Assembly (NCBI RefSeq): GCF_035987325.1
Contig: NZ_CP108488.1
Coordinates: 7,502,001 to 7,566,000 of the forward strand
Origin: Streptomyces sp. NBC_01244
GTDB taxonomy: Bacteria > Actinomycetota > Actinomycetes > Streptomycetales > Streptomycetaceae
Direction of reading: 5' to 3'
Length of the DNA stretch: 64,000 bases
The translations under genes and the position numbers were made by a program. Positions 1 through 64,000 of this stretch are shown here, piece by piece; within the stretch, counting starts at the first letter, position 1; each line of letters opens with the position of its first letter. Under the pieces are notes generated by a model. The model saw only the letters and a list, made by a program, of their open reading frames with translations, had not been told where the DNA came from and did no database searches.

Positions 1-1299
1 CGATCCCTCCCAGATGGAGTTCAGCGGGGACTCGCGCAGCAGCCGGGGCAGCCCGGACTCCTCGACGTAGCCGTTTCCGCCCAGACACTCCAGGGCCTCC
101 GCGACCATCGGCGTACAGCGCTTGGTCACCCAGTACTTCGCGGCGGGCACCGCGATGCGCAGGAAGGCCCGCTCCTGCTCGTTGCCCGTGCTCTGGACGG
201 CGTCGTACGCGGCCGCGAGGCGGAGCGTGAGAGTGGTGGCGGCCTCGGACTCCAGGGCGAGGTCGGCGAGGACGTTGCGCATCAGAGGCTGGTCGATGAG
301 CGGTGCTCCGAAAGCAGAGCGGTGCTCCGTATGGTGAGCGGCCTGCGTCAGGGCCTGCCGCATCAGCGAGGCCGAACCGATCACGCAGTCCAGCCGGGTC
401 GCCGCGACCATCTCGATGATGGTCCGCACCCCCCGGCCCTCCTCACCCACCCGCCGCGCCCACGTCCCGTCGAACTCCACCTCGCTCGACGCGTTCGACC
501 GGTTGCCCAGCTTGTCCTTAAGCCGCTGGATCGCGAAGACGTTGCGCGTCCCGTCCGGCAGCACCCGCGGCACCAGGAAACAGGTCAACCCGCCCGGCGC
601 CTGCGCCAGTACCAGGAACCCGTCGCACATCGGAGCCGAGCAGAACCACTTGTGCCCGGTCAGCAGGTACTCGCCGGAGGCGTCCAGCGGCACCGCCGCC
701 GTCGTGTTCGCCCGGACGTCGCTCCCGCCCTGCTTCTCCGTCATGCCCATCCCGAAGAGCACCCCGGCCTTCTGCCCGGCCGGCCGCAGCCCCTCCTCGT
801 ACACGTGCGAGGTCAGCCGCGGCTCCCATTCGGCCGCCAGCTCCGGATCGGTCCGCAGCGCCGGTACCGCCGCGTGCGTCATCGAGACCGGGCAACCGTG
901 CCCCGCCTCCGCCTGCGACCACACGAAGAACCCGGCCGCCCGCCGCAGATGCCCCGCGGGCCGCCCCCACGCGTCGGTGAGCCCGGCGCCCACGGCGTGC
1001 CCGAGCAGCCGGTGCCACGAGGGATGGAACTCCACCTCGTCGATCCGATGGCCGTACCGGTCGTGCGTCCGCAGCTTCGGCGGGTTCTCGTTCGCCTGCG
1101 TCCCCCAGTCCTGTGCCTGCCGGGACCCCGCCGCGCGCCCGAGACCCGTGAGCTCTTCCTTTACCTCCGCGGCGAGTTCGGGCGCGGAGTCCGCGAGGTG
1201 CCGCTCGACCCCCTCGCTGAGGACCCGGTCGCTGCCGTAGACGTCGTGGCCCACGAGGGGCGGGGCCTGATTGCTGACTGTGTGGGTGGTGGCTGCCAT
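1..1299 (-). CDS. AidB-like acyl-CoA dehydrogenase (partial, C-terminus beyond window edge)
   Basis: Reading leftwards from ATG at 1299-1297 gives 433 codons without a stop, running off the window edge. The product is a flavin-dependent acyl-CoA dehydrogenase-fold protein of the AidB/isovaleryl-CoA dehydrogenase-like group. Visible hallmarks are the flavin-contacting loop GMGMTEKQGGSDV near residue 183, the stretch GHKWFCSAP, and at the cut end SIWEGS, whose Glu aligns with the catalytic base of the acyl-CoA dehydrogenase family (YEG motif). About 100 residues should be missing, judging from E. coli AidB at about 540. In E. coli, AidB is induced by alkylation damage and binds DNA; whether it acts on a CoA ester is unsettled, so the substrate is unknown. 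It is divergent from the BrkB-like gene, with only 17 bp between the two starts. Family assignment is firm, function less so. Confidence 0.9.
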   Translation of the reverse strand, partial: MAATTHTVSNQAPPLVGHDVYGSDRVLSEGVERHLADSAPELAAEVKEELTGLGRAAGSRQAQDWGTQANENPPKLRTHDRYGHRIDEVEFHPSWHRLLGHAVGAGLTDAWGRPAGHLRRAAGFFVWSQAEAGHGCPVSMTHAAVPALRTDPELAAEWEPRLTSHVYEEGLRPAGQKAGVLFGMGMTEKQGGSDVRANTTAAVPLDASGEYLLTGHKWFCSAPMCDGFLVLAQAPGGLTCFLVPRVLPDGTRNVFAIQRLKDKLGNRSNASSEVEFDGTWARRVGEEGRGVRTIIEMVAATRLDCVIGSASLMRQALTQAAHHTEHRSAFGAPLIDQPLMRNVLADLALESEAATTLTLRLAAAYDAVQSTGNEQERAFLRIAVPAAKYWVTKRCTPMVAEALECLGGNGYVEESGLPRLLRESPLNSIWEGS

Positions 1300-1304
1300 G
1301 CCGA

Positions 1305-1310
1305 TACCGT
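1305..1310 (+). promoter_or_regulatory. Candidate -10 element (leaderless start) for the BrkB-like gene
   Basis: TACCGT lies 6 nt before the GTG at 1317, the TANNNT-N6/7-RTG spacing common for leaderless Streptomyces transcripts. AAGGA at 1311-1315 is too close (1 nt) to the GTG to act as a normal ribosome binding site, which supports a leaderless start. The element sits in the 17-bp divergent gap. Confidence 0.4.
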
Positions 1311-1316
1311 AAGGAC

Positions 1317-2441
1317 GTGCAGCACGCGAAAGAAACACCCGAGCGGATTCCGGGACGTCTCCACCGGGCCCGCGCCCTCTACCGCAACGTCTCCAAGCGC
1401 AAGATGGCGTGGCTGCTGCTCAAAGACACCGTGAACTCGTGCATCGAGTACCGGATCCTCGGACTCGCCGCCGAGGCCGCCTTCTTCACCCTGCTCTCGC
1501 TGCCCCCGCTCTTCCTGGGCCTGCTGGGTCTGCTCGGCTACGTGGACGGCTGGTCGGGCGGAACGACCGTCGCCAGCATCGAGGAGAACATCCTGGGGGC
1601 GGTCGGCACCGTCCTCTCCGACCGGGGCGTCAACGACATCGCCAAACCGATGCTCGACGACGTCACCGGCAGGGGCCGGCCCGACCTCATCTCCCTCGGG
1701 TTCGCCTTCGCCCTCTGGTCGGGCTCGCGCGCCGTCAACGTCTTCATCGACACCATCACCGTCATGTACGGGCTCGACGGACAGCGCGGCATCGTCAAGA
1801 CCCGGCTGCTCGCCTTCGTCCTCTACATCGCCGCCCTGCTGATCGGCGCCATCGTGCTGCCGCTGATGGTGGTCGGCCCGGACGCGGTGGTGCGGCTGGT
1901 GCCCTGGAGCACGGAGGTGATCGCGGTCATGTACTGGCCCGTCGTCACGCTGCTCTCCATCGCCTTCCTGACCACGCTCTACCACGTCTCCGTCCCGGTC
2001 CGCTCGCCCTGGATCGAGGACGTGCCCGGCGCGCTGGTCGCCCTCGCCATGTGGGTGCTCGGCTCCTTCCTGCTGCGGATCTACCTCACCAACACGGTGG
2101 AGGGCCCGACCATCTACGGGTCGCTGGCCGCCCCCGTGGCGATCCTGCTGTGGATCGGCATCTCCGCCTTCGCCGTCCTCGTCGGGGCCGCCGTCAACGC
2201 CGCGATCGACCGGGTCTGGCCCTCGGTGGCCACCGCGGCGGCCCGCGAGGCGAACGAGCGGGTCCGCGAGGCGGAGGCCGCCCAGCTCGTGGCCCGGGCG
2301 GCCGCCTGGCGGGCCCTGGCCGAGGGGGAGTCGGAGGACGACGAGGGCGACGAGGACGGGGGCATGCCCTCGGAGTTCCCGGAGCGCTGGTCGAAGTTCC
2401 TGCCCCCCGAGGACTACCACTCCCGCCTGCGCAAGCACTGA
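1317..2441 (+). CDS. YihY/virulence factor BrkB family membrane protein
   Basis: This 374-residue integral membrane protein belongs to the YihY/BrkB family (once wrongly called RNase BN). Its role is unknown; transport or envelope functions have been suggested. After a basic N-terminal stretch, about six hydrophobic segments follow between residues 40 and 300, including AAFFTLLSLPPLFLGLLGLL, LLAFVLYIAALLIGAIVLPL and PVAILLWIGISAFAVLVGAA. The last 60 residues are soluble and acidic (EGESEDDEGDEDGG), presumably cytoplasmic. GTG at 1317 is taken as the start because of the leaderless promoter spacing; an internal ATG (MAWLLL) about 30 codons downstream is possible. The gene is followed after 13-22 bp by an AraC-like regulator. 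Confidence 0.88.
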   Translation: MQHAKETPERIPGRLHRARALYRNVSKRKMAWLLLKDTVNSCIEYRILGLAAEAAFFTLLSLPPLFLGLLGLLGYVDGWSGGTTVASIEENILGAVGTVLSDRGVNDIAKPMLDDVTGRGRPDLISLGFAFALWSGSRAVNVFIDTITVMYGLDGQRGIVKTRLLAFVLYIAALLIGAIVLPLMVVGPDAVVRLVPWSTEVIAVMYWPVVTLLSIAFLTTLYHVSVPVRSPWIEDVPGALVALAMWVLGSFLLRIYLTNTVEGPTIYGSLAAPVAILLWIGISAFAVLVGAAVNAAIDRVWPSVATAAAREANERVREAEAAQLVARAAAWRALAEGESEDDEGDEDGGMPSEFPERWSKFLPPEDYHSRLRKH

Positions 2442-2450
2442 CCGCCGCCG

Positions 2451-2456
2451 TAGCGT
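2451..2456 (+). promoter_or_regulatory. Candidate -10 element (leaderless start) for the AraC-like gene
   Basis: TAGCGT is followed by 7 nt and then GTG at 2464. No Shine-Dalgarno sequence precedes either GTG candidate (2455, 2458) or the one at 2464. The arrangement resembles leaderless Streptomyces promoters; it is a pattern match only. Confidence 0.35.
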
Positions 2457-2463
2457 GGTGTCC

Positions 2464-3360
2464 GTGGAGGATCGCGCGGACGACGCCGTGCCCGGCCCGG
2501 GGCCGGAGGAACGGCCCGGGGAACGGCCCGGGGAACGGTACGAGGAAGGGCTTGCGGCACGGTACGAGGAACGGCCGTCCCGGACGGTCGCCGGAGCGGT
2601 GCTCTGGCGGGCCGGCGGGGCCGGCGCCGGCATGGTGCTGCCCGACGGGTGCATGGACCTGCTGTGGGTGGACGGCCGGCTCCTGGTGGCCGGACCCGAC
2701 ACCGCCGCGCACCCCGCCGGAGAAGTCCCGGGCTCCGGCTTCGCCGGCATCCGGCTGGCCCCCGGCACGGCGCCCGCGCTGCTCGGCGTACCGGCCCGCG
2801 TACTGCGCGACCGGCGGGTCGAGCTGGCGGACCTGTGGCCCGCCGCCGAGGTACGGCGCCTCACCGCGCTCGTGGCCGCGTACGGGGATCCCCGCGCGGG
2901 ACTGGAGGAGCTGGCCCGGCTCCGCGCGGCCGAAGGCGCCCCACCGGACCCCCTCGTCGCGGAGGTGACGGCCCGGCTGCGCGCCGGGCAGGGCGTGGCC
3001 GCCGTGGCCGGGGCGGTCGGCCTCGGGGAGCGGCAGCTGCACCGGCGCTCCCTCGACGCCTTCGGCTACGGGCCCCGGACCCTGGGGCGGATCCTGCGCC
3101 TCCAGCGGGCCCTCGCGCTGACCCGGCGCGGGCTGTCGCAGGCGGCGGTGGCAGCGGCGGCCGGATACGCCGACCAGGCGCACTACACCCGCGAGGTGCG
3201 CGCCCTGGCGGGGACCACGCCGGGGGCCTACGCGGCGGGGTCCGGTCAGGCGGGGTCCGGTCAGGCAGGGGCGGGTCAGGCAGGGTCGGGCGCTTCGCCT
3301 GCTCCAGCCGGTGCGAAGAGGGAGATCCCGGAGCCGTCCGGGTCCAGGACGACGGCGTAG
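2464..3360 (+). CDS. AraC family-like helix-turn-helix regulator (DUF6597-type N-domain)
   Basis: This predicted transcription factor has about 298 residues. The N-terminal half contains VLPDGCMDLLWVDGRLLVAG, the signature of the DUF6597/AraC-associated sensing domain; the C-terminal half has two AraC-type helix-turn-helices, the second around AAVAAAAGYADQAHYTREVR. The start was chosen from the leaderless arrangement; GTG at 2455 would add three residues. The last 28 or so codons are a Gly/Ala/Ser/Gln-rich tail (repeats of SGQAG) that runs antisense over the 3' end of the convergent VOC gene (overlap 3276-3360). The ligand is unknown. The neighbouring VOC gene is a plausible target, since AraC and VOC pairs are common in actinobacteria, but this is inference. 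Confidence 0.8.
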   Translation: MEDRADDAVPGPGPEERPGERPGERYEEGLAARYEERPSRTVAGAVLWRAGGAGAGMVLPDGCMDLLWVDGRLLVAGPDTAAHPAGEVPGSGFAGIRLAPGTAPALLGVPARVLRDRRVELADLWPAAEVRRLTALVAAYGDPRAGLEELARLRAAEGAPPDPLVAEVTARLRAGQGVAAVAGAVGLGERQLHRRSLDAFGYGPRTLGRILRLQRALALTRRGLSQAAVAAAAGYADQAHYTREVRALAGTTPGAYAAGSGQAGSGQAGAGQAGSGASPAPAGAKREIPEPSGSRTTA

Positions 3361-3692
3361 CGCTGCCCCCAGAAGGCGTCCCAGGGCTTCAGATGGCCCG
3401 TGTTCCCGGCCTCGGTCAGCTCCGCGTACAGCGAGTCCACCTCGGCGGGGGAGTCGCACAGGAACGCGAGCCCCACCCGGCCGTCGCTCGTCGGGCGGGT
3501 CCAGGACGGGTCGAAGGAGCGGATGACCTCCTCCGTGTCCCAGCCGATCCGCTGTCCGCCCGGCAGGACGGCTTCGACGTGCGGCTGGGAGTCGGCCTCG
3601 GCGGGCACGTCGATGCCGAGGCGGCGGTAGAAGGCGAGCGATGCGGCCATGTCGGAGACGATGATGCCGATCATGTCGAGTCGGGGAGTCAT
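3276..3692 (-). CDS. VOC family protein (glyoxalase/bleomycin-resistance fold)
   Basis: The 138-residue single-domain protein has two beta-alpha-beta-beta-beta modules: LDMIGIIVSDMAASLAFYRR at the N-terminus and the closing strand YAVVLDPDGSGISLFAP near the C-terminus. VOC proteins include metal-dependent isomerases, dioxygenases and drug-binding proteins. The substrate cannot be read from sequence, and the usual metal His/Glu set is not obvious, so it may bind rather than convert a ligand. ATG at 3692 is preceded by TAGGGT with a 6-nt gap, suggesting a leaderless transcript. The 3' end overlaps the convergent AraC-like gene by 85 bp. Confidence 0.88.
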   Translation of the reverse strand: MTPRLDMIGIIVSDMAASLAFYRRLGIDVPAEADSQPHVEAVLPGGQRIGWDTEEVIRSFDPSWTRPTSDGRVGLAFLCDSPAEVDSLYAELTEAGNTGHLKPWDAFWGQRYAVVLDPDGSGISLFAPAGAGEAPDPA

Positions 3693-3698
3693 GAACTC

Positions 3699-3704
3699 AC
3701 CCTA
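3699..3704 (-). promoter_or_regulatory. Candidate -10 element (leaderless start) for the VOC gene
   Basis: On the minus strand TAGGGT is followed by GAGTTC and then ATG at 3692, matching the TANNNT-N6-ATG layout of leaderless genes. No ribosome binding site is visible in the 6-nt gap. Confidence 0.4.
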
Positions 3705-3790
3705 GGCACGCCCGGCCGGGCCGGTCTTGAACGAATCGGACACCGGCGGACCCGTGGCCGGGCGGGCCGGCCCGGACCGTCCAGGCCCGG

Positions 3791-4723
3791 TCACTCGGGG
3801 GCATCCTCCTGGGGCAGGTGGCGGTAGACCGTGGCGCGGGAGACGCCGAGGGCGGCGGCGATCGCGGTGGCCCCGCTGCCCGCCGCGTGCATCCGGCGGG
3901 CGGCCTCGATCATGGCCGGGCTCATGGCGGCGGGCCGCCCGCGCCGTCCCCCCGGCACGGGCCGCGCCGACGCGTCGGGGCCGTTCGGGCCGTGCGGACC
4001 GTCGAGCAGGCGTCGTACGCCGTCCAGGACGGCCTCGCGCAGGGCAGGGACGGGAGCGTCGGCGAAGAGCACCACCGGATCGGAGAGCATCGCCACGGCC
4101 TGGGCGGCCCGCACCCGTTCCGCGAATCCGGGATTCGGCCCCGCGACCAGGAAGTTGGCGCGGAGCATGGCGTCGCGCAGGCGGGCGAAGGCCGGGCCGG
4201 GGACGGCCAGGGCCATGTCCTGGAGGTTGAGGCGCAGCAGGTGGCGGTGGTCCAGCCAGACGTCGAGCACCCCTTCGATGACGGCCCACCGGGTCCGGTC
4301 CGAGGATCCGGAGGTGCCGGACGTGACGGGTGCGCCGGACGTGACGGATGCGCCGGACGTGACGGATGCGCCGGACCCTTCGGCCGAGCCGGACCCGTCG
4401 GCCGTGCGGGGACCGCCCGCCGCGGCGCGGGCCAGGGCGGCCGCCAGATCCCGGAGCATCGGCTCGACCAGGGCGCCGAGGATGTCGGCCTTGCCGGGGA
4501 AGTGGTAGAGCACCGCCGGCTTGGAGACGCCCACCTGTTCGGCGATCTCCCGCAGCGAGGTCTCGTGGAAGCCGCGGACCCCGAACAGTTCCATGGAGAC
4601 CCGCAGGATCCGGCGCCGGGTATCGGGAGCCGTCTCGCTCATCGACGTGTTCCGCGAGGCGGCGACCACGGTGCACTGCGTCTCGTAAATCGTCTCAGAA
4701 TCTGCGGTTCCGCTGGTCTCCAT
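3791..4723 (-). CDS. TetR family regulator with an additional C-terminal resolvase-type HTH
   Basis: The 310-residue regulator has a typical TetR DNA-binding region at about residues 33-85 (RRRILRVSMELFG, then TSLREIAEQVGVSKPAVLYH). Unusually, residues about 265-303 form a second helix-turn-helix of the Hin/resolvase HTH_7 type (SPAMIEAARRMHAAGSGATA then ALGVSRATVYRHL). Between them lies a ligand/dimer domain interrupted by a repeated linker (SVTSGA units) encoded by an 18-bp tandem repeat. ATG at 4723 is preferred because TAAGCT precedes it by 6 nt (leaderless layout); ATG at 4642 (MSETAPDT) would give the more usual TetR length at the N-terminus. The ligand and targets are unknown. Two DNA-binding modules on one chain suggest binding to paired or looped sites (inference). 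Confidence 0.85.
   Translation of the reverse strand: METSGTADSETIYETQCTVVAASRNTSMSETAPDTRRRILRVSMELFGVRGFHETSLREIAEQVGVSKPAVLYHFPGKADILGALVEPMLRDLAAALARAAAGGPRTADGSGSAEGSGASVTSGASVTSGAPVTSGTSGSSDRTRWAVIEGVLDVWLDHRHLLRLNLQDMALAVPGPAFARLRDAMLRANFLVAGPNPGFAERVRAAQAVAMLSDPVVLFADAPVPALREAVLDGVRRLLDGPHGPNGPDASARPVPGGRRGRPAAMSPAMIEAARRMHAAGSGATAIAAALGVSRATVYRHLPQEDAPE
4320..4373. repeat. 18-bp tandem repeat (3 copies) inside the TetR gene
   Basis: Three near-identical 18-bp units (4320-4337, 4338-4355, 4356-4373; consensus GACGTGACGGATGCGCCG) plus a partial unit before them encode the linker repeat SVTSGA on the minus strand. The unit length is a multiple of three, so copy-number changes would keep the frame. 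Confidence 0.85.
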
Positions 4724-4927
4724 CGGAACAGCTTAATCTCTGTGGTCGACTTGACTGCGGATCTCTCGGGCCCGCCCTGACCGGCGGTAAGTTCGAAACC
4801 CGGCTTCAGGACGCTCCGTAAAAGAAGTGGCGCGGGCCTGAGGGTGCTTGTTACGGTGGGGACGTTCCCGCCGACCGGTGCGGGACGGCTCGTCAGCACG
4901 TATGCAGACCCGGAGGTGAGTTCATTG

Positions 4928-4999
4928 ATGACTGTCATGGCGCAGGGCGTTGCCCGCACTCAGAAGACCATCAATGTCACTTCTGTGGTCTCCGGCTGA
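4928..4999 (+). CDS. Possible 23-residue leader peptide upstream of rsgA
   Basis: ATG at 4928 follows a strong Shine-Dalgarno sequence, GGAGGTGA (4912-4919), with 8-nt spacing and opens a 23-codon frame beginning MTVMAQGVARTQ and ending VVSG before TGA at 4997-4999. The segment GAGGTGAG (4913-4920), which contains the Shine-Dalgarno, is exactly complementary to CTCACCTC at 5003-5010, just after the stop. Translation of the small frame could therefore open or close a structure ahead of rsgA (TTG 5065). I do not recognise the peptide. A leader/attenuation role is inferred only from the ribosome binding site, the size and the complementarity. It could also be an unrelated small protein. Confidence 0.4.
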   Translation: MTVMAQGVARTQKTINVTSVVSG

Positions 5000-5064
5000 C
5001 CTCTCACCTCTTTCGCGCCCGGTAGCGGCGCGCACCGCCGGGGCCACCCTGTGAAGGGTTTCCC

Positions 5065-6189
5065 TTGTCTCTCCCCGCTTTCTCTTCTCCTTCCTCCTCT
5101 TCCTCCTCCTCGCTTCCGCACGCCCTGGCCCCCTACGGCTGGGACGAGGCGTGGGCGGCCGAGTTCGCCCCGTACACCGATCAGGGCCTGCTTCCCGGCC
5201 GGGTCGTACGGGTCGACCGCGGCCAGTGCGACGTCATGACGGCGGACGGCATCGTCCGCGCCGACACCGCCTTCGTCACCCCGCACGACCCGCTCCGGGT
5301 CATCTGCACCGGAGACTGGGCGGTGCTGGAGGCGCACGGCAACCCGCGCTACGTGAAGACGTACCTGCCGCGCCGGACCGCCTTCGTACGGTCCACCTCA
5401 TCCCAGCGGTCCGAGGGCCAGATCCTCGCCGCGAACGTCGACCACGCGATCATCGCGGTGTCGCTGGCCGTCGAACTGGACCTCGGCCGCATCGAGCGGT
5501 TCCTCGCGCTCGCCTGGGAATCGGGGGCGCAGCCCCTCGTGGTCCTGACCAAGGCGGACCTGGTCCCGGACCCGGTCACCCTCGGACACCTCGTCGAGGA
5601 CGTGGAGACGACGGCCCCCGGGGTCGCCGTCCTCACGGTCTCCTCGGTGACCGGGGAGGGCACGGACGTGCTCGCCGCAGTGGTCGGGGGCGGTACGAGC
5701 GTGCTCCTCGGGATCTCCGGCGCGGGCAAGTCCACGCTGGCCAACGCGCTGTTGGGGGAGGACGTGATGGAGGTCCAGGCGGCGCGCGAGGTCGACGGCA
5801 AGGGCCGCCACACCACCACGACGCGCAACCTGCTCGTGCTGCCGGGCGGTGGCGTGCTGATCGACACCCCCGGGCTGCGGGGCGTCGGGCTCTTCGACGC
5901 GGAGGCGGGCGTCGGGCAGGTCTTCTCGGAGATCGAGGAGTACGCGCAGCGGTGCCGTTTCCACGACTGCGCGCACGAGGCGGAGCCGGGGTGCGGCGTA
6001 CGGGCCGCGGTGGACTCCGGGGAGCTGCCGGAGCGGCGGCTGGAGAGCTACCGCAAGCTGCTGCGGGAGAACCAGCGGATCGTCGCGAAGACCGACGCGC
6101 GGCTCCGGTCGGAGATCAGGCGCGACTGGAGGCTCCGCTCGGCGGTGGGCCGCGCGAACTATGCCGCGAAGCGGACCGGCCGGGCCTGA
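5065..6189 (+). CDS. rsgA: Ribosome small subunit-dependent GTPase A (RsgA/YjeQ)
   Basis: RsgA is a circularly permuted GTPase that helps late maturation of the 30S subunit in the cytoplasm. The 374-residue frame shows the family order: an OB-like N-terminal region (residues about 30-100, DRGQCDVMTADGIVRAD), the permuted G4 motif TKAD (162-165), then the P-loop GISGAGKS (216-223), the G3 motif DTPG (267-270), and a zinc-binding C-terminal region with C297, C302, H304 and C310. TTG at 5065 is the chosen start because GAAGGG (5053-5058) sits 6 nt upstream. The first 15 residues are a Ser/Pro-rich stretch (SSPSSSSSSS), unusual for the family and probably disordered. A short leader frame lies just upstream. 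Confidence 0.95.
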   Translation: MSLPAFSSPSSSSSSSLPHALAPYGWDEAWAAEFAPYTDQGLLPGRVVRVDRGQCDVMTADGIVRADTAFVTPHDPLRVICTGDWAVLEAHGNPRYVKTYLPRRTAFVRSTSSQRSEGQILAANVDHAIIAVSLAVELDLGRIERFLALAWESGAQPLVVLTKADLVPDPVTLGHLVEDVETTAPGVAVLTVSSVTGEGTDVLAAVVGGGTSVLLGISGAGKSTLANALLGEDVMEVQAAREVDGKGRHTTTTRNLLVLPGGGVLIDTPGLRGVGLFDAEAGVGQVFSEIEEYAQRCRFHDCAHEAEPGCGVRAAVDSGELPERRLESYRKLLRENQRIVAKTDARLRSEIRRDWRLRSAVGRANYAAKRTGRA

Positions 6190-6302
6190 CGGCTCCCGGC
6201 CCGGGGGCCGCGCCCCGCCCCGGTGCCGGGCACGCCCCCCGCCCCGGGCCGGGCACGCCCCCGCCCGGGGCTGGGCCCCACCCGGCACCGGGCGCGGGTG
6301 TG

Positions 6303-6339
6303 CCGCTGCGCGGGGAGGGGAACCTGCTCCGCGCAGCGG
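6303..6339. terminator. Bidirectional hairpin terminator between rsgA and the PPOX gene
   Basis: Perfect 11-bp arms CCGCTGCGCGG (6303-6313) and CCGCGCAGCGG (6329-6339) with a 15-nt loop lie between the convergent rsgA and PPOX genes. There is no U-tract, as is usual in Streptomyces. The preceding 6190-6302 is very GC-rich low-complexity DNA with CGGGCACGCCCC-like repeats and no gene. Confidence 0.6.
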
Positions 6340-6343
6340 TGGG

Positions 6344-6730
6344 CTAGGTGTCCAGGCCCCAGGACAGCACGCGGTCCGGGTGGATGCGGATGACCTCCGG
6401 GCTGAAGTGGGGGCCCAAGGAGTGCGGGCCCACTTCCAGCGTGGCCCGGCCGCGGATCTCGATGCCGCGCACCGTCCAGGGACGGGTGCTGACCAGGTCG
6501 TCCACGACCAGTGACAGCCGGGGGTTCTCGGTGAGGTTCCGCCACTTCTTCGTCGTGCCCATCGCCAGCCCGCCCACCAGGACCGTCCCGTCGTCCTGAG
6601 GGAAGAATCCGACCGGGTTCGCCTGGGGCTGCCCGGCCGGGTCCACCGTCGCGAGCCGGCCCAGGTGCTGCGAGCGCAGGTATGTCCGTTCGGCCTCGCT
6701 GAAACCCTTGAACTCCGCCATGTCGGTCAT
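6344..6730 (-). CDS. PPOX class F420-dependent/flavin oxidoreductase-like protein
   Basis: This split-barrel protein of about 128 residues is of the pyridoxamine 5'-phosphate oxidase-like class, which in actinobacteria often uses F420 or flavin and reduces diverse substrates. Typical segments are LGRLATVDPAGQPQANPVGF, the strand VLVGGLAMGTTKKWRNL and the dimer segment RLSLVVDDLV, followed by the conserved VRGIEIRGRATLE. ATG at 6730 (MTDMAEFKG) is chosen; ATG at 6721 is an alternative, and an upstream in-frame start would add 12 residues not typical of the family. The substrate is unknown. The gene converges on rsgA. Confidence 0.85.
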   Translation of the reverse strand: MTDMAEFKGFSEAERTYLRSQHLGRLATVDPAGQPQANPVGFFPQDDGTVLVGGLAMGTTKKWRNLTENPRLSLVVDDLVSTRPWTVRGIEIRGRATLEVGPHSLGPHFSPEVIRIHPDRVLSWGLDT

Positions 6731-6828
6731 GGGGGAGACGATCCCAGCCGGGGCCGCACGGCGCATCGGGCCGAGGACCTAGTCGGGCCTACGCCGTAAG
6801 TCCCGGTCGGCGGGGACCAGGTCGTCGG

Positions 6829-7320
6829 CTAGGCCCACAGCAGCGTCCCCACCCACGCCCCCACCACCAGCAGGCACGCGAACAGCTCCACCAGCACGCT
6901 CGTCCCCACCGCCCGCATCACCGCCCGCACCGACGCCCACGCCTCCCCGGGGGTGCCCAGGCGGCGTCGCTCGCAGAGGTAGATGCCGCCGACGAAGCCG
7001 GGGGCCGTGCCCACCACCGGGAGCAGCACGAAGCCCAGTACCGCGCCCACGCCCGCGTACACCACCATCCGGCGGGTGACGCCGACCCCCCGGAGCCGCC
7101 GCGGGGGCAGCAGCCACTTCACCACCTGCACCACCAGCAGCAGCGCCGTCGCGCCCGCCAGCAGGCCCCAGGCCACCGACGAGCGTTCGTGCAGCGCCCA
7201 CCACAGGATTCCGGCCCAGACGAGGAGGGTGCCGGGGGCGCCGGGGACCAGTACCCCGAGCAATCCGAGCACCAGCACCAGCCCCACCAGCAGCAACTGG
7301 GGCAGCTGAGGCAGGTCCAT
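6829..7320 (-). CDS. DUF456 domain-containing membrane protein
   Basis: The 163-residue hydrophobic protein matches the DUF456 family: an N-terminal segment LLLVGLVLVLGLLGVLVPGA, the conserved PGAPGTLLVWAGILWWAL, and the glycine-rich LPVVGTAPGFVGGIYLCE followed by a final membrane helix LVELFACLLVVGAWVGTLLW. About four to five membrane segments are visible. The function of the family is unknown. It follows the TrmB/LuxR-type regulator by 24 bp on the same strand and may share its transcript. The 98 bp between its stop and the PPOX gene carry nothing I recognise. Confidence 0.88.
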   Translation of the reverse strand: MDLPQLPQLLLVGLVLVLGLLGVLVPGAPGTLLVWAGILWWALHERSSVAWGLLAGATALLLVVQVVKWLLPPRRLRGVGVTRRMVVYAGVGAVLGFVLLPVVGTAPGFVGGIYLCERRRLGTPGEAWASVRAVMRAVGTSVLVELFACLLVVGAWVGTLLWA

Positions 7321-7344
7321 CTGCCCAGCCTGCCCGGCCCGGGG

Positions 7345-8370
7345 CTATCGGGCCACCCAGCCCCGCTCGTACGCGTACCAGCCGAGCTGGAGCCGGGTCG
7401 TGACACCCGACAGCTCCATCAGGCCCTTGACCCGCCGCTGGACCGTCCGCAGGCCCAGCTCCAGGTGCTTCGCCACGCTGGCGTCCGTCATCCCCGCCAG
7501 GAGGAGGGTGAGGATCTCCAGGTCCGTGACGTCGGGTCCGCCATCGGATTCCTCCGGCGCCCCGGTGGAGCCCAGCCGCAGCGGGAGGGACTCCCGCCAG
7601 ACCGCCTCGAAGAGGCCCATCAGGGACTCCAGCAGCCCCGACGCGTGCACGACGAGCGCCGCCGGCTCCGCGCCGCGCGCCGTCAGCGGGACCATCGCGA
7701 GCGAGCGGTCCGCGATGACGAGTTTGGTCGGCACCTCGGCCGTCACCCGGATGTGCTCGCCGCGCGCCAGCGCCGTGGACGCCTCGCGGATCCCGCTGGG
7801 CAGGGTGAGCACCTCCCGCTCGATGACCACCCGGTAGGAGACTCCCCGTACGGCCGCCCGGTCCTCCGCCTCGTTGTCCGTCCCCGTCACCACCTGCGGC
7901 CGGCCGCTGACCAGCGCGAGCACCTCCTCCACGGCGCCGAGCTGGAGCTGGTGGAAGCGGTGGGCCACCGCGCTGGCGCCCGTGACCACCTCCACCAGAT
8001 CGTGAACGGCCGGCTCGGCGGCCTCCGCCCGGTACTCCTCCGCCAGCAGGGCCGCCGCCAGCTCCGCCTGCTCCAGTTCGTGCCGCTGCTGCGTGAGCAG
8101 GGCGCCCAGGGCCACCCCGGGCGGGGCCGCCACCCAGCGGCCGGGCCGGGCGGAGGACTGGGCGGCGAGCCCGTGGCGCTCCAGGTGGCGCAGGGTCCGT
8201 TCGGTCTGCTGCACCGGCAGGGTCAGCCGGTGCGCGAGGTCCGGTATCTCCGCCGCCCCCAGCGCGACCAGCGCGCGGTAAGCGGACTCCTGTCCTTCGT
8301 CGAGACCTATCGCACTCAGCAACTCGTCCACCCAACCCTCTCGGAACCGTTCCTGGCGGGAAGCGGCCAC
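7345..8370 (-). CDS. TrmB-like/LuxR-type transcriptional regulator
   Basis: This 341-residue predicted regulator has two DNA-binding elements. Residues about 20-75 form a TrmB-type winged helix (ESAYRALVALGAAEIPDLAH, then TERTLRHLERHGLA), followed by a phospholipase D-like/TrmB sensor region. The C-terminal 65 residues form a LuxR-type helix-turn-helix (LEILTLLLAGMTDASVAKHL, then RTVQRRVKGLMELSG). Streptomyces genomes contain many proteins of this layout, frequently beside secreted subtilases. This gene is divergent from a large S8 protease gene with 153 bp between starts and a perfect 12-bp palindrome in the gap, so control of the protease gene is likely. The inducer is unknown. Confidence 0.85.
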   Translation of the reverse strand: MAASRQERFREGWVDELLSAIGLDEGQESAYRALVALGAAEIPDLAHRLTLPVQQTERTLRHLERHGLAAQSSARPGRWVAAPPGVALGALLTQQRHELEQAELAAALLAEEYRAEAAEPAVHDLVEVVTGASAVAHRFHQLQLGAVEEVLALVSGRPQVVTGTDNEAEDRAAVRGVSYRVVIEREVLTLPSGIREASTALARGEHIRVTAEVPTKLVIADRSLAMVPLTARGAEPAALVVHASGLLESLMGLFEAVWRESLPLRLGSTGAPEESDGGPDVTDLEILTLLLAGMTDASVAKHLELGLRTVQRRVKGLMELSGVTTRLQLGWYAYERGWVAR

Positions 8371-8421
8371 GGCGCAAACCCGCCGTCGACATCATCGCCG
8401 CACCCCCCGCCCCTCTGCCAA

Positions 8422-8433
8422 GGTGGCGCCACC
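8422..8433. promoter_or_regulatory. Palindromic candidate operator in the regulator/protease divergent gap
   Basis: GGTGGCGCCACC is a perfect 12-bp palindrome between the regulator start (8370) and the protease start (8524). It is the clearest dyad in the gap and a candidate binding site for the divergent regulator. The rest of the gap is relatively AT-rich around 8460-8505, consistent with a promoter. Confidence 0.35.
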
Positions 8434-8523
8434 GCAGCACCAACATCCGCTGGCCAGAAGCCATTTACGCGGCGTTTTCGCCGTGCAATGCCGTAGTTGG
8501 CCGGAATTCACCTGGGGAGAGCG

Positions 8524-11500
8524 ATGCGCCCGATATCGCGTACGGCACTGGGAGCGGCCATCGCGGCCGTCCTGGCCGTCACGGCCGTGGGCCCGTCCAC
8601 GGCACAGCCGAGCGACGGAGCGTCCGGAGCAGGAACCGGCACCGGCACCGAGAAGAGGGCCCTCACCGGGAGCGAGGCGGCCTCCCGGCAGCCCACCACG
8701 CCCGTCACGGTGACCCTGGTCACCGGTGACCGGATCCTGGTGTCCACCGACGCGGCCGGCCGCACCGCGGCCACCGCGATGCCCCGCGCGGACGGCTCGC
8801 AGCCGATCGTGCAGACCCGCCAGGCGGGCAAGGACCTCTACGTCTACCCCGAGAGCGCGATCACGGCGCTCGCCGCGGGCAAGGCCGACGAGGAACTCTT
8901 CAACGTCACCGGCCTGATCCGGCAGGGCTACGACGACACGCACGCCAAGAAACTTCCGCTGATCGCCGTCTACGAGGCCTCCGCCGGCCTCGCGCGCAGC
9001 GCCCCGCCCGTTCCGGCCGGCGCCGAGCAGTCGCTGGTCCTCGGCTCCATCGGCGGCGTCGCCCTCGCCGCCGACAAGGCGAAGGCCGCCGACTTCTGGG
9101 CCGACGTCACCGGCGCGAACGTGAACCCGCACGCGCGCTCGGCCGCCTCACCCCGGCTGAAGAAGCTGTGGCTGGACGGCAAGGTCCAGGCGAACCTGGA
9201 GCGTTCCACCAAGCAGGTGGGCGCCACCGCCGCGTGGGCCGCCGGATTCGACGGCACGGGCACCAAGGTCGCCGTCCTCGACACCGGCACCGACCTCGCA
9301 CACCCCGACCTCAAGGGCCGGGTGGCCGAGGCGAAGAACTTCACCGACTCGGACACCGCCGAGGACCGCCAGGGCCACGGCACCCACACCATCTCCACCG
9401 TCGGCGGCTCCGGCGCCGAGAGCGGCGGGGCGAAGAAGGGCGTCGCCCCCGGCGCGCAGCTGCTCAGCGGCAAGGTCCTCAACGACTCCGGCTACGGCCT
9501 GGACTCGTGGATCATCGCGGGCATGCAGTGGGCCGTCGACAGCAAGGCCGACGTGGTCTCCATGAGCCTGGGAGACCCCTCCCAGCTCTCCTGCGACGAC
9601 CCGATGGCCGCGGCCACCGAGGCGCTGGCCCAGAGCAGCACCACCTTGTTCGTCATCGCCGCGGGCAACTCCGGCCCCGGCAACAACACGGTCTCCTCGC
9701 CCGGTTGCGCGCCCAGCGTGCTGACCGTCGGCGCCGTCGACCGCGACGACAAGACGGCCTCCTTCTCCAGCCGTGGCCCGGCGGGCCTGAACCACACCCT
9801 CAAGCCCGAGATCGCCGCCCCCGGCGTCGGGATCTCCGCCGCCGCCATGGGTGGCCGCGGGGTGTACGCGTACAGCTCCATGTCCGGGACCTCGATGGCC
9901 ACCCCGCACGTCGCGGGCGCCGCCGCCATCGTCAAGCAGCGCCACCCCGACTGGACTTCGCAGCAGATCAAGGCCGCGCTGGTCGGCTCCGCCAACACCT
10001 CGGTCCCGGGCGACGTACGGGAGACCGGTGGCGGGCGGCTCGACGTCAAGGCCGCCATCGACACCACCGTGACCGGCGCCCCCGCGCTCCAGGGCGGCAC
10101 CTACAACTGGCCGCAGGACCGCAGCGACCGCACCGCCCTCTCGTTCCCGTACACCAACACGGGGACCAAGCCCGTCACGCTGAACCTCTCCGTCGAGAAG
10201 GTCACCGGCAACGACGGCTCCGCCGTCCGCGGCCAGGTCGCCCGTCTGGACCAGCGCACCGTGACCGTCCCGGCCGGCGCCACCGTCAAGGTGCCGCTCG
10301 CCCTGGACCCCGCCGCGAAGCTGGAGCGCTCCCAGTACGGGGACGTCACCGGCCGCGTCGTCGCCACGGCGAAGGGCGTGCACGTCTCCACCCCCTTCTC
10401 CCTCTACGTGGAGCCGGAGACGGTCACCCTGCGCGTCAAGCTCCTCGACCGCACGGGCAAGCCGGCCGCCGGCCCGTCCTCGCTGGACGTGATCGGCACC
10501 GACGACGCCACCGGTGAGCGCCGCTTCAACGAGGGCGCCGCCGACCAGGTCTACCGGGTCCGCCCGGGCTCGTACTTCCTGTCCGCCTTCGTCGGCACCC
10601 CCGACGCGGGCGAGGGCGACCGGATGTACGACTCGCTCACCTACCTCGGCCGGCCGCAGACCGAGATCAAGAAGGACACGGTGATCGTGCTGGACGCCCG
10701 CAAGGCGGCCAAGCTGAGCATCGCCACCGACAAGCCCACCGAGGCGCGCGCCACCACCCTGGCCTTCTCCCGCTCCTGGGGCGAGGAATGGGCGCACACA
10801 GGCACCGCCATGGGCGGCCGCACGATCCGCGGCTACTACGCCTCGGTCGACGGCACGGCCAAGGAGGGCGACTTCGAGTTCGGCAGCTACTGGCGGGCGG
10901 CCGCCCCGCTGCTCTCCGAGCTGAAGGCGAACGGCGGCCCGGTGCTGCACCCGATCACCGCCTCCACCGGCAGCGACAACCTCGACGGAACCGGCCGCGC
11001 CCCGCTCGTGGGCGCGGGCTCCGGCACGCCCGAGGAGCTCGCCGCCGTCGCCGCCAAGGACGCGATCGTCCTGGTCAAGACGGCGGACGAGGGGTCGGCG
11101 TACGAGATCGCGGGCAACGCGAAGGCGGCCGGAGCCAAGGCCGTCCTCGTCTACCGCGACGCCCCCGGCCGCTGGCAGGCCTTCACCGGCTACGCGGGCG
11201 GCGCCCTCCCGGTGCTGACCGTCGAATCCGCCGAGGGACAGGCCCTACTGGCCAAGCTCGGCAAGGGCGCGGTCACGCTGAGCTGGAAGGGCAGCGCGAA
11301 GAGCCCGTACGTCTACAACCTGGCCCAGATCGAGAAGGGCCAGGTCCACGGGGACCGCACCTACCGGGTGCGCGACCGTGACCTGGGCGCCGTCGAATCG
11401 GCCTACCAGTCGATGGGCGTCGCCGCCGACTACGTCGACGTGACCGGGGCCTACCGCCCGCTCGGCAACGCCGTGTACTTCGGCTCCATCGACACCGTCG

Positions 11501-12330
11501 CGGTACCGGGCAAGCGCACCGAGTACTACTCCGCCGGGGACACCGCCTGGGACCACATGGTCTCCAGCAGCTTCCCGTGGGGCGAGTTCATGACCGACCA
11601 GCACCGCACGTACAAGGCGGGCTCCCAGCGCGCCGAGAACTGGTACGACGGGGTCATCGGCCCGGTCGCGCCGCGCGACACCGCGGGCAAGGAGCAGCTG
11701 GCCGCCGAGCGCCAGGGCAACCTGATCGGCTTCGCCTCCGCCATGTGGGGCGACACCGGGCACTACGCCCAGCAGGGCGGCTTCGGCGACCTCGGCAACG
11801 TCTCGCTCAAGGTCGACGGCGAGTCGCTGGGCGACACCGGCTACCCCTTCGGGGCCTTCGAGGTCCCGGCCCGCGAGGCCACGTACGAACTGACCCAGCA
11901 GCTGGAGAAGATCGGCCAGCCGTCCCGTACCTGGCAGCGCTCCTCCGCGATCCAGACCACCTGGACCTTCCGCTCGAAGCTGGACGCGACGCAGTACTCG
12001 CAGGCACTGCCGGTCATCTTCCCGCGGATCTCCGCCCCGCTGGACGGCATGAAGACCCTGGCCGCGGCCAACGGCCAGAAGATCGGCCTGGCGGTCAGCG
12101 GGCACGCGGGCTACGCGCCGGGCGCGCTCAAGTCGGCCAAGCTGTCCTACTCGTACGACGAGGGCGGCAGCTGGACCGAGGCGAAGGTGAGCGAGCGCGG
12201 CGGGCAGTGGACCGCGACCGTGGACCACGCCGGAGCCGCGGGCAAGCAGGTCATGCTCAAGGTCGAGCTGACCGACAAGAACGGCGCCACCGTCACCCAG
12301 ATGGTCGCGCGGGCGTACGACATTCGCTAA
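8524..12330 (+). CDS. Secreted S8 (subtilisin-like) serine peptidase, large multidomain
   Basis: This exported subtilase has 1268 residues. ATG at 8524 follows GGGGAGA (8514-8520) and opens a Sec signal peptide (MRPISRTALGAAIAAVLAVT, cleavage near PSTA-Q). A propeptide-like region precedes the catalytic domain with Asp253 (VAVLDTGTD), His285 (GHGTHT), oxyanion Asn382 (AAGNSGPG) and Ser457 (SGTSMATPH). All of the catalytic machinery is present, so the enzyme should be active outside the cell. Roughly 700 residues of beta-rich and PA-like sequence follow, including GGALPVLTVESAEGQALLAK, probably for substrate recruitment or stability. It is divergent from a TrmB/LuxR-type regulator and ends in a strong terminator. 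A TTG at 8497 in the same frame would place nine residues before the signal peptide and is unlikely. Confidence 0.95.
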   Translation: MRPISRTALGAAIAAVLAVTAVGPSTAQPSDGASGAGTGTGTEKRALTGSEAASRQPTTPVTVTLVTGDRILVSTDAAGRTAATAMPRADGSQPIVQTRQAGKDLYVYPESAITALAAGKADEELFNVTGLIRQGYDDTHAKKLPLIAVYEASAGLARSAPPVPAGAEQSLVLGSIGGVALAADKAKAADFWADVTGANVNPHARSAASPRLKKLWLDGKVQANLERSTKQVGATAAWAAGFDGTGTKVAVLDTGTDLAHPDLKGRVAEAKNFTDSDTAEDRQGHGTHTISTVGGSGAESGGAKKGVAPGAQLLSGKVLNDSGYGLDSWIIAGMQWAVDSKADVVSMSLGDPSQLSCDDPMAAATEALAQSSTTLFVIAAGNSGPGNNTVSSPGCAPSVLTVGAVDRDDKTASFSSRGPAGLNHTLKPEIAAPGVGISAAAMGGRGVYAYSSMSGTSMATPHVAGAAAIVKQRHPDWTSQQIKAALVGSANTSVPGDVRETGGGRLDVKAAIDTTVTGAPALQGGTYNWPQDRSDRTALSFPYTNTGTKPVTLNLSVEKVTGNDGSAVRGQVARLDQRTVTVPAGATVKVPLALDPAAKLERSQYGDVTGRVVATAKGVHVSTPFSLYVEPETVTLRVKLLDRTGKPAAGPSSLDVIGTDDATGERRFNEGAADQVYRVRPGSYFLSAFVGTPDAGEGDRMYDSLTYLGRPQTEIKKDTVIVLDARKAAKLSIATDKPTEARATTLAFSRSWGEEWAHTGTAMGGRTIRGYYASVDGTAKEGDFEFGSYWRAAAPLLSELKANGGPVLHPITASTGSDNLDGTGRAPLVGAGSGTPEELAAVAAKDAIVLVKTADEGSAYEIAGNAKAAGAKAVLVYRDAPGRWQAFTGYAGGALPVLTVESAEGQALLAKLGKGAVTLSWKGSAKSPYVYNLAQIEKGQVHGDRTYRVRDRDLGAVESAYQSMGVAADYVDVTGAYRPLGNAVYFGSIDTVAVPGKRTEYYSAGDTAWDHMVSSSFPWGEFMTDQHRTYKAGSQRAENWYDGVIGPVAPRDTAGKEQLAAERQGNLIGFASAMWGDTGHYAQQGGFGDLGNVSLKVDGESLGDTGYPFGAFEVPAREATYELTQQLEKIGQPSRTWQRSSAIQTTWTFRSKLDATQYSQALPVIFPRISAPLDGMKTLAAANGQKIGLAVSGHAGYAPGALKSAKLSYSYDEGGSWTEAKVSERGGQWTATVDHAGAAGKQVMLKVELTDKNGATVTQMVARAYDIR

Positions 12331-12348
12331 GTCGTACGACATAAGGCA

Positions 12349-12389
12349 GGGGGGTCCATCGGACGGCGGTCCGATGGGCCCCCCTTTTT
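12349..12389 (+). terminator. Rho-independent terminator after the S8 protease gene
   Basis: Sixteen-bp arms at 12349-12364 and 12369-12384 (one G-U pair) enclose a 4-nt loop and are followed by TTTTT at 12385-12389. This is the most canonical intrinsic terminator in the window. Confidence 0.9.
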
Positions 12390-12437
12390 CCTGCGTTCGC
12401 CGGATTTCGGCTGCACCGGAGCCCGACAATGAGGGCC

Positions 12438-14855
12438 ATGAGTCAGCGGGACGCGGGCGCGGATGACTGGTGGCAGAAGCTCTACGAAGACCCCGACGGG
12501 GGACCGGAACCCGACCCCCGGGACACCCTGGAACACCGCTTCCGCTCGGCGGCGGTCCTGGTGGCGCCGACTCCGTCCCCGGCGGCGGTACCCCATCCCC
12601 GGCGGGATCCGGGCCCTCTGACGGAACACGATCCGGATCCGGATTCGGATCCGGTGGCGCAGGTGGCGGGGCCGCCTGCGGCGGATTCCGGGCCTTTGCC
12701 GGAGGTCGGGCCGTCCGGGCCGGAGGCGGGGGTCGGGCCGCGTGCGGCGGATTACGGGCCTCTGCCGGCGGCCGGGCCGCCTGTGGCGGGCTACGGGCCG
12801 GCGCCCGAGACCGGGCCGCCTGTGGTGGATTCCGTGCCGGAGGCGGGGCTGCATGTGCCGACGCCCGGGCCGGCGCCCGAGGCGGAAACGGAGCCGCCCT
12901 TGGCGGCTTCCGGACCGGCGGTGGAGCCGGAGGCCGGGGCGGGGGACGCGTACGGCGGCTCGGTGCTGCCGCCGCCCCGCGACCCCCGGGAGGGCGGCCA
13001 GACCTGGTACGCGCTCGGGAGCGTCGCCGTCCCGCCCGCGCTGCCCGCCGAGGACTCGGGGGAACCGACCGACTGGAGCTGGGGCCTACGGGACGAGGCA
13101 CCCCCAGCGGCTGCGCCCCCGGAGCCGGACCCGGCAGGGGCCGGGAGCGGCCCCGACGACACGTACGGCAGAGCCGGGCACGAGGCCCCGGCGACCCCGG
13201 CGGGGTCCGGCGCGGCACCCGGTGCGGGCGGCGGCGGCGACCCCTGGTCGGGCCCGGGGACCGGCTCGCCGCGGGGTGTCGTTTCCGGGTCCGGCCCGGG
13301 CTCCGGTCCGGCGTCGGGGTCCGGCGTCGGTTCTGCTTCCGGGCGGGGCCTCGGGTCCGGTGCCATCCCCCACGGGTCCGGTACCGGCTCTGACACCGGC
13401 CTTGTTCCTGGTCCCGCCTCCGGGGCCGACCCCGCCTCCCGTCCCGACCCCGCCTCCCGTCCCGGTCCCGCCTCCGGCTCCGATCCGGCCTCCGGTTCCC
13501 TCTCCGGTCCCGGTGTTGGCTCTGGGGTCGGTTCCGCCTTCGGGCTCGGTGTCGGGCATGGCTCTGGGCCGGGTTCTGGTCCCGTCCCCGTGTCCGGCCT
13601 CGGTGCCGGTCCGGGGCTCGATTCAGGTTCTGGCACCGGCACCGGCTTCGCCCTTGGAACGCATCCCGGTTCCGGGTCGGGCTGGGGCGCCGCTCCCGCG
13701 TCCGGGGACGGGTCCGGCGTCGGCCTCGGGTCGGGTTCCGGTGACGGGACTCCGTCCGGCGGGGCGGGCAGGCGGGCGGGCGGCATGGCCGGGGAAGAAG
13801 ACGGCCCTGGAGACCGATCTGGAGCCGGCCCGGGGGCCAGGCAGGGGGCCGAGCGGGGCGCCGGGCAAGGGGCCGAGCAAAGGGGCTGGCAAGGGGACGC
13901 GCAGGGCGCCGGGCAAGGGGCCGGGGGTGGGGGACAGCCTGGGAGTGGGGGTTCCGGGAGTGGGGTTTTCGGGGGGCCGCGGCCCGTGGTGGCGCATTTG
14001 GGGGACCGGCCGCCCACCTACGCCGCGGAGCCCATCGCGCTGCCGGCCGCCGATCCGGCCGGGCTCGCCGCGCTGACCCCCGACACCGTGCTGGAGGGGG
14101 CCCAGTACGGCGGCTACACGCTGCGCGCCGCCTCCGTGCGCGGTGACTCCGCCCGGTTCCGGGGCGAGGCCCGGCAGGACTTCCTGCTCACCGCCCGCTT
14201 CGGCACCGGCCCCGACGCGCTGGTCCTGGTCGTGCTCGCCGGCGGGGACCGGGCCGCGCCCGGAGCCGCCGAGGCCGCCGCCGAGGTGTGCCGCTCCGTC
14301 GCGGGAGCCGTCGGACGGAGTCACGAGCGGCTGTCGCAGGACGTCCGGGACGGCCGGCGCGAAGCCCTGCGCTCGGGGCTCCAGCGGCTCACCGACCGCG
14401 GCTACGGGCAACTGCGTGCCCGCGCCGCCGAGCTGGGGCTCCCGGAGGACGGCTACACGGCCGGGCTGCGCGGACTGCTGCTGCCGGTCGACCCCGGCTG
14501 CCGCACCCGGGTCTGTTTCGGCGCGGGCGCGGGCGGCCTGTTCCGGCTCCGGGACGGACAGTGGCGGGACCTGGAGGAGCCCGCCCCGGCATCCGCCCCC
14601 GCCCCGGCGCCCGCCGTCCCCGCCGGTTTCCGCTTCCGGTTCAGGGCCTCCGTGGCCCGCCCCGGGGACACCCTGCTGCTGTGCTCCGGCGGCCTCGCGG
14701 ACCCGATGCGCGAGGAGGAACCGCTCTCCGTCGAGCTCGCCGCCCGCTGGGCCGACGCACCGCCGCCGGGCCTCGCCGCCTTCCTCGCGGACACCCAGCT
14801 CCGCCTCAAGGGCTACGCCGACGACCGGACGGCCGCCGCGGTCTGGGAGGCGTAA
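12438..14855 (+). CDS. PP2C-like (probably inactive) protein with long Gly/Pro/Ser-rich region
   Basis: The protein has about 805 residues. A short folded N-terminus (DDWWQKLYEDPDGG) is followed by about 500 residues of Pro/Gly/Ser/Ala low-complexity sequence and then a C-terminal 260-residue domain resembling Streptomyces PP2C-type phosphatases (LEGAQYGGYTLRAASVRGDS through GDTLLLCSGGLADPM). Where active PP2Cs have metal-binding aspartates (DGxGG and SDG), this one has AGGDRAAPG (Asp604 in a shifted context) and CSGGLAD (residues 749-755, Gly in place of Asp). The metal site therefore looks lost and the domain may be a pseudophosphatase acting as a binding module. ATG at 12438 is chosen; ATG at 12429 adds three residues. 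No signal peptide or membrane segment is visible. The repeat region is at the DNA level a degenerate GGTTCCGG-type repeat. Confidence 0.75.
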   Translation: MSQRDAGADDWWQKLYEDPDGGPEPDPRDTLEHRFRSAAVLVAPTPSPAAVPHPRRDPGPLTEHDPDPDSDPVAQVAGPPAADSGPLPEVGPSGPEAGVGPRAADYGPLPAAGPPVAGYGPAPETGPPVVDSVPEAGLHVPTPGPAPEAETEPPLAASGPAVEPEAGAGDAYGGSVLPPPRDPREGGQTWYALGSVAVPPALPAEDSGEPTDWSWGLRDEAPPAAAPPEPDPAGAGSGPDDTYGRAGHEAPATPAGSGAAPGAGGGGDPWSGPGTGSPRGVVSGSGPGSGPASGSGVGSASGRGLGSGAIPHGSGTGSDTGLVPGPASGADPASRPDPASRPGPASGSDPASGSLSGPGVGSGVGSAFGLGVGHGSGPGSGPVPVSGLGAGPGLDSGSGTGTGFALGTHPGSGSGWGAAPASGDGSGVGLGSGSGDGTPSGGAGRRAGGMAGEEDGPGDRSGAGPGARQGAERGAGQGAEQRGWQGDAQGAGQGAGGGGQPGSGGSGSGVFGGPRPVVAHLGDRPPTYAAEPIALPAADPAGLAALTPDTVLEGAQYGGYTLRAASVRGDSARFRGEARQDFLLTARFGTGPDALVLVVLAGGDRAAPGAAEAAAEVCRSVAGAVGRSHERLSQDVRDGRREALRSGLQRLTDRGYGQLRARAAELGLPEDGYTAGLRGLLLPVDPGCRTRVCFGAGAGGLFRLRDGQWRDLEEPAPASAPAPAPAVPAGFRFRFRASVARPGDTLLLCSGGLADPMREEEPLSVELAARWADAPPPGLAAFLADTQLRLKGYADDRTAAAVWEA
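13260..13790. repeat. Degenerate short-period repeat coding for a Gly/Ser/Pro tract
   Basis: Over about 530 bp the sequence is built from imperfect units such as GGTCCGGCTC, CCGTCCCG and GGTTCCGG, encoding alternating SGSGPGSG-like and DPASRP-like residues. No unit is exact enough to count copies by eye. Such tracts are prone to slippage and to length differences between strains. Confidence 0.7.
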
Positions 14856-14927
14856 CCCGGCGGATCATGCGTGGATGGGAGGCGCACCCGGCAGAGCCGA
14901 ACCGGAAAAGGGAAGGGCGCCCCCTCC

Positions 14928-16670
14928 ATGGCCAAGCAGAACGTGGCGGAGCAGTTCATCGACATTCTCGTGCGCGCCGGCGTGCGCCGGATGTACGGAG
15001 TCGTCGGGGACAGCCTCAACCCCGTCGTCGACGCGATCCGCCGCACCGGCGGCATCGAGTGGATCCAGGTGCGCCACGAGGAGACCGCCGCCTTCGCGGC
15101 GGGCGCCGAGGCACAGATCACCGGCACCCTCGCCGCGTGCGCGGGCTCCTGCGGCCCCGGCAACCTCCACCTGATCAACGGGCTCTACGACGCCCACCGT
15201 TCCATGGCCCCGGTCCTCGCGCTGGCCTCCCACATCCCCTCCGGCGAGATCGGCCTCGGCTACTTCCAGGAGACCCACCCCGACCGGCTGTTCACGGAAT
15301 GCAGCCACTACAGCGAGCTGATCTCCAACCCGCGCCAGATGCCCCGGGTCCTGCAGAGCGCCATCCAGCACGCCATCGGGCGCGGCGGCGTCGGCGTGGT
15401 GTCCCTGCCCGGGGACATCGCCTCCCTGCCCGCACCGGAGCGGAGCGCCGAGCAGGCGCTGGTGACCGCGCGGCCGACCGTACGGCCCGGCGACGGGGAG
15501 ATCGACAAGCTGGTCCGGCTCATCGACGAGGCCGACCGGGTCACGCTCTTCTGCGGCAGCGGCACCGCCGGCGCGCACGCCGAGGTCATGGAGTTCGCCG
15601 GCCGGGTCAAGGCCCCCATCGGGCACGCCCTGCGCGGCAAGGAATGGATCCAGTACGACAATCCGTACGACGTCGGCATGAGCGGGCTGCTCGGCTACGG
15701 CGCGGCCTACGAGGCCACCCACGAGTGCGATCTGCTGATCCTGCTCGGCACGGACTTCCCGTACAACGCCTTCCTCCCCGACGACGTCAAGATCGTCCAG
15801 GTGGACATCCGGCCCGAACACCTCGGCCGCCGCACCAAGCTGGACCTCGCCGTCTGGGGCGACGTACGGGAGACCCTGCGCGCGCTGAACACCCGGGTGA
15901 AGGCCAAGACGGACCGCCGGTTCCTCGACCGGATGCTGAAGAAGCACGCGGACGCCCTGGAGGGAGTGGTGAAGGCGTACACGCGCAAGGTGGAGAAGCG
16001 CACGCCCATCCACCCCGAGTACGTGGCCGCGGTCCTCGACGAACTCGCTGACGAGGACGCCGTATTCACCGTGGACACAGGCATGTGCAACGTCTGGGCG
16101 GCGCGCTATCTTTCCCCGAACGGAAAGCGCCGCATCATCGGCTCCTTCAGCCACGGCTCCATGGCCAACGCCCTTCCGCAGGCCATCGGCGCACAGTTCA
16201 CCGATCGCGGACGTCAAGTGGTGTCGATGTCCGGCGACGGTGGTTTCTCCATGCTGATGGGAGATTTCCTCACCCTGGTGCAGTACGACCTCCCCGTCAA
16301 AGTGGTCCTCTTCAACAACTCATCGCTCGGGATGGTCGAGTTGGAGATGTTGGTTTCCGGCCTTCCTTCGTACGGAACCACGAATAAGAACCCCGACTTC
16401 GCGGCGATCGCCCGCGCGGCGGGCGCGTACGGGGTCCGGGTGGAGAAGCCCAAGCAGCTCACAGCGGCTTTGAGGGACGCTTTCAAGCACAAGGGGCCCG
16501 CTCTCGTGGATGTGGTCACGGACCCCAACGCCCTGTCCATTCCACCGAAGATCAGCGCCGAAATGGTGACCGGATTCGCACTTTCGGCCAGCAAGATCGT
16601 GCTGGACGGAGGGGTGGGCCGGATGATCCAGATGGCTCGATCCAACCTCCGTAACGTGCCGCGCCCCTGA
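14928..16670 (+). CDS. poxB: Pyruvate dehydrogenase (quinone)/pyruvate oxidase, PoxB type
   Basis: This is a thiamine-diphosphate and FAD enzyme that converts pyruvate to acetate and CO2 while passing electrons to quinone at the membrane. The 580-residue protein closely follows the E. coli PoxB pattern: RHEETAAFAAGAEAQ with the catalytic Glu at residue 51/52, CAGSCGPGNLHLINGL, GYFQETHPDRLFTECSHY, the central FAD-binding domain, and the thiamine diphosphate motif GDGGFSMLMGDF closing with FNNSSLGM. The start is ATG 14928, with GGAAGGG (14911-14917) 10 nt upstream; an in-frame ATG at 14871 lacks a ribosome site. The C-terminal residues (IQMARSNLRNVPRP) resemble the lipid-binding tail of PoxB. 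It follows the PP2C-like gene by 72 bp, and a terminator hairpin follows. Confidence 0.93.
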   Translation: MAKQNVAEQFIDILVRAGVRRMYGVVGDSLNPVVDAIRRTGGIEWIQVRHEETAAFAAGAEAQITGTLAACAGSCGPGNLHLINGLYDAHRSMAPVLALASHIPSGEIGLGYFQETHPDRLFTECSHYSELISNPRQMPRVLQSAIQHAIGRGGVGVVSLPGDIASLPAPERSAEQALVTARPTVRPGDGEIDKLVRLIDEADRVTLFCGSGTAGAHAEVMEFAGRVKAPIGHALRGKEWIQYDNPYDVGMSGLLGYGAAYEATHECDLLILLGTDFPYNAFLPDDVKIVQVDIRPEHLGRRTKLDLAVWGDVRETLRALNTRVKAKTDRRFLDRMLKKHADALEGVVKAYTRKVEKRTPIHPEYVAAVLDELADEDAVFTVDTGMCNVWAARYLSPNGKRRIIGSFSHGSMANALPQAIGAQFTDRGRQVVSMSGDGGFSMLMGDFLTLVQYDLPVKVVLFNNSSLGMVELEMLVSGLPSYGTTNKNPDFAAIARAAGAYGVRVEKPKQLTAALRDAFKHKGPALVDVVTDPNALSIPPKISAEMVTGFALSASKIVLDGGVGRMIQMARSNLRNVPRP

Positions 16671-16674
16671 GCCC

Positions 16675-16709
16675 GGATGCGTGCGGATTCCCCCGGGGGG
16701 CATGCATCC
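16675..16709 (+). terminator. Hairpin terminator after poxB
   Basis: Arms GGATGCGTGC (16675-16684) and GCATGCATCC (16700-16709), paired with one G-U, begin 5 nt after the poxB stop; the loop holds CCCCCGGGGGG, which can extend the stem. The remaining gap to 16769 holds only the next gene's ribosome site. Confidence 0.55.
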
Positions 16710-16769
16710 CGTAGGCCTGTTCGACAGGCGGGCCTTCGGGAGCAGCGGGCATGCGGGAGGTACATCGCC

Positions 16770-17267
16770 GTGCGGGTGGGGGCGAAGGCCGGAAAGCTGT
16801 GGCGGAGAGGGCGGCCGGTGCCGCGCGAACCGTCGGCCGAGGGCGAGGCGGCGGTGGACGCGTCGGGGATCACCCGGAGCGTGCGGCGGGCCGATCTCAA
16901 AGCGGTCGGGGAAGTCCGCAAGGATTTACGGGAGTTGATGCGCCACCGGTGCAGGGCGGAGGCCGCCGAGGTGGCCGAGCTGCTGATCACCGAGCTCGTC
17001 ACCAACGCCCTCGTCCACACCGATCAGGGAGCCGAGGTCTCGGCGACGCTCGCCGCCGACCGGCTGCGGGTGGAGGTCCGTGACTACGCGGCCCGCCGGC
17101 CCCGGCCGCACGTACCGTCCGCCGACGACGGTACGCACGGCAGGGGACTGGTGCTGGTGCAGTCGCTCGCCGACGCCTGGGGCGTGGACGCGCTCGGGCT
17201 GTCGCTGGGCGGCGGCAAAGTGGTGTGGTTCGAACTCGACGGAGCGAGGGAGGCGGGGCCCGCCTGA
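16770..17267 (+). CDS. ATP-binding protein, RsbW/SpoIIAB-like HATPase
   Basis: The 165-residue protein is a histidine-kinase-like ATPase of the anti-sigma-factor/serine kinase type that is abundant in Streptomyces. The GTG at 16770 is preferred because GGGAGG (16755-16760) lies 9 nt upstream. The Bergerat fold is visible as the N-box LLITELVTNALVHT (Glu75, Asn79), the D-box VEVRDY (Asp105) and the G2 box GRGLVLVQSLADAW (124-137). Such proteins either bind sigma factors or act as orphan regulatory kinases; no sigma factor or antagonist gene lies next to it here, so the partner is unknown. The first 35 residues are basic and probably disordered. Confidence 0.85.
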   Translation: MRVGAKAGKLWRRGRPVPREPSAEGEAAVDASGITRSVRRADLKAVGEVRKDLRELMRHRCRAEAAEVAELLITELVTNALVHTDQGAEVSATLAADRLRVEVRDYAARRPRPHVPSADDGTHGRGLVLVQSLADAWGVDALGLSLGGGKVVWFELDGAREAGPA

Positions 17268-17299
17268 GTGATCGGGCGGACCCCGCGCAGCGGATCCCG

Positions 17300-17317
17300 G
17301 ACGGGCGCGTGCCCGTC
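17300..17317. terminator. Short hairpin between convergent genes
   Basis: GACGGGC (17300-17306) and GCCCGTC (17311-17317) with a 4-nt loop lie between the ATPase stop (17267) and the DUF2637 stop (17321). This is a small stem and only moderately convincing as a terminator. Confidence 0.4.
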
Positions 17318-17320
17318 ATC

Positions 17321-18406
17321 TCAGCCGAACTGCTGCTCCAGGTCCTTCAGTTTGCGTTCCAGTGAGTCGAGTCGGGGGAGCGTCTGCGTGTCGTCCTCGG
17401 CGGTGAGGTCCACCGTCCGGGGGCCGACGGCCGTGTTGGCCGGGTCAGTCGTGTGAGGGGGTTCGGTTCCGCTCACGGCCTGCAGGGAGGGCCGGCGCCG
17501 TAGGGGCAGCTGTCCGGTTTCCGCTATGGCCGGCTCCGCGCCGACCGGCGCGGAGCCCGCTCCGGGGGCCAGCCCCGGCACCTCGACCTGACGGGCGCGG
17601 GCCACGCGCCCGAACGCCCGGTTCTGCCTGCCGAGCGCCTTGATGTGCGCCCGGTCCAGGCGGTGTTGCTCCCGCCGGCGGTGCCGGTCGTTCTCCTTCT
17701 CCTTCTTGTCCTCGCGCACCTCGTCCACGGCCTCGTCGAGGGTGCGGACGCCCTCCAGCAGCATCAGCGACCAGGCGCCGAAGGTCTCCCGGGGTGCCCG
17801 CAGCCAGCGGACCATCCGGATCTGCGGCAACGGCCGCGGAATCAGGCCCTGTTCGCGCAGTGCGGCCCGGCGGGTCTGCTTCAGCGCGCGGTCGAAGAGC
17901 ACGGCCGCCGAGAGGGACATGCCGGAGAAGAACTGCGGAGCCCCGTCGTGGCCGAGGCCGCGGGGAGCGTGCACCCAGTTGAACCAGGCGGCGGCTCCCG
18001 CGAACAGCCAGACCAGCATGCGCGAACCGAGGGCCGCGTCGCCGTGGCTGGCCTCGCGGACGGCGAGCACCGAACAGAACATGGCGGCGCCGTCGAGACC
18101 GAAGGGGACCAGGTACTCCCAGCCCCCGGACAGGTTGAGGTTTTGCCGGCCGAAGCCGACCAGCCCGTGGAAGGAGAGTGCCGCGGCGACCGCCGCGCAG
18201 CAGAAGAGCAGGACGTACGAGGCGGTCCCGTAGACGGCTTCCTTGCGCCGCCGCCGCTCCTCGCTGCGCTCCCAACTGTCCTCGGCCACCCCGGCCTTCT
18301 CGCCTTCGCGCTTGCCCCGGGCCAGTACCGCCACTGCCGCAAGTACGCCCAGGATCAGCAGGCTGCCGGGCAGCAGCCAGTCCAGCGATATGTCGGTCAG
18401 TCTCAT
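17321..18406 (-). CDS. DUF2637 domain-containing membrane protein
   Basis: The 361-residue protein starts at ATG 18406. Four membrane segments are visible: LLPGSLLILGVLAAVAVLA near the N-terminus, YVLLFCCAAVAAALSFHGLV, YLVPFGLDGAAMFCSVLAV and MLVWLFAGAAAWFNWVHAP. Segments two to four form the DUF2637 core. A long charged cytoplasmic part follows, including a helical basic stretch (VREDKKEKENDRHRRREQHR) and a C-terminal coiled-coil-like end (LERKLKDLEQQF). DUF2637 proteins are common in Streptomyces, often on integrative or conjugative elements (SpdB-like), but no transfer or integrase genes are present here. The function is unknown. The upstream region contains a 9-bp inverted repeat. Confidence 0.82.
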   Translation of the reverse strand: MRLTDISLDWLLPGSLLILGVLAAVAVLARGKREGEKAGVAEDSWERSEERRRRKEAVYGTASYVLLFCCAAVAAALSFHGLVGFGRQNLNLSGGWEYLVPFGLDGAAMFCSVLAVREASHGDAALGSRMLVWLFAGAAAWFNWVHAPRGLGHDGAPQFFSGMSLSAAVLFDRALKQTRRAALREQGLIPRPLPQIRMVRWLRAPRETFGAWSLMLLEGVRTLDEAVDEVREDKKEKENDRHRRREQHRLDRAHIKALGRQNRAFGRVARARQVEVPGLAPGAGSAPVGAEPAIAETGQLPLRRRPSLQAVSGTEPPHTTDPANTAVGPRTVDLTAEDDTQTLPRLDSLERKLKDLEQQFG

Positions 18407-18560
18407 GCGGTTGTCCCTTGCCTCGCGTATGCGGCTGTTCGGCTTGTGGCCGGTGCGGCTTTCCGGGCGCCATAGTGGCGCAGCCGGTGAGCCGTGCACG
18501 CGGGTTTCGGGGCAAGTGGACGCCAACGGGGGGCGGAGCCCGCCGGATAGGGTGTTGCTG

Positions 18561-18598
18561 ATCGAACTCCAGCTCGTGCGACCAGAGTCGAGTTCGAT
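18561..18598. promoter_or_regulatory. Inverted repeat upstream of the DUF2637 gene (candidate operator)
   Basis: ATCGAACTC (18561-18569) and GAGTTCGAT (18590-18598) are perfect 9-bp arms separated by 20 nt, lying 155 bp upstream of the DUF2637 start and 142 bp upstream of the VOC start in a 333-bp divergent gap (18407-18739). It could be a regulator site for either gene. The rest of the gap shows nothing else I can name. Confidence 0.3.
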
Positions 18599-18739
18599 TT
18601 CCGTCAGTCGGATGGGTGGGTTGAGGCGGCGGGGGTGGCGGCGCGGAAACCCGGTGGTGGTCGTACGGCCGGGTGGGTGACACTGGCCAGCCGTCGGCGC
18701 CCCGCGTGGCGCCGGTCCGCACTGTCTGGGAGAAGAGCC

Positions 18740-19129
18740 GTGACGAGCAGGTTCACCGAGTTGAGCGTCGACTGTCACGATCCGGAGCGGCTCGCCGCCT
18801 TCTGGTGCGCGGTCCTGGACGTCAAGGTGATCGACCGGAGCGAGGACATGGTCGAGATCGGCTCCTGGGTGCCGACCGCCGAGGACATCCGGGCCCGTCA
18901 CATGCCGCCCACCCTGGTGTTCGTCCGGGTGCCCGAGGGCAAGGCCGTCAAGAACCGGCTGCACCTCGACGTCAGCCCGATCGACGCCGGTACCGAGGAC
19001 GAGGTGACCAGACTGCTCGGCCTCGGCGCCACCCGGGCGGACGTGGGCCAGGGCCCGGACCGGAGCTGGGTGGTCATGGCGGACCCCGAGGGCAACGAGT
19101 TCTGCGTACTGCGCACCCTGGCGCCGTAA
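18740..19129 (+). CDS. VOC family protein (glyoxalase-like domain)
   Basis: This 129-residue protein starts at GTG 18740, after GGGAGAAG (18728-18735). It opens with FTELSVDCHDPERLAAFWCA and closes with WVVMADPEGNEFCVLRTL, the ends of the glyoxalase-like (PF18029-type) VOC domain widespread in Streptomyces; RLHLDVSP is the central strand carrying the usual His. The substrate is unknown. It is divergent from the DUF2637 gene and convergent, with a 16-bp gap, on the FhuF-like gene. Confidence 0.87.
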   Translation: MTSRFTELSVDCHDPERLAAFWCAVLDVKVIDRSEDMVEIGSWVPTAEDIRARHMPPTLVFVRVPEGKAVKNRLHLDVSPIDAGTEDEVTRLLGLGATRADVGQGPDRSWVVMADPEGNEFCVLRTLAP

Positions 19130-19145
19130 GGCCGGACCGCGCCTC

Positions 19146-20060
19146 TCAGCCGTCGGCCGTCAGGCGCGCGACGCGGTCCTCGTCGCAGGTGCGGGGGCAG
19201 GTGACGCAGGTGTCGTCCGGGCGGATGGTGTAGAAGAAGCAGCAGCTCGCCCGGTCACGGGTCGGGAGCTCCCGACCGTCCGGGGCTTCGAGGGTACGGA
19301 AGCCCGCGCCACCGGTGTACGGGGCGGTCGAGCCGGGGAAGAGCCGGTCCAGCTCGCGCACGCCCCGCTGCTCCTCGGCCTCGCCGAGCAGGTTGGCCAC
19401 GTACCAGAGGCTCTCGACCACGTCGTCGGTCACCATGCCCCACAGGGCGCGCCGACCGCGCCGCATCCGCGGGCCGAAGCCCTCCACGAGCGGTTCGAGG
19501 TGCTGGGCCACCGCGGCCCTTACCTCTGCGCGCAGCGCGTCCTCGTCGGGCACGACCCGGGCCCCGGGGAGCGCTGCCGCCGGGTCGTCCGGCAGGCAGG
19601 CGAAGGAGCGGACGCGGACGGCCATCCGGCCGTCGGTCCGGTGGAAGGACACGGCCTCCGGGGGGAGGAGCGGCACGCGCCGGTCCAGGAACCAGGGGGC
19701 CGTGAACAGCAGACAGGCCTCCCACGCGTACCGGTGCAGTCCGAACCCCGCCACCACGTCGTGCCGGCCCGGGCGCCCGTAGTCGCGGAGTATCTGCGCC
19801 TCGTCCCACGCGAGGAACGCCTCCAGGGCCTCGCCGCCCGCCGCGAGCTCGTCCGCACCGACCCACCCCACACCGCGAGGGGAGGGTTCGTGCGGGGCGA
19901 GCTCGGTGACGCGCAGGCCGCTGTAGGCCTCGGTCAGCCGTGCGTAGGCGTCCGCCACCGGAGAGCCGGCCGGGGCGGGGTTGCGGGGGTTGCGGGGGGT
20001 GCGGGGGGTGCGTACGGGGTGGACGTGGCCCGGGGCGGGCGCGACGGCCGTGACGGTCAT
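19146..20060 (-). CDS. FhuF-like (2Fe-2S) ferric-siderophore reductase
   Basis: The protein has about 304 residues and its C-terminus contains CCFFYTIRPDDTCVTCPRTC, the C-C-x10-C-x2-C arrangement that holds the 2Fe-2S cluster in FhuF-type reductases. FhuF proteins release iron from imported ferric siderophores by reduction at the inner face of the membrane. The N-terminal 200 residues are a family-typical helical region (WEACLLFTAPWFLDRRVPLL). ATG 20060 is preferred; a GTG at 20078 would add six residues. A DmdR/IdeR-type iron box lies 29 bp upstream of the start, so expression should be repressed by iron. No siderophore genes are adjacent. Confidence 0.85.
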   Translation of the reverse strand: MTVTAVAPAPGHVHPVRTPRTPRNPRNPAPAGSPVADAYARLTEAYSGLRVTELAPHEPSPRGVGWVGADELAAGGEALEAFLAWDEAQILRDYGRPGRHDVVAGFGLHRYAWEACLLFTAPWFLDRRVPLLPPEAVSFHRTDGRMAVRVRSFACLPDDPAAALPGARVVPDEDALRAEVRAAVAQHLEPLVEGFGPRMRRGRRALWGMVTDDVVESLWYVANLLGEAEEQRGVRELDRLFPGSTAPYTGGAGFRTLEAPDGRELPTRDRASCCFFYTIRPDDTCVTCPRTCDEDRVARLTADG

Positions 20061-20088
20061 GGCGAACCACCGATCCACGCGATCGTTA

Positions 20089-20107
20089 ACAGGTAAGCCT
20101 TACCTTA
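20089..20107 (-). promoter_or_regulatory. Iron box (DmdR1/IdeR-type operator) for the FhuF-like gene
   Basis: ACAGGTAAGCCTTACCTTA resembles the 19-bp actinobacterial iron box TTAGGTTAGGCTAACCTAA (core AGGTAAGGCTTACCT on the minus strand). It lies 11 bp upstream of GTG 20078 and 29 bp upstream of ATG 20060, and between the FhuF-like and GntR genes, so it could influence either, but its position fits the iron-reductase gene. Confidence 0.75.
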
Positions 20108-20177
20108 CCTGATCTCCGTGGGGCGTGGGAAGGAGGGCTATTCTTCGGGGGCAGATCGAAACCCGTGGGAGGACCGA

Positions 20178-20840
20178 GTGCGCGAGACGGCCCGAGCCCG
20201 GGTGCCGGAGCAGCAGAACCGGAAGGTCGTACGGCATTCCGTGCGCGGGCAGATCCTCGACGCCCTGCGCGCGGCGCTGATCGCCGGCGAGCTGGCCCCG
20301 GGGGAGATCTACTCGGGCCCGGCCCTGGGGGAGCGCTTCGGGGTCTCCGCGACGCCCGTGCGCGAGGCGATGCAGCAGCTGGCGCTGGAGGGGGTCGTCG
20401 AATGCCTCCCGAACCGGGGCTTCCGGGTCCTGACCCGCACCCCGGGGGAGCTGGCGGAACTGGCCGAGGTCAGGGCGCTGCTCGAAGTCCCCGTGATGCT
20501 GCGGCTGGCCCGTACGGTGCCGTCCGCGGCCTGGGTCGCGCTGGGGCCTGCGGCCGCGGAGACCGTGGAGGCGGCCGACGCGGGTGATCCGGCGCGGTAC
20601 GCCGACGCGGACCGGGAGTTTCACCGTGCGGTGCTCGCGCTGGCGGGCAACGCCCAGCTCCTCCTGGTGGCGTCGGATCTCCACCGCCGCTCCCAGTGGC
20701 CCCTGCCGGGGCCGCGGCGCATCCGGCGGGCGGAGCTTGTCGCGGAGGCGGCGGAACACGTGGCGGTCGTGTCCGCGCTCTCCGCGGGCGACCTCTCGGG
20801 GGCGGAATCCCTGATCCGCGGCCACTTCGCGCCCCGCTGA
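20178..20840 (+). CDS. GntR family transcriptional regulator (FadR/FCD subfamily)
   Basis: The 220-residue regulator starts at GTG 20178, with GGGAGGA (20167-20173) just upstream. The N-terminal winged helix is seen in VRGQILDALRAALIAGELAP and GERFGVSATPVREAMQQLAL; the C-terminal FCD-type all-helical domain contains the metal/ligand pattern D-x3-H in DREFHRAVLALAGNAQL and a later His in AEHVAVVSAL. Members sense organic acids and control catabolic operons. The target here is unknown; it is divergent from the iron-regulated reductase gene and has no obvious metabolic partner downstream. Confidence 0.88.
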   Translation: MRETARARVPEQQNRKVVRHSVRGQILDALRAALIAGELAPGEIYSGPALGERFGVSATPVREAMQQLALEGVVECLPNRGFRVLTRTPGELAELAEVRALLEVPVMLRLARTVPSAAWVALGPAAAETVEAADAGDPARYADADREFHRAVLALAGNAQLLLVASDLHRRSQWPLPGPRRIRRAELVAEAAEHVAVVSALSAGDLSGAESLIRGHFAPR

Positions 20841-20897
20841 CCCCCTCGGGGACGGGGTGCGGCGCCGTTGCCGGGGACCGGTCCCCGGGCCCCTGCG

Positions 20898-21153
20898 CCT
20901 CAAACGCCGGCGGGGCTGGGGTGTGGCCGGCGGTCGGTCTGGCTGCGGGTTGGTCGGTGCCGGGGGCGGGGTGGGGTGTCGGCCTGGACTGCATGATTTA
21001 GGCGCCCTGTGTACTTCTTCGACAGTTGTGGGGTGTGCCTGCGCCACAAATCACGCTTTACGTCCCGGCCAACACCCCACCCCGCCCCCGTCCCCGACCG
21101 TCCGAGCCTGCGACCCCGGCCGGGTGGTCTTTTCAGCCGTCCGGCGTTTGAGG
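20898..21153. repeat. Nested inverted-repeat element (CCTCAAACGCCGG family) with AT-richer core
   Basis: The outer arms are the 13-bp repeat CCTCAAACGCCGG (20898-20910) and its inverse (21141-21153). Inside lie 24-bp arms 20961-20984 and 21067-21090 that match as an inverted repeat at 23 of 24 positions, with partial complementarity continuing about 9 bp outwards. They bracket an 82-bp core (20985-21066) much richer in A and T than anything nearby. The core holds further complementarity (TGATTT 20994-20999 with AAATCA 21048-21053). No coding frame is convincing. It may be a non-autonomous repeat, a structured RNA, or a paired terminator element. Confidence 0.6.
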
Positions 21154-21156
21154 ACC

Positions 21157-21435
21157 GGGGTCTGGGGCGGAGCCCCAGGGGGTCCGGGCGCAGCCCGGGA
21201 CCCCGCCTTCAGCCTGTCCGGCGTTTGAGGACCGGGCTCCGGGCAGCGCCCGGGGAACGGGCGAAGGGCGGGTAGGGGACTCCGCCCCGCAGGGCCGAAC
21301 CACCCGCACCCGCCCACCGGACCCCGCCCCGGCACGGCGGGGGCGGCAGCCCCGACCGGCGCCACCGCCGGACGGAGTCCGGCGCAGCGGCGCGAAGCCG
21401 GTAAGGCCCGCCAGGGCCGCACCGCGCGAGCGGCG
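21157..21435. repeat. Gene-free stretch of dispersed GC-rich repeat modules
   Basis: A GC hairpin module (21157-21199, GGTCTGGGGCGGAGCCCC at its start), a second copy of the inverted core CCGGCGTTTGAGG (21218-21230) and a 30-bp module ending GGGCGGGTAGGGGAC (21251-21280) follow one another. Related copies of all three occur near 49.9-50.3 kb. The rest, to 21435, is GC-rich and I see no gene in it. Confidence 0.6.
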
Positions 21436-21437
21436 CG

Positions 21438-22235
21438 TTAAGAAGGTGCAGGTGCAGGTGCAGGCGGGGGTACCGGGTGGAGTTGGTCCGCCAGCCAGGT
21501 GGGGATGCCGCCCAGGAGGTGGAAGAGGCGGCGGGCCTCCGCGCGGAGGCGGGCGGCTTCGGGTTCCGGTTCGGCTTCGGCCAGGGCCGCCAGCGCCGGG
21601 GCGGTGCCGACGAGGAAGCCCAGGTCCTCCCGGATGCGGAGGGACTCCGCGAAGCCCTTGCGGGCCTCGGCGACCTCCCCGTCCCGCAGGGCCAGCGCCG
21701 CCAGGTGCCGCCAGGTGAAGGACAGCAGGAGGGTGTCGCCGTGGGCCAGGGCGCCCGCGTGGGCCCGCCGGTACGCCGGCAGGGCCGATGACGGGGCGTC
21801 CGCCAAGTGTTCGGCGACAAGGCCCCGCCGGAAGTCCAGCAGCGGCCGGGTGCGCGACCCCGGGGACAGCAGCGCCGCCGCCCGGCCGAGCGCGGAGCGG
21901 GCCTCGTCGGCCCGGTCGCGTACGCCCAGTACGGTCGCCGCGTACGCCAGGTGACCGCGCTCGCACGCGGCCGCGCCCCGGTCGTCGTCGTCCTGGGAGA
22001 CCGCTTCGGCCACCCGCAGGGCGTCCTCGGCTTCGGCCCAGCCCTGGCCCGTGAAGAGGCAGCGTTCGACCAGCAGTCCGGTCCGCTGCACGGCGGCTCC
22101 GGCATCGTGCAGGTGCGGTGTCAGCAGGGCCGCCGCGTCGGTCCAACAGCCACGCGAGCGCAGCCGCCATATCGCCCGCTGGAGGGGGTCGTCTCCCCCG
22201 GTAGTTCCGGCACTGGACATGGCGGTATCCGCCAC
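21438..22235 (-). CDS. TPR-like helical repeat protein, function unknown
   Basis: The 265-residue protein has repeated helical pairs rich in Ala, Leu and Arg (AIWRLRSRGCWTDAAALLTP, ALGRAAALLSPGSRTRPLLD, WRHLAALALRDGEVAEARKG), the look of tetratricopeptide repeats as in the C-terminal parts of Streptomyces regulators, but without a DNA-binding domain. GTG at 22235 is preferred because GGGGAGGG ends 5 nt upstream; longer starts to TTG 22316 are possible. A Pro/Ala-rich tail (PPPAPAPAPS) ends the protein. It reads towards the repeat-filled gap and sits behind pucR on the same strand. I do not recognise a specific function; protein-protein binding is the best guess. Confidence 0.65.
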   Translation of the reverse strand: MADTAMSSAGTTGGDDPLQRAIWRLRSRGCWTDAAALLTPHLHDAGAAVQRTGLLVERCLFTGQGWAEAEDALRVAEAVSQDDDDRGAAACERGHLAYAATVLGVRDRADEARSALGRAAALLSPGSRTRPLLDFRRGLVAEHLADAPSSALPAYRRAHAGALAHGDTLLLSFTWRHLAALALRDGEVAEARKGFAESLRIREDLGFLVGTAPALAALAEAEPEPEAARLRAEARRLFHLLGGIPTWLADQLHPVPPPAPAPAPS

Positions 22236-22389
22236 ATTGCCCTCCCCAAAGCAACCAAGCAGCACGTCGTTGAGCCCTGGGGCGAAATGAGAGCACGGAT
22301 CGGCAGGTTCGGCCAAGGGGTCGGGTGAACTCTTTCACAAAGTCCGGACGGATCATCAGTCACCCCCTGCCGGCCCCCCGTCCGCCCCG

Positions 22390-22409
22390 GACCGGCCCCC
22401 CGGCCGGTC
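22390..22409 (-). terminator. Hairpin terminator after pucR
   Basis: GACCGGCC (22390-22397) and GGCCGGTC (22402-22409) with a 4-nt loop lie 16 bp beyond the pucR stop. The 8-bp perfect GC stem without a U-tract is typical of the window's other hairpins. Confidence 0.55.
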
Positions 22410-22424
22410 AGGCGGTGGATCTTC

Positions 22425-24104
22425 TCAGCTCATGCGCAGTGCCAGGAAGAAATCGAGCTTGTCCTCCAGCCGGGAAAGATCCCGCGCCGTCAACTGCTCG
22501 ATTCGCCCGACCCGGTACCTCAGCGTGTTGACGTGGAGGTGCAAACGCGTCGCGCAGCGGGTCCACGAGCCGTCGCAGTCCAGGAAGGCTTCGAGGGTGG
22601 GGATGAGTTCCGCGCGGTGGCGGCGGTCGTAGTCCCGCAGCGGGTCGAGCAGCCGGGCCGTGAAGGCGCGGCGGACGTCGTCCGGGACGAACGGGAGCAG
22701 CAGGACGTGCGAGGCCAGCTCGTGGTGGCCGGCGGCGCAGACCCGGCCCGGGCGGGCCGCGGCGACCCGGCGGGCGTGCCGGGCCTCTTCCAGGGCCCCG
22801 CGCAGGCCCTCGGCGGAGGACACGGCCGCGCTGACGCCCAGGGTGAGCCGGCCGTCGTCGGCGAGTCCGGCCGCCAGGGGGTCCCGTACGGCCGCGAGCA
22901 GCGTTTCCGCGTGCAGGGCGGTGTCGGGGCCCTTCTCCTCGCCGGGCTCGCCGGCGGGCGCGGGCAGCGGTACGAGGGCGATCGCCTCGTCCCCGGCATG
23001 CGCGACGGCGATCCGGTCCGAGGGTTCGGGACCGGAGACGGAGGGGTCTACGAGGATTTCCTCCAGCAGCGACTGGGCTACGGGGCCGCCCGCGATGTCA
23101 CCGCCGTCCCAGTCCACCCGGGCCACGACGACCTGCCAGTGCGGGGCGGTGCCCAGGCCGGGCAGGAGGACCGGCGCGGCCACCCGCAGGCGGGCGGCGA
23201 TCTCGGCGGGCGGAGCGCCCGTCTGGACCAGCTCCAGGACCTCCTGGGCGAGGCGGCGGCGCACCGTGCGGGCCGCGTCGCGGCGGTCCCGCTCGACCGC
23301 GATGAGCTGGGTGACGCCCTGGAGCAGATCGAGCCGCTCGGCCGGCCAGTCGCCGGCGTCGGCCTCGACGGCCAGCAGCCAGTCGGAGAGCACGCTCTCG
23401 CGGACGTCCCGGGCCGCCGGACCTGCGGGTCCGCGCCCGTGTCCCCTGATCGGGAAGAGGGAGTACATAATACCCTGGAGGGAGATCCGGTGCGGGCCCC
23501 TGCGGCCCGTCCGGACCGCCGCGAGGTGCTCGCTCGCCAGTGCCGCGCAGATGCCCGGCGCCAGCGGCTCGCCCGCCCCGGCGATCTGCCGGCCGGTGGG
23601 CGAGAGCACCCAGGCCCGGAGATCGAGGTCCGTGGTGAGCAGATCGAGCACCACATCGGGTCCACCACCGGCGGGACCGGAGGTCATGAGCCGCCGATGG
23701 CGGTCCACGACGGCCGCGAGGTCCCCGGCGCGCTCTCCCGACACCTGCCGCACCACGTACTCGGTGATGGTGGCGAATGCAACGTCTTCGTTTACAGCGA
23801 ACAACGGGAGACGGTTGCGCAGACACGCCGTGACGAGGTCGTCGGGAATGTCTCCCAGCTCGGCCTCGCCGGCCGCGAGCCCGGCCACGCCGGCGCTCGC
23901 GAGGATTCGTACGAACGGCTCGGAGTCGGCTGAATTTCGTCTCCATGCCAGGCCAGTGAGGACCAGTTCCCCTCCGGATAGGTATCGGCTGGGATCCCTC
24001 AGGTCGGTCGTCATGACCCCGCGGACCGTCCGGTCGAGTTCTTCCTCGCCGCCCAGCAGCCGCAGCCCCAGCGCCTCGGTTTCCAGCAGTGCGCGCAGCC
24101 GCAT
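22425..24104 (-). CDS. pucR: PucR family transcriptional regulator of purine catabolism
   Basis: The 559-residue regulator has the full PucR layout: an N-terminal purine catabolism regulatory domain (MRLRALLETEALGLRLLGGE through YLSGGELVLTGLAWR and GVAGLAAGEAEL), a central GGDEF-like/CdaR region, and the C-terminal PucR helix-turn-helix (FLDCDGSWTRCATRLHLHVN then TLRYRVGRIEQLT). It is divergent from the xanthine dehydrogenase operon with 254 bp between starts, the same relation as PucR-type regulators to purine degradation genes elsewhere. In Bacillus PucR responds to purine breakdown products such as allantoin. Here it is expected to control the adjacent xdh genes, and possibly the permease (inference). 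Confidence 0.92.
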   Translation of the reverse strand: MRLRALLETEALGLRLLGGEEELDRTVRGVMTTDLRDPSRYLSGGELVLTGLAWRRNSADSEPFVRILASAGVAGLAAGEAELGDIPDDLVTACLRNRLPLFAVNEDVAFATITEYVVRQVSGERAGDLAAVVDRHRRLMTSGPAGGGPDVVLDLLTTDLDLRAWVLSPTGRQIAGAGEPLAPGICAALASEHLAAVRTGRRGPHRISLQGIMYSLFPIRGHGRGPAGPAARDVRESVLSDWLLAVEADAGDWPAERLDLLQGVTQLIAVERDRRDAARTVRRRLAQEVLELVQTGAPPAEIAARLRVAAPVLLPGLGTAPHWQVVVARVDWDGGDIAGGPVAQSLLEEILVDPSVSGPEPSDRIAVAHAGDEAIALVPLPAPAGEPGEEKGPDTALHAETLLAAVRDPLAAGLADDGRLTLGVSAAVSSAEGLRGALEEARHARRVAAARPGRVCAAGHHELASHVLLLPFVPDDVRRAFTARLLDPLRDYDRRHRAELIPTLEAFLDCDGSWTRCATRLHLHVNTLRYRVGRIEQLTARDLSRLEDKLDFFLALRMS

Positions 24105-24358
24105 GATGTCGCCGCCGATCTGTCTCGAATGTTGCCGTTGGAAATCGGGCAGGTCGTCGCATCCTGCCTTTCATACGAATCTACAAGACGAGGGAGGTCC
24201 CCAGCCAACTCCTTCATGGTTTCGGTGACTGCACCCGGGGGACGCAGGGCCGGTGTACTGAGTCCACACCGCGTTAACAGCACGTGAACGACCAGTCGAG
24301 GGCCCAACGGCCTCCTGGCTTGAAGTGAACGACCCGATTAAGAAGAAGAGAGCCGCAC
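24105..24358. promoter_or_regulatory. Divergent promoter region pucR / xanthine dehydrogenase operon
   Basis: This 254-bp gap is less GC-rich than its surroundings and should carry both divergent promoters and any PucR site. I see no strong dyad. A purine-rich ribosome binding sequence (AAGAAGAAGAGAG) precedes the ATG at 24359. Confidence 0.5.
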
Positions 24359-25255
24359 ATGGACTTCCTTCGCCCCGCCAGCTGGGAGGAGGCGCTCGCC
24401 GCTAAGGCCGAGTTCCCCACAGCTGTGCCGATTGCGGGTGGCACCGATGTGATGGTCGAGATCAACTTCGACCACCGTCGGCCGGAGTACCTCCTGGACC
24501 TGAACCGCATCGGTCTCCTGCGGGAGTGGGAGGTCGGCGAGGACGTGGTACGTCTGGGCGCCTCCGTCCCGTACACGCAGATCATGGAGAACCTCCGCAC
24601 GGAGCTTCCGGGACTCGCGCTCGCCTCGCACACGGTCGCGTCCCCGCAGATCCGTAACCGCGGCGGTGTCGGCGGCAACCTCGGTTGCGCCTCGCCGGCC
24701 GGCGACTCCCACCCCGCGCTGCTCGCGGCGGGCGCCGAGGTCGAGGTGGAGTCCGTACGCGGATCCCGCCTGATCCCGATCGACGAGTTCTACACCGGCG
24801 TCAAGCGCAACGCGCTGGCCGCCGACGAGCTCATCAAGACCGTCCACGTCAAGAAGGCGGACGGCCCCCAGCAGTACTCCAAGGTCGGCTCCCGCAACGC
24901 GATGGTCATCGCCGTCTGCGCGTTCGGCCTGGCGCTGCACCCCGAGACCCGCACGGTCCGTACCGGTATCGGTTCGGCCGCGCCGACCCCGATCCGGGCG
25001 AAGGCCGCCGAGGAGTTCCTCAACGCCGCGCTCGAAGAGGGTGGCTTCTGGGAGTCCGGCAAGGTCATCACCCCGTCGATCGCCAAGCAGTTCGGTGACC
25101 TCGCCTCCGGCGCGGCCAACCCGATCGACGACGTCCGCGGCACGGCGAAGTACCGCCGCCACGCGGTCGGCATCATGGCTCGCCGCCAGCTCGTCTGGAC
25201 GTGGGAGCAGTACCGCGGTTCGAACAACGGCCGCTCGCTTGAAGGGGCTGCGTAA
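24359..25255 (+). CDS. Xanthine dehydrogenase, FAD-binding subunit
   Basis: The 298-residue subunit carries the FAD of the three-subunit molybdenum hydroxylase that oxidises hypoxanthine and xanthine to urate. Signature segments are FPTAVPIAGGTDVMVEI (FAD pyrophosphate site), PQIRNRGGVGGNLGCASPAG, and SKVGSRNAMVIAVCAFGLAL in the C-terminal CO dehydrogenase flavoprotein domain. It is the first gene of an operon with the FeS and molybdopterin subunits: the next ATG (25258) follows this stop by 2 nt, so translation is likely coupled. The divergent pucR fits a purine role, though the family also contains CO and aldehyde dehydrogenases. Confidence 0.93.
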   Translation: MDFLRPASWEEALAAKAEFPTAVPIAGGTDVMVEINFDHRRPEYLLDLNRIGLLREWEVGEDVVRLGASVPYTQIMENLRTELPGLALASHTVASPQIRNRGGVGGNLGCASPAGDSHPALLAAGAEVEVESVRGSRLIPIDEFYTGVKRNALAADELIKTVHVKKADGPQQYSKVGSRNAMVIAVCAFGLALHPETRTVRTGIGSAAPTPIRAKAAEEFLNAALEEGGFWESGKVITPSIAKQFGDLASGAANPIDDVRGTAKYRRHAVGIMARRQLVWTWEQYRGSNNGRSLEGAA

Positions 25256-25257
25256 TC

Positions 25258-25866
25258 ATGCGCGTCAATTTCACTGTCAACGGCCGTCAGCAGGAAGCCG
25301 ACGACGTCTGGGAGGGCGAGTCCCTTCTCTACGTCCTGCGCGAGCGCCTGGGCCTGCCCGGTTCGAAGAACGCCTGTGAGCAGGGCGAGTGCGGTTCCTG
25401 CACCGTCCGTCTCGACGGCGTGCCGGTCTGTTCCTGTCTGGTCGCGGCCGGTCAGGTCGAGGGCCGCGACGTCGTGACCGTCGAGGGCCTGGCGGAGTTC
25501 GCCAAGCAGCGCGACGAGCACGGCCACGGCGGTGCCTGCGGCACCGGCGGCGGCTGCGGCAGCAAGGGCGGCGTCACCCTGGACGCGGCCAAGCAGTGGC
25601 AGGCCAAGCCGGGCGACTCGCAGACCGGCGAGGGCGTCGAGCTCTCCACCATCCAGCAGGCGTTCATCGACGCCGGCGCCGTCCAGTGCGGTTTCTGCAC
25701 CCCGGGCCTCCTGGTCCAGGCGGACGCGCTGCTGGAGGAGAACCCCTCCCCGTCCGACCAGGACATCCGTGAGTCCCTGTCCGGCAACCTCTGCCGCTGC
25801 ACGGGCTACGAGAAGATCCTCGACGCGGTCCGCCTCGCGGCCGCCCGTCAGTCTGAGGCGGTCTGA
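25258..25866 (+). CDS. Xanthine dehydrogenase, (2Fe-2S)-binding subunit with Cys-containing insertion
   Basis: This 202-residue electron-transfer subunit carries two 2Fe-2S clusters. Cysteines 40, 45, 48 and 60 form the plant-ferredoxin-type site (CEQGECGSC). Cysteines 144, 147, 179 and 181 (CGFC, CRC) form the helical-domain site next to the molybdenum cofactor. Residues about 84-126, between the two domains, form a 40-residue hydrophilic insertion containing HGHGGACGTGGGCGSKGG (Cys94, Cys100), which typical family members of about 160 residues lack; whether these extra cysteines bind anything is unknown. The gene is separated by 2 nt from each neighbour in the xdh operon. Confidence 0.93.
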   Translation: MRVNFTVNGRQQEADDVWEGESLLYVLRERLGLPGSKNACEQGECGSCTVRLDGVPVCSCLVAAGQVEGRDVVTVEGLAEFAKQRDEHGHGGACGTGGGCGSKGGVTLDAAKQWQAKPGDSQTGEGVELSTIQQAFIDAGAVQCGFCTPGLLVQADALLEENPSPSDQDIRESLSGNLCRCTGYEKILDAVRLAAARQSEAV

Positions 25867-25868
25867 CC

Positions 25869-28274
25869 ATGGCCCAGAACACGCGCACGGTCCCGGCGGG
25901 TACGCCGACCAACGTCACGCAGAAGCACACCAAGGGCGGCATCGGCGAGTCCACGCTGCGCCCGGACGGCACCCTCAAGGTGACCGGTGAGTTCGCGTAC
26001 TCCTCGGACATGTGGCACGAGGACATGCTGTGGGGCCAGACGCTCCGCAGCCCCGTGGCCCACGCCGAGATCGTCTCGATCGACATCTCCGAGGCCCTGG
26101 CGATGCCGGGTGTCTACTCGGTGCTGACGTACGACGACCTGCCGGCCGAGATGAAGAACTACGGCCTCGAGATCCAGGACACCCCGGTTCTCGCCAACGG
26201 CCGGGTCCGTCACCACGGTGAGCCGGTCGCCCTCGTGGCCGCCGACCACCCGGAGACCGCCCGCCGCGCGGCCGCCAAGATCAAGATCGACTACCGTGAG
26301 CTGCCGCTCGTCACGGACGAGGCCTCCGCCCTCGCCGAGGGCGCGCCGCTGATCCACGAGGGCCGTGACGACCACCACATCGGTCACGTCCCGCACCCGA
26401 ACATCGTGCACCGCCAGCCGATCATCCGCGGCAACGTGGAAGAGGCCCGCAAGCGCGCCGACGTCATCGTCGAGGGCGAGTACACCTTCGGCATGCAGGA
26501 CCAGGCCTTCCTCGGCCCGGAGTCCGGCCTGGCCGTGCCGTCCGAGGACGGCGGCGTCGAGCTGTACGTCGCCACCCAGTGGCTGCACTCGGACCTCCAG
26601 CAGATCGCCCCGGTCCTGGGCCTGCCGCCGGAGAAGGTCCGCATGACGCTCTCGGGCGTCGGCGGCGCGTTCGGTGGCCGCGAAGACATCTCGATGCAGA
26701 TCCACGCCTGCCTCCTGGCCCTGGCCACGAACAAGCCGGTCAAGATCGTCTACAACCGCTTCGAGTCCTTCTTCGGCCACGTGCACCGTCACCCGGCGAA
26801 GCTGTACTACGAGCACGGCGCCACCAAGGACGGCAAGCTCACGCACATGAAGTGCAAGATCGTCCTGGACGGCGGCGCGTACGCGTCCGCTTCCCCGGCG
26901 GTCGTGGGCAACGCCTCCTCCCTCTCGGTCGGTCCGTACGTCCTGGAGGACGTGGACATCGAGGCGATCGCGCTCTACACGAACAACCCGCCCTGTGGCG
27001 CGATGCGCGGCTTCGGCGCCGTCCAGGCCTGCTTCGCCTACGAGGCCCAGATGGACAAGCTCGCGGCGAAGCTGGGCATGGATCCGGTCGAGTTCCGCCA
27101 GCTCAACGCCATGGAGCAGGGCACGATCATGCCCACCGGTCAGGTCGTGGACGCTCCGGCGCCCGTCGCCGAGCTGCTGCGCCGGGTCAAGGCCCGTCCG
27201 CTGCCGCCGGAGCGCCAGTGGGAGTCCGCCGGCGAGAGCGCGGACGTCCGCGCGCTGCCCGGTGGTCTGTCGAACACCACCCACGGTGAAGGCGTCGTCC
27301 GCGGCGTCGGCTACGCGGTCGGCATCAAGAACGTCGGCTTCTCCGAGGGCTTCGACGACTACTCCACCGCCCGCGTGACCCTCGAGGTCATCAACGGCGA
27401 GCCCGTCGCGATGGTCCACACGGCCATGGCGGAGGTCGGCCAGGGCGGCATCACCGTCCACGCGCAGATCGCCCGTACCGAGCTGGGCGTCACGCAGGTG
27501 ACCATCCACCCGGCCGACACGCAGGTCGGCTCCGCCGGTTCCACGTCCGCCTCGCGGCAGACGTACATGACCGGTGGCGCGGTGAAGAACACCTGTGAGG
27601 CCGTCCGCGAGGCGGTCCTGGAGATCGGCCGGCGCAAGAACGGCTCGTACCACCCCGCGTGGGCGACCGCCGAGCTGCTCCTCGAAGGCGGAAAGGTCGT
27701 CACGGACGGCGGAGAGGTCCTCGCGGACCTCGCCGACATCCTGGAGGGCGAGGACGCGATCGACATCGAGCTCGAGTTCCGTCACGCCGCGACCGAGCCC
27801 TTCGACCTGGTCACCGGCCAGGGCAACGGCCACGTCCAGTACACCTTCGCCGCGCACCGCGCGGTCGTCGAGGTGGACACCGAGCTCGGCCTCGTCAAGG
27901 TCGTCGAGCTGGCGACCGCCCAGGACGTCGGCAAGGCGCTCAACATGCTCTCCGTGGTCGGCCAGATCCAGGGTGGTACCACCCAGGGTCTGGGCGTCGC
28001 GATCATGGAAGAGATCATCGTGGACCCGAAGACCGCGAAGGTGCGCAACCCCTCCTTCACGGACTACCTGATCCCGACCATCCTCGACACCCCGACCATC
28101 CCGGTCGACGTCCTGGAGCTCGCCGACCCGAAGGCCCCGTACGGCCTGCGCGGCATGGGCGAGGCCCCGACCCTCTCGTCCACCCCGGCCGTCATCGCGG
28201 CGATCCGGGCGGCGACCGGTCTGGAGATCAACAAGACGCCGATCCGTCCGGAACTGCTCACCGGCACTCTCTAG
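25869..28274 (+). CDS. Xanthine dehydrogenase, molybdopterin-binding subunit
   Basis: The 801-residue catalytic subunit binds molybdopterin and performs the hydroxylation. The N-terminal hammerhead domain (FAYSSDMWHEDMLWGQTLRS) is followed by two molybdopterin-binding domains with GGAFGGREDISMQIHAC, CGAMRGFGAVQACFAYEAQ, AEVGQGGITVHAQIAR, and near the C-terminus RGMGEAPTLS, whose Glu matches the catalytic base of xanthine dehydrogenase/oxidase. Size and motifs fit the family fully. It is the last gene of the operon; a perfect 12-bp hairpin follows 8 bp after its stop. Substrate specificity for xanthine is inferred from the pucR, permease and xdhC neighbours. Confidence 0.93.
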   Translation: MAQNTRTVPAGTPTNVTQKHTKGGIGESTLRPDGTLKVTGEFAYSSDMWHEDMLWGQTLRSPVAHAEIVSIDISEALAMPGVYSVLTYDDLPAEMKNYGLEIQDTPVLANGRVRHHGEPVALVAADHPETARRAAAKIKIDYRELPLVTDEASALAEGAPLIHEGRDDHHIGHVPHPNIVHRQPIIRGNVEEARKRADVIVEGEYTFGMQDQAFLGPESGLAVPSEDGGVELYVATQWLHSDLQQIAPVLGLPPEKVRMTLSGVGGAFGGREDISMQIHACLLALATNKPVKIVYNRFESFFGHVHRHPAKLYYEHGATKDGKLTHMKCKIVLDGGAYASASPAVVGNASSLSVGPYVLEDVDIEAIALYTNNPPCGAMRGFGAVQACFAYEAQMDKLAAKLGMDPVEFRQLNAMEQGTIMPTGQVVDAPAPVAELLRRVKARPLPPERQWESAGESADVRALPGGLSNTTHGEGVVRGVGYAVGIKNVGFSEGFDDYSTARVTLEVINGEPVAMVHTAMAEVGQGGITVHAQIARTELGVTQVTIHPADTQVGSAGSTSASRQTYMTGGAVKNTCEAVREAVLEIGRRKNGSYHPAWATAELLLEGGKVVTDGGEVLADLADILEGEDAIDIELEFRHAATEPFDLVTGQGNGHVQYTFAAHRAVVEVDTELGLVKVVELATAQDVGKALNMLSVVGQIQGGTTQGLGVAIMEEIIVDPKTAKVRNPSFTDYLIPTILDTPTIPVDVLELADPKAPYGLRGMGEAPTLSSTPAVIAAIRAATGLEINKTPIRPELLTGTL

Positions 28275-28281
28275 GACGGCT

Positions 28282-28309
28282 GGTCCGGGGGCCGCGAGGC
28301 CCCCGGACC
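28282..28309 (+). terminator. Terminator of the xanthine dehydrogenase operon
   Basis: GGTCCGGGGGCC (28282-28293) and GGCCCCCGGACC (28298-28309) are perfect 12-bp arms with a 4-nt loop, 8 bp after the stop codon. Confidence 0.8.
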
Positions 28310-28320
28310 CCCCCCAGATT

Positions 28321-28370
28321 TCCGGGCGGTGTGACACGGGAACGTCACACTTCCAGTCGCACCGCCCGGA
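28321..28370. promoter_or_regulatory. Nested inverted repeats upstream of the purine permease gene
   Basis: Outer arms TCCGGGCGGTG (28321-28331) and CACCGCCCGGA (28360-28370) are perfect 11-bp complements; an inner dyad GTGTGAC (28329-28335) and GTCACAC (28344-28350) with 8 nt between competes with the outer one. This could be a second terminator, an operator, or the start of a structured leader. The remaining gap 28371-28655 contains short repeated ACCCCCGGT and GCAGTAC sequences and, near 28600-28650, AT-richer promoter-like DNA. Confidence 0.4.
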
Positions 28371-28655
28371 GCACAGAAGTCCGGAGTCATCAGCGCCGCA
28401 CCGCTCGCGGTCAAGTTTTCACCGGAAGTACCCAGATATCACCCCCGGTCACACCACCTACCCCCGGTGTCACCAGCAGTACCAGCCGTACCGCACCCAC
28501 GCAGTACCCGCAGTACACGCAGTGCACTCGACTCAGTGCGCTATTTGCGTCGCCTCGGGCCGTCACCCCGGGTCGTGCAGCCAAACGCGTTTTCCCAAAT
28601 CCCGTGTCTCCAATCTTTATGCGGGTGCCCCTTTGAACCTTGGGAGTTAGGCACC

Positions 28656-30119
28656 ATGACCCAGTCCTCTGTAGAGCCCAAGACCAGTGCGGAGGAGGCC
28701 GGAGAAGGCTCTCCGACCCCCGCCGGTCAGTCCTGGCTCGACCGGTACTTTCACATCAGCAAGCGCGGATCCAACGTCGGCAACGAGGTTCGTGGCGGTA
28801 TCACGACCTTCATGGCGATGGCGTACATCCTCCTGCTGAACCCCCTGCTCCTTTCGGGCAAGGACGTCGCGGGCACCACGATGGCCCCCGCGGCCCTGAT
28901 CACCGCGACGGCCTTCGCCGCCTGCATCACCACGCTCCTCATGGGCTTCGTCGGCAAGGTGCCGCTGGCGCTCGCCGCCGGTCTTTCCGTGTCGGGCGTG
29001 CTCGCCTCGCAGGTCGCCCCGCAGATGACCTGGCCTCAGGCCATGGGCATGTGCGTGATCTACGGTGTCGTGATCTGTCTCCTGGTCGTCACCGGCCTCC
29101 GAGAGATGATCATGAACGCGATCCCGCTCGCGCTCAAGCACGCGATCACCATGGGCATCGGCCTCTTCGTGGCCCTCATCGGCCTCGTGAACGCGGGCTT
29201 CGTCGGCAAGGGCTCGGAATTCGGTCCCCCCGTCACCCTCGGTCACGGCGGAGAGCTCGCCGGCTGGCCCGTCCTGCTCTTCTGCGTGACCCTGCTCGTC
29301 ATCTTCGCCCTGCAGGCCCGCAAGGTGCCCGGCGCGATCCTGATCGGCATCGTCGGCGGCACCGTCCTCGCGGCCATCCTGAACGCCGTCGCGGACATCG
29401 ACGCGAAGGCCTGGAAGAGCGGCCCGCCGGTCCTCTCGGGCTCCGCGGTCTCCATGCCGGACTTCTCGCTCTTCGGTGACGTCTCCTTCGGCGGCTGGGG
29501 CGACGTCGGTGTCATGACGGTCGGCATGATCGTCTTCACCCTCGTGCTCGCCGGCTTCTTCGACGCGATGGCCACCATCATCGGCGTCGGTACCGAGGCC
29601 AAGCTGGCCGACGACCAGGGCCGCATGCCGGGCCTGTCCAAGGCGCTGTTCATCGACGGTGCCGGTGGCGCCATCGGTGGCGTAGCGGGTGGCTCCGGCC
29701 AGACCGTGTTCGTCGAGTCGGCCACCGGCGTCGGCGAGGGTGCCCGCACAGGCCTCGCCTCCGTCGTCACGGGTCTTTTCTTCGCCCTCTGCCTCTTCTT
29801 CACCCCGATCACGCAGATCGTCCCCGGTGAGGTCGCTTCCGCGGCCCTCGTGGTCATCGGCGCGATGATGATGCAGAACGCCCGCCACGTGGACTGGGCC
29901 GACAGCGCCACCTCGATCCCGGTCTTCCTGACCGTCGTGATCATGCCCTTCACGTACTCGATCACGGCCGGCGTCGCCGCCGGTGTCATCTCCTACGTCG
30001 TCATCAAGCTGGCGCAGGGCAAGGCGCGCGAGATCGGTGCCTTCATGTGGGCGCTGACCGGAATCTTCCTGGTCTTCTTCGCGCTCCACCCGATCGAGGG
30101 CTGGCTCGGGGTCAGCTGA
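28656..30119 (+). CDS. NCS2 family purine permease (AzgA-type)
   Basis: The 487-residue membrane protein has 12-14 predicted helices and belongs to the AzgA-like branch of the nucleobase:cation symporter-2 family, which imports adenine, guanine or hypoxanthine. Characteristic segments are GGITTFMAMAYILLLNPLLL at the first helices, KVPLALAAGLSVSGVLA, the motif GFFDAMATIIGVGTEAKLAD and the glycine-rich GVAGGSGQTVFVESATGVGE in the substrate region. ATG 28656 is chosen for GGGAG at 28642-28646; an upstream in-frame start at 28467 would add an unlikely hydrophilic stretch. Its place between the xdh operon and xdhC suggests it feeds purines to the dehydrogenase. Confidence 0.93.
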   Translation: MTQSSVEPKTSAEEAGEGSPTPAGQSWLDRYFHISKRGSNVGNEVRGGITTFMAMAYILLLNPLLLSGKDVAGTTMAPAALITATAFAACITTLLMGFVGKVPLALAAGLSVSGVLASQVAPQMTWPQAMGMCVIYGVVICLLVVTGLREMIMNAIPLALKHAITMGIGLFVALIGLVNAGFVGKGSEFGPPVTLGHGGELAGWPVLLFCVTLLVIFALQARKVPGAILIGIVGGTVLAAILNAVADIDAKAWKSGPPVLSGSAVSMPDFSLFGDVSFGGWGDVGVMTVGMIVFTLVLAGFFDAMATIIGVGTEAKLADDQGRMPGLSKALFIDGAGGAIGGVAGGSGQTVFVESATGVGEGARTGLASVVTGLFFALCLFFTPITQIVPGEVASAALVVIGAMMMQNARHVDWADSATSIPVFLTVVIMPFTYSITAGVAAGVISYVVIKLAQGKAREIGAFMWALTGIFLVFFALHPIEGWLGVS

Positions 30120-30201
30120 CCCGGCTGATCCGATCCGTACCAAGAGCCGCACCCTCCACGTATCCGATACTGGAATCTGAACCCCTCCGAGGAGGCCCCC
30201 C

Positions 30202-31365
30202 ATGCTGGATATCGCCGAAGAGTTGAGCCGGTGGGTCGAGCAGGGACGCGATTTCGCCGTCGCCACAGTCGTGGCGGTCGGCGGGAGCGCACCCAGGCAG
30301 CCCGGAGCGGCCCTCGCCGTCGACAGTGACGGCACGGCCATCGGTTCGGTCTCCGGCGGATGCGTGGAGGGTGCGGTGTACGAGCTGTGCCAGCAGGCGC
30401 TCGAGGACGGCGAGACCGTCCAGGAGCGCTTCGGGTACAGCGATGACGATGCCTTCGCCGTCGGACTGACCTGCGGCGGAATCATCGACATCCTGGTGAC
30501 CCCGGTCCCCGTGGGCTCTCCCGCCCGGGAGGTGTTCGCGGCTTCGCTGGCCGCCGCCGCCCGCGGGGAGGCGGCGGCGGTCGCCCGGATCGCCGAGGGC
30601 CCGGCCGAGCTCATGGGCCGCGCCGTACTCGTCCGGGGCGAAGGCTCCTACGAGGGCGGGTTCGGCGGCCACCCCGAGCTGGACCGCGCCATCGCCGACG
30701 AGGCGCGGGCCATGCTCGACGCCGGCAAGACCGGCGTGCTGGAGATCGGGGCCGACGGTCGCCTCTGCGGAGAGCCGCTCAAGGTGCTGGTCGAGTCCAG
30801 TGTCCCGCCGCCCCGGATGATCGTCTTCGGGGCCATCGACTTCGCCTCCGCCCTCGTGCGGATCGGCAAGTTCCTCGGCTACCGGGTGACGCTGTGCGAC
30901 GCCCGGCCCGTGTTCGCCACGAAGAACCGTTTCCCCGAAGCGGACGAGATCGTGGTCGACTGGCCGCACCGTTACCTGGAGGAGCAGGCCTCCGCCGGTA
31001 CGGTCGACGGCCGGACGGTCCTGTGCGTCCTCACGCACGACGCCAAGTTCGATGTCCCGCTCCTCGAACTGGCCCTCAAGCTTCCCGTCGCCTACGTCGG
31101 CGCCATGGGCTCCCGCCGCACCCACGAGGACCGCAACAAGCGGCTCCGCGAGGTCGGCGTGACCGAGCTCGAACTGGCCCGGCTGCGCTCCCCGATCGGC
31201 CTGGACCTCGGGGCCCGCTCCCCGGAGGAGACCGCGCTGTCCATCGCCGCCGAGATCGTCGCCAACCGGCGCGGCGGCACCGGCGCGGCCCTGACCGGTG
31301 CGCACATCCCGATCCACCCGGACGTCGCGAACACGGTGATCAGCAGGATCGGTTCCGTCGCTTGA
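30202..31365 (+). CDS. xdhC: XdhC/CoxI family molybdenum cofactor maturation protein
   Basis: XdhC proteins bind the molybdenum cofactor, promote its sulfuration and insert it into xanthine dehydrogenase; they are not part of the mature enzyme. The 387-residue protein has the N-terminal XdhC/CoxI domain (ATVVAVGGSAPRQPGAALAV, then GSVSGGCVEGAVYE and GLTCGGIIDILV) and a C-terminal Rossmann domain (RMIVFGAIDFASALVRIGKF, then AYVGAMGSRRTHEDRNKRL). The start is ATG 30202, after GAGGAGG. It follows the permease by 82 bp and completes the purine locus. A strong hairpin follows. Confidence 0.93.
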   Translation: MLDIAEELSRWVEQGRDFAVATVVAVGGSAPRQPGAALAVDSDGTAIGSVSGGCVEGAVYELCQQALEDGETVQERFGYSDDDAFAVGLTCGGIIDILVTPVPVGSPAREVFAASLAAAARGEAAAVARIAEGPAELMGRAVLVRGEGSYEGGFGGHPELDRAIADEARAMLDAGKTGVLEIGADGRLCGEPLKVLVESSVPPPRMIVFGAIDFASALVRIGKFLGYRVTLCDARPVFATKNRFPEADEIVVDWPHRYLEEQASAGTVDGRTVLCVLTHDAKFDVPLLELALKLPVAYVGAMGSRRTHEDRNKRLREVGVTELELARLRSPIGLDLGARSPEETALSIAAEIVANRRGGTGAALTGAHIPIHPDVANTVISRIGSVA

Positions 31366-31393
31366 AGAGGTGACGGGCTTTAGCACGGTGTGG

Positions 31394-31426
31394 AAAGGGC
31401 GCAACCCCGTGGGGGTTGCGCCCTTT
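31394..31426 (+). terminator. Strong hairpin terminator after xdhC
   Basis: Perfect 15-bp arms AAAGGGCGCAACCCC (31394-31408) and GGGGTTGCGCCCTTT (31412-31426) with a 3-nt loop, 28 bp after the xdhC stop, followed by a moderately T-rich stretch. Confidence 0.88.
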
Positions 31427-31485
31427 CGTTGTTCCGCCTATCTTACCGGCCGGTAACAGCGTCTCCCTTTAACGGAGTTGACCGG

Positions 31486-32775
31486 ATGTCTGCCAGCCGA
31501 TCGAGTAACCGCCGTGCCCTGCCCGCCCTGGCGGCCGTGGCCGCGCTGGCGCTGGCCGCCCTCGCGGCGGGTCCCGCGCCCGCGGCGGGCGCCGGATTGC
31601 CGACGGGTGCCGGGGCCGCCGGCCCGGCCCCGCGCGAGGTCCTGTTCGTGGGCAACAACTGGGAGGGCACCGCCGACGTCCTCGCCTCCACCGGGAACCT
31701 GGCCAAGGTGGGCCGGATCAACATGATTCCGGACAAGGATGAGCGGCTCCGGGAGATCTACCTCAACCCGGTGAAGCTCGCCTACTTCCTGGGCGTCCGG
31801 GCCACCGCGGGCGAGGGCCACGACCAGTTCGTGGACGACATGTACACCACGCCGGACGGTTCCGCCGTCGTCGCCTCCCGCCCCAGCTTCGCCGACGTCG
31901 TCTCCATCGACGTCCGCACCGGACGGATCAACTGGCGCTTCCCCGTGGCCGGTTACCGCGCCGACCACATGGCGGTCTCCCCGGACGGCACCCGCGTGGC
32001 GGTCTCGGCCTCCACCGCCAACACCGTGCACGTCCTCGACATCGCCAGCGGCCGGCAGGCCGGCTCCTTCGCCACCGGTGACAAGCCGCACGAGAACACC
32101 TTCACCCGGGACGGCCGCTTCCTGTGGAACAGCTCCATCGGTGACGTGACCTCCGCCCTCGACGCGCCCTGGCTGGACTGGACGAAGGGCGACCGCAGGA
32201 TCACGGTCGCCGACGCGCAGACCCTCCGCCCGGTCCGGGTGATCGACATGCGGGCCCGCCTGGACGCCTTCGGCCGCTCCGACCTGTCCGACGCGGTGCG
32301 GCCCATGTCCTTCGCCCCGGACGAGTCGAAGCTCTACTTCCAGGTGTCGTTCTTCAACGGCTTCGTCGAGTACGACGTGGCCGCCGACCGGATCACCCGG
32401 ATCAAGACCCTCCCCGAGAACCCCGCCACCAGCACCGACCGCACCACCTGGGTCAACGACTCCCGCCACCACGGCATGTCCATGAGCCCGGACGGGGCCA
32501 AGCTGTGCATCGCGGGGACCATGGACGACTACGTGACCGTCGTGGACCGGACCACCCTGGAGCAAGGGCCGCTCGTACCCGCCGCCAAGCCGTACTGGGC
32601 CACCGTCGACGGCGACGGCTCCGGCTGCGTGATCTCCGAGAGCGGCGCCGACCAGGTCACGGCCATCGACTTCGCGACCGGCACCAAGCGGGTGTCCGTA
32701 CCCGTCGGCGACCACCCGCAGCGGGTCCGGCTCGGGCACGTCCCGGCGGACTGGACGGGACCCGCGGCGCGCTGA
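31486..32775 (+). CDS. Secreted YncE-like beta-propeller protein
   Basis: The 429-residue exported protein has a signal peptide starting at ATG 31486 (GGAG at 31474-31477), with the hydrophobic run ALAAVAALALAALAAGPAPA. The mature part is built of repeated beta-propeller blades of the YncE/surface-layer type, for example HMAVSPDGTRVAVSASTANT, VHVLDIASGRQAGSFATGDK and GMSMSPDGAKLCIAGTMDDY. No catalytic motif is visible. Such proteins usually bind partners or envelope components; the ligand is unknown. It stands alone between two terminators or promoters. Confidence 0.82.
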   Translation: MSASRSSNRRALPALAAVAALALAALAAGPAPAAGAGLPTGAGAAGPAPREVLFVGNNWEGTADVLASTGNLAKVGRINMIPDKDERLREIYLNPVKLAYFLGVRATAGEGHDQFVDDMYTTPDGSAVVASRPSFADVVSIDVRTGRINWRFPVAGYRADHMAVSPDGTRVAVSASTANTVHVLDIASGRQAGSFATGDKPHENTFTRDGRFLWNSSIGDVTSALDAPWLDWTKGDRRITVADAQTLRPVRVIDMRARLDAFGRSDLSDAVRPMSFAPDESKLYFQVSFFNGFVEYDVAADRITRIKTLPENPATSTDRTTWVNDSRHHGMSMSPDGAKLCIAGTMDDYVTVVDRTTLEQGPLVPAAKPYWATVDGDGSGCVISESGADQVTAIDFATGTKRVSVPVGDHPQRVRLGHVPADWTGPAAR

Positions 32776-32831
32776 CCCGGACCGGCTCGGCGGGAACCCG
32801 CCGACCCGGACCGACCTGGCGGGAACCCACC
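32774..32831. repeat. 29-bp tandem duplication after the beta-propeller gene
   Basis: Two imperfect 29-bp copies (32774-32802 and 32803-32831), each starting GACCCGGACCG and containing GGCGGGAACCC, begin at the stop codon of the beta-propeller gene. Confidence 0.75.
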
Positions 32832-32863
32832 CCTTATGAAGTGACTGGTCCGCCATGACCGAT

Positions 32864-32869
32864 TAGTCT
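32864..32869 (+). promoter_or_regulatory. Candidate leaderless promoter of the Eis-like gene
   Basis: TAGTCT precedes ATG 32877 by 7 nt, and GTGACT (32841-32846) stands 17 bp upstream as a possible -35. No ribosome binding site is present before the ATG, which favours a leaderless message. Confidence 0.45.
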
Positions 32870-32876
32870 CCTGATC

Positions 32877-34148
32877 ATGGTGGAGATCCGCGAGGTGCCC
32901 GAGTCCGACATCGACCGTGCTCTGGAGCTCGCGTACCTGGTCTTCCACGACCGTCCCGAGAAGGAGGGGCGCGAGCGGCACCACGAGCTGCTCAGCCACT
33001 GCACGCGGATCGGGGCCTACGACGGCGACGCGATGGTCGGCTTCATGGCCGCGCACGCGTTCCGGCTCTCCGTGCCCGGGGCGGACCTGCCCTGCCCCGG
33101 GCTCACCTTCGTCTCCGTCGCCCCGACCCACCGGCGGCGCGGCGTACTGACCGCCCTGATGGGCGAGATGCTGCGCAGGGCCGGGGAGGCCGGCAGCCCC
33201 GTGGCCGCCCTGTGGGCCTCCGAGGCCGCCATCTACGGACGCTTCGGCTACGGCAGCGCCACCCAGGGCGCCACCATCGAGATCGACTCCACCCGGCCGC
33301 TGGCCCTGCGCATCGAGCCGGACCGGCGGCCGCTGCGCCTGGTCGCCCCCGCGGACCCCGCGGACCCCGAGGCCCCCAAGGACGCCGTCGCCGTCGTCGG
33401 CCCGTACCACGAGGCGGCCCGCGCCGTCCGGGCCGGGCGGCCCACCCGCAGCGACCGGCGCTGGACCGAGGAGTGGCTCACCGAGCAGGACGAAGAGGAC
33501 GAGGAGCTCAGCCCGCCCCGGATCATCGTCCTGGGGGAACCGGGCGAGCCGATCGCGGGTTACGTCCTCTACCGCACGAAACCCGATTCGAGCACGGAGA
33601 ACACCGGGGCCGCGCGGACCCCCGGCCTGGTCCGGGTCGACGAACTGGAGGCCGACACCCCGCAGGTCGCCGCCGCCCTGTGGGAGTGCGTGGCCTCCCT
33701 CGACCTCACCGGCCGGGTCACCGCGTGGGGCCGGCCGGCCGACGACCCGCTGCTGCACTTCGCCGCCGACCGGGACCAGGTCCGGGTCACCGCCGTGTTC
33801 CCGGCGCTCTGGCTGAGGCTGGTCGACGTGGCGGCGGCACTGACCGGGCGGTCGTGGGCCGCGCCCGTGGAACTCGTACTCGAGCTGACCGACGTACGGC
33901 TGCCCGAGAACGCGGGGCGGTTCCTCCTGAAGGCCGGGCCGGACGGGGCGGCGTACGAGCCCGCCGCGGGCCGGGACCCGGACCTGACCCTGGACGTACG
34001 GGAGCTCGCGGCCTGCTACCTCGGCGGGACCCGGGCCGTCGAACTGGCCGCGGCCGCGCTGGTGGTGGAGCACACGCCCGGCGCGGCGGCGGCCCTGGAC
34101 GCGGGGCTGCGCACCGCGCTGCTGCCGCATACGGCGGACGAGTTCTGA
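32877..34148 (+). CDS. GNAT family N-acetyltransferase, Eis-like
   Basis: The 423-residue protein has the Eis architecture: a first GNAT domain with the acetyl-CoA loop VAPTHRRRGVLTALM (81-95), a second GNAT-like domain, and a C-terminal sterol-carrier-protein-like region (GPDGAAYEPAAGRDPDLTLD). Eis enzymes acetylate amines, including several positions on aminoglycosides and lysine residues of proteins. They use a Tyr as general acid and the free C-terminal carboxylate as base. Both can be seen here: Tyr120 in IYGRFGYG and a terminal Phe423 (TADEF). The substrate is unknown, but acetyltransferase activity is likely. The gene is monocistronic and faces geoA across a hairpin. Confidence 0.9.
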   Translation: MVEIREVPESDIDRALELAYLVFHDRPEKEGRERHHELLSHCTRIGAYDGDAMVGFMAAHAFRLSVPGADLPCPGLTFVSVAPTHRRRGVLTALMGEMLRRAGEAGSPVAALWASEAAIYGRFGYGSATQGATIEIDSTRPLALRIEPDRRPLRLVAPADPADPEAPKDAVAVVGPYHEAARAVRAGRPTRSDRRWTEEWLTEQDEEDEELSPPRIIVLGEPGEPIAGYVLYRTKPDSSTENTGAARTPGLVRVDELEADTPQVAAALWECVASLDLTGRVTAWGRPADDPLLHFAADRDQVRVTAVFPALWLRLVDVAAALTGRSWAAPVELVLELTDVRLPENAGRFLLKAGPDGAAYEPAAGRDPDLTLDVRELAACYLGGTRAVELAAAALVVEHTPGAAAALDAGLRTALLPHTADEF

Positions 34149-34153
34149 AGGGG

Positions 34154-34184
34154 CCGCTGCGGGGGAGGACGGCCCCCGCAGCGG
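34154..34184. terminator. Bidirectional terminator between the Eis-like gene and geoA
   Basis: CCGCTGCGGGGG (34154-34165) and CCCCCGCAGCGG (34173-34184), perfect 12-bp arms with a 7-nt loop, fill the 43-bp gap between the two convergent stop codons. Confidence 0.8.
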
Positions 34185-34191
34185 ACCCGGC

Positions 34192-36426
<2,235 letters not shown>

Positions 36427-36612
36427 TCATCTGACTGTCTCGTTGATTCCTCACGAGATCAGCAGGGCACTACCCGTGTTGCCGGTGGGATAAGGAGGAG
36501 TTCACTTCATCAGGTGACGTGTGTGCCGTTCTGTGGCGGATGGGACGGGGGGCCGGTAGAGAGGCTGCTGTGGTGGCGGCCGGGGAGGGCCGCCCCTCCC
36601 CGGCGCGGGGGC

Positions 36613-37350
36613 TCAGCCCTCCGCGGACTTCCGCTCGTCGAACGCCGGGTAGAACTTGCGCAGCAGGCCGAAGGTCTCGGGGAAGTCGAGCTGGCCCGGG
36701 GCGGAGCTGGCACCGAAGAAGGAGTACGTGATCCGCGACCCGAGGGCGGGGAAGAAGACGCGGGAGACCGCACCGGCCTCGCCCATGGCGATGACGATCA
36801 GCCGGGTGTCCTCGGCTCCGGCGCGCAGCAGCAGCGAGGCCAGCCGTCGTACGTCGCCCTCGGACCGGACCATGGTGGACACCTTGACCACATCGGCGCC
36901 GGCGTCCTTCGCGTCGTCGATGACGGTCTGGAGTTCCTCGGTGTCCGGGGTGAATTCGAAATTGTGATAGGAGACGAGCGCCACCGTGTCGTGCCGGTGG
37001 GCGGCCTCGATCACCTCGGACAGGATTTCCCCGGAGGAGAGCTCGATGTCCACGGCCTGGACCTGAGGGGCGAGCGCGCGGAACAGTTCGAGCCGCTGCG
37101 CCTCGGTGCCCTTCCAGTCGCCGCCTTCGCGGGCGGACCGGATGGTGGCCAGTACGGGCAGTGTCTTGAACGCGTCCACCTGCGCCAGGACATGGGCGGT
37201 ATCGGTCGCCGCGTACCGGTCGACGCGCAGTTCGGCCACATCGACGCCGGCGCTCTTCGCGGCGTGCGCGCGCGGCTCGGTCTCGCTGTCGTCGAAGCTG
37301 ACGGCCACCAGCGGAATCCCGCCGTCGAGAAGCGCCCGCAGTGAATTCAT
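36613..37350 (-). CDS. aroD: Type I 3-dehydroquinate dehydratase
   Basis: The 245-residue TIM-barrel enzyme dehydrates 3-dehydroquinate to 3-dehydroshikimate through a Schiff base. The type I hallmarks are present: ELRVD at 40-44, the catalytic His129 in VSYHNFE, and the Schiff-base lysine Lys156 in DVVKVSTM, with MGEAGAVSRVFFPALGS and SAPGQ closing the active site. Streptomyces normally use the unrelated type II enzyme (AroQ) for aromatic amino acids, so a type I copy suggests a special or catabolic role. ATG 37350 is chosen; the frame extends further upstream through simple repeats with no ribosome site. The 201-bp gap to geoA (36412-36612) has AT-richer promoter-like DNA and no gene. Confidence 0.92.
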   Translation of the reverse strand: MNSLRALLDGGIPLVAVSFDDSETEPRAHAAKSAGVDVAELRVDRYAATDTAHVLAQVDAFKTLPVLATIRSAREGGDWKGTEAQRLELFRALAPQVQAVDIELSSGEILSEVIEAAHRHDTVALVSYHNFEFTPDTEELQTVIDDAKDAGADVVKVSTMVRSEGDVRRLASLLLRAGAEDTRLIVIAMGEAGAVSRVFFPALGSRITYSFFGASSAPGQLDFPETFGLLRKFYPAFDERKSAEG

Positions 37351-37503
37351 TTCTTGGTCACAGCCTTTTCGATTCCGAAATCCGACGCGAAGTACAAGGT
37401 GAACGGGGCGGATTATACGTGGAATCGCCCGGGGCAAGGGGGGCTGCCCGCCCCTTGGGCTGCTCCTTTGGACCTTCCTTCGGGCCGCCCCCGGTGGGGT
37501 GGG

Positions 37504-37548
37504 GGGTCCGGTGGGTGGGGGTCCGGTCGGTGGGGGTCCGGTGGGTGT
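37504..37548. repeat. 15-bp tandem repeat in the aroD upstream gap
   Basis: Three copies of GGGTCCGGTGGGTGG (37504-37518, 37519-37533, 37534-37548; the second with one change) lie in the 300-bp gap 37351-37650. The end of the gap (37580-37625) is AT-rich, with TAGATT at 37603-37608, and probably contains the promoter of the 72-residue protein gene. Nothing else is seen in the gap. Confidence 0.75.
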
Positions 37549-37650
37549 CCGGCCCACCCGGCCGAGGGGGTGTCGCACCCTGAGATGTTTGTCTGATTGT
37601 TCTAGATTTGTGCCATCAGTTCATACTTTCGAGTTCCGGGAGAGAGACTC

Positions 37651-37869
37651 ATGGCGATCGACCTCGACAAGGTGCTGGACAAGGCGTGGGCCGACAAGCC
37701 GCTCGCGGAGGTGCTCGCGGCGCCGGTGGCCGCGCTCAAGGGCGTCACCGACAAGGACGGCGAGCTGCTGCTCGAAGCCTTCGGCGTGAAGACCGTCGCC
37801 GATTTCGGCCAGCTGAAGTACGCGCGCTGGGCGCAGGCCCTGGTGGCGCTGAACCAGACCACGAAGTAG
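37651..37869 (+). CDS. Small helix-hairpin-helix-like protein, function unknown
   Basis: The 72-residue protein starts at ATG 37651 after the good ribosome site GGGAGAG. It is all-helical in appearance; LKGVTDKDGELLLEAFGVKT followed by VADFG resembles a helix-hairpin-helix motif of the kind that places a protein on DNA or on another helical-hairpin domain. There is no signal peptide or cysteine. It stands alone between an AT-rich promoter region and a palindrome. I do not recognise a characterised homologue. Confidence 0.75.
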   Translation: MAIDLDKVLDKAWADKPLAEVLAAPVAALKGVTDKDGELLLEAFGVKTVADFGQLKYARWAQALVALNQTTK

Positions 37870-37896
37870 GAACGAGCGGGAGCGGGCGGGGGATCA

Positions 37897-37910
37897 CCGG
37901 GGATCCCCGG
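37897..37910. terminator. Palindrome between the small protein gene and the hemerythrin-like gene
   Basis: CCGGGGATCCCCGG is a perfect 14-bp palindrome ending at the stop codon of the convergent hemerythrin-like gene. It probably contributes to termination, but without a loop it is a weak candidate. Confidence 0.35.
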
Positions 37911-38393
37911 CTACCCGGCGGGCCTCAGGCCACCGCCGGGGTGGGCCGCGCGCCAGGCCTTGATGGACAGGTCCCAGTCGTCGCCCGTCAGGGCGGTGAG
38001 GGACGCGGGGAAGAGGCCGTCCTCCTCTTTGGCGATGTGGTGGTGGAGCTCCTCCACCGCCCGGCGCAGCGCCGCCGTGTCCGCCGTGTCCGCCGGGTCC
38101 GCCAGGTCGGCGCCGGCGAGGAACGCCGCCAGCTCGCGGTGCTCCCCGACCAGCGCCGCGATGTACGGGGCGTACTCCGGGTCCTGCTCCATGACGGCGA
38201 ACAGGCCGTCCTCCTCGCCCTTCCAGTGGGCGAGCAGGACGGCCGTCATCTCCGTGACCAGGGCGCGCGCCCTCGGGAGGTCCCCCGCGTCCAGGGCGCG
38301 CAGGGCGTCGCCGGCCGCGTTCGTCACCGCCTCGTGCTCGGCGATGAACTCCTTGATCAGGGGGATCTCGCGGCAGCCGCAGTAATGGCACAT
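37911..38393 (-). CDS. Hemerythrin-like domain protein
   Basis: The 160-residue cytoplasmic protein has the four-helix hemerythrin-like pattern for a di-iron site: IKEFIAEHEAV, LLAHWKGEEDGLF, IAALVGEHRELAAFL and VEELHHHIAKEEDGLFPASL supply the His and Glu ligands at the usual spacing. An N-terminal CHYCGC motif (Cys2, Cys5, Cys7) before the domain may bind metal or act in redox. Such proteins sense oxygen, nitric oxide or iron, or protect iron-sulfur clusters. It lies 30 bp downstream of cobN on the same strand and may be cotranscribed; a link with corrin synthesis is not obvious. Confidence 0.87.
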   Translation of the reverse strand: MCHYCGCREIPLIKEFIAEHEAVTNAAGDALRALDAGDLPRARALVTEMTAVLLAHWKGEEDGLFAVMEQDPEYAPYIAALVGEHRELAAFLAGADLADPADTADTAALRRAVEELHHHIAKEEDGLFPASLTALTGDDWDLSIKAWRAAHPGGGLRPAG

Positions 38394-38423
38394 GCGGCTC
38401 AGTCTGATCCAGCCGGTGCCCGG

Positions 38424-41400
38424 TTAGTCGCTTTCGCCTTCGAGGTTGCCCTCCGTGTCCAGGTACACCTGGCGCAGCGCCTCCAGGACCTGCGGGTCCG
38501 GCTTCTCCCACATGCCGCGGGACTCGGCCTCCAGCAGCCGCTCCGCGATCCCGTGCAGGGCCCAGGGGTTGGCCTCCTCCAGGAAGGCGCGGTTCTCCGG
38601 GTCCAGGACGTACGTCTCGGTCAGCTTGTCGTACATCCAGTCGGCCACCACGCCGGTCGTGGCGTCGTAGCCGAAGAGGTAGTCGACCGTGGCCGCCAGC
38701 TCGAAGGCCCCCTTGTAACCGTGGCGGCGCATCGCCTCGATCCACTTCGGGTTCACGACGCGGGCGCGGAAGACGCGGGAGGTCTCCTCGACCAGCGTGC
38801 GCGTCTTGACCGTCTCGGGCCGGGTCGAGTCCCCGATGTACGCCTCGGGGGCCGTGCCGCGCAGGGCGCGGACGGTGGCCACCATGCCGCCGTGGTACTG
38901 GAAGTAGTCGTCGGAGTCGGCGATGTCGTGCTCACGGGTGTCGGTGTTCTTCGCCGCGACCGTGATCCGCTTGTAGGCGGTCTCCATCTCCTCGCGCGCC
39001 GCTCGCCCCTCCAGGCCCCGGCCGTACGCGTACCCGCCCCACACCGTGTAGACCTCCGCGAGGTCGGCGTCGGTGCGCCAGTCGCGGGAGTCGATCAGCT
39101 GCAGGATGCCCGCACCGTACGTGCCCGGGCGCGAGCCGAAGATACGGGTGGTGGCCCGCCGCTCGTCCCCGTGCACGGCCAGGTCGGCCTGCGCGTGGGC
39201 CCGTACGAAGTTGTCCTCCGCGGGCTCCTCCAGCGAGGCGGCCAGCCGTACGGCGTCGTCCAGCAGGCCGATGACGTGCGGGAACGCGTCGCGGAAGAAG
39301 CCCGAGATGCGCAGGGTCACATCGATGCGCGGCCGGCCGAGCTCGGCGAGCGGGATCGGCTCCAGGCCGGTGACGCGGCGCGAGGCCTCGTCCCAGACCG
39401 GGCGGACACCGAGCAGCGCCATGGCCTCGGCCACGTCGTCGCCCGAGGTGCGCATCGCGCTCGTGCCCCACAGGGACAGGCCGACGGAGGCCGGCCATTC
39501 GCCGTTGTCCGTGCGGTAGCGGGTCAGGAGGGAATCGGCGAGGGCCTGGCCGGTCTCCCACGCGAGGCGCGAGGGGACGGCCTTCGGGTCCACCGAGTAG
39601 AAGTTGCGGCCGGTAGGCAGCACGTTGACCAGACCGCGCAGCGGGGAGCCGGAGGGGCCCGCCGGGACGAACGCGCCGTCCAGGGCGCTGACCACGTGGG
39701 TGATCTCGTCGGTGGTGCCGGCCAGGCGCGGGACGACCTCGCGGGCCGCGAAGTCCAGTACGGCCGCCACGTCCGCCGAGTGACCGGCGGCCACGGAAGT
39801 CACCGCCTCCGGGGCCCAGTTCGCGTCCTCCATCGCCTGGACCAGCGCGCGGGCCGTCTCCTCCGCCTCGTCGGCGGTGGTGCGGGTGGCCGCGGACTCG
39901 TCGAGGCCGAGCGCTTCGCGCAGACCCGGCAGGGCCGTCGTACCGCCCCAGATCTGGCGGGCGCGCAGGATGGCGAGGACCAGGTTGACGCGGGCGTCGC
40001 CGGTCGGGGCGCCGCCCAGGACGTGCAGACCGTCGCGGATCTGGGCGTCCTTGATCTCGCACAGCCAGCCGTCGACGTGCAGGAGGAAGTCGTCGAAGCC
40101 GTCGTCGTCGGGACGCTGCTCCAGACCCAGGTCGTGGTCCAGCTTCGCGGCCTGGATCAGGGTCCAGATCTGGGCGCGGATGGCCGGCAGCTTCGCCGGG
40201 TCCATCGCGGAGATCTGGGCGTACTCGTCGAGGTGCTGCTCCAGGCGCGCGATGTCGCCGTACGACTCCGCGCGCGCCATCGGCGGCACCAGATGGTCGA
40301 CCAGGGTGGCGTGCACCCGGCGCTTGGCCTGGGTGCCCTCGCCCGGGTCGTTGACCAGGAACGGGTAGATGAGGGGCAGGTCGCCGAGCGCGGCGTCGGG
40401 GGCGCAGGACGCCGACAGGCCGGCGTTCTTGCCCGGCAGCCACTCCAGGTTGCCGTGCTTGCCCAGGTGGATCATCGCGTCGGCGCCGAAACCGCCGTCC
40501 TCGGCACGGGCCTGGATCCAGCGGTACGCGGCCAGGTAGTGGTGCGAGGGCGGCAGGTCCGGGTCGTGGTAGATCGCGATCGGGTTCTCGCCGAAGCCGC
40601 GCGGCGGCTGGATGAGGATGAGCAGGTTGGCGCGGCGCAGGGCGGCCAGCACGATGTCGCCCTCGGGATTGGCCGAGCGGTCCACGAACATGTTGCCCGG
40701 GGCCTCGCCCCAGTGCCGCTCGACGCTTTCGCGCAGATCGGCCGGGAGCTCGGCGAACCAGCGCTTGTAGTCGGCCGCCGGGATGCGGACCGGGTTGCGG
40801 GCGAGTTGCTCCTCGGTGAGCCAGTCCTGGTCGTGGCCGCCGGCCTCGATCAGGGCGCGGATCAGCTCGTCGCCGTCGCCGGAGACCAGGCCCGGGACGT
40901 CCTCGACGGGGCCGAAGTCGTACCCGCCCGCGATGAGCGTGCGCAGCAGCTCCACGGCGCTGGCCGGGGTGTCCAGGCCGACCGCGTTGCCGATGCGGGA
41001 GTGCTTGGTGGGGTACGCGGAGAGGACCAGGGCGATCTTCTTGTCGCGGCGGTCGATGTGGCGCAGGCGCGCGTGGCGCACGGCGATGCCGGCCACGCGG
41101 GCGGCCCGCTCGGGGTCGGCGACGTAGGCGGGCAGGCCGTCCTCGTCCAGCTCCTTGAAGGAGAACGGGACGGTGATCAGGCGGCCGTCGAACTCCGGTA
41201 CGGCGACCTGGGTGGCGGCGTCGAGGGGCGACAGGCCCTCGTCGTTCTCCTCCCAGGCGGACCGGGAGCCGGTCAGGCACAGGGCCTGCAGGATCGGCAC
41301 GCCGAGGGCGGCCAGGGCGCCGGCGTCCCAGGACTCGTCGTCACCGCCGGCCGAGGCGGTGGCGGGCTTGGTGCCGCCGGCGGCCAGGACGGTGGTGACG

Positions 41401-42041
41401 ATCGCGTCGGCGGACGCGAGCTGCTCGATCAGCTCCGGCTCCGGGGAGCGGAGGGAAGAGACGTAGAGGGGCAGAGCCTGCGCGCCGTGGGCCTCGATCG
41501 CCTCGGAGAGGGTGTGCACGAAGGCGGTGTTGCCGCTCATCTGGTGCGCGCGGTAGTAGAGCACCGCGATCCGGGGTCCCTCGTTGCGCTGCGGGGTGCG
41601 CTCCAGCGGGCCCCACGTGGGGGAGGCCGCCGGGGGCTCGAAACCGTGGCCGGTGAGCAGCACGGTGTCGGAGAGGAAGCGGGCGAGCTGGTCCAGGTTG
41701 GCCGGGCCGCCGTGGGCGAGGTAGCCGTGCGCCTCGGCGGCGATGCCGATCGGGACGGTCGAGGCTTCCATCAGCTGCGCGTCGGGGGCCTGTTCGCCGG
41801 TCAGGACGACCACCGGGCGGGTCTGGCCGGGGGCCAGGAGCAGGTCCAGTCCGTCCTGCCAGGCGCGCAGGCCGCCGAGGAGGCGTACGACGACCAGGGT
41901 GACGCCGTCGAGGAGACCGGGGAGGTCGTCGAGGGGAAGGCGGGAGGGGTTCGCGAACCGGTACGGGACGGGAGCGTCCCCCGCGTTCGCTGCGCGGGCG
42001 CTGAGCAGATCGGTGTCGGACGTCGACAGCAGCAGGATCAT
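38424..42041 (-). CDS. cobN: Cobaltochelatase subunit CobN
   Basis: CobN is the large, substrate-binding subunit of the ATP-dependent aerobic cobaltochelatase that inserts cobalt into hydrogenobyrinic acid a,c-diamide. The 1205-residue length fits the family. Recognisable conserved segments are FVDRSANPEGDIVLAALRRA, FGADAMIHLGKHGNLEWLPG, DLPLIYPFLVNDPGEGTQAK and, near the C-terminus, VDYLFGYDATTGVVADWMYD. The partner AAA+ and vWA subunits (CobS/CobT or ChlI/ChlD-like) are not in the window. ATG 42041 lies about 45 nt after a cobalamin riboswitch, so expression should fall when cobalamin is plentiful. It is divergent from cobG. Confidence 0.97.
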   Translation of the reverse strand: MILLLSTSDTDLLSARAANAGDAPVPYRFANPSRLPLDDLPGLLDGVTLVVVRLLGGLRAWQDGLDLLLAPGQTRPVVVLTGEQAPDAQLMEASTVPIGIAAEAHGYLAHGGPANLDQLARFLSDTVLLTGHGFEPPAASPTWGPLERTPQRNEGPRIAVLYYRAHQMSGNTAFVHTLSEAIEAHGAQALPLYVSSLRSPEPELIEQLASADAIVTTVLAAGGTKPATASAGGDDESWDAGALAALGVPILQALCLTGSRSAWEENDEGLSPLDAATQVAVPEFDGRLITVPFSFKELDEDGLPAYVADPERAARVAGIAVRHARLRHIDRRDKKIALVLSAYPTKHSRIGNAVGLDTPASAVELLRTLIAGGYDFGPVEDVPGLVSGDGDELIRALIEAGGHDQDWLTEEQLARNPVRIPAADYKRWFAELPADLRESVERHWGEAPGNMFVDRSANPEGDIVLAALRRANLLILIQPPRGFGENPIAIYHDPDLPPSHHYLAAYRWIQARAEDGGFGADAMIHLGKHGNLEWLPGKNAGLSASCAPDAALGDLPLIYPFLVNDPGEGTQAKRRVHATLVDHLVPPMARAESYGDIARLEQHLDEYAQISAMDPAKLPAIRAQIWTLIQAAKLDHDLGLEQRPDDDGFDDFLLHVDGWLCEIKDAQIRDGLHVLGGAPTGDARVNLVLAILRARQIWGGTTALPGLREALGLDESAATRTTADEAEETARALVQAMEDANWAPEAVTSVAAGHSADVAAVLDFAAREVVPRLAGTTDEITHVVSALDGAFVPAGPSGSPLRGLVNVLPTGRNFYSVDPKAVPSRLAWETGQALADSLLTRYRTDNGEWPASVGLSLWGTSAMRTSGDDVAEAMALLGVRPVWDEASRRVTGLEPIPLAELGRPRIDVTLRISGFFRDAFPHVIGLLDDAVRLAASLEEPAEDNFVRAHAQADLAVHGDERRATTRIFGSRPGTYGAGILQLIDSRDWRTDADLAEVYTVWGGYAYGRGLEGRAAREEMETAYKRITVAAKNTDTREHDIADSDDYFQYHGGMVATVRALRGTAPEAYIGDSTRPETVKTRTLVEETSRVFRARVVNPKWIEAMRRHGYKGAFELAATVDYLFGYDATTGVVADWMYDKLTETYVLDPENRAFLEEANPWALHGIAERLLEAESRGMWEKPDPQVLEALRQVYLDTEGNLEGESD

Positions 42042-42084
42042 GCGGCGGCAGGCCTTCCTCGGGGTTTCCGCGCCCCGGGCAGTG

Positions 42085-42235
42085 AGGACGGCGGGAGTTC
42101 CTGACTCATCCGGTGCGGCCGGGGCCGCGCGGATTCACAGTGGCGGGACCGCGCCGGATTCGCACCGGGCTTCCTCCCATGTCGCCGTCCTCGGCGATGG
42201 CGGGCCTGTTGGCCGCCTGGGACTCATCTTAGGGG
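42085..42235 (-). promoter_or_regulatory. Cobalamin riboswitch controlling cobN
   Basis: On the minus strand the leader carries the B12-box region GGTGCGAATCCGGCGCGGTC followed by CCGCCACTGTG (about 42129-42167) and, closer to cobN, GAGTCAGGAACTCCCG (42091-42106), the counterpart of the usual GAGCCAGGA. The 5' part contains the paired regions around AGGCGGCCAACAGGCCCGCC. This order and spacing is the cobalamin aptamer. The limits are estimated by eye. Regulation is probably by blocking ribosome access or by premature termination, since the ATG follows within about 45 nt. Confidence 0.88.
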
Positions 42236-42662
42236 GCTGGTGGGCGGGGGTCTCGGGCCGGGGCCGGGGGTTGGGCCGGTGCCGGTGCCGGTGCCGTGCC
42301 TGTGCTGGCGGCGTGGTCGGGTGCGGCGCCGCTGCCGGGGCTCTGCCCCGGGCCCCGCGCCTCAAACGCCGGCGGGGCTGGATTCGGCGGGAGTCGGGTG
42401 TCGAACGCCGGCCGGGTGGGATTGGGCGGGTGCCGGGTGCCAAACCCCGGTGGGCTGGATTCGGTGGGCCGGGAGGGACCGGGGGGTCTGACGGTGATCG
42501 GGCCCGGATGGTCGGGCCCGGAGGGTCGGGACGGCGGGTGGAAGGGGGCGGAGGTGCGGGTGGTGGGACGGCAGGGGGTGGGTGCGGGTGGGATCGGGTT
42601 CGGTCCCGGGTGGCCGGTTCGGGGTGGTGATCGACACAGGGGGTGGGCGCAGAATCGTGGGT
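42236..42662. repeat. Gene-free stretch between cobN leader and cobG, with dispersed repeat
   Basis: Over 400 bp of GC-rich DNA without a convincing gene. It contains the dispersed core CCTCAAACGCCGG at 42360-42372 followed by GCGGGGCTGG, then two degraded copies (GTCGAACGCCGGCCGGGTGG near 42400 and GCCAAACCCCGGTGGGCTGG near 42440). A CAGAAT hexamer at 42650-42655, 7 nt before ATG 42663, is a possible leaderless promoter for cobG. No cobalamin riboswitch is visible on the plus strand. Confidence 0.55.
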
Positions 42663-44000
42663 ATGCTCGCCGCCATGCCCACGCCCCCCTCCGCCACAGC
42701 GCGGGACGAACCCGTCATACGGGATCGCGGCGACGCCTGCCCCGGCGCGCTGCGCCTGCATGCCGCCGACGACGGGTATCTGGCGCGGGTCCGGATCCCG
42801 GGGGGTCTGCTGACCGGCCGGCAGGCCTCGGTACTGGCGCTCGCCGCCGACCGGTTCGGGGACGGGCATCTGGAACTCACCTCGCGCGGGAACGTGCAGC
42901 TGCGCGGGCTCGCCGAAGGCTGCGGCGCGGGGCTGGCGGAGCTGCTGCACGGGGCAGGGCTGCTGCCCGCCCCCGGCCACGAGCGGGTACGGAACATCGT
43001 GGCGACCCCGATGTCGGGGATCCTGGGCCGCCGCGGGCCTGAGCGGCCCCATGTGACCCCCTGGGTCGGGGAATTGGACCGGCTGCTGTGCGCGAGCACC
43101 CGCGCCGCGGACCTGTCCGGACGGTTCCTGTTCGCCCTCGACGACGGGCGCGGGGACGTCGCCGCGCTCGACCCCGATGTCACCGTGCTCGGCGCACCAC
43201 GCGGCCGGGCACTGGTCCGGCTCGGCGCGGCCCCCGGCGCCGTGGAGGTGGACGCCATCGACGCGCCCCGGGCGGCGCTGCTCGCGGCCGAGTACTTCCT
43301 CGACTCCGCTGACGCCGCCGGCACGCGCGCCTGGCGGGTGTCCGAACTGCCCGCCGTACACGCCCTGGACGCCGGGGAGTTCGCCGTACGGCTCGGGACG
43401 GCCGGCATCACGGCGGCCGTCGTTCCCGAGGTGACCTGGCCCTACGCACCGCCGCCCAGGCGCTGGGGGCCCGGCACCGGTGACCGGACGCCGCTGTGCG
43501 TCCTGCCCCCGCTGGGCCGGCTCACCGCCGACCAGTGGCGGGTGCTGGTGCGTGTCGCCGGTGGAAGCGGCGAAGACGACGGCGAACTGCGGATCACCCC
43601 GTGGCGGAGCATCGTGCTGCCCCGCGCGAGCACCCGGCGGCCCGTCGACGGCTACGCGCGGCTGGTGGCCGCCGGACTGTCCGTCGCGCCCGACGGCCCC
43701 TGGGAATCCGTCACCGCCTGTACCGGACGACCGGGCTGCGCCAAGGCGCTGTCCGACGTACGCGCCGACGCGCGGGCCGTCGTGGACGCCGGTGGTGCGG
43801 CTCCGGCCGGCGCGCCCGTGCACTGGTCCGGGTGCGAGCGCCGGTGCGGCCATCCGCGCGGCGCCGCCTGGGTCGACCTCGTCGCCACCCCCGACGGGTA
43901 CCAACTCGACGGTCGCCCGGTGCCGTCCCACGAACTTGCCCAGGCCGTCGCCGACGCGCGCAGCCAACCCCGAGTGTCCGAAGACGCAGTGAAGAAATGA
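42663..44000 (+). CDS. cobG: Precorrin-3B synthase CobG
   Basis: CobG is the oxygen-dependent monooxygenase that contracts the ring of precorrin-3A, the step that defines the aerobic cobalamin route. The 445-residue protein has the nitrite/sulfite-reductase ferredoxin-like half-domain ([19 protein letters not shown], then [15 protein letters not shown]) and the cysteines for a 4Fe-4S centre in [11 protein letters not shown] and [13 protein letters not shown]. The start is uncertain: ATG 42663 has a leaderless-type layout, and ATG 42675 or a GTG at 42582 are alternatives. The stop overlaps the start of cobH by 4 bp (ATGA), so the genes are translationally coupled. Confidence 0.92.
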
Positions 44001-44644
44001 GCGAGTACACCGTGTTCGAGTACGAGAAGGACGGCGCCGAGATCTACCGCCAGTCCTTTGCCACGATCCGCGCCGAGGCGGACCTTTCCGGGCTGCCCGC
44101 CTCGGTCGCCCAGGTCGCGGTGCGCATGATTCACGCCTGCGGGATGACCGACCTGACCCGGGACCTGGGCTACTCGCCCGAGGTCGTCCTGCGGGCGCGC
44201 GCCGCCCTGGAGGCCGGTGCGCCGATCCTGTGCGACGTGCAGATGGTCGCCAGCGGGGTCACCCGCAAGCGGCTGCCCGCCGACAATCAGGTGATCTGCA
44301 CCCTCTCCGACCCGGCCGTGCCGGAGCTCGCCGCGAAGATGGGCACGACGCGCAGCGCCGCCGCCCTCGAAGTCTGGCGGGACCGGGGCCTGTTGGAGGG
44401 TTCGGTGATCGCCGTGGGGAACGCTCCGACCGCGCTCTTCCGGCTGCTGGAGATGATCGAGGAGGGCGCCCCGCGCCCCGCCGCGGTCATCGGGGTCCCC
44501 GTCGGGTTCATCGGCGCCGCCGAGTCCAAGGACGCCCTCGCCGAACACCCCTCCGCGCTCGACCACTTGATCGTGCGTGGCCGGCGCGGCGGCAGCGCCA
44601 TGGCCGCGGCCGCCGTCAACGCCATCGCGAGCGTGGCCGAATGA
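43997..44644 (+). CDS. cobH: Precorrin-8X methylmutase CobH
   Basis: CobH moves the C11 methyl group to C12, giving hydrogenobyrinate. The 215-residue protein is full length and carries the catalytic His in [16 protein letters not shown] and the conserved [12 protein letters not shown] and [19 protein letters not shown] segments of the family. It overlaps cobG at its start and cobIJ at its end by 4 bp each (ATGA), a tightly coupled three-gene unit cobG-cobH-cobIJ. Confidence 0.95.
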
Positions 44645-46128
44645 GCACCGGACGACTCTACGGAGTGGGGCTCGGGCCGGGCGACCCCTCGCTGATGACG
44701 CTGCGCGCCGTCGAGGTGATCGCGGAGGCCGACGTGGTCGCGTACCACTCCGCCCGTCACGGCCGCTCGATCGCCCGCTCCATCGCCGCGAAGCACCTGC
44801 GCGCCGACCACATCGAGGAGCCGCTGGTCTACCCGGTCACCACCGAGACCACCGACCACCCCGGCGGCTACCAGGGTGCGATGGAGGAGTTCTACGAGGC
44901 CTCCGCCGCCCGGCTCGCCGTCCACCTGGACGCCGGCCGCACCGTCGCCGTGCTCGCGGAGGGCGACCCGCTCTTCTACAGCTCGTACATGCACATGCAC
45001 AAGCGGCTCTCCGACCGCTACGAGACCGAGGTGATTCCCGGGGTGACCTCGGTGAGCGCCGCCGCCGCACGGCTCGGCACCCCGCTCGTGGAGGGCGAGG
45101 AGGTGCTGACGATCCTGCCCGGCACCCTCTCCGAGGAGGAGCTCACGGCCCGTCTGGCCGCCACCGACTCGGCGGTCGTGATGAAGCTCGGCCGCACCTT
45201 CCCCGCCATCCGGCGAGCCATGGAGAACAGCGGCCGGCTCGCCGAGGCGCGCTACGTGGAGCGCGCCACGATGGAGGGCGAGCGGACCGGCGTCCTTGCG
45301 GACACCGACCCCGACTCCGTCCCCTACTTCGCCGTCGCCGTGCTGCCCAGCCGGATCGGGAACCCCGGTAGCGTGCCGTCCGGACCCGGCGAGGTCGCCG
45401 TCGTCGGCACCGGTCCGGCCGGGCCGCTGTGGCTGACCGCCGAGACCCGGCGGGTGCTGGCCGACGCCGAGGTGCTGGTCGGATACACGACGTACCTGGA
45501 CCGCGTACCGGTCAAGCCGGGCCAGATCCGGCACGGCTCGGACAACAAGGTCGAGTCGGAGCGCGCCGAGTTCGCCCTCGACCTCGCCCGGCGCGGCAAG
45601 CGCGTGGCCGTGGTCTCCGGCGGCGACCCCGGGGTCTTCGCCATGGCCACCGCCGTCCTGGAGGTCGCGGGGCAGCCCGAGTACAAGGACGTGCCCGTAC
45701 GGGTACTGCCCGGGGTGACGGCCGCCAACGCGGCGGCCGCCGCGGCCGGAGCCCCGCTCGGCCACGACTACGCCACCATCTCTCTCTCGGACCGGCTCAA
45801 GCCCTGGGAGGTCATCGCGGAACGACTGCGCGCGGCCGCCGCGGCCGATCTCGTACTGGCCCTGTACAACCCGGGCTCGCGCAGCCGCACTTGGCAGGTG
45901 GCGCAGGCCCGCGAACTGCTCCTGGAGCTGCGCGCACCACAGACCCCGGTGGTCGTGGCGCGCGACGTGGGCGGGCCGGAGCAGTCGATCCGCATCGTCA
46001 CGCTGGCCGAACTGGAGCCGTCCGAGGTGGACATGCGGACGATCCTGCTGATCGGTTCCTCGCAGACCCAGGTCACGGAGCGGCCCGACGGGTCGAAGGT
46101 GACCTGGACCCCGCGCCGTTACGGCTGA
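44641..46128 (+). CDS. cobIJ: Fused precorrin-2 C20-methyltransferase / precorrin-3B C17-methyltransferase (CobIJ)
   Basis: The 495-residue protein is a fusion of two SAM-dependent tetrapyrrole methyltransferases. Residues 1 to about 245 are CobI/CbiL-like ([52 protein letters not shown]). Residues from about 251 are CobJ/CbiH-like ([74 protein letters not shown]). Such fusions are known in actinobacteria. The two activities act on either side of CobG in the pathway. It is the last gene of the coupled unit, and a strong hairpin follows. Confidence 0.95.
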
Positions 46129-46146
46129 CCGGGGACGAGCGGATCC

Positions 46147-46178
46147 GAGGCCCGGGGCGGTGTGCCGCCCCGGGCCTC
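46147..46178. terminator. Bidirectional terminator after cobIJ
   Basis: GAGGCCCGGGGCGG (46147-46160) and CCGCCCCGGGCCTC (46165-46178), perfect 14-bp arms with a 4-nt loop, lie between the convergent cobIJ and the small secreted protein gene. Confidence 0.85.
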
Positions 46179-46205
46179 CGCCGTGAGCGGGGTCCTGCCC
46201 GCCCG

Positions 46206-46562
46206 CTAGCCGGGGTTGACGGCGAAGCGCACCGACCGGACCAGGAGGTCGTCGCGCGCGGGGTTGCCGTGGGCGCGCAGCCTCCACTCGGCTCCCTGGC
46301 AGTTGGCGCCCGCGTACACCACCACGGCCGAGTCCGTGTCGTTGTGCGGGCCGTAGCCGGGCTGCACCTCGTCGTCGCCGACGGCGTACAGGTTGACGCA
46401 CTTGCCGCTGTGGGGGTCGTGCAGGGTGACGTGCTGCTCCTGAGCGAACGCGTCGACGTACTTGTAGTGGAAATAGCCTTCGGCGGCGAAGGCCGAACCG
46501 GGCAGCGACAGGACCATCGAGAAGGCGGCCGCTGCGGCGGCGACGGCGGTGCGGAGCTTCAT
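46206..46562 (-). CDS. Small secreted protein, function unknown
   Basis: The 118-residue protein begins with a clear signal peptide (MKLRTAVAAAAAAFSMVLSL, cleavage near AFA-A). The mature 90 residues include two cysteines (SGKCVNLY and GANCQGAEW) that could form a disulfide, and beta-rich aromatic sequence ending SVRFAVNPG. This resembles the small beta-gamma-crystallin/I36-inhibitor-like exported proteins of Streptomyces, but I cannot assign it firmly. ATG 46562 is the start. It lies between two cobalamin operons without an obvious connection to them. Confidence 0.7.
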   Translation of the reverse strand: MKLRTAVAAAAAAFSMVLSLPGSAFAAEGYFHYKYVDAFAQEQHVTLHDPHSGKCVNLYAVGDDEVQPGYGPHNDTDSAVVVYAGANCQGAEWRLRAHGNPARDDLLVRSVRFAVNPG

Positions 46563-46705
46563 GGGGGAGTGGATCCCTTTCCGTGGAGGCGGGCGGGCAC
46601 TGCGGGCACGACCCTAGGAGCGCTCCGCCCGGCGAATCGATCCTCCGCGATCACTCGGCGTGGCGGGCGGCCACGTCCTTCGGGCCGGGGACGGATCCTG
46701 GGTCC

Positions 46706-46745
46706 GCTCAGCCGCTCAGCCGCTCAGCCGCTCAGCCGCTCAGCC
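46706..46745. repeat. 8-bp tandem repeat (5 exact copies) across the cobK stop codon
   Basis: GCTCAGCC is repeated five times without change. On the minus strand each copy has a TGA; the copy at 46738-46745 supplies the cobK stop (46742-46740). Because 8 is not a multiple of three, successive copies place a stop in all three frames, so slippage in the array would still end translation. Confidence 0.9.
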
Positions 46746-47615
46746 GGACAGCCAGCGGCGTACCTCGTCGACCGACCCGGTCCGGGGGACGCCCTCGGGG
46801 GTCGGCGGGCGGCGGACGACGAGGACCGGGATGCCGGCTTCGCGGGCGGCCGCCAGTTTGGGAGAGGTGGCGGAGCCGCCGCTGTCCTTGGTCACCAGGA
46901 GGTCGATGCCGTGGCGCGCGAGCAGTTCGCGCTCGTCGTCGAGGGTGAACGGGCCTCGGGCCAGCAGGACTTCCAGGCGCGGTGGCGCGGGCGCGGCCGG
47001 GGGATCCACCGAACGCACCAGGAACCAGGGCTCGGTGAGGTGCGCGAAGCTGTGCAGGCCCATCCGGCCGGTGGTCAGGAAAGCGCGGGCGCCGAGGCCC
47101 GGGAGCAGGGCGGCCGCCTCGGTGAGGGAGTCCGCGACGTGCCAGTCGTCTCCGGGGCCGGGGGCCCAGCCGGGACGGCGCAGGGCGAGGAGGGGCACGC
47201 CCGAAAGGGCCGCCGCCCCGGCCGCGTTGAAGCTCATGCGCTCCGCGAAGGGGTGCGTGGCGTCCACCAGGTGGGTCACCCGGTGGGCGGAGATCCAGGC
47301 CGCCAGTCCGGCGGGCCCGCCGAAGCCGCCGATCCGCGTCTCGCCCGGCGGCAGCACCGGCGCGGCCACCCGGCCGGCCAGCGAGGTGGTCACCCGGCAC
47401 GGTGGACCCTCCCCGCGGGCCAGCGCTTCCGCCAGCCGGCGGGCCTCGGTGGTGCCACCGAGGATCAGGACGTGCCGGCCCGGGCCGTGGGTGGGGCCGG
47501 CTGCATGGGGTTCGGCCGGGCTGGGACCGACCGGGCCGGGGTGCTGCCCAGCCCCGGGGCCGGCAGCATAGGGGCCGGCCGGGTCGGGGCCTGGTGGGGT
47601 GGGGTCAGCAGGCAT
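46740..47615 (-). CDS. cobK: Precorrin-6A reductase CobK
   Basis: CobK reduces precorrin-6A to precorrin-6B with NADPH. The 291-residue protein has the family's opening HVLILGGTTEARRLAEALA, THLVDATHPFAERMSFNAAG, the GRMGLHSFAHL segment and the closing LLVTKDSGGSATSPKLAAAR. It carries a 45-residue Pro/Gly/Ala-rich N-terminal extension of imperfect PAGP-like repeats. ATG 47615 overlaps the end of cobM by 11 bp, which supports this start through coupling; an internal start near the Rossmann motif cannot be ruled out. It is the last gene of cobL-cobM-cobK. Confidence 0.93.
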   Translation of the reverse strand: MPADPTPPGPDPAGPYAAGPGAGQHPGPVGPSPAEPHAAGPTHGPGRHVLILGGTTEARRLAEALARGEGPPCRVTTSLAGRVAAPVLPPGETRIGGFGGPAGLAAWISAHRVTHLVDATHPFAERMSFNAAGAAALSGVPLLALRRPGWAPGPGDDWHVADSLTEAAALLPGLGARAFLTTGRMGLHSFAHLTEPWFLVRSVDPPAAPAPPRLEVLLARGPFTLDDERELLARHGIDLLVTKDSGGSATSPKLAAAREAGIPVLVVRRPPTPEGVPRTGSVDEVRRWLSG

Positions 47616-48354
47616 GCCGGTCGCGCTCGGCGGAGTACAGGTGGCTGTCGCGGAACTGTTCGGCGCCCAGGGTGCGGCCCACCAGGATGACGGCCGTGCG
47701 GACCAGCCCGGCCTCCTTCACCTGGGCGGCGATGTCGGCCAGCGTCCCGCGCAGGATCAGCTCGTCGGGGCGGCTGGCCATCGCGACCACCGCCGCCGGG
47801 CACTCGGCCCCGTAGTGCGGCAGGAGTTCGTCCACGACCCGGTCGACGTAGCGGGTGGCCAGGTGCAGCACCAGCAGCGCCCCGCTGCGGCCCAGGGTGG
47901 CGAGGTCCTCGCCCGGCGGCATCGGCGTGGCCTGCTGGGAGATCCGGGTCAGGATCACGGTCTGGCCGACGGTGGGGACGGTCAGCTCCCGCTTCAGCGC
48001 GGCGGCCGCCGCGGCGAAGGCGGGGACGCCCGGGACGACCTCGTAGGGGATGCCGGCGGCGTCGAGCCGCCGCATCTGCTCCGCGACGGCGCTGAAGACG
48101 GAGGGGTCACCGGAGTGGAGCCGGGCCACGTCCTGGCCGGCCGCGTGGGCCCGTACGCACTCGGCGATGATCTCGTCCAGGTTCAGCTGCGCCGTGTCGA
48201 TCAGGCGGGCGTCCGGCGGGCATTCGGCGAGCAGTTCGCGCGGGACCAGGCTGCCGGCGTACAGGCAGACGGGGGCGGCGGCCAGCGTCCGGGCGCCGCG
48301 CACCGTGATCAGGTCGGCGGCGCCGGGGCCCGCACCGATGAAGTACACGGTCAT
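47605..48354 (-). CDS. cobM: Precorrin-4 C11-methyltransferase CobM
   Basis: CobM adds the C11 methyl group to precorrin-4 using SAM. The 249-residue protein follows the tetrapyrrole methylase pattern: VYFIGAGPGAADLITVRGAR at the N-terminus, VARLHSGDPSVFSAVAEQM, YEVVPGVPAFAAAAAALKRE and ILTRISQQATPMP, the last typical of the CobM/CbiF group. ATG 48354 is the start. The gene follows cobL after 59 bp and overlaps cobK by 11 bp. Confidence 0.95.
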   Translation of the reverse strand: MTVYFIGAGPGAADLITVRGARTLAAAPVCLYAGSLVPRELLAECPPDARLIDTAQLNLDEIIAECVRAHAAGQDVARLHSGDPSVFSAVAEQMRRLDAAGIPYEVVPGVPAFAAAAAALKRELTVPTVGQTVILTRISQQATPMPPGEDLATLGRSGALLVLHLATRYVDRVVDELLPHYGAECPAAVVAMASRPDELILRGTLADIAAQVKEAGLVRTAVILVGRTLGAEQFRDSHLYSAERDRHAC

Positions 48355-48413
48355 ATCGTCTGATCCACCATTTCGGGGTTGGGCTGGGAGTGCGGGTGGG
48401 ACGGGTGGGACGG

Positions 48414-49649
48414 CTACGGCTTGGTGACCGTCCACTGGGTGACGGGCATCGCTTGGCGCCAGCCCGTGAAACCGCCGACCGGCACGGCGTGCGCGACGGC
48501 CAGTTTCACCAGCTCGCCGCCGTGGCGCCGGTAGCGGTCGGTGAGAACCGCCTCCGACTCCAGGGTGACCGTGTTGACCACGAGCCGGCCCCCGGGTGCC
48601 AGCGCCTCCCAGGCCGCGTCGAGCAGGCCCGGCGCGGTCAGGCCGCCGCCGATGAACACCGCGTCGGGGGCGGGCAGCCCGGCGAGCGCGTCGGGCGCGG
48701 AGCCGGTGACCACGCGCAGACCGGGCACGCCGAGGGCGGCCGCGTTCCGGGTGATGCGCGCGGCCCGCTCCGTCACCCGCTCCACGGTCACCGCCCGGCA
48801 GGAGGGGTGCGTACGCATCCACTCGATGCCGATGGAGCCGGAGCCGCCGCCGATGTCCCACAGCAGTTCCCCGGGGGCCGGGGCGAGAGCGCACAGGGTC
48901 GCGGCGCGGACGTGGCGCTTGGTGAGCTGGCCGTCGTGCTCGTAGGCGGCGTCGGGCAGGCCGGGGGTCGCGCCGAGTCGGGGGGTCCCGGTGTGGGGGT
49001 CGCGGCGGCAGTCGACGGCGATCACGTTGAGGGGGTCGCCGGGCGGGTGTTCCCAGCTCTGGGCGAGGCCCTCGTACGCGTCCTCGTGCTCGGAGCCGAG
49101 CTGTTCCAGGACGCGCATCCGGCTGGGGCCGAAGCCCCGCTCTCGAAGCAGAGCGGCGATCTCGTTTGCGGTCGGTGCTCCGGCGCTCAGCACCAGGACC
49201 CGGCGGCCCTCGTACAGCGCGGCCGCGAGCCGGGCCACCGGGCGGCCGACCACGGTGACCACCTCGGTGTCCTCCACCGGCCAGCCGAGGCGGGCGCAGG
49301 CGTAGGAGACGGAGGAGGGGTGCGGCAGGACGCGCAGGGCGTCGGGGCCGAGCTCCTCGGACAGGGCGCGGCCGATCCCGTAGAACATCGGGTCACCACT
49401 GGCCAGCACCGCGATGCGGCGGCCCGCGTGCTCGGCCATCAGCTTCGGCACGGCCGGGCGCAGTGGGCTGGGCCACGCGACCCGGGCGCCACCGCATTCC
49501 CCGAGGGGGAGCAGGTCCAGCTGCCGGGGCCCGCCGATCAGCACCTCGGCCCCGGCCAGCGCGGCCCGGGCGGGGGCGGTCAGCCCGTCCCAGCCGTCGG
49601 CGCCGAGGCCGACGACCGACACGGGTACGGGGGGCGGTGCGGAGCTCAC
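48414..49649 (-). CDS. cobL: Precorrin-6Y C5,15-methyltransferase (decarboxylating) CobL
   Basis: CobL methylates C5 and C15 and removes the C12 acetate carboxyl group. The 411-residue protein is the usual CbiE-CbiT fusion. The N-terminal tetrapyrrole methylase half has VSVVGLGADGWDGLTAPARA, IAVLASGDPMFYGIG and VLPHPSSVSYACARLGWP; the C-terminal Rossmann SAM-binding half has ELLWDIGGGSGSIGIEWMRT and AVFIGGGLTAPGLLDAAWEA. ATG 49649 opens the gene. It is the first gene of the cobL-cobM-cobK unit, whose upstream region is filled with repeats and shows no cobalamin riboswitch. Confidence 0.95.
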   Translation of the reverse strand: MSSAPPPVPVSVVGLGADGWDGLTAPARAALAGAEVLIGGPRQLDLLPLGECGGARVAWPSPLRPAVPKLMAEHAGRRIAVLASGDPMFYGIGRALSEELGPDALRVLPHPSSVSYACARLGWPVEDTEVVTVVGRPVARLAAALYEGRRVLVLSAGAPTANEIAALLRERGFGPSRMRVLEQLGSEHEDAYEGLAQSWEHPPGDPLNVIAVDCRRDPHTGTPRLGATPGLPDAAYEHDGQLTKRHVRAATLCALAPAPGELLWDIGGGSGSIGIEWMRTHPSCRAVTVERVTERAARITRNAAALGVPGLRVVTGSAPDALAGLPAPDAVFIGGGLTAPGLLDAAWEALAPGGRLVVNTVTLESEAVLTDRYRRHGGELVKLAVAHAVPVGGFTGWRQAMPVTQWTVTKP

Positions 49650-49730
49650 GGGGTGGACCTCGGGGTACTGGAAGCGGGTGGACCCGCAGCCTACTGGGCC
49701 CGCCTCTTCGCCCTGGCGGGCGGGCCCCGA

Positions 49731-49860
49731 GGGTCGGTGCGGGGCCCGGGGCCGGGCGTGTGTCGTGGGTACCGGCGGGGCCGGGGGTCGGTGCGGGGCT
49801 CGGCCCCGGGCGTGTGTCGTGGGTACCGGCGCGCCGGGGGTCGGTGCCGTGCGGGGCCCT
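49731..49860. repeat. Tandem repeat of about 54 bp upstream of cobL
   Basis: A unit starting GGGTCGGTGCGGGGC and containing GGGCGTGTGTCGTGGGTACC occurs at 49731-49784 and 49785-49837, with a partial third copy from 49838. It lies 80-210 bp upstream of the cobL start, in the presumed promoter region. Confidence 0.8.
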
Positions 49861-49888
49861 GCCGGGGAGTAGTCCCCGGGCTCCTGCG

Positions 49889-50332
49889 CCTCAAACGCCG
49901 GCGGGGCTGAGGAGGCCGGGGCGGGCCTGCGCGTGCGGGCCCTGGGGGGAGGTCCCCTACCCGCCCTTCGCCCGTTCCCCGGGGCTGCGCCCCGGACCCG
50001 TTGCCGGGTGCGGCGCCGTTGCCGGGGGCCGGCCCCCGGACCCCCGCCCCTCAGACGCCGGCGAGGCTGGAGGATCGCGGCGGGGGTGTAGTTCCCTCAG
50101 GGAAAGCCGCCGACCTGCGCTGCTGCGCGCCGTGTGCGGCGCAAGGCGTGCACTGCGCAAGGTGTCTGCGGCGCACGGCGCAAGGTGTGCTGTGCCGGCT
50201 GTGCTGCGCACACGGGCAATCCGGGGTCGGTGAAGATCCAGCCTCGCCGGCGTTTGAGGCGCGGGGTCTGGGGCGGAGCCCCAGGGGGGTCCGGGCGGAG
50301 CCCGGGGAACGGGGGAAGGACGGGTAGGGGAC
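49889..50332. repeat. Nested inverted-repeat element in the cobL/SDR gap
   Basis: This part of the 801-bp gene-free gap 49650-50450 holds four nested elements. A direct copy of CCTCAAACGCCGG lies at 49889-49901. A 30-bp module (49952-49984) recurs inverted at 50301-50332. Arms 50044-50071 and 50237-50264 are inverted copies of the CCTCAAACGCCGG element with two mismatches. They enclose a 165-bp core (50072-50236) with three spaced copies of GCGCAAGG-type sequence. I find no convincing gene in it. Confidence 0.65.
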
Positions 50333-50450
50333 TTCGGCCCACGCAGCCGTGGTGCGCAGCCGATGGCGGGGCCGTGTTCCGGGCTGGATGCCGGGAGTAG
50401 GGTGCGGGGGCCGGTGGGCCGTGGGGGCCGCCGGGACGGGAGGAGCTGCC

Positions 50451-51410
50451 ATGGCGGGCTGGAAGGCAAGCCGGATGCCGGATCAGAGCGGGCGCGCGGC
50501 CATCGTCACCGGAGGCAACAGCGGGATCGGCTACGCCGCCGCCAGGGAACTCGCCCGCCGCGGCGCCTCGGTGGTGCTCGCCTGCCGGAGTGCGGCTCGC
50601 GGCCGGGCCGCCGAAGTCGCGTTGCGTGGCGAAGTGCCCGGCGCCGACGTGGAGTTCATGGCTCTGGACCTGGCCGAGCTGGCCTCCGTGAGGGAGTTCG
50701 CGGCCGCGTACGGGCGGCGCCGGAACGGCAGCCTTGATCTGCTCGTCAACAACGCCGGCGTGATGGCGCTGCCGTACGGCCGGACCGCCGACGGGTTCGA
50801 GACGCAGTTCGGGGTGAACCACCTCGGCCACTTCGCCCTCACGGGGCTTCTGCTGCCCCGGCTCCTCGCCGCCCCGCCCGGGGCCCGGATCGTCAACCTC
50901 TCCAGTAGCTTCCACGCCCTCGGGGACGTCGCGCACGACGACCTGAACAGCCAGCAGGATTACCGGCGTTGGATCGCCTACGGCCGCTCCAAGAGCGCGA
51001 ACCTGCTCTTCACCCACGAGCTCGCCCGCCGCCTGGCGGCCGCCGGATCCGAGGTCGTCGCGGCCGCCGCCCACCCCGGCTACGCCGCCACCAACCTCCA
51101 CGTGGGGGCGACCCCGCAGGCGGGTACGACCCTCGGCTCGCGGTTCACCGCGGCCGTCACCGCCCTCGGGAACGCGATCGGCAACACCGTCATCGCGCAG
51201 TCCGCCGCCTCCGGCGCGCTGCCGACCCTGTACGCGGCCACCGCGCCCGGGGTCAGGCCCGACGAGTTCATCGGGCCGCGGCTCGGCCTGCGCGGTGCGC
51301 CCGTCCGCTCCCGGCGGGCGAAATGGACCCTGGACGACAAGTCCGGCGAACGGCTCTGGGGTGCCTCCGAAAAGCTCACCGGAGTCTCGTACACGTCTCT
51401 ATCGCGCTGA
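50451..51410 (+). CDS. Short-chain dehydrogenase/reductase (SDR)
   Basis: The 319-residue NAD(P)-dependent oxidoreductase has all classical SDR motifs: the cofactor loop AAIVTGGNSGIGYAAARELA, LDLLVNNAGVMALPYG, the catalytic Ser in ARIVNLSSSFHALG, and the YxxxK pair in IAYGRSKSANLLF. The C-terminal third (HPGYAATNLHVGATPQAG and LWGASEKLTGV) is as in the retinol-dehydrogenase/WWOX-like group of SDRs. The substrate is unknown. ATG 50451 follows GGGAGGAG (50438-50445). There is no linked gene in the same direction closer than 108 bp. Confidence 0.9.
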   Translation: MAGWKASRMPDQSGRAAIVTGGNSGIGYAAARELARRGASVVLACRSAARGRAAEVALRGEVPGADVEFMALDLAELASVREFAAAYGRRRNGSLDLLVNNAGVMALPYGRTADGFETQFGVNHLGHFALTGLLLPRLLAAPPGARIVNLSSSFHALGDVAHDDLNSQQDYRRWIAYGRSKSANLLFTHELARRLAAAGSEVVAAAAHPGYAATNLHVGATPQAGTTLGSRFTAAVTALGNAIGNTVIAQSAASGALPTLYAATAPGVRPDEFIGPRLGLRGAPVRSRRAKWTLDDKSGERLWGASEKLTGVSYTSLSR

Positions 51411-51455
51411 ATCCGCGCGGGCTAACTTGCTACTCGCCAGTCACTTCAGGCTGTC

Positions 51456-51491
51456 GAGTCCGAGTCCGAGTCCGAGTCTGAGCCCGAGTCG
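51456..51491. repeat. Hexanucleotide repeat upstream of the lipase gene
   Basis: Six GAGTCC-type units (three exact, three with one change) lie 28-63 bp upstream of the lipase start, in the promoter or leader region. Confidence 0.8.
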
Positions 51492-51518
51492 CGTCACGCC
51501 GGATCCCCTGGGAGAGCC

Positions 51519-53111
51519 ATGCGCAGATCCGCCCTGCCCGTGCCCCTGTTGTTCCCGATGCTCGTCGCCCTGGCCGCGGCCCTCGCCGCGGCGCTGGTGG
51601 CCGCTCTGCTCGTCGCCCCGACGGCGCGGGCCGCCGAAAGCGCCGACCGCGCGGAGCGCCGTACGCCGGTCGTTCTCGTCCACGGTTTCGGGGACACCGC
51701 GGCCTCCCTCGACGGGCTGGAGGACCACCTGCACGCCCAGGGGTGGCTCTCCAGCGACCTCGCCGAATTCGGCTACGACTGGGCCGCCACCAACGACTCC
51801 AACGCCGCCCGCTTCGGCGCCTTCCTCACCGAACGGTTCGGCAGCCGCCCCGTCGACGTGGTCGCTCACAGCATGGGCTCGCTGCTGACGCGCAAGTACC
51901 TCAAGGACGGCGGGAGTTACCGGGTCCGCGCGTGGGTCTCGCTCGGCGGACCCAACCACGGGGCGGGGGACGCCGCCCCCTGCGGGCCCTTCGCCACCTT
52001 CTGCGACATCCACGCGGCCTCGCTCGCCGACATGACCCCCGGCAGCCCCTTCCTGAACTCCCTCAACGCGGGCGACGAGACCCCGGGCGCCACCCGCTAC
52101 ACCACCTTCAGCTCCACCTGCGACCAGCAGATCCCGCCCGGCGACAGCCGCGCCCCGCGCTCCACCGAGCTGGCCGGAGCCGTCAACCACGTCCTGCCCG
52201 TGGGCGACAGCGGCTGTCCCTCGCACTACGGACTGCTCGGCAACGACTGGGTCCGGCGGCAGATCGTCGCCGAGTTCTCCAAGGATCCGGTGAGTCAAGT
52301 CGACCTGAAGACCGGTCCGTTCCGGATCACCGTCGACTCGGCGCGGTTCTCCTCCAGTGGTGAGAGCGGGCCCGAGCTCTACGACGGGCTCACCCTGACC
52401 ACCGACGGGACCGCCCGCTCCCTCTGGCGCCGCGACCGGTCCGGCGCCACCGCCTTTCCCGACCACGACCCGTGGTTCGGGCTCGACGACTCCACACGGA
52501 GTCAGGTCTTCACCGGCCGGGCGACCGTCACCGCCTACCTCGTCGACGCCGACTACAGCGCCGGGAACAACGACGACGTGATGGCCGCCGGCCGCGTCCA
52601 CTGGGACCCGGCGCTCGGCTTCGGCCGGTTCACCGCGAAGATGAACGGAGTGGACGGCGGCGAGACCTCCGTCACCTACACCGTGACCCCGGCGCAGGGC
52701 GTCCCCGCCTGCCGGGTCCGTGTGGACCAGGCGGAACTGACCTACTTCGACGACGGCACGACCCGCCCCGCCCTCTACGGGGACATCGCGGTCCGGACCG
52801 GTGACGGTGCGCGCACCGCCGTGTGGTCGCGCTCCGGCTCGGACCCGTCGACCTTCCCCAACCAGGGCAACCGCACCAACCCCGACCCGTACTTCTATCA
52901 GCGCGTCGGCTCGGGGACCACGTACGGGCCCGGCCCGTTCGAGATCGGCGTGTTCCTCTGGGACTACGACGCCTCCTCGGCCGACGACCTGGTCGCCCGG
53001 GGCACGGTGGCCTGGGATCCGTACACCGATCAGCCGGGGACCCGTACCAGCGAGTTCCGCGGGGACGACGGAGGGCACGTGAAGGTCACCTGGACCGCCC
53101 TCTGCCCCTGA
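51519..53111 (+). CDS. Secreted lipase/alpha-beta hydrolase with C-terminal beta domains
   Basis: The 530-residue exported protein starts at ATG 51519 with a long signal peptide (PLLFPMLVALAAALAAALVA, cleavage near ARA-A). The hydrolase domain has the oxyanion segment PVVLVHGFGDTAASLDGL and the nucleophile Ser118 in DVVAHSMGSLLTRKYL; a His in DSGCPSHYGLLGN is the likely third triad member. This matches the triacylglycerol lipase class 2/PGAP1-like secreted esterases. The last 230 residues are two related beta-rich modules (FRITVDSARFSSSGESGP and CRVRVDQAELTYFDDGTT), probably for binding. The natural substrate is unknown. Confidence 0.87.
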   Translation: MRRSALPVPLLFPMLVALAAALAAALVAALLVAPTARAAESADRAERRTPVVLVHGFGDTAASLDGLEDHLHAQGWLSSDLAEFGYDWAATNDSNAARFGAFLTERFGSRPVDVVAHSMGSLLTRKYLKDGGSYRVRAWVSLGGPNHGAGDAAPCGPFATFCDIHAASLADMTPGSPFLNSLNAGDETPGATRYTTFSSTCDQQIPPGDSRAPRSTELAGAVNHVLPVGDSGCPSHYGLLGNDWVRRQIVAEFSKDPVSQVDLKTGPFRITVDSARFSSSGESGPELYDGLTLTTDGTARSLWRRDRSGATAFPDHDPWFGLDDSTRSQVFTGRATVTAYLVDADYSAGNNDDVMAAGRVHWDPALGFGRFTAKMNGVDGGETSVTYTVTPAQGVPACRVRVDQAELTYFDDGTTRPALYGDIAVRTGDGARTAVWSRSGSDPSTFPNQGNRTNPDPYFYQRVGSGTTYGPGPFEIGVFLWDYDASSADDLVARGTVAWDPYTDQPGTRTSEFRGDDGGHVKVTWTALCP

Positions 53112-53123
53112 TCCGCCGGAAGT

Positions 53124-53158
53124 CCGGACCGAGGGCCGGACCGAGGGCCGGACCGAGG
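53124..53158. repeat. 12-bp tandem repeat after the lipase gene
   Basis: Three CCGGACCGAGGG units (53124-53135, 53136-53147, and a shortened 53148-53158) follow the lipase stop by 13 bp. The rest of the gap to 53276 shows no gene. Confidence 0.8.
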
Positions 53159-53276
53159 TGAGGACGGAGGTCCCGAGGGGCGCGCCCCGGTATGAGCCCG
53201 TCCGCCCCCGTCGAGCCTCCGGGCGCCCCGTCCGGGCCCTGACCAGGGCGCCCCGTCCACAGCCACACTCGGCGGC

Positions 53277-54773
53277 ATGGACGACGACACGACGGACAAC
53301 CACCTACGTACCACCGGCCCGCACACCGATTCCCAGGCCGATCCGCAGGCCGATCCGCAGGCCGGGCGCAGCGCCGAGCACCGCGCCGGGGACCATGCAG
53401 TGGTCCTCGGCGCGGGCATGGCCGGGCTGCTGGCCGCGCGGGTGCTCGCGATGCGGTTCTCCCGGGTCACCTTGATCGAGCGGGACGAACTACCGGAGGG
53501 CGAGCCGGTGTTGCGCCCCGGGATACCCCAGTCCCGGCACGCGCACATCCTGTGGTCGCGGGGTGTGGAGCTGATCGAGCTGATGCTGCCGGGCATCACC
53601 GACAAGCTGGTGGCGGCGGGGGCGGGCCTCTTCGACTCGCCGCGCGACTTCCTCTGGCTCAGCCCCGCCGACTGGTTCGGGCCGGTGTCCGGGGCCAGAG
53701 TCCTGCTCGCGAGCAGGGAGCTGCTCGACTCGACGGTGCGCGGGGAAGTGCTCCGCAACGCCCGCGTCCGGGTCCGGGCCGGTGCGGCCGCCACCGGGCT
53801 CGTGGCCGGGCCGGACGGCCGTACGGTCACCGGCGTGGAACTGCGCGGCGGCGAGCGGCTGGCCGCTCGGCTCGTCGTCGACGCGACCGGCCGTTCCTCC
53901 AAGGCCCCCGCCTGGCTCACGGCGCTCGGCCACCCGGCTCCGGTGGTCACCCGCTACGACTCCCATCTCGGGTACTCCAGCCGCTACTTCAAGATCCCGG
54001 AGGATCCGGGCCGGCGCTGGCAGGGCATGTACGTCCAGGGTCGGCCCGAACTCCCGCGCGGCGGGGTGCTGATGCCGCTGGACGGGGACCGCTGGCTGGT
54101 GACCCTCGTCGGCAACGGCGAACACGCCCCGCCCACGCGGGAGGAGGAGTTCCTTCCGTTCGCCCGGAGCCTGCGCAGTCCTGCCCTGTACGACGCCATC
54201 CGGGACGCGGTCCCGCTGTCCTCGCCCACCGCCTTCCGGAACAACATGAACGAATGGCGGCACTACGAGCGCCTGGAGCGCTGGCCGGACGGGTTCGTGG
54301 TCCTCGGCGACGCGGCCTGCCGGGTCAACCCCGTGTACGGGCACGGGATGACGGTCGCCGCGCTCGCCGCGGAGGCCCTGGCCAAGGAGATCCGCACCCT
54401 GGACCCGGAGCAGATCGCCGCGGCCTCCCGCCGGATCCAGCGCCGGACCCTCGCGGCGGCCGCCGTGCCCTGGCAGATCGCGACCAGCGAGGACATGCGC
54501 TACCCGGTGACGGAGGGACCGCCGCCGGACCGGGCCACGCGGATCCTGCAGCGCTACATGTCCCGGGTGATGGCGGGAGCCAACACCGATCAGGCGATAG
54601 CCTCCCGCTTCTTCGGCGTGCTGTCGCTCACTCGCCCGCCGGGCACCCTCCTGGACCCCGTCACGATGTTCCGCGTCCTGTCCAAGCGGCACCTCCCGGC
54701 CACCCCGGAAACCACGGCCTACCCGGCCCACCACGCCCCGCCGGCGGAGCGGCGCGAGCGCCGGAGCGCCTAA
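53277..54773 (+). CDS. FAD-dependent oxidoreductase (squalene epoxidase/monooxygenase-like)
   Basis: The 498-residue flavoprotein has the dinucleotide-binding HAVVLGAGMAGLLAARVLA, a second flavin segment RLVVDATGRSSKAPAWL, and the GD motif VVLGDAACRVNPVYGHGMTV that contacts the FAD ribityl chain, the plan of class A flavin monooxygenases and related epoxidase-like oxidoreductases. The SRHAHILWSRGVELIELMLP segment is typical of the actinobacterial subgroup that acts in secondary metabolism or steroid/terpene-like oxidation. The substrate is unknown. The N-terminal 40 residues are a disordered-looking extension with QADPQADPQA repeats. A strong hairpin follows the gene. Confidence 0.85.
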   Translation: MDDDTTDNHLRTTGPHTDSQADPQADPQAGRSAEHRAGDHAVVLGAGMAGLLAARVLAMRFSRVTLIERDELPEGEPVLRPGIPQSRHAHILWSRGVELIELMLPGITDKLVAAGAGLFDSPRDFLWLSPADWFGPVSGARVLLASRELLDSTVRGEVLRNARVRVRAGAAATGLVAGPDGRTVTGVELRGGERLAARLVVDATGRSSKAPAWLTALGHPAPVVTRYDSHLGYSSRYFKIPEDPGRRWQGMYVQGRPELPRGGVLMPLDGDRWLVTLVGNGEHAPPTREEEFLPFARSLRSPALYDAIRDAVPLSSPTAFRNNMNEWRHYERLERWPDGFVVLGDAACRVNPVYGHGMTVAALAAEALAKEIRTLDPEQIAAASRRIQRRTLAAAAVPWQIATSEDMRYPVTEGPPPDRATRILQRYMSRVMAGANTDQAIASRFFGVLSLTRPPGTLLDPVTMFRVLSKRHLPATPETTAYPAHHAPPAERRERRSA

Positions 54774-54786
54774 AACGTGTCCTTAA

Positions 54787-54829
54787 GCGTGTCCTTCGGA
54801 TCAGGCCCGGCCCGATCCGAAGGACACGC
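54787..54829 (+). terminator. Hairpin terminator after the FAD oxidoreductase gene
   Basis: GCGTGTCCTTCGGATC (54787-54802) and GATCCGAAGGACACGC (54814-54829) are perfect 16-bp arms with an 11-nt loop, 13 bp after the stop. A partial direct copy, CGTGTCCTTAA, precedes the left arm. Confidence 0.85.
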
Positions 54830-54831
54830 CC

Positions 54832-54837
54832 TAGGAT
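54832..54837 (+). promoter_or_regulatory. Candidate leaderless promoter of the third VOC gene
   Basis: TAGGAT is followed by 6 nt and GTG 54844, with no ribosome binding site. The upstream promoter part would overlap the terminator stem of the preceding gene. Confidence 0.45.
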
Positions 54838-54843
54838 CGGCCC

Positions 54844-55221
54844 GTGATCGCCGAGATGCAGTGCGTGGTGCTGGACTGCCCCGACCCGGCGGCGCTGGCC
54901 GCGTTCTACCAGCGCCTGACCGGCGGGGAGGTGAACCGTCCGGACCGGCGCTGGGCGACCGACGCGACCTGGGCGACCCTGCACCTCCCGGCCGGCCAGG
55001 TCCTCGCCTTCCAGTACGCCGAGGACCACCGGCCGCCCCGCTGGCCGGACCCGGCCCGGCCCCAGCAGCTCCACCTGGACTTCGCCGTCGCGGACCTGGA
55101 CGTGGCGCATGCGGAGGTCCTGTCCTGTGGGGCCACCCTGCTGGAGGGGGACCGGGTCGGCGAGGGCTGGCGGGTCTACGCCGATCCGGCCGGGCACCCC
55201 TTCTGTCTGGTGCGCCACTGA
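54844..55221 (+). CDS. VOC family protein
   Basis: This 125-residue single VOC domain begins with EMQCVVLDCPDPAALAAFYQ and ends with WRVYADPAGHPFCLVRH, with LHLDFAVADLDVAHAEVL as the central module carrying the usual His. It is typical of the small glyoxalase-like proteins of Streptomyces; the substrate is unknown. GTG 54844 has a leaderless layout. It converges on the M6 protease gene across 39 bp with no clear terminator. Confidence 0.88.
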   Translation: MIAEMQCVVLDCPDPAALAAFYQRLTGGEVNRPDRRWATDATWATLHLPAGQVLAFQYAEDHRPPRWPDPARPQQLHLDFAVADLDVAHAEVLSCGATLLEGDRVGEGWRVYADPAGHPFCLVRH

Positions 55222-55260
55222 CCCGCGGCCCCCGCCGGCCCCGCCTTCAGGCCGGGACGG

Positions 55261-57612
55261 TCACTTCGACGGGCTGAGCTGCACCGTCGTCAGAGCCCCG
55301 CCCGCGGCCTCCTTGACCACCGTGAGCCGGGTCCCGGTGTCCGGCACCTTGACCCCGAGCTGCGGCAGCGCCGCGTTCCAGTACGCCCCGTGGCGGTCGT
55401 CGAAGACGGGTACGCCGCTCCGGGCCGGGATCACGGTCGGTGCGCCCGCCTTGTGCAGGACGATCCGGTCGCTCCTCCCGAGGGAGAACGGTGCGTCGAA
55501 GGTCTGCGCACGCGCGTTGAGGAGCGTGCCGTCCGGGTGGGTCAGCGGCTCCGGGCGGGAGTCGACGGGCAGCAGCATGCCGCCGCCGGGGTGCGCCTTG
55601 GTGGTGTTGTCGCTGTACGCCGTGTCCCAGAGCCAGATCAGCACGCCCTGCTGGTACGGGTAGAACTCCACTTTGTCGCCCGTGAAGCCGAAGTTGTACG
55701 GTCCCGTCCGCAGCAGGCTGCCGTAGCCGGTGTAGCGGCGGTTCTCCACGAAGTACGCGCGCGGGTGCTGCTCGCTGCCCGTGCGGCCCTCCGTACGCGA
55801 CCACTTGACCGCCGTCCAGCCGTTCGCTCCCTGCTCCGCCCCGTCGCGCAGCAGCTCCCGGCCGTCGCCGTCGCCCGCCGTGACGCGGATGTCGTCGAAG
55901 GTGACGCCCTTGCCGTGGGTGTTGCTGTCCGAGGTGACGCGCAGCCTCAACTGGACCGATGTGCCGCTGAATCGGGTCAGCGGGACCGAGAGCTGTGTCC
56001 AGCCCGCCGAGGTGCCGGAGATCCCCTTCGCCCCGATCGGCGTGGCGTCCACCGTGCCGGGCAGTGCCGTCCAGGCGGCCCCGCCGTCCGTGGAGGCCTC
56101 CACGGTCAGGTAGTCGAAGTCCTGCTCGATGTCGTACCAGAGGCGGGCGTCCAGACGGGCCGCCGTCCCGGCCGCGATCCCCGAGAGGTCGACCGTGCGC
56201 GACAGCGTGTTGTCCATGAAGTCGCCGGTGCCGCTCCACCACTGGCTGGCGCCCGCGTACGGCTCGACCAGATCGGTCGTGGTCGAAGACGGCGGCAGGT
56301 GCACCAGCAGGGCCTGCGGATCCTCGGTGTTGTAGCCGGACACTCCGAGCGTCGCCCGCGTCGTGCGGCCCGCGTCGGCCTCCGTGTACCGGAGCCAGCC
56401 CAGCTGCAGCTTGCTCCAGGGGTCGAGGTCGCCCGGGAACTCTCCCGTGGAATTGCGGCCCTTGCCCAGGTAGGACGCCGAGGACATCAGCGACCAGAAG
56501 TTGACGCTGTTGTCCCCGTCCGAGCTGTACAGGTCGGGCAGGCCCAGATCGTGCCCGAACTCATGCGCGAAGAGGCCCGCGCCGCTGTTCTCCCCGCCGG
56601 TCAGGTAGTCCCCGGCCCAGATGCCGGTGTCGCCGACCGGGGCGCCGCCCGCCTTGTTGCCCTCCGGGCCCGCGCTGCCGGCCTGGTTCCAGTAGGCGAA
56701 CCAGCGGTGGGCCCACACGGCGTCCTTGCCCTGCGTACCGCCGCCCCAGGTCTGGTCCTTGCCCGCGTGGACGACGACGAGGTGGTCGAGGTAGCCGTCA
56801 GGCTCGTCGAAGTTGCCGTCGTGGTCGGCGTCGTAGCGGTCCCACACGTCGTACTCGGCGAGCTGGGCCTTGATCTGCTCGGGCGTACGGCCCTTTGCGC
56901 GCTCGGACTTGTACCAGGAGTCCGTGGCGTCCCGGATCATGTCCCAGTTGGTCCGGCACTGGCCCGACTCGGAGCAGTTGTCCGTGCCGTAACGGGCTTC
57001 GTTCCAGGGCAGCTTGACCCAGTCGGTCACCATGCCGTCCATGTCGTACCGGCCGGAGGACTGGAGCCGGTAGTAGGCGCGCAGGGACGCCGACTGCGGG
57101 TCGGTGGAGAAGAACTGCTTCTGGTAGAAGGACCGGTCGAAGTCCCTGCGCCACAGGGTGTGGTTGTCGTCCGAGGCGGGCTTGCCGATCGTGTTGTGCG
57201 CCGGGCCCGGGGCGCCGCCGAAGCGCGGCTTGCCCTCGAACTCGGTGGTGTTGTCCACCTGGTCGCCGAACTCGGCGAGGATCACGAAGACCTTGTCCTT
57301 GCGCTCCCGGGCCAGTTCGACGTACCGCTTGCCGACCTTGGCCAGGCGCGGCAGCCTGCCGTCGGCGTCGGCCCGCAGGCCGCCCGGACGGCCCGCGGCC
57401 ACCTCCTCGAGGGCCTGGCGGCGCAGGGCCTGGCGCTGGAGCTCCAGGGGTGCGGGCGGCGGGGCGGCGGCCTGCTGGGCCTGCTGCTGATCGGCCTGTT
57501 GCTGCTGCCCGGCGGGCGTCGGGGCCGGTGTCGGGGGTGCGGTGGCGGCGAGCGCGGGGGCGGCGAGGAGGGCGAGGGATATCGCCGCTCCCACCGCAGC
57601 GAGTCTGCGCAA
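55261..57612 (-). CDS. Secreted M6 (immune inhibitor A) family metalloprotease
   Basis: The 783-residue exported zinc protease starts at TTG 57612 (AAAGG about 8 nt upstream) with a signal peptide (RRLAAVGAAISLALLAAPAL, cleavage near LAA-T) and a Pro/Gln-rich spacer. The catalytic segment AHEFGHDLGLPDLY gives the HExxH zinc ligands plus the downstream third ligand of the M6 family; KVFVILAEFGDQVDN is the conserved strand at the start of the peptidase domain. Beta-rich immune-inhibitor-A domains follow (FDYLTVEASTDGGAAWTALP). Starts further upstream in this long open frame would destroy the signal peptide. In Bacillus such enzymes cut host defence proteins; here extracellular protein degradation is the safe reading. 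Confidence 0.92.
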   Translation of the reverse strand: MRRLAAVGAAISLALLAAPALAATAPPTPAPTPAGQQQQADQQQAQQAAAPPPAPLELQRQALRRQALEEVAAGRPGGLRADADGRLPRLAKVGKRYVELARERKDKVFVILAEFGDQVDNTTEFEGKPRFGGAPGPAHNTIGKPASDDNHTLWRRDFDRSFYQKQFFSTDPQSASLRAYYRLQSSGRYDMDGMVTDWVKLPWNEARYGTDNCSESGQCRTNWDMIRDATDSWYKSERAKGRTPEQIKAQLAEYDVWDRYDADHDGNFDEPDGYLDHLVVVHAGKDQTWGGGTQGKDAVWAHRWFAYWNQAGSAGPEGNKAGGAPVGDTGIWAGDYLTGGENSGAGLFAHEFGHDLGLPDLYSSDGDNSVNFWSLMSSASYLGKGRNSTGEFPGDLDPWSKLQLGWLRYTEADAGRTTRATLGVSGYNTEDPQALLVHLPPSSTTTDLVEPYAGASQWWSGTGDFMDNTLSRTVDLSGIAAGTAARLDARLWYDIEQDFDYLTVEASTDGGAAWTALPGTVDATPIGAKGISGTSAGWTQLSVPLTRFSGTSVQLRLRVTSDSNTHGKGVTFDDIRVTAGDGDGRELLRDGAEQGANGWTAVKWSRTEGRTGSEQHPRAYFVENRRYTGYGSLLRTGPYNFGFTGDKVEFYPYQQGVLIWLWDTAYSDNTTKAHPGGGMLLPVDSRPEPLTHPDGTLLNARAQTFDAPFSLGRSDRIVLHKAGAPTVIPARSGVPVFDDRHGAYWNAALPQLGVKVPDTGTRLTVVKEAAGGALTTVQLSPSK

Positions 57613-57671
57613 GGTAGCTGACCTTTCTGGAGGTTCGGGTCGGCCGGGTTGGCCGAAGCGGGAGTAATATT

Positions 57672-57681
57672 TCACATGTGA
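57672..57681. promoter_or_regulatory. AT-rich promoter region with TCACATGTGA palindrome
   Basis: TCACATGTGA is a perfect 10-bp palindrome within an AT-rich patch (57665-57692), 60 bp upstream of the M6 protease start. On the minus strand TAATATTACT next to it resembles a -10 region. It is a candidate operator/promoter of the protease gene. Confidence 0.4.
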
Positions 57682-57814
57682 CAGGTGATTGATAGGTGTG
57701 GGAGAGGTGGACGCCCGGTGCGGCCGGAGGCCGGGCAAGGCCGGGCGCAGCGAGGCGGGGGCCGCGCAGCGAGGCGGGGGAGCCGCGGAGTGGAGCGGGC
57801 GGGCGACCGTGTGC

Positions 57815-57857
57815 GGCCAGGGCGGACGCCCGGTGTGGCAGGGCGTCCGCCCTGGCC
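57815..57857. promoter_or_regulatory. 17-bp perfect inverted repeat upstream of the conflict-system operon
   Basis: GGCCAGGGCGGACGCCC (57815-57831) and GGGCGTCCGCCCTGGCC (57841-57857) pair perfectly with a 9-nt loop, 87 bp before the hydrolase start. GGACGCCCGGTG occurs both here and at about 57710. The 331-bp divergent gap 57613-57943 otherwise holds duplicated CGCAGCGAGGCGGGG sequence and no gene. The hairpin could insulate the operon from upstream transcription or be an operator. Confidence 0.5.
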
Positions 57858-57943
57858 CCCGAACTCGACGTTCCGAGGGCCCCGTTCGCCGCGCGGCGCT
57901 ATCGTGCCGAGCGGGGACGACTGTGCGAGGGGGCGGAGCCGCG

Positions 57944-59209
57944 ATGCGATTTCTGTTTGTGCACGGCACGGGGGTGCGGCGCGAGCGGCACGACCTGCTC
58001 TTCGCCCTGGTCCGGGACCGGCTGTCCGCCCGGTTCCCCGGGGCGGCCGTCGACTCCTGCTTCTGGGGGGAGCGGTACGGGGCCGCCCTGAGCGCCCAGG
58101 GCCGTTCCGTGCCCGGACTGAGCGCGCCCGGCGCGGGCCCCGGCCCGGACGACGAGGAGATCGCCGAGTGGGGGCTGCTGATCGCCGACCCGCTCTGCGA
58201 GCTGCGGGTACTGGCGGAAGCGGGCTGGGACACCGGAGCCGACGGCCACCCCGACGGCCACCCCGACGGCGCGCCCGATGACGACGGCTTCGCCATGCCC
58301 GGCGTCCAGTCCGCGGGCGAGCACGTACTGGACCTGCTCGCCGAAGTCTCCGGGGTCCCCGACGGCGGCGAACAGGCCGCGTTACTGCTCGGCACCGGCC
58401 TCGCCGCCGGATTCCCCGCCGCCCTGAAGACCGTCTCCCGTTCCGCCGAGGCCGCCCGCGCCGGAGCCCGGGCCACCGGCCAGCCGCAGGCCCGGGAGCT
58501 GGCCAAGGCCCTGGCCCGCGCGGTGACCGCCGCCGCCCTCGCCTCGGCCGGAGCCGAGGCCGACTGCACCGGAGCCGAACGCGACCGCCTCGTCGAGCTG
58601 ATCACCACCCGCCTCGGCGGCGACGCCCGGGTCCCCGGCGCCCGGGCCGCCGCCGTCCTCGGCCGGCTCGCCCTGCGCGTCACCACCCAGCCGCTGCTCA
58701 ACGCCTGGCGCGGCTCCCTCACCGTCGGGGCCACCCCCGCCCTCGGCGACATCCTGCGCTACCAGGCCCGGGGCGCCGACCTCCGCGCGTTCCTGCACGA
58801 GCGGATCACCGCCGAGCCGGGGCCGACCGTACTCATCGGCCACAGCCTCGGCGGCATCGCCCTGGTGGACCTCCTCGCCCTGGCGGCCGCCCGCGGCGAG
58901 CCGGTGCCGGGAGTCGAACTGCTCGTCACCGTCGGCTCGCAGGCACCCTTCCTCCACGAACTCGGCGCGCTGGCCGGGATCGTGCCGGGCACCAGGCTCC
59001 CGTACGCCTTCCCGCGCTGGCTCAACGTCTACGACCGCCAGGACGTGCTCTCCTACCTCGCCGAGCCCGTCTTCCCCGGCGACCCGCGCGTCAGCGACCA
59101 GGAGATCGGCAGCCGCCAGCCCTTCCCGGCCTGCCACAGCGCCTACTGGAAACAGGACGCCCTCTACGCACGCATCGAACAGGCGGTGGCCGAAGCGGAG
59201 ATCGGGTGA
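57944..59209 (+). CDS. Alpha/beta hydrolase, first gene of the VMAP-MoxR operon
   Basis: The 421-residue protein begins RFLFVHGTGVRRERHDLLFA, the oxyanion-hole strand of the alpha/beta hydrolase fold. The nucleophile Ser301 lies in TVLIGHSLGGIALVDLL, and a C-terminal His is in FPACHSAYWKQ, so a full triad is plausible. A helical insertion of roughly 200 residues sits between the first strand and the nucleophile elbow, with a DGHPDGHPDG repeat. There is no signal peptide, so it should act in the cytoplasm. ATG 57944 follows GGAG (57935-57938). Its stop overlaps the GTG of the next gene (GTGA, 59206-59209). It is probably an effector (lipase, esterase or deacylase) of the downstream system (inference). 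Confidence 0.82.
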   Translation: MRFLFVHGTGVRRERHDLLFALVRDRLSARFPGAAVDSCFWGERYGAALSAQGRSVPGLSAPGAGPGPDDEEIAEWGLLIADPLCELRVLAEAGWDTGADGHPDGHPDGAPDDDGFAMPGVQSAGEHVLDLLAEVSGVPDGGEQAALLLGTGLAAGFPAALKTVSRSAEAARAGARATGQPQARELAKALARAVTAAALASAGAEADCTGAERDRLVELITTRLGGDARVPGARAAAVLGRLALRVTTQPLLNAWRGSLTVGATPALGDILRYQARGADLRAFLHERITAEPGPTVLIGHSLGGIALVDLLALAAARGEPVPGVELLVTVGSQAPFLHELGALAGIVPGTRLPYAFPRWLNVYDRQDVLSYLAEPVFPGDPRVSDQEIGSRQPFPACHSAYWKQDALYARIEQAVAEAEIG

Positions 59210-61278
59210 ATCCCCTCGACCTGCTGCCCGCCGACCTGGGGCCGCGCACCTTCGCGCTCGTCGCCGGGGTCGAGAGCTACGACGTCAGCCGCCACTGGAA
59301 CCTGCGCGGTCCGGCCCGCGACGCCCTGCGGTTCGCCCGCTGGCTCACCGGACCGGGAGAGGTGCCGCCGGACCACGTACGGCTGTTGCTGTCCCCGCTC
59401 GACGACCCGGACTCGCTCGACTGGTCGGCCTCCGCCGCCCTGCGGGCCTTGCGCACCACGCACCGCCCGGCGACGGAGGCGAACGTGAAAACGGTGCTGT
59501 TCGACGAACTCCCCGCGTGCGAAGGAGATCTGCTCGTGATCTTCTGGGCCGGGCACGGCTACACGGAACCGCGCCGCGGGGAACTGATGTTGCCTTCCGC
59601 GGACGCCAGGCCCGGCCAGATCCGCCACCTCAACCTCGACTCCGCACTGCGCTGGTGGCGCACCAACCTCGTCAAGCGCGAGCTCTTCCGGTACCAGGCC
59701 GCCCTGGTGGACGCCTGCCGGGTCGACGCACCCCGCGACGCCCGGTGGAACTTCGGCACCAGCGACTACGGCGGCGGCGCCACCGTCCCGGGACGGCGCC
59801 AGTTCCGGCTGTACGCCTCCCGCGAGGGCGAGGCCGCGAAGAACGACGCCGAGCGCGGCGCGGGCCGCTTCACCGAGGAACTCCTCGCCGAACTCGGCGA
59901 ACGCCCGGTGCGCGAGGCCGTCTCCGGGCTCGCCGACACCGCCCGCTCCATCCACCGCACCTTCCTCGGCCTGCGCGAACGCGGCGAAGGCTGGCAGCTC
60001 CCGCAGTTCGTCGTGGACCGCGACTGGGACGCCTGCTCCTTCCTCGAGGACGATCTCCCCGGAATGCCGCCGCCGCGCGCCGGCCGCCTCGACCAGGCCG
60101 CCTGGGACGGACTCGGCGAGCTCTTCGAGGACCGCGACCTGCCCCGCTGTGCCTACGAGGCGTACCTGTGGGCGTTCAAGGCGGCCGGCTGCGCGGCCCC
60201 CGCCCGGGGCGGACTGCCCGGCGACACCCTGCTGGAGGTGGTCCAGGACCTCGACGAACGCCACGGCGGGCCGGGCGGGATGCCGCTGCCGGTGCCCTTC
60301 GTGCGGTTCCTCGGAGAACAGGGCGCGGCGGGAGACGAGCCGTGGGCGGCCCGGCTGCGCGACTGGGTACGGGCCACCCGCGATCGCCTGGGCCTGCCCG
60401 CGCTGCCGCCCCCGCCCCCGCCGCCGCGCAGGACGGCCCTGCACGTGCGGCTGGAGACGCCGCCGGGCGGGGAGGACGGGTTCCTCGCCCGGATGTGGCT
60501 GCGGCGGGAGGCGACCGAGCACATCTGGGAATCGGAGGGGGAGCCGGTCCGGCTGGACGCGGTACGGGACGTACTCGTAGGGCAACTCATCGCGGCGAAC
60601 AGGGCGTTGGGAGTCGACGCGGAGGCCGGGCGGCCGTCCGGCGCGGTGGAGCGGATCGAGTTCCACGTGCCGTACGAGCTGCTGGACCTGGACTTCGACC
60701 AGTGGCCGGTACCGCGCGGCCCGGGCAGGCGGACCCGGCCCCTGGGGGTGCTCTACCAGGTGGTGGTGCGCTGCCCGCAGGAGCGCGAGTACAGCGGCGC
60801 CGAATGGCGCGGCAAATGGCGCTGGCTGTGGGCCCAGGGCGGCCGGCACCCGGAGGCGGTCCGCGTGGTGGCCGACGCGGACGCGGCCGACGGGCTCGGC
60901 ATGGAACTGGGCGCGGGGCCGGCGCCCGCGTGCGTACTGGCGCACACCCGGGCCGGGGCGCGGACGGCGGCGGTGGTGGAGGCGGTCCTGGAGGGCGGTG
61001 TCCCGGTGGCCCTGTGGCACCGCGGCCCCGCTCCGGGCGGGCCCGCGGACGACCTGCTCGCCCTGCTGGTGCCGGCCGGCGAGGACGGGCGGCCGCCCGA
61101 CCCCGGCGCACTCGACGTGCTCGCACTGCCCGCCCGCGTGCGCGCGGTGCGCCGGGCGGCCGCCGTCGCGGGCGCGGGCGCCCCCGGAGGCGATCGCCGA
61201 CAGCCGCCGGGGGGAGACCGGTTGGTCCTCCTGTGGGACGATCCCGACGACACCCTCACCCTGCGGTCCCTGGCTTGA
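59206..61278 (+). CDS. Caspase-like protease with VMAP-C-like C-terminal domain
   Basis: The 690-residue protein has two parts. Residues about 12-260 form a caspase-fold (clan CD) domain: FALVAGVESYDVSRHWNLRG at the start, the catalytic His117 in LVIFWAGHGYTEP and Cys171 in AALVDACRVD. The C-terminal half resembles the vWA-MoxR-associated protein C-terminal domain (VMAP-C), with TALHVRLETPPGGEDGFLAR, RIEFHVPYELLDLDFDQWPV and LGVLYQVVVRCPQE. A central helical region links them. GTG 59206 overlaps the hydrolase stop by 4 bp. In MoxR-vWA-VMAP systems this protein is thought to be the activated effector/adaptor; here the caspase would be the protease effector. The fit of the C-terminal part to VMAP-C is by eye. 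Confidence 0.82.
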   Translation: MNPLDLLPADLGPRTFALVAGVESYDVSRHWNLRGPARDALRFARWLTGPGEVPPDHVRLLLSPLDDPDSLDWSASAALRALRTTHRPATEANVKTVLFDELPACEGDLLVIFWAGHGYTEPRRGELMLPSADARPGQIRHLNLDSALRWWRTNLVKRELFRYQAALVDACRVDAPRDARWNFGTSDYGGGATVPGRRQFRLYASREGEAAKNDAERGAGRFTEELLAELGERPVREAVSGLADTARSIHRTFLGLRERGEGWQLPQFVVDRDWDACSFLEDDLPGMPPPRAGRLDQAAWDGLGELFEDRDLPRCAYEAYLWAFKAAGCAAPARGGLPGDTLLEVVQDLDERHGGPGGMPLPVPFVRFLGEQGAAGDEPWAARLRDWVRATRDRLGLPALPPPPPPPRRTALHVRLETPPGGEDGFLARMWLRREATEHIWESEGEPVRLDAVRDVLVGQLIAANRALGVDAEAGRPSGAVERIEFHVPYELLDLDFDQWPVPRGPGRRTRPLGVLYQVVVRCPQEREYSGAEWRGKWRWLWAQGGRHPEAVRVVADADAADGLGMELGAGPAPACVLAHTRAGARTAAVVEAVLEGGVPVALWHRGPAPGGPADDLLALLVPAGEDGRPPDPGALDVLALPARVRAVRRAAAVAGAGAPGGDRRQPPGGDRLVLLWDDPDDTLTLRSLA

Positions 61279-61368
61279 ACCCGATCCCGCTCCCGACTTC
61301 GCATCCGCACCGATCCCGATGACCGCTCGCGGCGACGGCCCGCGACACCGACGATGGAGGCAGAGGCT

Positions 61369-62460
61369 GTGGTGAAGGACTGGTGGCTGTACCAAGGGAC
61401 CGGCGAGGCCGCCGAGCGCCGGGCCAGGCTCGAGGCCGGACCGCCACCGCCCTGGCGCGACTTCAAGGGCGTCCCCGACCCGGGGTACACGCCCCCCGGC
61501 TGCGAGGGACCGGCCTGGGAGCGCACCTGGCGGCGCGGCGAGGGATACGTACCCGACGAGCTGGAGAAGGACGTGGTCAACACGGCCCTGCACCTGCGCC
61601 GGCCGCTGCTGATCACCGGCAAGCCGGGTGTCGGCAAGTCCACGCTCGCCTCCAGCATCGCCGCCGACCTCGGCCTGGGACCCGTACTGCACTGGCCGGT
61701 CACCAGCCGCACCGTCCTGCGCGACGGCCTGTACCTGTACGACGCGATCGGCCGGCTCCAGGAGGCCGGGCTTGAGCAGCTGCGCACGCCCGGCGCAGAG
61801 CCGCCCGCGGCCCACGGGCACGGTCCCGCCCCGGCCGACGGGCACGTTCCCGCCCCGGCCGACGGCGGACCGTCCATCGCCCGCTACCTGCGTCTCGGCC
61901 CCCTCGGCACGGCTCTCCTGCCCCAGGACCGCCCCCGCGTCCTGCTCGTGGACGAGATCGACAAGAGCGACATCGACCTCCCCGGAGACCTTCTGACCGC
62001 CTTCGAGGACGGCGGCTTCGTCATCCCCGAGCTCGCCCGCCTCGTCAAGGAGGCCCCCACCGTCGCCATCGGCACCGACGACGACACCGAGGAGGTCGTC
62101 CGGATCTCCCAAGGCCGCGTCCAGTGCCGGTACTTCCCCATCGTCGTCCTCACCAGCAACGGCGAACGCGATTTCCCGCCCGCCTTCCTGCGCCGCTGCG
62201 TCCGGCTCCACCTGGACCCGCCGGGACCCGACAAACTCGCCCGCATCGTGCGCGGCCGGCTCGGCGTCGACATCGAGAACAGCGACGAGTACCGCGATCT
62301 CGTCCGGAGCTTCCTGGAACGCGCCGAGGACGGCGACCTCGCCACCGACCAGCTCCTCAACGCCATCCAGCTCCGGCTGGCCGGCGCCTGGTCCGCCCCC
62401 GGCGACCGCGAACGCTTCCTCGCCACCGTCATGCACCACCTCACCGGACCCTCCGCGTGA
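61369..62460 (+). CDS. MoxR-type AAA+ ATPase
   Basis: The ATPase has about 363 residues with Walker A ITGKPGVGKSTLAS (Lys90), Walker B RVLLVDEIDKSD (Asp195, Glu196), sensor-1 IVVLTSNGERDFPPAFLRR with the arginine-finger region, and a C-terminal lid ending MHHLTGPSA. MoxR proteins work with vWA partners as NTP-driven switches or chaperones. The start is taken as GTG 61369 because GGAGG (61356-61360) lies 8 nt upstream; ATG 61354 without a ribosome site would add five residues. The stop overlaps the next GTG by 4 bp (62457-62460), linking it to the SAV_2336-type protein. Confidence 0.88.
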   Translation: MVKDWWLYQGTGEAAERRARLEAGPPPPWRDFKGVPDPGYTPPGCEGPAWERTWRRGEGYVPDELEKDVVNTALHLRRPLLITGKPGVGKSTLASSIAADLGLGPVLHWPVTSRTVLRDGLYLYDAIGRLQEAGLEQLRTPGAEPPAAHGHGPAPADGHVPAPADGGPSIARYLRLGPLGTALLPQDRPRVLLVDEIDKSDIDLPGDLLTAFEDGGFVIPELARLVKEAPTVAIGTDDDTEEVVRISQGRVQCRYFPIVVLTSNGERDFPPAFLRRCVRLHLDPPGPDKLARIVRGRLGVDIENSDEYRDLVRSFLERAEDGDLATDQLLNAIQLRLAGAWSAPGDRERFLATVMHHLTGPSA

Positions 62461-64000
62461 TCGAGAAACTCCTCGCCGCCCTGGCCGAAGGCGCCGAGGA
62501 CAACAGCCCCCGCCCCGGAGTCGGAGCGGAGGAGATCGCCGACATCCTGTGGCTCGCGACCAGGGTCGACGCGGCCGGCCCCCGCCCGGATCCCCCCGGG
62601 TCACCCCCGGCGGGCGGCCCACAACCAGCCCCCGATGGCACGGAGTTACCCGCCAAGGCGCGCGGCGGCGCCGTCGAACCGGGCGTCCAGTACTTCCCCG
62701 CGGCCGCACCCGCACCCCCACTCGCACCCCCCGCCCCCGACGGCCCCGCGGAGCCCGCCGCCGGCCGGGCCGCCGGAGGCACCCCGGGCGGCGCGCCCGC
62801 GTCGCCCGCGCCGGCCGCGCGCCGGGGCACCGCGGTGCGGCTGCCGCGCGCCGCCACCCTCGACGACCCGCTCGCCCTGATGCGCGCCCTGCGGCCGATC
62901 GGCCGCCGCAGCATCGGCGGCCCGGGGGAGGAGCTGGACGAACAGCTCACCGTCGAGCGCAGCATCGAGCGGATGGTGCTCACCCCGGTCCTGCGCCCCG
63001 CCGAGAGCCGCTGGCTGGACGTGGCCCTGGTCGTCGACTCCCACCACTCGATGCTGCTCTGGTCCGACCTGGTGGAGGAGGTGCGCGGAGTCCTCACCCG
63101 CAGCGGGGTCTTTCGCGACGTACGGACCTGGCGGCTCACGGGGACCGGCCCCGGCGGCGCCCCCATGGTCGCGCACCATCGCGACAGCCCGCCCCGCAAC
63201 CCCCTGGAGCTCGTCGACCCGGCGGGCCGGCGGCTGATCCTGGTGCTCTCCGACACGGTCGCCGGCGGCTGGCGCGAAGCCCCCCTGCGCGGTGTGCTCC
63301 GGCAGTGGTCGGCGCACAACGCCGTGGCCGTACTGAACGTCCTGCCCGAGCGGCTCTGGACGCGCGGGGCGGTCCAGCCGGTCCCCTTCGCCGTGCGCGC
63401 GGACCGGCCCGCGGCGGCCACCCGCTCCTGGCAGCGCGTCCCGATCGCCCGGCGGGCCCGCGGCGGCGGGGCGGTGATCCCGGTCGTCGGCATCGCCTCC
63501 GGAAGCCTGGCCCGGCTGGTGCGGGTGGTGTCGGGCGACGGCCGCTGGCGGCGGCTCGCGTGCCTGCGCCTCGACGCGGAACCCGCGCGCGGGGGCCCGT
63601 ACGGGACACCCGGGGCCCCGAAGTTCTTCCCGGACCCCCTGGAGGCGGTGGAGCGCTTCCGTGCGAGCGCCTCGCCGACGGCCCAGCGCCTCGCCGACCA
63701 CCTGGCCGCCGTACCCCTCACCCTGCCCGTGATGACCCTCGTACGCCGCTCCCTGCTGCGGGACTCCGAGCACGGACACCTCGCGGAAGTCGCCCTGGGC
63801 GGGCTGCTCGCCCCTTGGGATGGTGAACAGGACGCCGACACCGCCCAGTTCGAGTTCCTGCCGGGCGTACGGGAAGCCCTGCTCGGGTCGCAGCTGCGCG
63901 GGGACGTGGCCGCCGTGCGGGAGTTGGTGCGGCGGCGCGTGTGGGAGTACATGTCCCACACGCGCGGCACCGGCCGGGACTTCACGGCGATCCGACGCGG
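62457..64000 (+). CDS. SAV_2336-type protein with derived vWA-like domain (partial, runs off window)
   Basis: From GTG 62457 the frame stays open for 514 codons to the window edge. A small N-terminal helical module (AAEGAEDNSPRPGVGAEEI-like, residues 5-35) is followed by 100 residues of Pro/Ala/Gly linker and then the SAV_2336-type domain: RSIERMVLTPVLRPAESRWL, then DVALVVDSHHSMLLWSDLVE and RLILVLSDTVAGGW. The strand ending DSHHSM (Asp194-Met199) occupies the place of a vWA metal site, but the canonical DxSxS is altered to DxHxS. SAV_2336-type proteins are mainly known from Streptomyces, with no defined function. Its coupling to a MoxR ATPase suggests it is the vWA-like member of the ternary system. 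Confidence 0.85.
   Translation, partial: MIEKLLAALAEGAEDNSPRPGVGAEEIADILWLATRVDAAGPRPDPPGSPPAGGPQPAPDGTELPAKARGGAVEPGVQYFPAAAPAPPLAPPAPDGPAEPAAGRAAGGTPGGAPASPAPAARRGTAVRLPRAATLDDPLALMRALRPIGRRSIGGPGEELDEQLTVERSIERMVLTPVLRPAESRWLDVALVVDSHHSMLLWSDLVEEVRGVLTRSGVFRDVRTWRLTGTGPGGAPMVAHHRDSPPRNPLELVDPAGRRLILVLSDTVAGGWREAPLRGVLRQWSAHNAVAVLNVLPERLWTRGAVQPVPFAVRADRPAAATRSWQRVPIARRARGGGAVIPVVGIASGSLARLVRVVSGDGRWRRLACLRLDAEPARGGPYGTPGAPKFFPDPLEAVERFRASASPTAQRLADHLAAVPLTLPVMTLVRRSLLRDSEHGHLAEVALGGLLAPWDGEQDADTAQFEFLPGVREALLGSQLRGDVAAVRELVRRRVWEYMSHTRGTGRDFTAIRR

Follow-up and report, generated by a model that had tools for sequence, protein, structure and literature searches.

VMAP ternary conflict systems have been predicted computationally (Kaur et al. 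2020, PMC7159879). That study links them with multicellular bacteria (694 of 716 organisms); VMAP-M0 occurs in 75% of VMAP ternary members, and an alpha/beta-hydrolase neighbour is always present with VMAP caspases. For VMAP loci diversified by DGR, a sensor-tail reading has been put forward in a second source (PMC10907252). The locus described here lies in a window of 64,000 nucleotides from Streptomyces sp. NBC_01244 and is almost certainly a caspase/hydrolase-type VMAP ternary conflict system. This kind of system is already known, yet only as a prediction, and looks like a bacterial self-destruct or immunity switch. The original prediction had correctly placed the locus in the MoxR-vWA-VMAP ternary family with caspase and hydrolase, matching the description by Kaur et al. 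It had also called two effector enzymes with a SAV_2336-type partner unusual, which does not hold, as the hydrolase companion is a constant of VMAP caspases in that description (PMC7159879). The four-gene set is thus ruled out as a novel combination.

As foreseen, four genes run together on the forward strand from position 57944: the alpha/beta hydrolase HYD (57944-59209, 421 aa), a caspase-VMAP protein (59206-61278, 690 aa), a MoxR AAA+ ATPase (61354-62460, 368 aa) and a SAV_2336-type vWA protein (62457-64000, running past the window edge; full length 1,227 aa, L009:9458-13141), so that VMAP, MoxR and vWA stand in the strict VMAP ternary order. Both proposed 4-bp GTGA stop/start overlaps are present, the one between HYD and caspase (59206-59209) as read in the sequence and the one between MoxR and vWA (62457-62460) as given by the ORF ends and a GTG start, while the caspase-VMAP/MoxR junction is a 75-bp gap without overlap. 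A promoter/terminator scan found nothing. Further operon genes had been expected beyond the right edge; the genome there holds only the remainder of the vWA gene, ending at window-equivalent position 66140, followed by a methyltransferase gene on the opposite strand. The conserved-neighbourhood check that had been suggested recovered the four-gene order in relatives, and this conserved order together with the overlaps in relatives rules out chance neighbours as an explanation.

HYD carries a GxSxG elbow (GHSLGG) and a conserved Ser-Asp-His triad of S301 (58844-58846), D364 (59033-59035) and H398 (59135-59137). D364 and H398 are intact in 79/79 covered relative rows, whereas conservation of S301 is partly built in, since one of the search motifs held the catalytic Ser. 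The AF2 model (pLDDT 83) has Bacillus lipase A as its nearest Foldseek match (probability 1.00, E 2.2e-3), and no Foldseek fold match fell below E 1e-3. Abhydrolase_6 matches 21 of 40 HYD-family members at E<=0.01, the window HYD not among them; other families matched by relatives are PGAP1, thioesterase, LCAT and S33. A lipase role of HYD is therefore a guess. Besides, Arg256 (58709-58711) is Arg in 80/80 relatives (the best 80 of 125), within a mostly variable, low-confidence segment; as a lead only, this residue might be a caspase cleavage site.

The caspase domain (residues ~10-285, 59233-60060) matched PADLOC caspase at 6e-15. Its proposed dyad, H117 (59554-59556) and C171 (59716-59718), like S301 of HYD, bears the residue numbers given originally and is kept in 72/72 covered relative rows, the second-round HMMs behind such residue counts, and behind the overlap and pairwise counts below, having been built partly from the same loci. 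Pfam C14 did not match the window protein and did match relatives L134 and L176. Two conserved Asp residues, D39 and D169, are putative S1 acids, agreeing by position with those of a metacaspase, and the caspase would be expected to have basic P1 specificity, i.e. to cleave after Arg or Lys. Downstream follow a VMAP-M0-like region (60091-60402; 22.2 bits, under the Pfam cut-off of 25.9) and the VMAP-C domain that had been proposed (PF20028, 60475-61245; E 1e-35, 124 bits versus a cut-off of 27). The MoxR assignment likewise stood (AAA_5, E 1.4e-6, above cut-off), with Walker A at 61618-61641, Walker B D200-E201 at 61951-61956, and K95 present in 52/52 covered relative rows. Its N-terminal motifs WWLYQG and PPWRDF correspond to WxhapG and PsWRxa, W34-R35 being kept in 52/52 relatives. 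The vWA protein matched SAV_2336_NTERM (NF041121) at E 8e-111. Its putative MIDAS residues D194 (63036-63038) and D266 (63252-63254), placed by motif, are kept in 48/48 and 49/49 covered rows, respectively; Pfam VWA had no match in the 21 members of alignment A8, and a PDB profile search returned no vWA chain. The N-terminal motif (E25, D29, W32) has its last spacing one residue shorter than [D/E]xxx[D/E]xxxa.

Compared with the alpha/beta-hydrolase-CASPASE VMAP subtype of Kaur et al., the locus shares the gene order, VMAP-C, the caspase on the VMAP protein, the neighbouring hydrolase, the MoxR N-terminal motifs, the two MIDAS Asp residues and a variable vWA tail, and the pentapeptide repeats of the window tail are among the tail domains listed there (PMC7159879). 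Nothing categorical differs from that description, the sub-cut-off VMAP-M0 and the shortened vWA motif spacing being the deviations. A variant (L145, L171) likewise unites HYD, VMAP-MoxR-vWA and a caspase in one locus, but its caspase is a separate EAD2 protein; EAD2 on VMAP scores over cut-off in L142 and just under it in L145, and EAD2 may bridge the separate caspase and VMAP. In Nostocales, caspase-NB-ARC(-TPR) loci (for example L139, L141, L147 and L170) share an upstream homologous hydrolase (35-38% identity to the window HYD in these four) and an intact caspase dyad. They differ in carrying NB-ARC, in some also TPR, instead of VMAP; neither MoxR nor vWA was detected within the fetched stretch, and the first possible caspase start lies 155-381 bp past the hydrolase stop, without overlap. 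EACC1-caspase systems resemble the locus in that the window caspase weakly matches NCBIfam caspase_w_EACC1 (1.2e-10, 41 bits), but this score is far under the model cut-off of 140 and the four proteins hold no EACC1 domain.

As to mechanism, the reading we favour is that MoxR-vWA would gate the caspase and the hydrolase, and we infer the direction of signalling as follows. The vWA protein would sense an invader or damage through its variable C-terminal tail; the vWA domain and the MoxR ATPase would then remodel a complex formed with VMAP, and this remodelling may free or dimerise the VMAP caspase. The caspase would cut after Arg or Lys and activate the co-translated, lipase-like HYD, perhaps along with other proteins, and HYD might damage membrane lipids, leading to growth stop or cell death. 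We hold this whole sequence of events tentatively, at slightly less than an even chance, and not at an even one because vWA tails, which differ between distant systems, are mostly common to systems above 70% HYD identity.

This sharing among close relatives also speaks for the model of Kaur et al. (PMC7159879), which reverses the roles: VMAP senses the invader, MoxR-vWA is a threshold switch, and cleavage of the vWA protein by the caspase frees a tail effector (decoy, scaffold or toxin). Having been proposed in print, it also gains from enzyme-type domains in a minority of relatives' tails (TIR in 4/48, Mrr_cat in 3/48; 47 of 49 listed tails plus that of the window, L119 and L135 left out), which fit a tail effector and count against a tail sensor. 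However, pentapeptide repeats past the window edge are the only recognised domain of the window tail, and the ~410 tail residues ahead of them have no profile match. A motif reading of dead trypsin-like (residues ~511-735) and cyclase-like (~736-920) domains was rejected: the would-be catalytic Ser is never Ser (0/15 rows) and the displayed rows have no His at the usual place, but neither fold has profile support in the window tail, and Trypsin_2 appeared below threshold in two relatives' tails (L048, 0.0017; L050, 0.023). Moreover, the catalytic residues of HYD and caspase are kept in relatives whose tails differ. A tail BLAST match is shared by 288 of 1,035 system pairs, as against 1,035/1,035 for HYD, caspase, MoxR and vWA. 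At HYD identity of at least 70%, 155/158 pairs have homologous tails, and the other three all include L127, which tops the list of tail-swapped pairs and whose HYD is truncated; as swap example we therefore use L048/L049, absent as a pair from the 46-system comparison, in which the tail is naturally exchanged at 92% HYD identity. HYD-caspase pairs with NB-ARC in place of VMAP, whose fetched stretches showed no vWA protein, and the sensor-tail proposal for DGR-diversified loci (PMC10907252) likewise stand against a tail effector. Intact catalytic residues next to differing tails lead us to moderately favour the tail as sensor and caspase/HYD as output, and we rate the Kaur et al. model as unlikely, if still a serious contender.

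Less probable still is a device by which filamentous bacteria bring about cell death during development or stress, as opposed to phage defence. The published link to multicellular organisms would suit such a device, as would VMAP-C in 167 of 199 same-genus genomes (these tallies include the source genome itself). Yet the subtype is patchy (HYD in 41/199), is absent beside a conserved M6 gene in three genomes and survives as damaged copies in L054 and L046, all of which looks like accessory conflict genes. Regarding mobile carriage, the caspase-VMAP query returned two plasmid records, both below 60% identity, and the HYD query no phage record and no viral contig.

HYD and caspase are usually neighbours. 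Among 80 loci, the best 80 of 125 retrieved by HYD alone with two hydrolase motifs, one holding the catalytic Ser, 74 have a caspase no more than 1.5 kb downstream of HYD, and 53 of the 74 junctions would allow a 4-bp overlap. The 80 comprise 19 Nostocales and many Streptomyces loci, so that counts are of non-independent events. Across 199 genus genomes, 34/38 HYD matches above 1 kb had a caspase match directly downstream; among the other four, three had a divergent caspase there and one an EAD2-caspase in the locus (the exceptions G159:C1:8779059 and G120:C90 were left out of follow-up). Where the caspase is not fused to VMAP, NB-ARC was found on 18 of 22 caspase proteins, these being the 27 listed minus six that were truncated, lay at contig ends or bore VMAP (L100, L123, L124, L130, L132 and L160), plus L145 and without L144. 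One caspase-VMAP, L051, stands without HYD and without MoxR. Correlations of pairwise identity among HYD, caspase and MoxR are equally high (r 0.95, 0.96, 0.93), which indicates co-inheritance of the whole core and does not single out HYD-caspase. Although HYD/MoxR identities thus correlate as well as HYD/caspase, an unrelated esterase merely upstream of the caspase is highly improbable given their adjacency, with overlaps in Actinomycetota and without in Nostocales. Rather, the pairing suggests that HYD and caspase form a portable output unit.

A bolder extension, which we consider doubtful, would make HYD-caspase an executioner cassette, a lipase activated by caspase cleavage at Arg256, that plugs into apoptosome-like sensors (MoxR-vWA-VMAP, the separate EAD2-caspase form, NB-ARC-TPR), with VMAP-C as a dead separase/CHAT-like domain and VMAP as a tandem caspase-pseudocaspase. 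The modelled VMAP-C might resemble separase/CHAT peptidases, a lead only: 21 of the 50 Foldseek matches listed were separase or TPR-CHAT/Csx29, none of them significant, and none of any kind fell below 1e-3. Profile-profile comparison of VMAP-C gave no signal against caspase, nor against CHAT (P 0.75), where the positive control, caspase versus CHAT, gave none either (P 0.26; 11/30 CHAT and 5/30 VMAP-C rows, excerpts with a stop, were dropped), so that the CHAT comparison carries no weight.

In summary, the present work adds to the published description the HYD-caspase pairing, including that in NB-ARC loci, and the conservation of catalytic residues against differences in the tails. VMAP ternary systems are common in the genus, yet the two published models disagree on which part senses and which acts. 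The source genome holds one copy of VMAP-C and one of the SAV_2336 domain; with the natural L048/L049 tail swap in relatives, this makes the sensor/effector question testable with few point mutants. If HYD-caspase truly is an output shared by VMAP and NB-ARC systems, it would connect two predicted types of death machinery in bacteria.

The four genes claimed in the original prediction are present as an operon on the forward strand, with GTGA overlaps at the first and third junctions and a 75-bp gap at the second: an alpha/beta hydrolase (57944-59209), a caspase-VMAP protein (59206-61278), a MoxR ATPase (61354-62460) and a SAV_2336/vWA protein that starts at 62457 and is cut by the right window edge. 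In the genome sequence this last protein has 1,227 aa, its gene stopping at L009:13141 (L009 being the stretch around the operon; window-equivalent 66140), and an opposite-strand methyltransferase gene follows. The latter (L009:13153-13986, minus strand) adjoins the operon and was matched in only 2/121 genus genomes, own included (E<=1e-60). Divergent from the operon lies a putative M6 immune-inhibitor-A-like metalloprotease gene (55261 to ~57678, minus strand), homologues of which occur in 116/121 genus genomes (E<=1e-150) and twice in this one. In three genomes retaining M6, blastn gave no operon match >200 bp in the 8-10 kb beside it.

The kind of system had been named correctly, as judged by VMAP-C in gene 2 (PF20028, E 1e-35), SAV_2336_NTERM in gene 4 (E 8e-111), each with a single profile match in the genome, and the MoxR motifs WWLYQG and PPWRDF. 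In Kaur et al. 2020 (PMC7159879), VMAP ternary systems are defined by the order VMAP-MoxR-vWA and the MoxR motifs WxhapG and PsWRxa, both shared here, with a hypervariable vWA tail; the locus fits this description and therefore belongs to these already known systems. Nor is the combination of genes unusual, as had been thought, since the same text always places an alpha/beta-hydrolase gene beside the VMAP caspase, related hydrolases also occurring in GAP1-N1 GTPase systems. A literature search for 'SAV_2336' returned no paper, and the accessible literature on MoxR, VMAP and vWA yielded no experimental test of any VMAP system.

The middle region of gene 2 reached 22.2 bits for VMAP-M0, under the family cut-off; its caspase matched the PADLOC caspase model (6e-15) and, far under the cut-off, NCBIfam caspase_w_EACC1, but not Pfam C14, which does match relatives L134 and L176. 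The hydrolase matched no Pfam family above cut-off, and Abhydrolase_6 matches 21/40 members of its alignment at E<=0.01. For the hydrolase modelled with AlphaFold2 (mean pLDDT 83), the closest Foldseek match is Bacillus lipase A (probability 1.00, E 2.2e-3); a ~220-residue helical stretch (69-289, partly low confidence) precedes the nucleophile strand. Profile search of gene 4 detected pentapeptide repeats and nothing in residues 511-920. The MIDAS consensus is DxSxS; the putative MIDAS of gene 4 (residues 194-198, within the part at 62457-64000) reads DSHHS, with His at the first Ser position in 32/48 covered relatives. For VMAP-C, the structure model (mean pLDDT 87.7) gave no Foldseek match <1e-3, the first being a ciliary chain (E 0.028). 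Among the best 50 of 170 matches, 21 were separases (13) or TPR-CHAT/Csx29 (8), ~6 proteins by title (E 0.04-2.4, TM 0.21-0.51, high rmsd). A profile comparison with CHAT gave no signal, but nor did its positive control; a possible likeness of modelled VMAP-C to separase or CHAT is a lead only.

Hydrolase motifs, one containing the catalytic Ser, found 125 loci, the best 80 of which were fetched with the hydrolase alignment. A caspase lies <=1.5 kb downstream in 74/80, and 44 of these 74 hold the full hydrolase-caspase-VMAP-C-MoxR-vWA set, the order of the four genes recurring in other genomes. A 4-bp overlap is possible at 53/74 hydrolase-caspase junctions; 20 have gaps (19 in Nostocales) and one another overlap. 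The six remaining loci are L116, L121, L128 (a fragment), L136, L137 and L142; in the last three VMAP-MoxR-vWA follows the hydrolase, the VMAP of L142 carrying EAD2 and a separate caspase-EAD2 gene probably lying ~9.5 kb from L137, its contig being taken as that of L171. Across 199 genomes of the genus, the hydrolase is directly upstream of 34/38 caspase-bearing matches (the four without it belong to G159, with two, G120, with one, and G006, the EAD2 case) and the caspase directly downstream of 34/38 hydrolase matches >1 kb, three of the four exceptions having a divergent caspase there. The published hydrolase-caspase rule therefore holds, with exceptions.

In the same set, own genome included, VMAP-C occurs in 167/199 genomes (E<=0.001), our caspase-VMAP in 38/199 (E<=1e-10; some matches partial) and the hydrolase in 41/199 (E<=1e-8). 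Two genomes hold damaged copies, L054 being remnants and L046 having lost the VMAP frame, with no MoxR or vWA seen in the stretch fetched for L046. Besides, in G159 a caspase-VMAP gene is directly followed by a SAV_2336 gene (L051 4633-8963), with a GntR-type gene upstream; the stretch fetched there showed neither MoxR nor hydrolase. About 35 kb away the same genome has a complete system, L050.

The pair also occurs on other platforms. Among the 22 scanned caspase proteins from hydrolase-caspase loci without a VMAP fusion (19 from Nostocales other than Brasilonema), NB-ARC was present in 18, EAD2 in 2 and an FGE-sulfatase domain in 1; L141 is a single caspase-NB-ARC-TPR protein. A Brasilonema caspase protein with FGE-sulfatase (L131:11140-12876) adjoins the hydrolase gene. 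The literature searched, supplementary tables excepted, contained no description of such hydrolases beside caspase-NB-ARC proteins, and novelty is unproven.

The following residues are conserved throughout the covered rows of the 80 loci: hydrolase D364 and H398 in 79/79 and S301 in 80/80 (in part because the motif used for searching includes it), caspase H117, C171 and D169 in 72/72 and D39 in 74/74, MoxR K95, D200 and E201 in 52/52, and vWA D194 in 48/48 and D266 in 49/49. In PMC4357240, the S1-pocket residues of metacaspase TbMCA2 are Asp95 (helix 1) and Asp211 (loop L4), with which our D39 and D169 agree by position, not by alignment; for this reason the caspase is predicted likely to cleave after Arg/Lys. 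Hydrolase Arg256, Arg in 80/80 relatives within a mostly variable segment (pLDDT <50), may be a caspase site, or else a structural or substrate-binding residue. Arg/Lys is also kept in 95% or more of relatives at six further hydrolase Arg positions (12, 192, 213, 276, 281, 382), so Arg256 is not singled out by conservation alone.

When 46 complete systems were compared pairwise (1,035 pairs), hydrolase, caspase, MoxR and vWA aligned in every pair, VMAP-C in 890 and the tails, the variable C-terminal parts of the vWA proteins, in 288. The identities of hydrolase, caspase and MoxR are similarly correlated with one another (0.93-0.96); the core is thus co-inherited, and this measure reveals no special hydrolase-caspase tie. 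Tails were homologous, across half of the shorter one, in 2/210 pairs at 30-40% hydrolase identity, 10/280 at 40-50%, 41/281 at 50-60%, 40/106 at 60-70% and 155/158 above; tail turnover is therefore slow among close relatives. The close pair L048/L049 (identities: hydrolase 92%, VMAP 80%, MoxR 89%, vWA 83%) has unrelated tails, pentapeptide and TPR. Overall, 48 tails matched 61 Pfam families, most often pentapeptide (20) and TPR (16), besides NB-ARC (5), TIR (4) and Mrr_cat (3).

Because the enzymes remain intact across systems with different tails, and because the hydrolase-caspase pair also occurs with NB-ARC, we tentatively favour as the best explanation that the vWA tail would act as sensor, MoxR-vWA-VMAP as switch, and caspase plus hydrolase as output. 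The slow tail turnover among close relatives counts against a sensor tail, as do the TIR or Mrr tails, a minority. That the tail is the effector appears less likely to us, and a developmental role of the system more doubtful still. PMC10907252, unlike Kaur et al. 2020, proposes the vWA tail as sensor and the VMAP N-terminal domain as effector. The system is known in kind; what is added here is an evolutionary argument on which part is the output.
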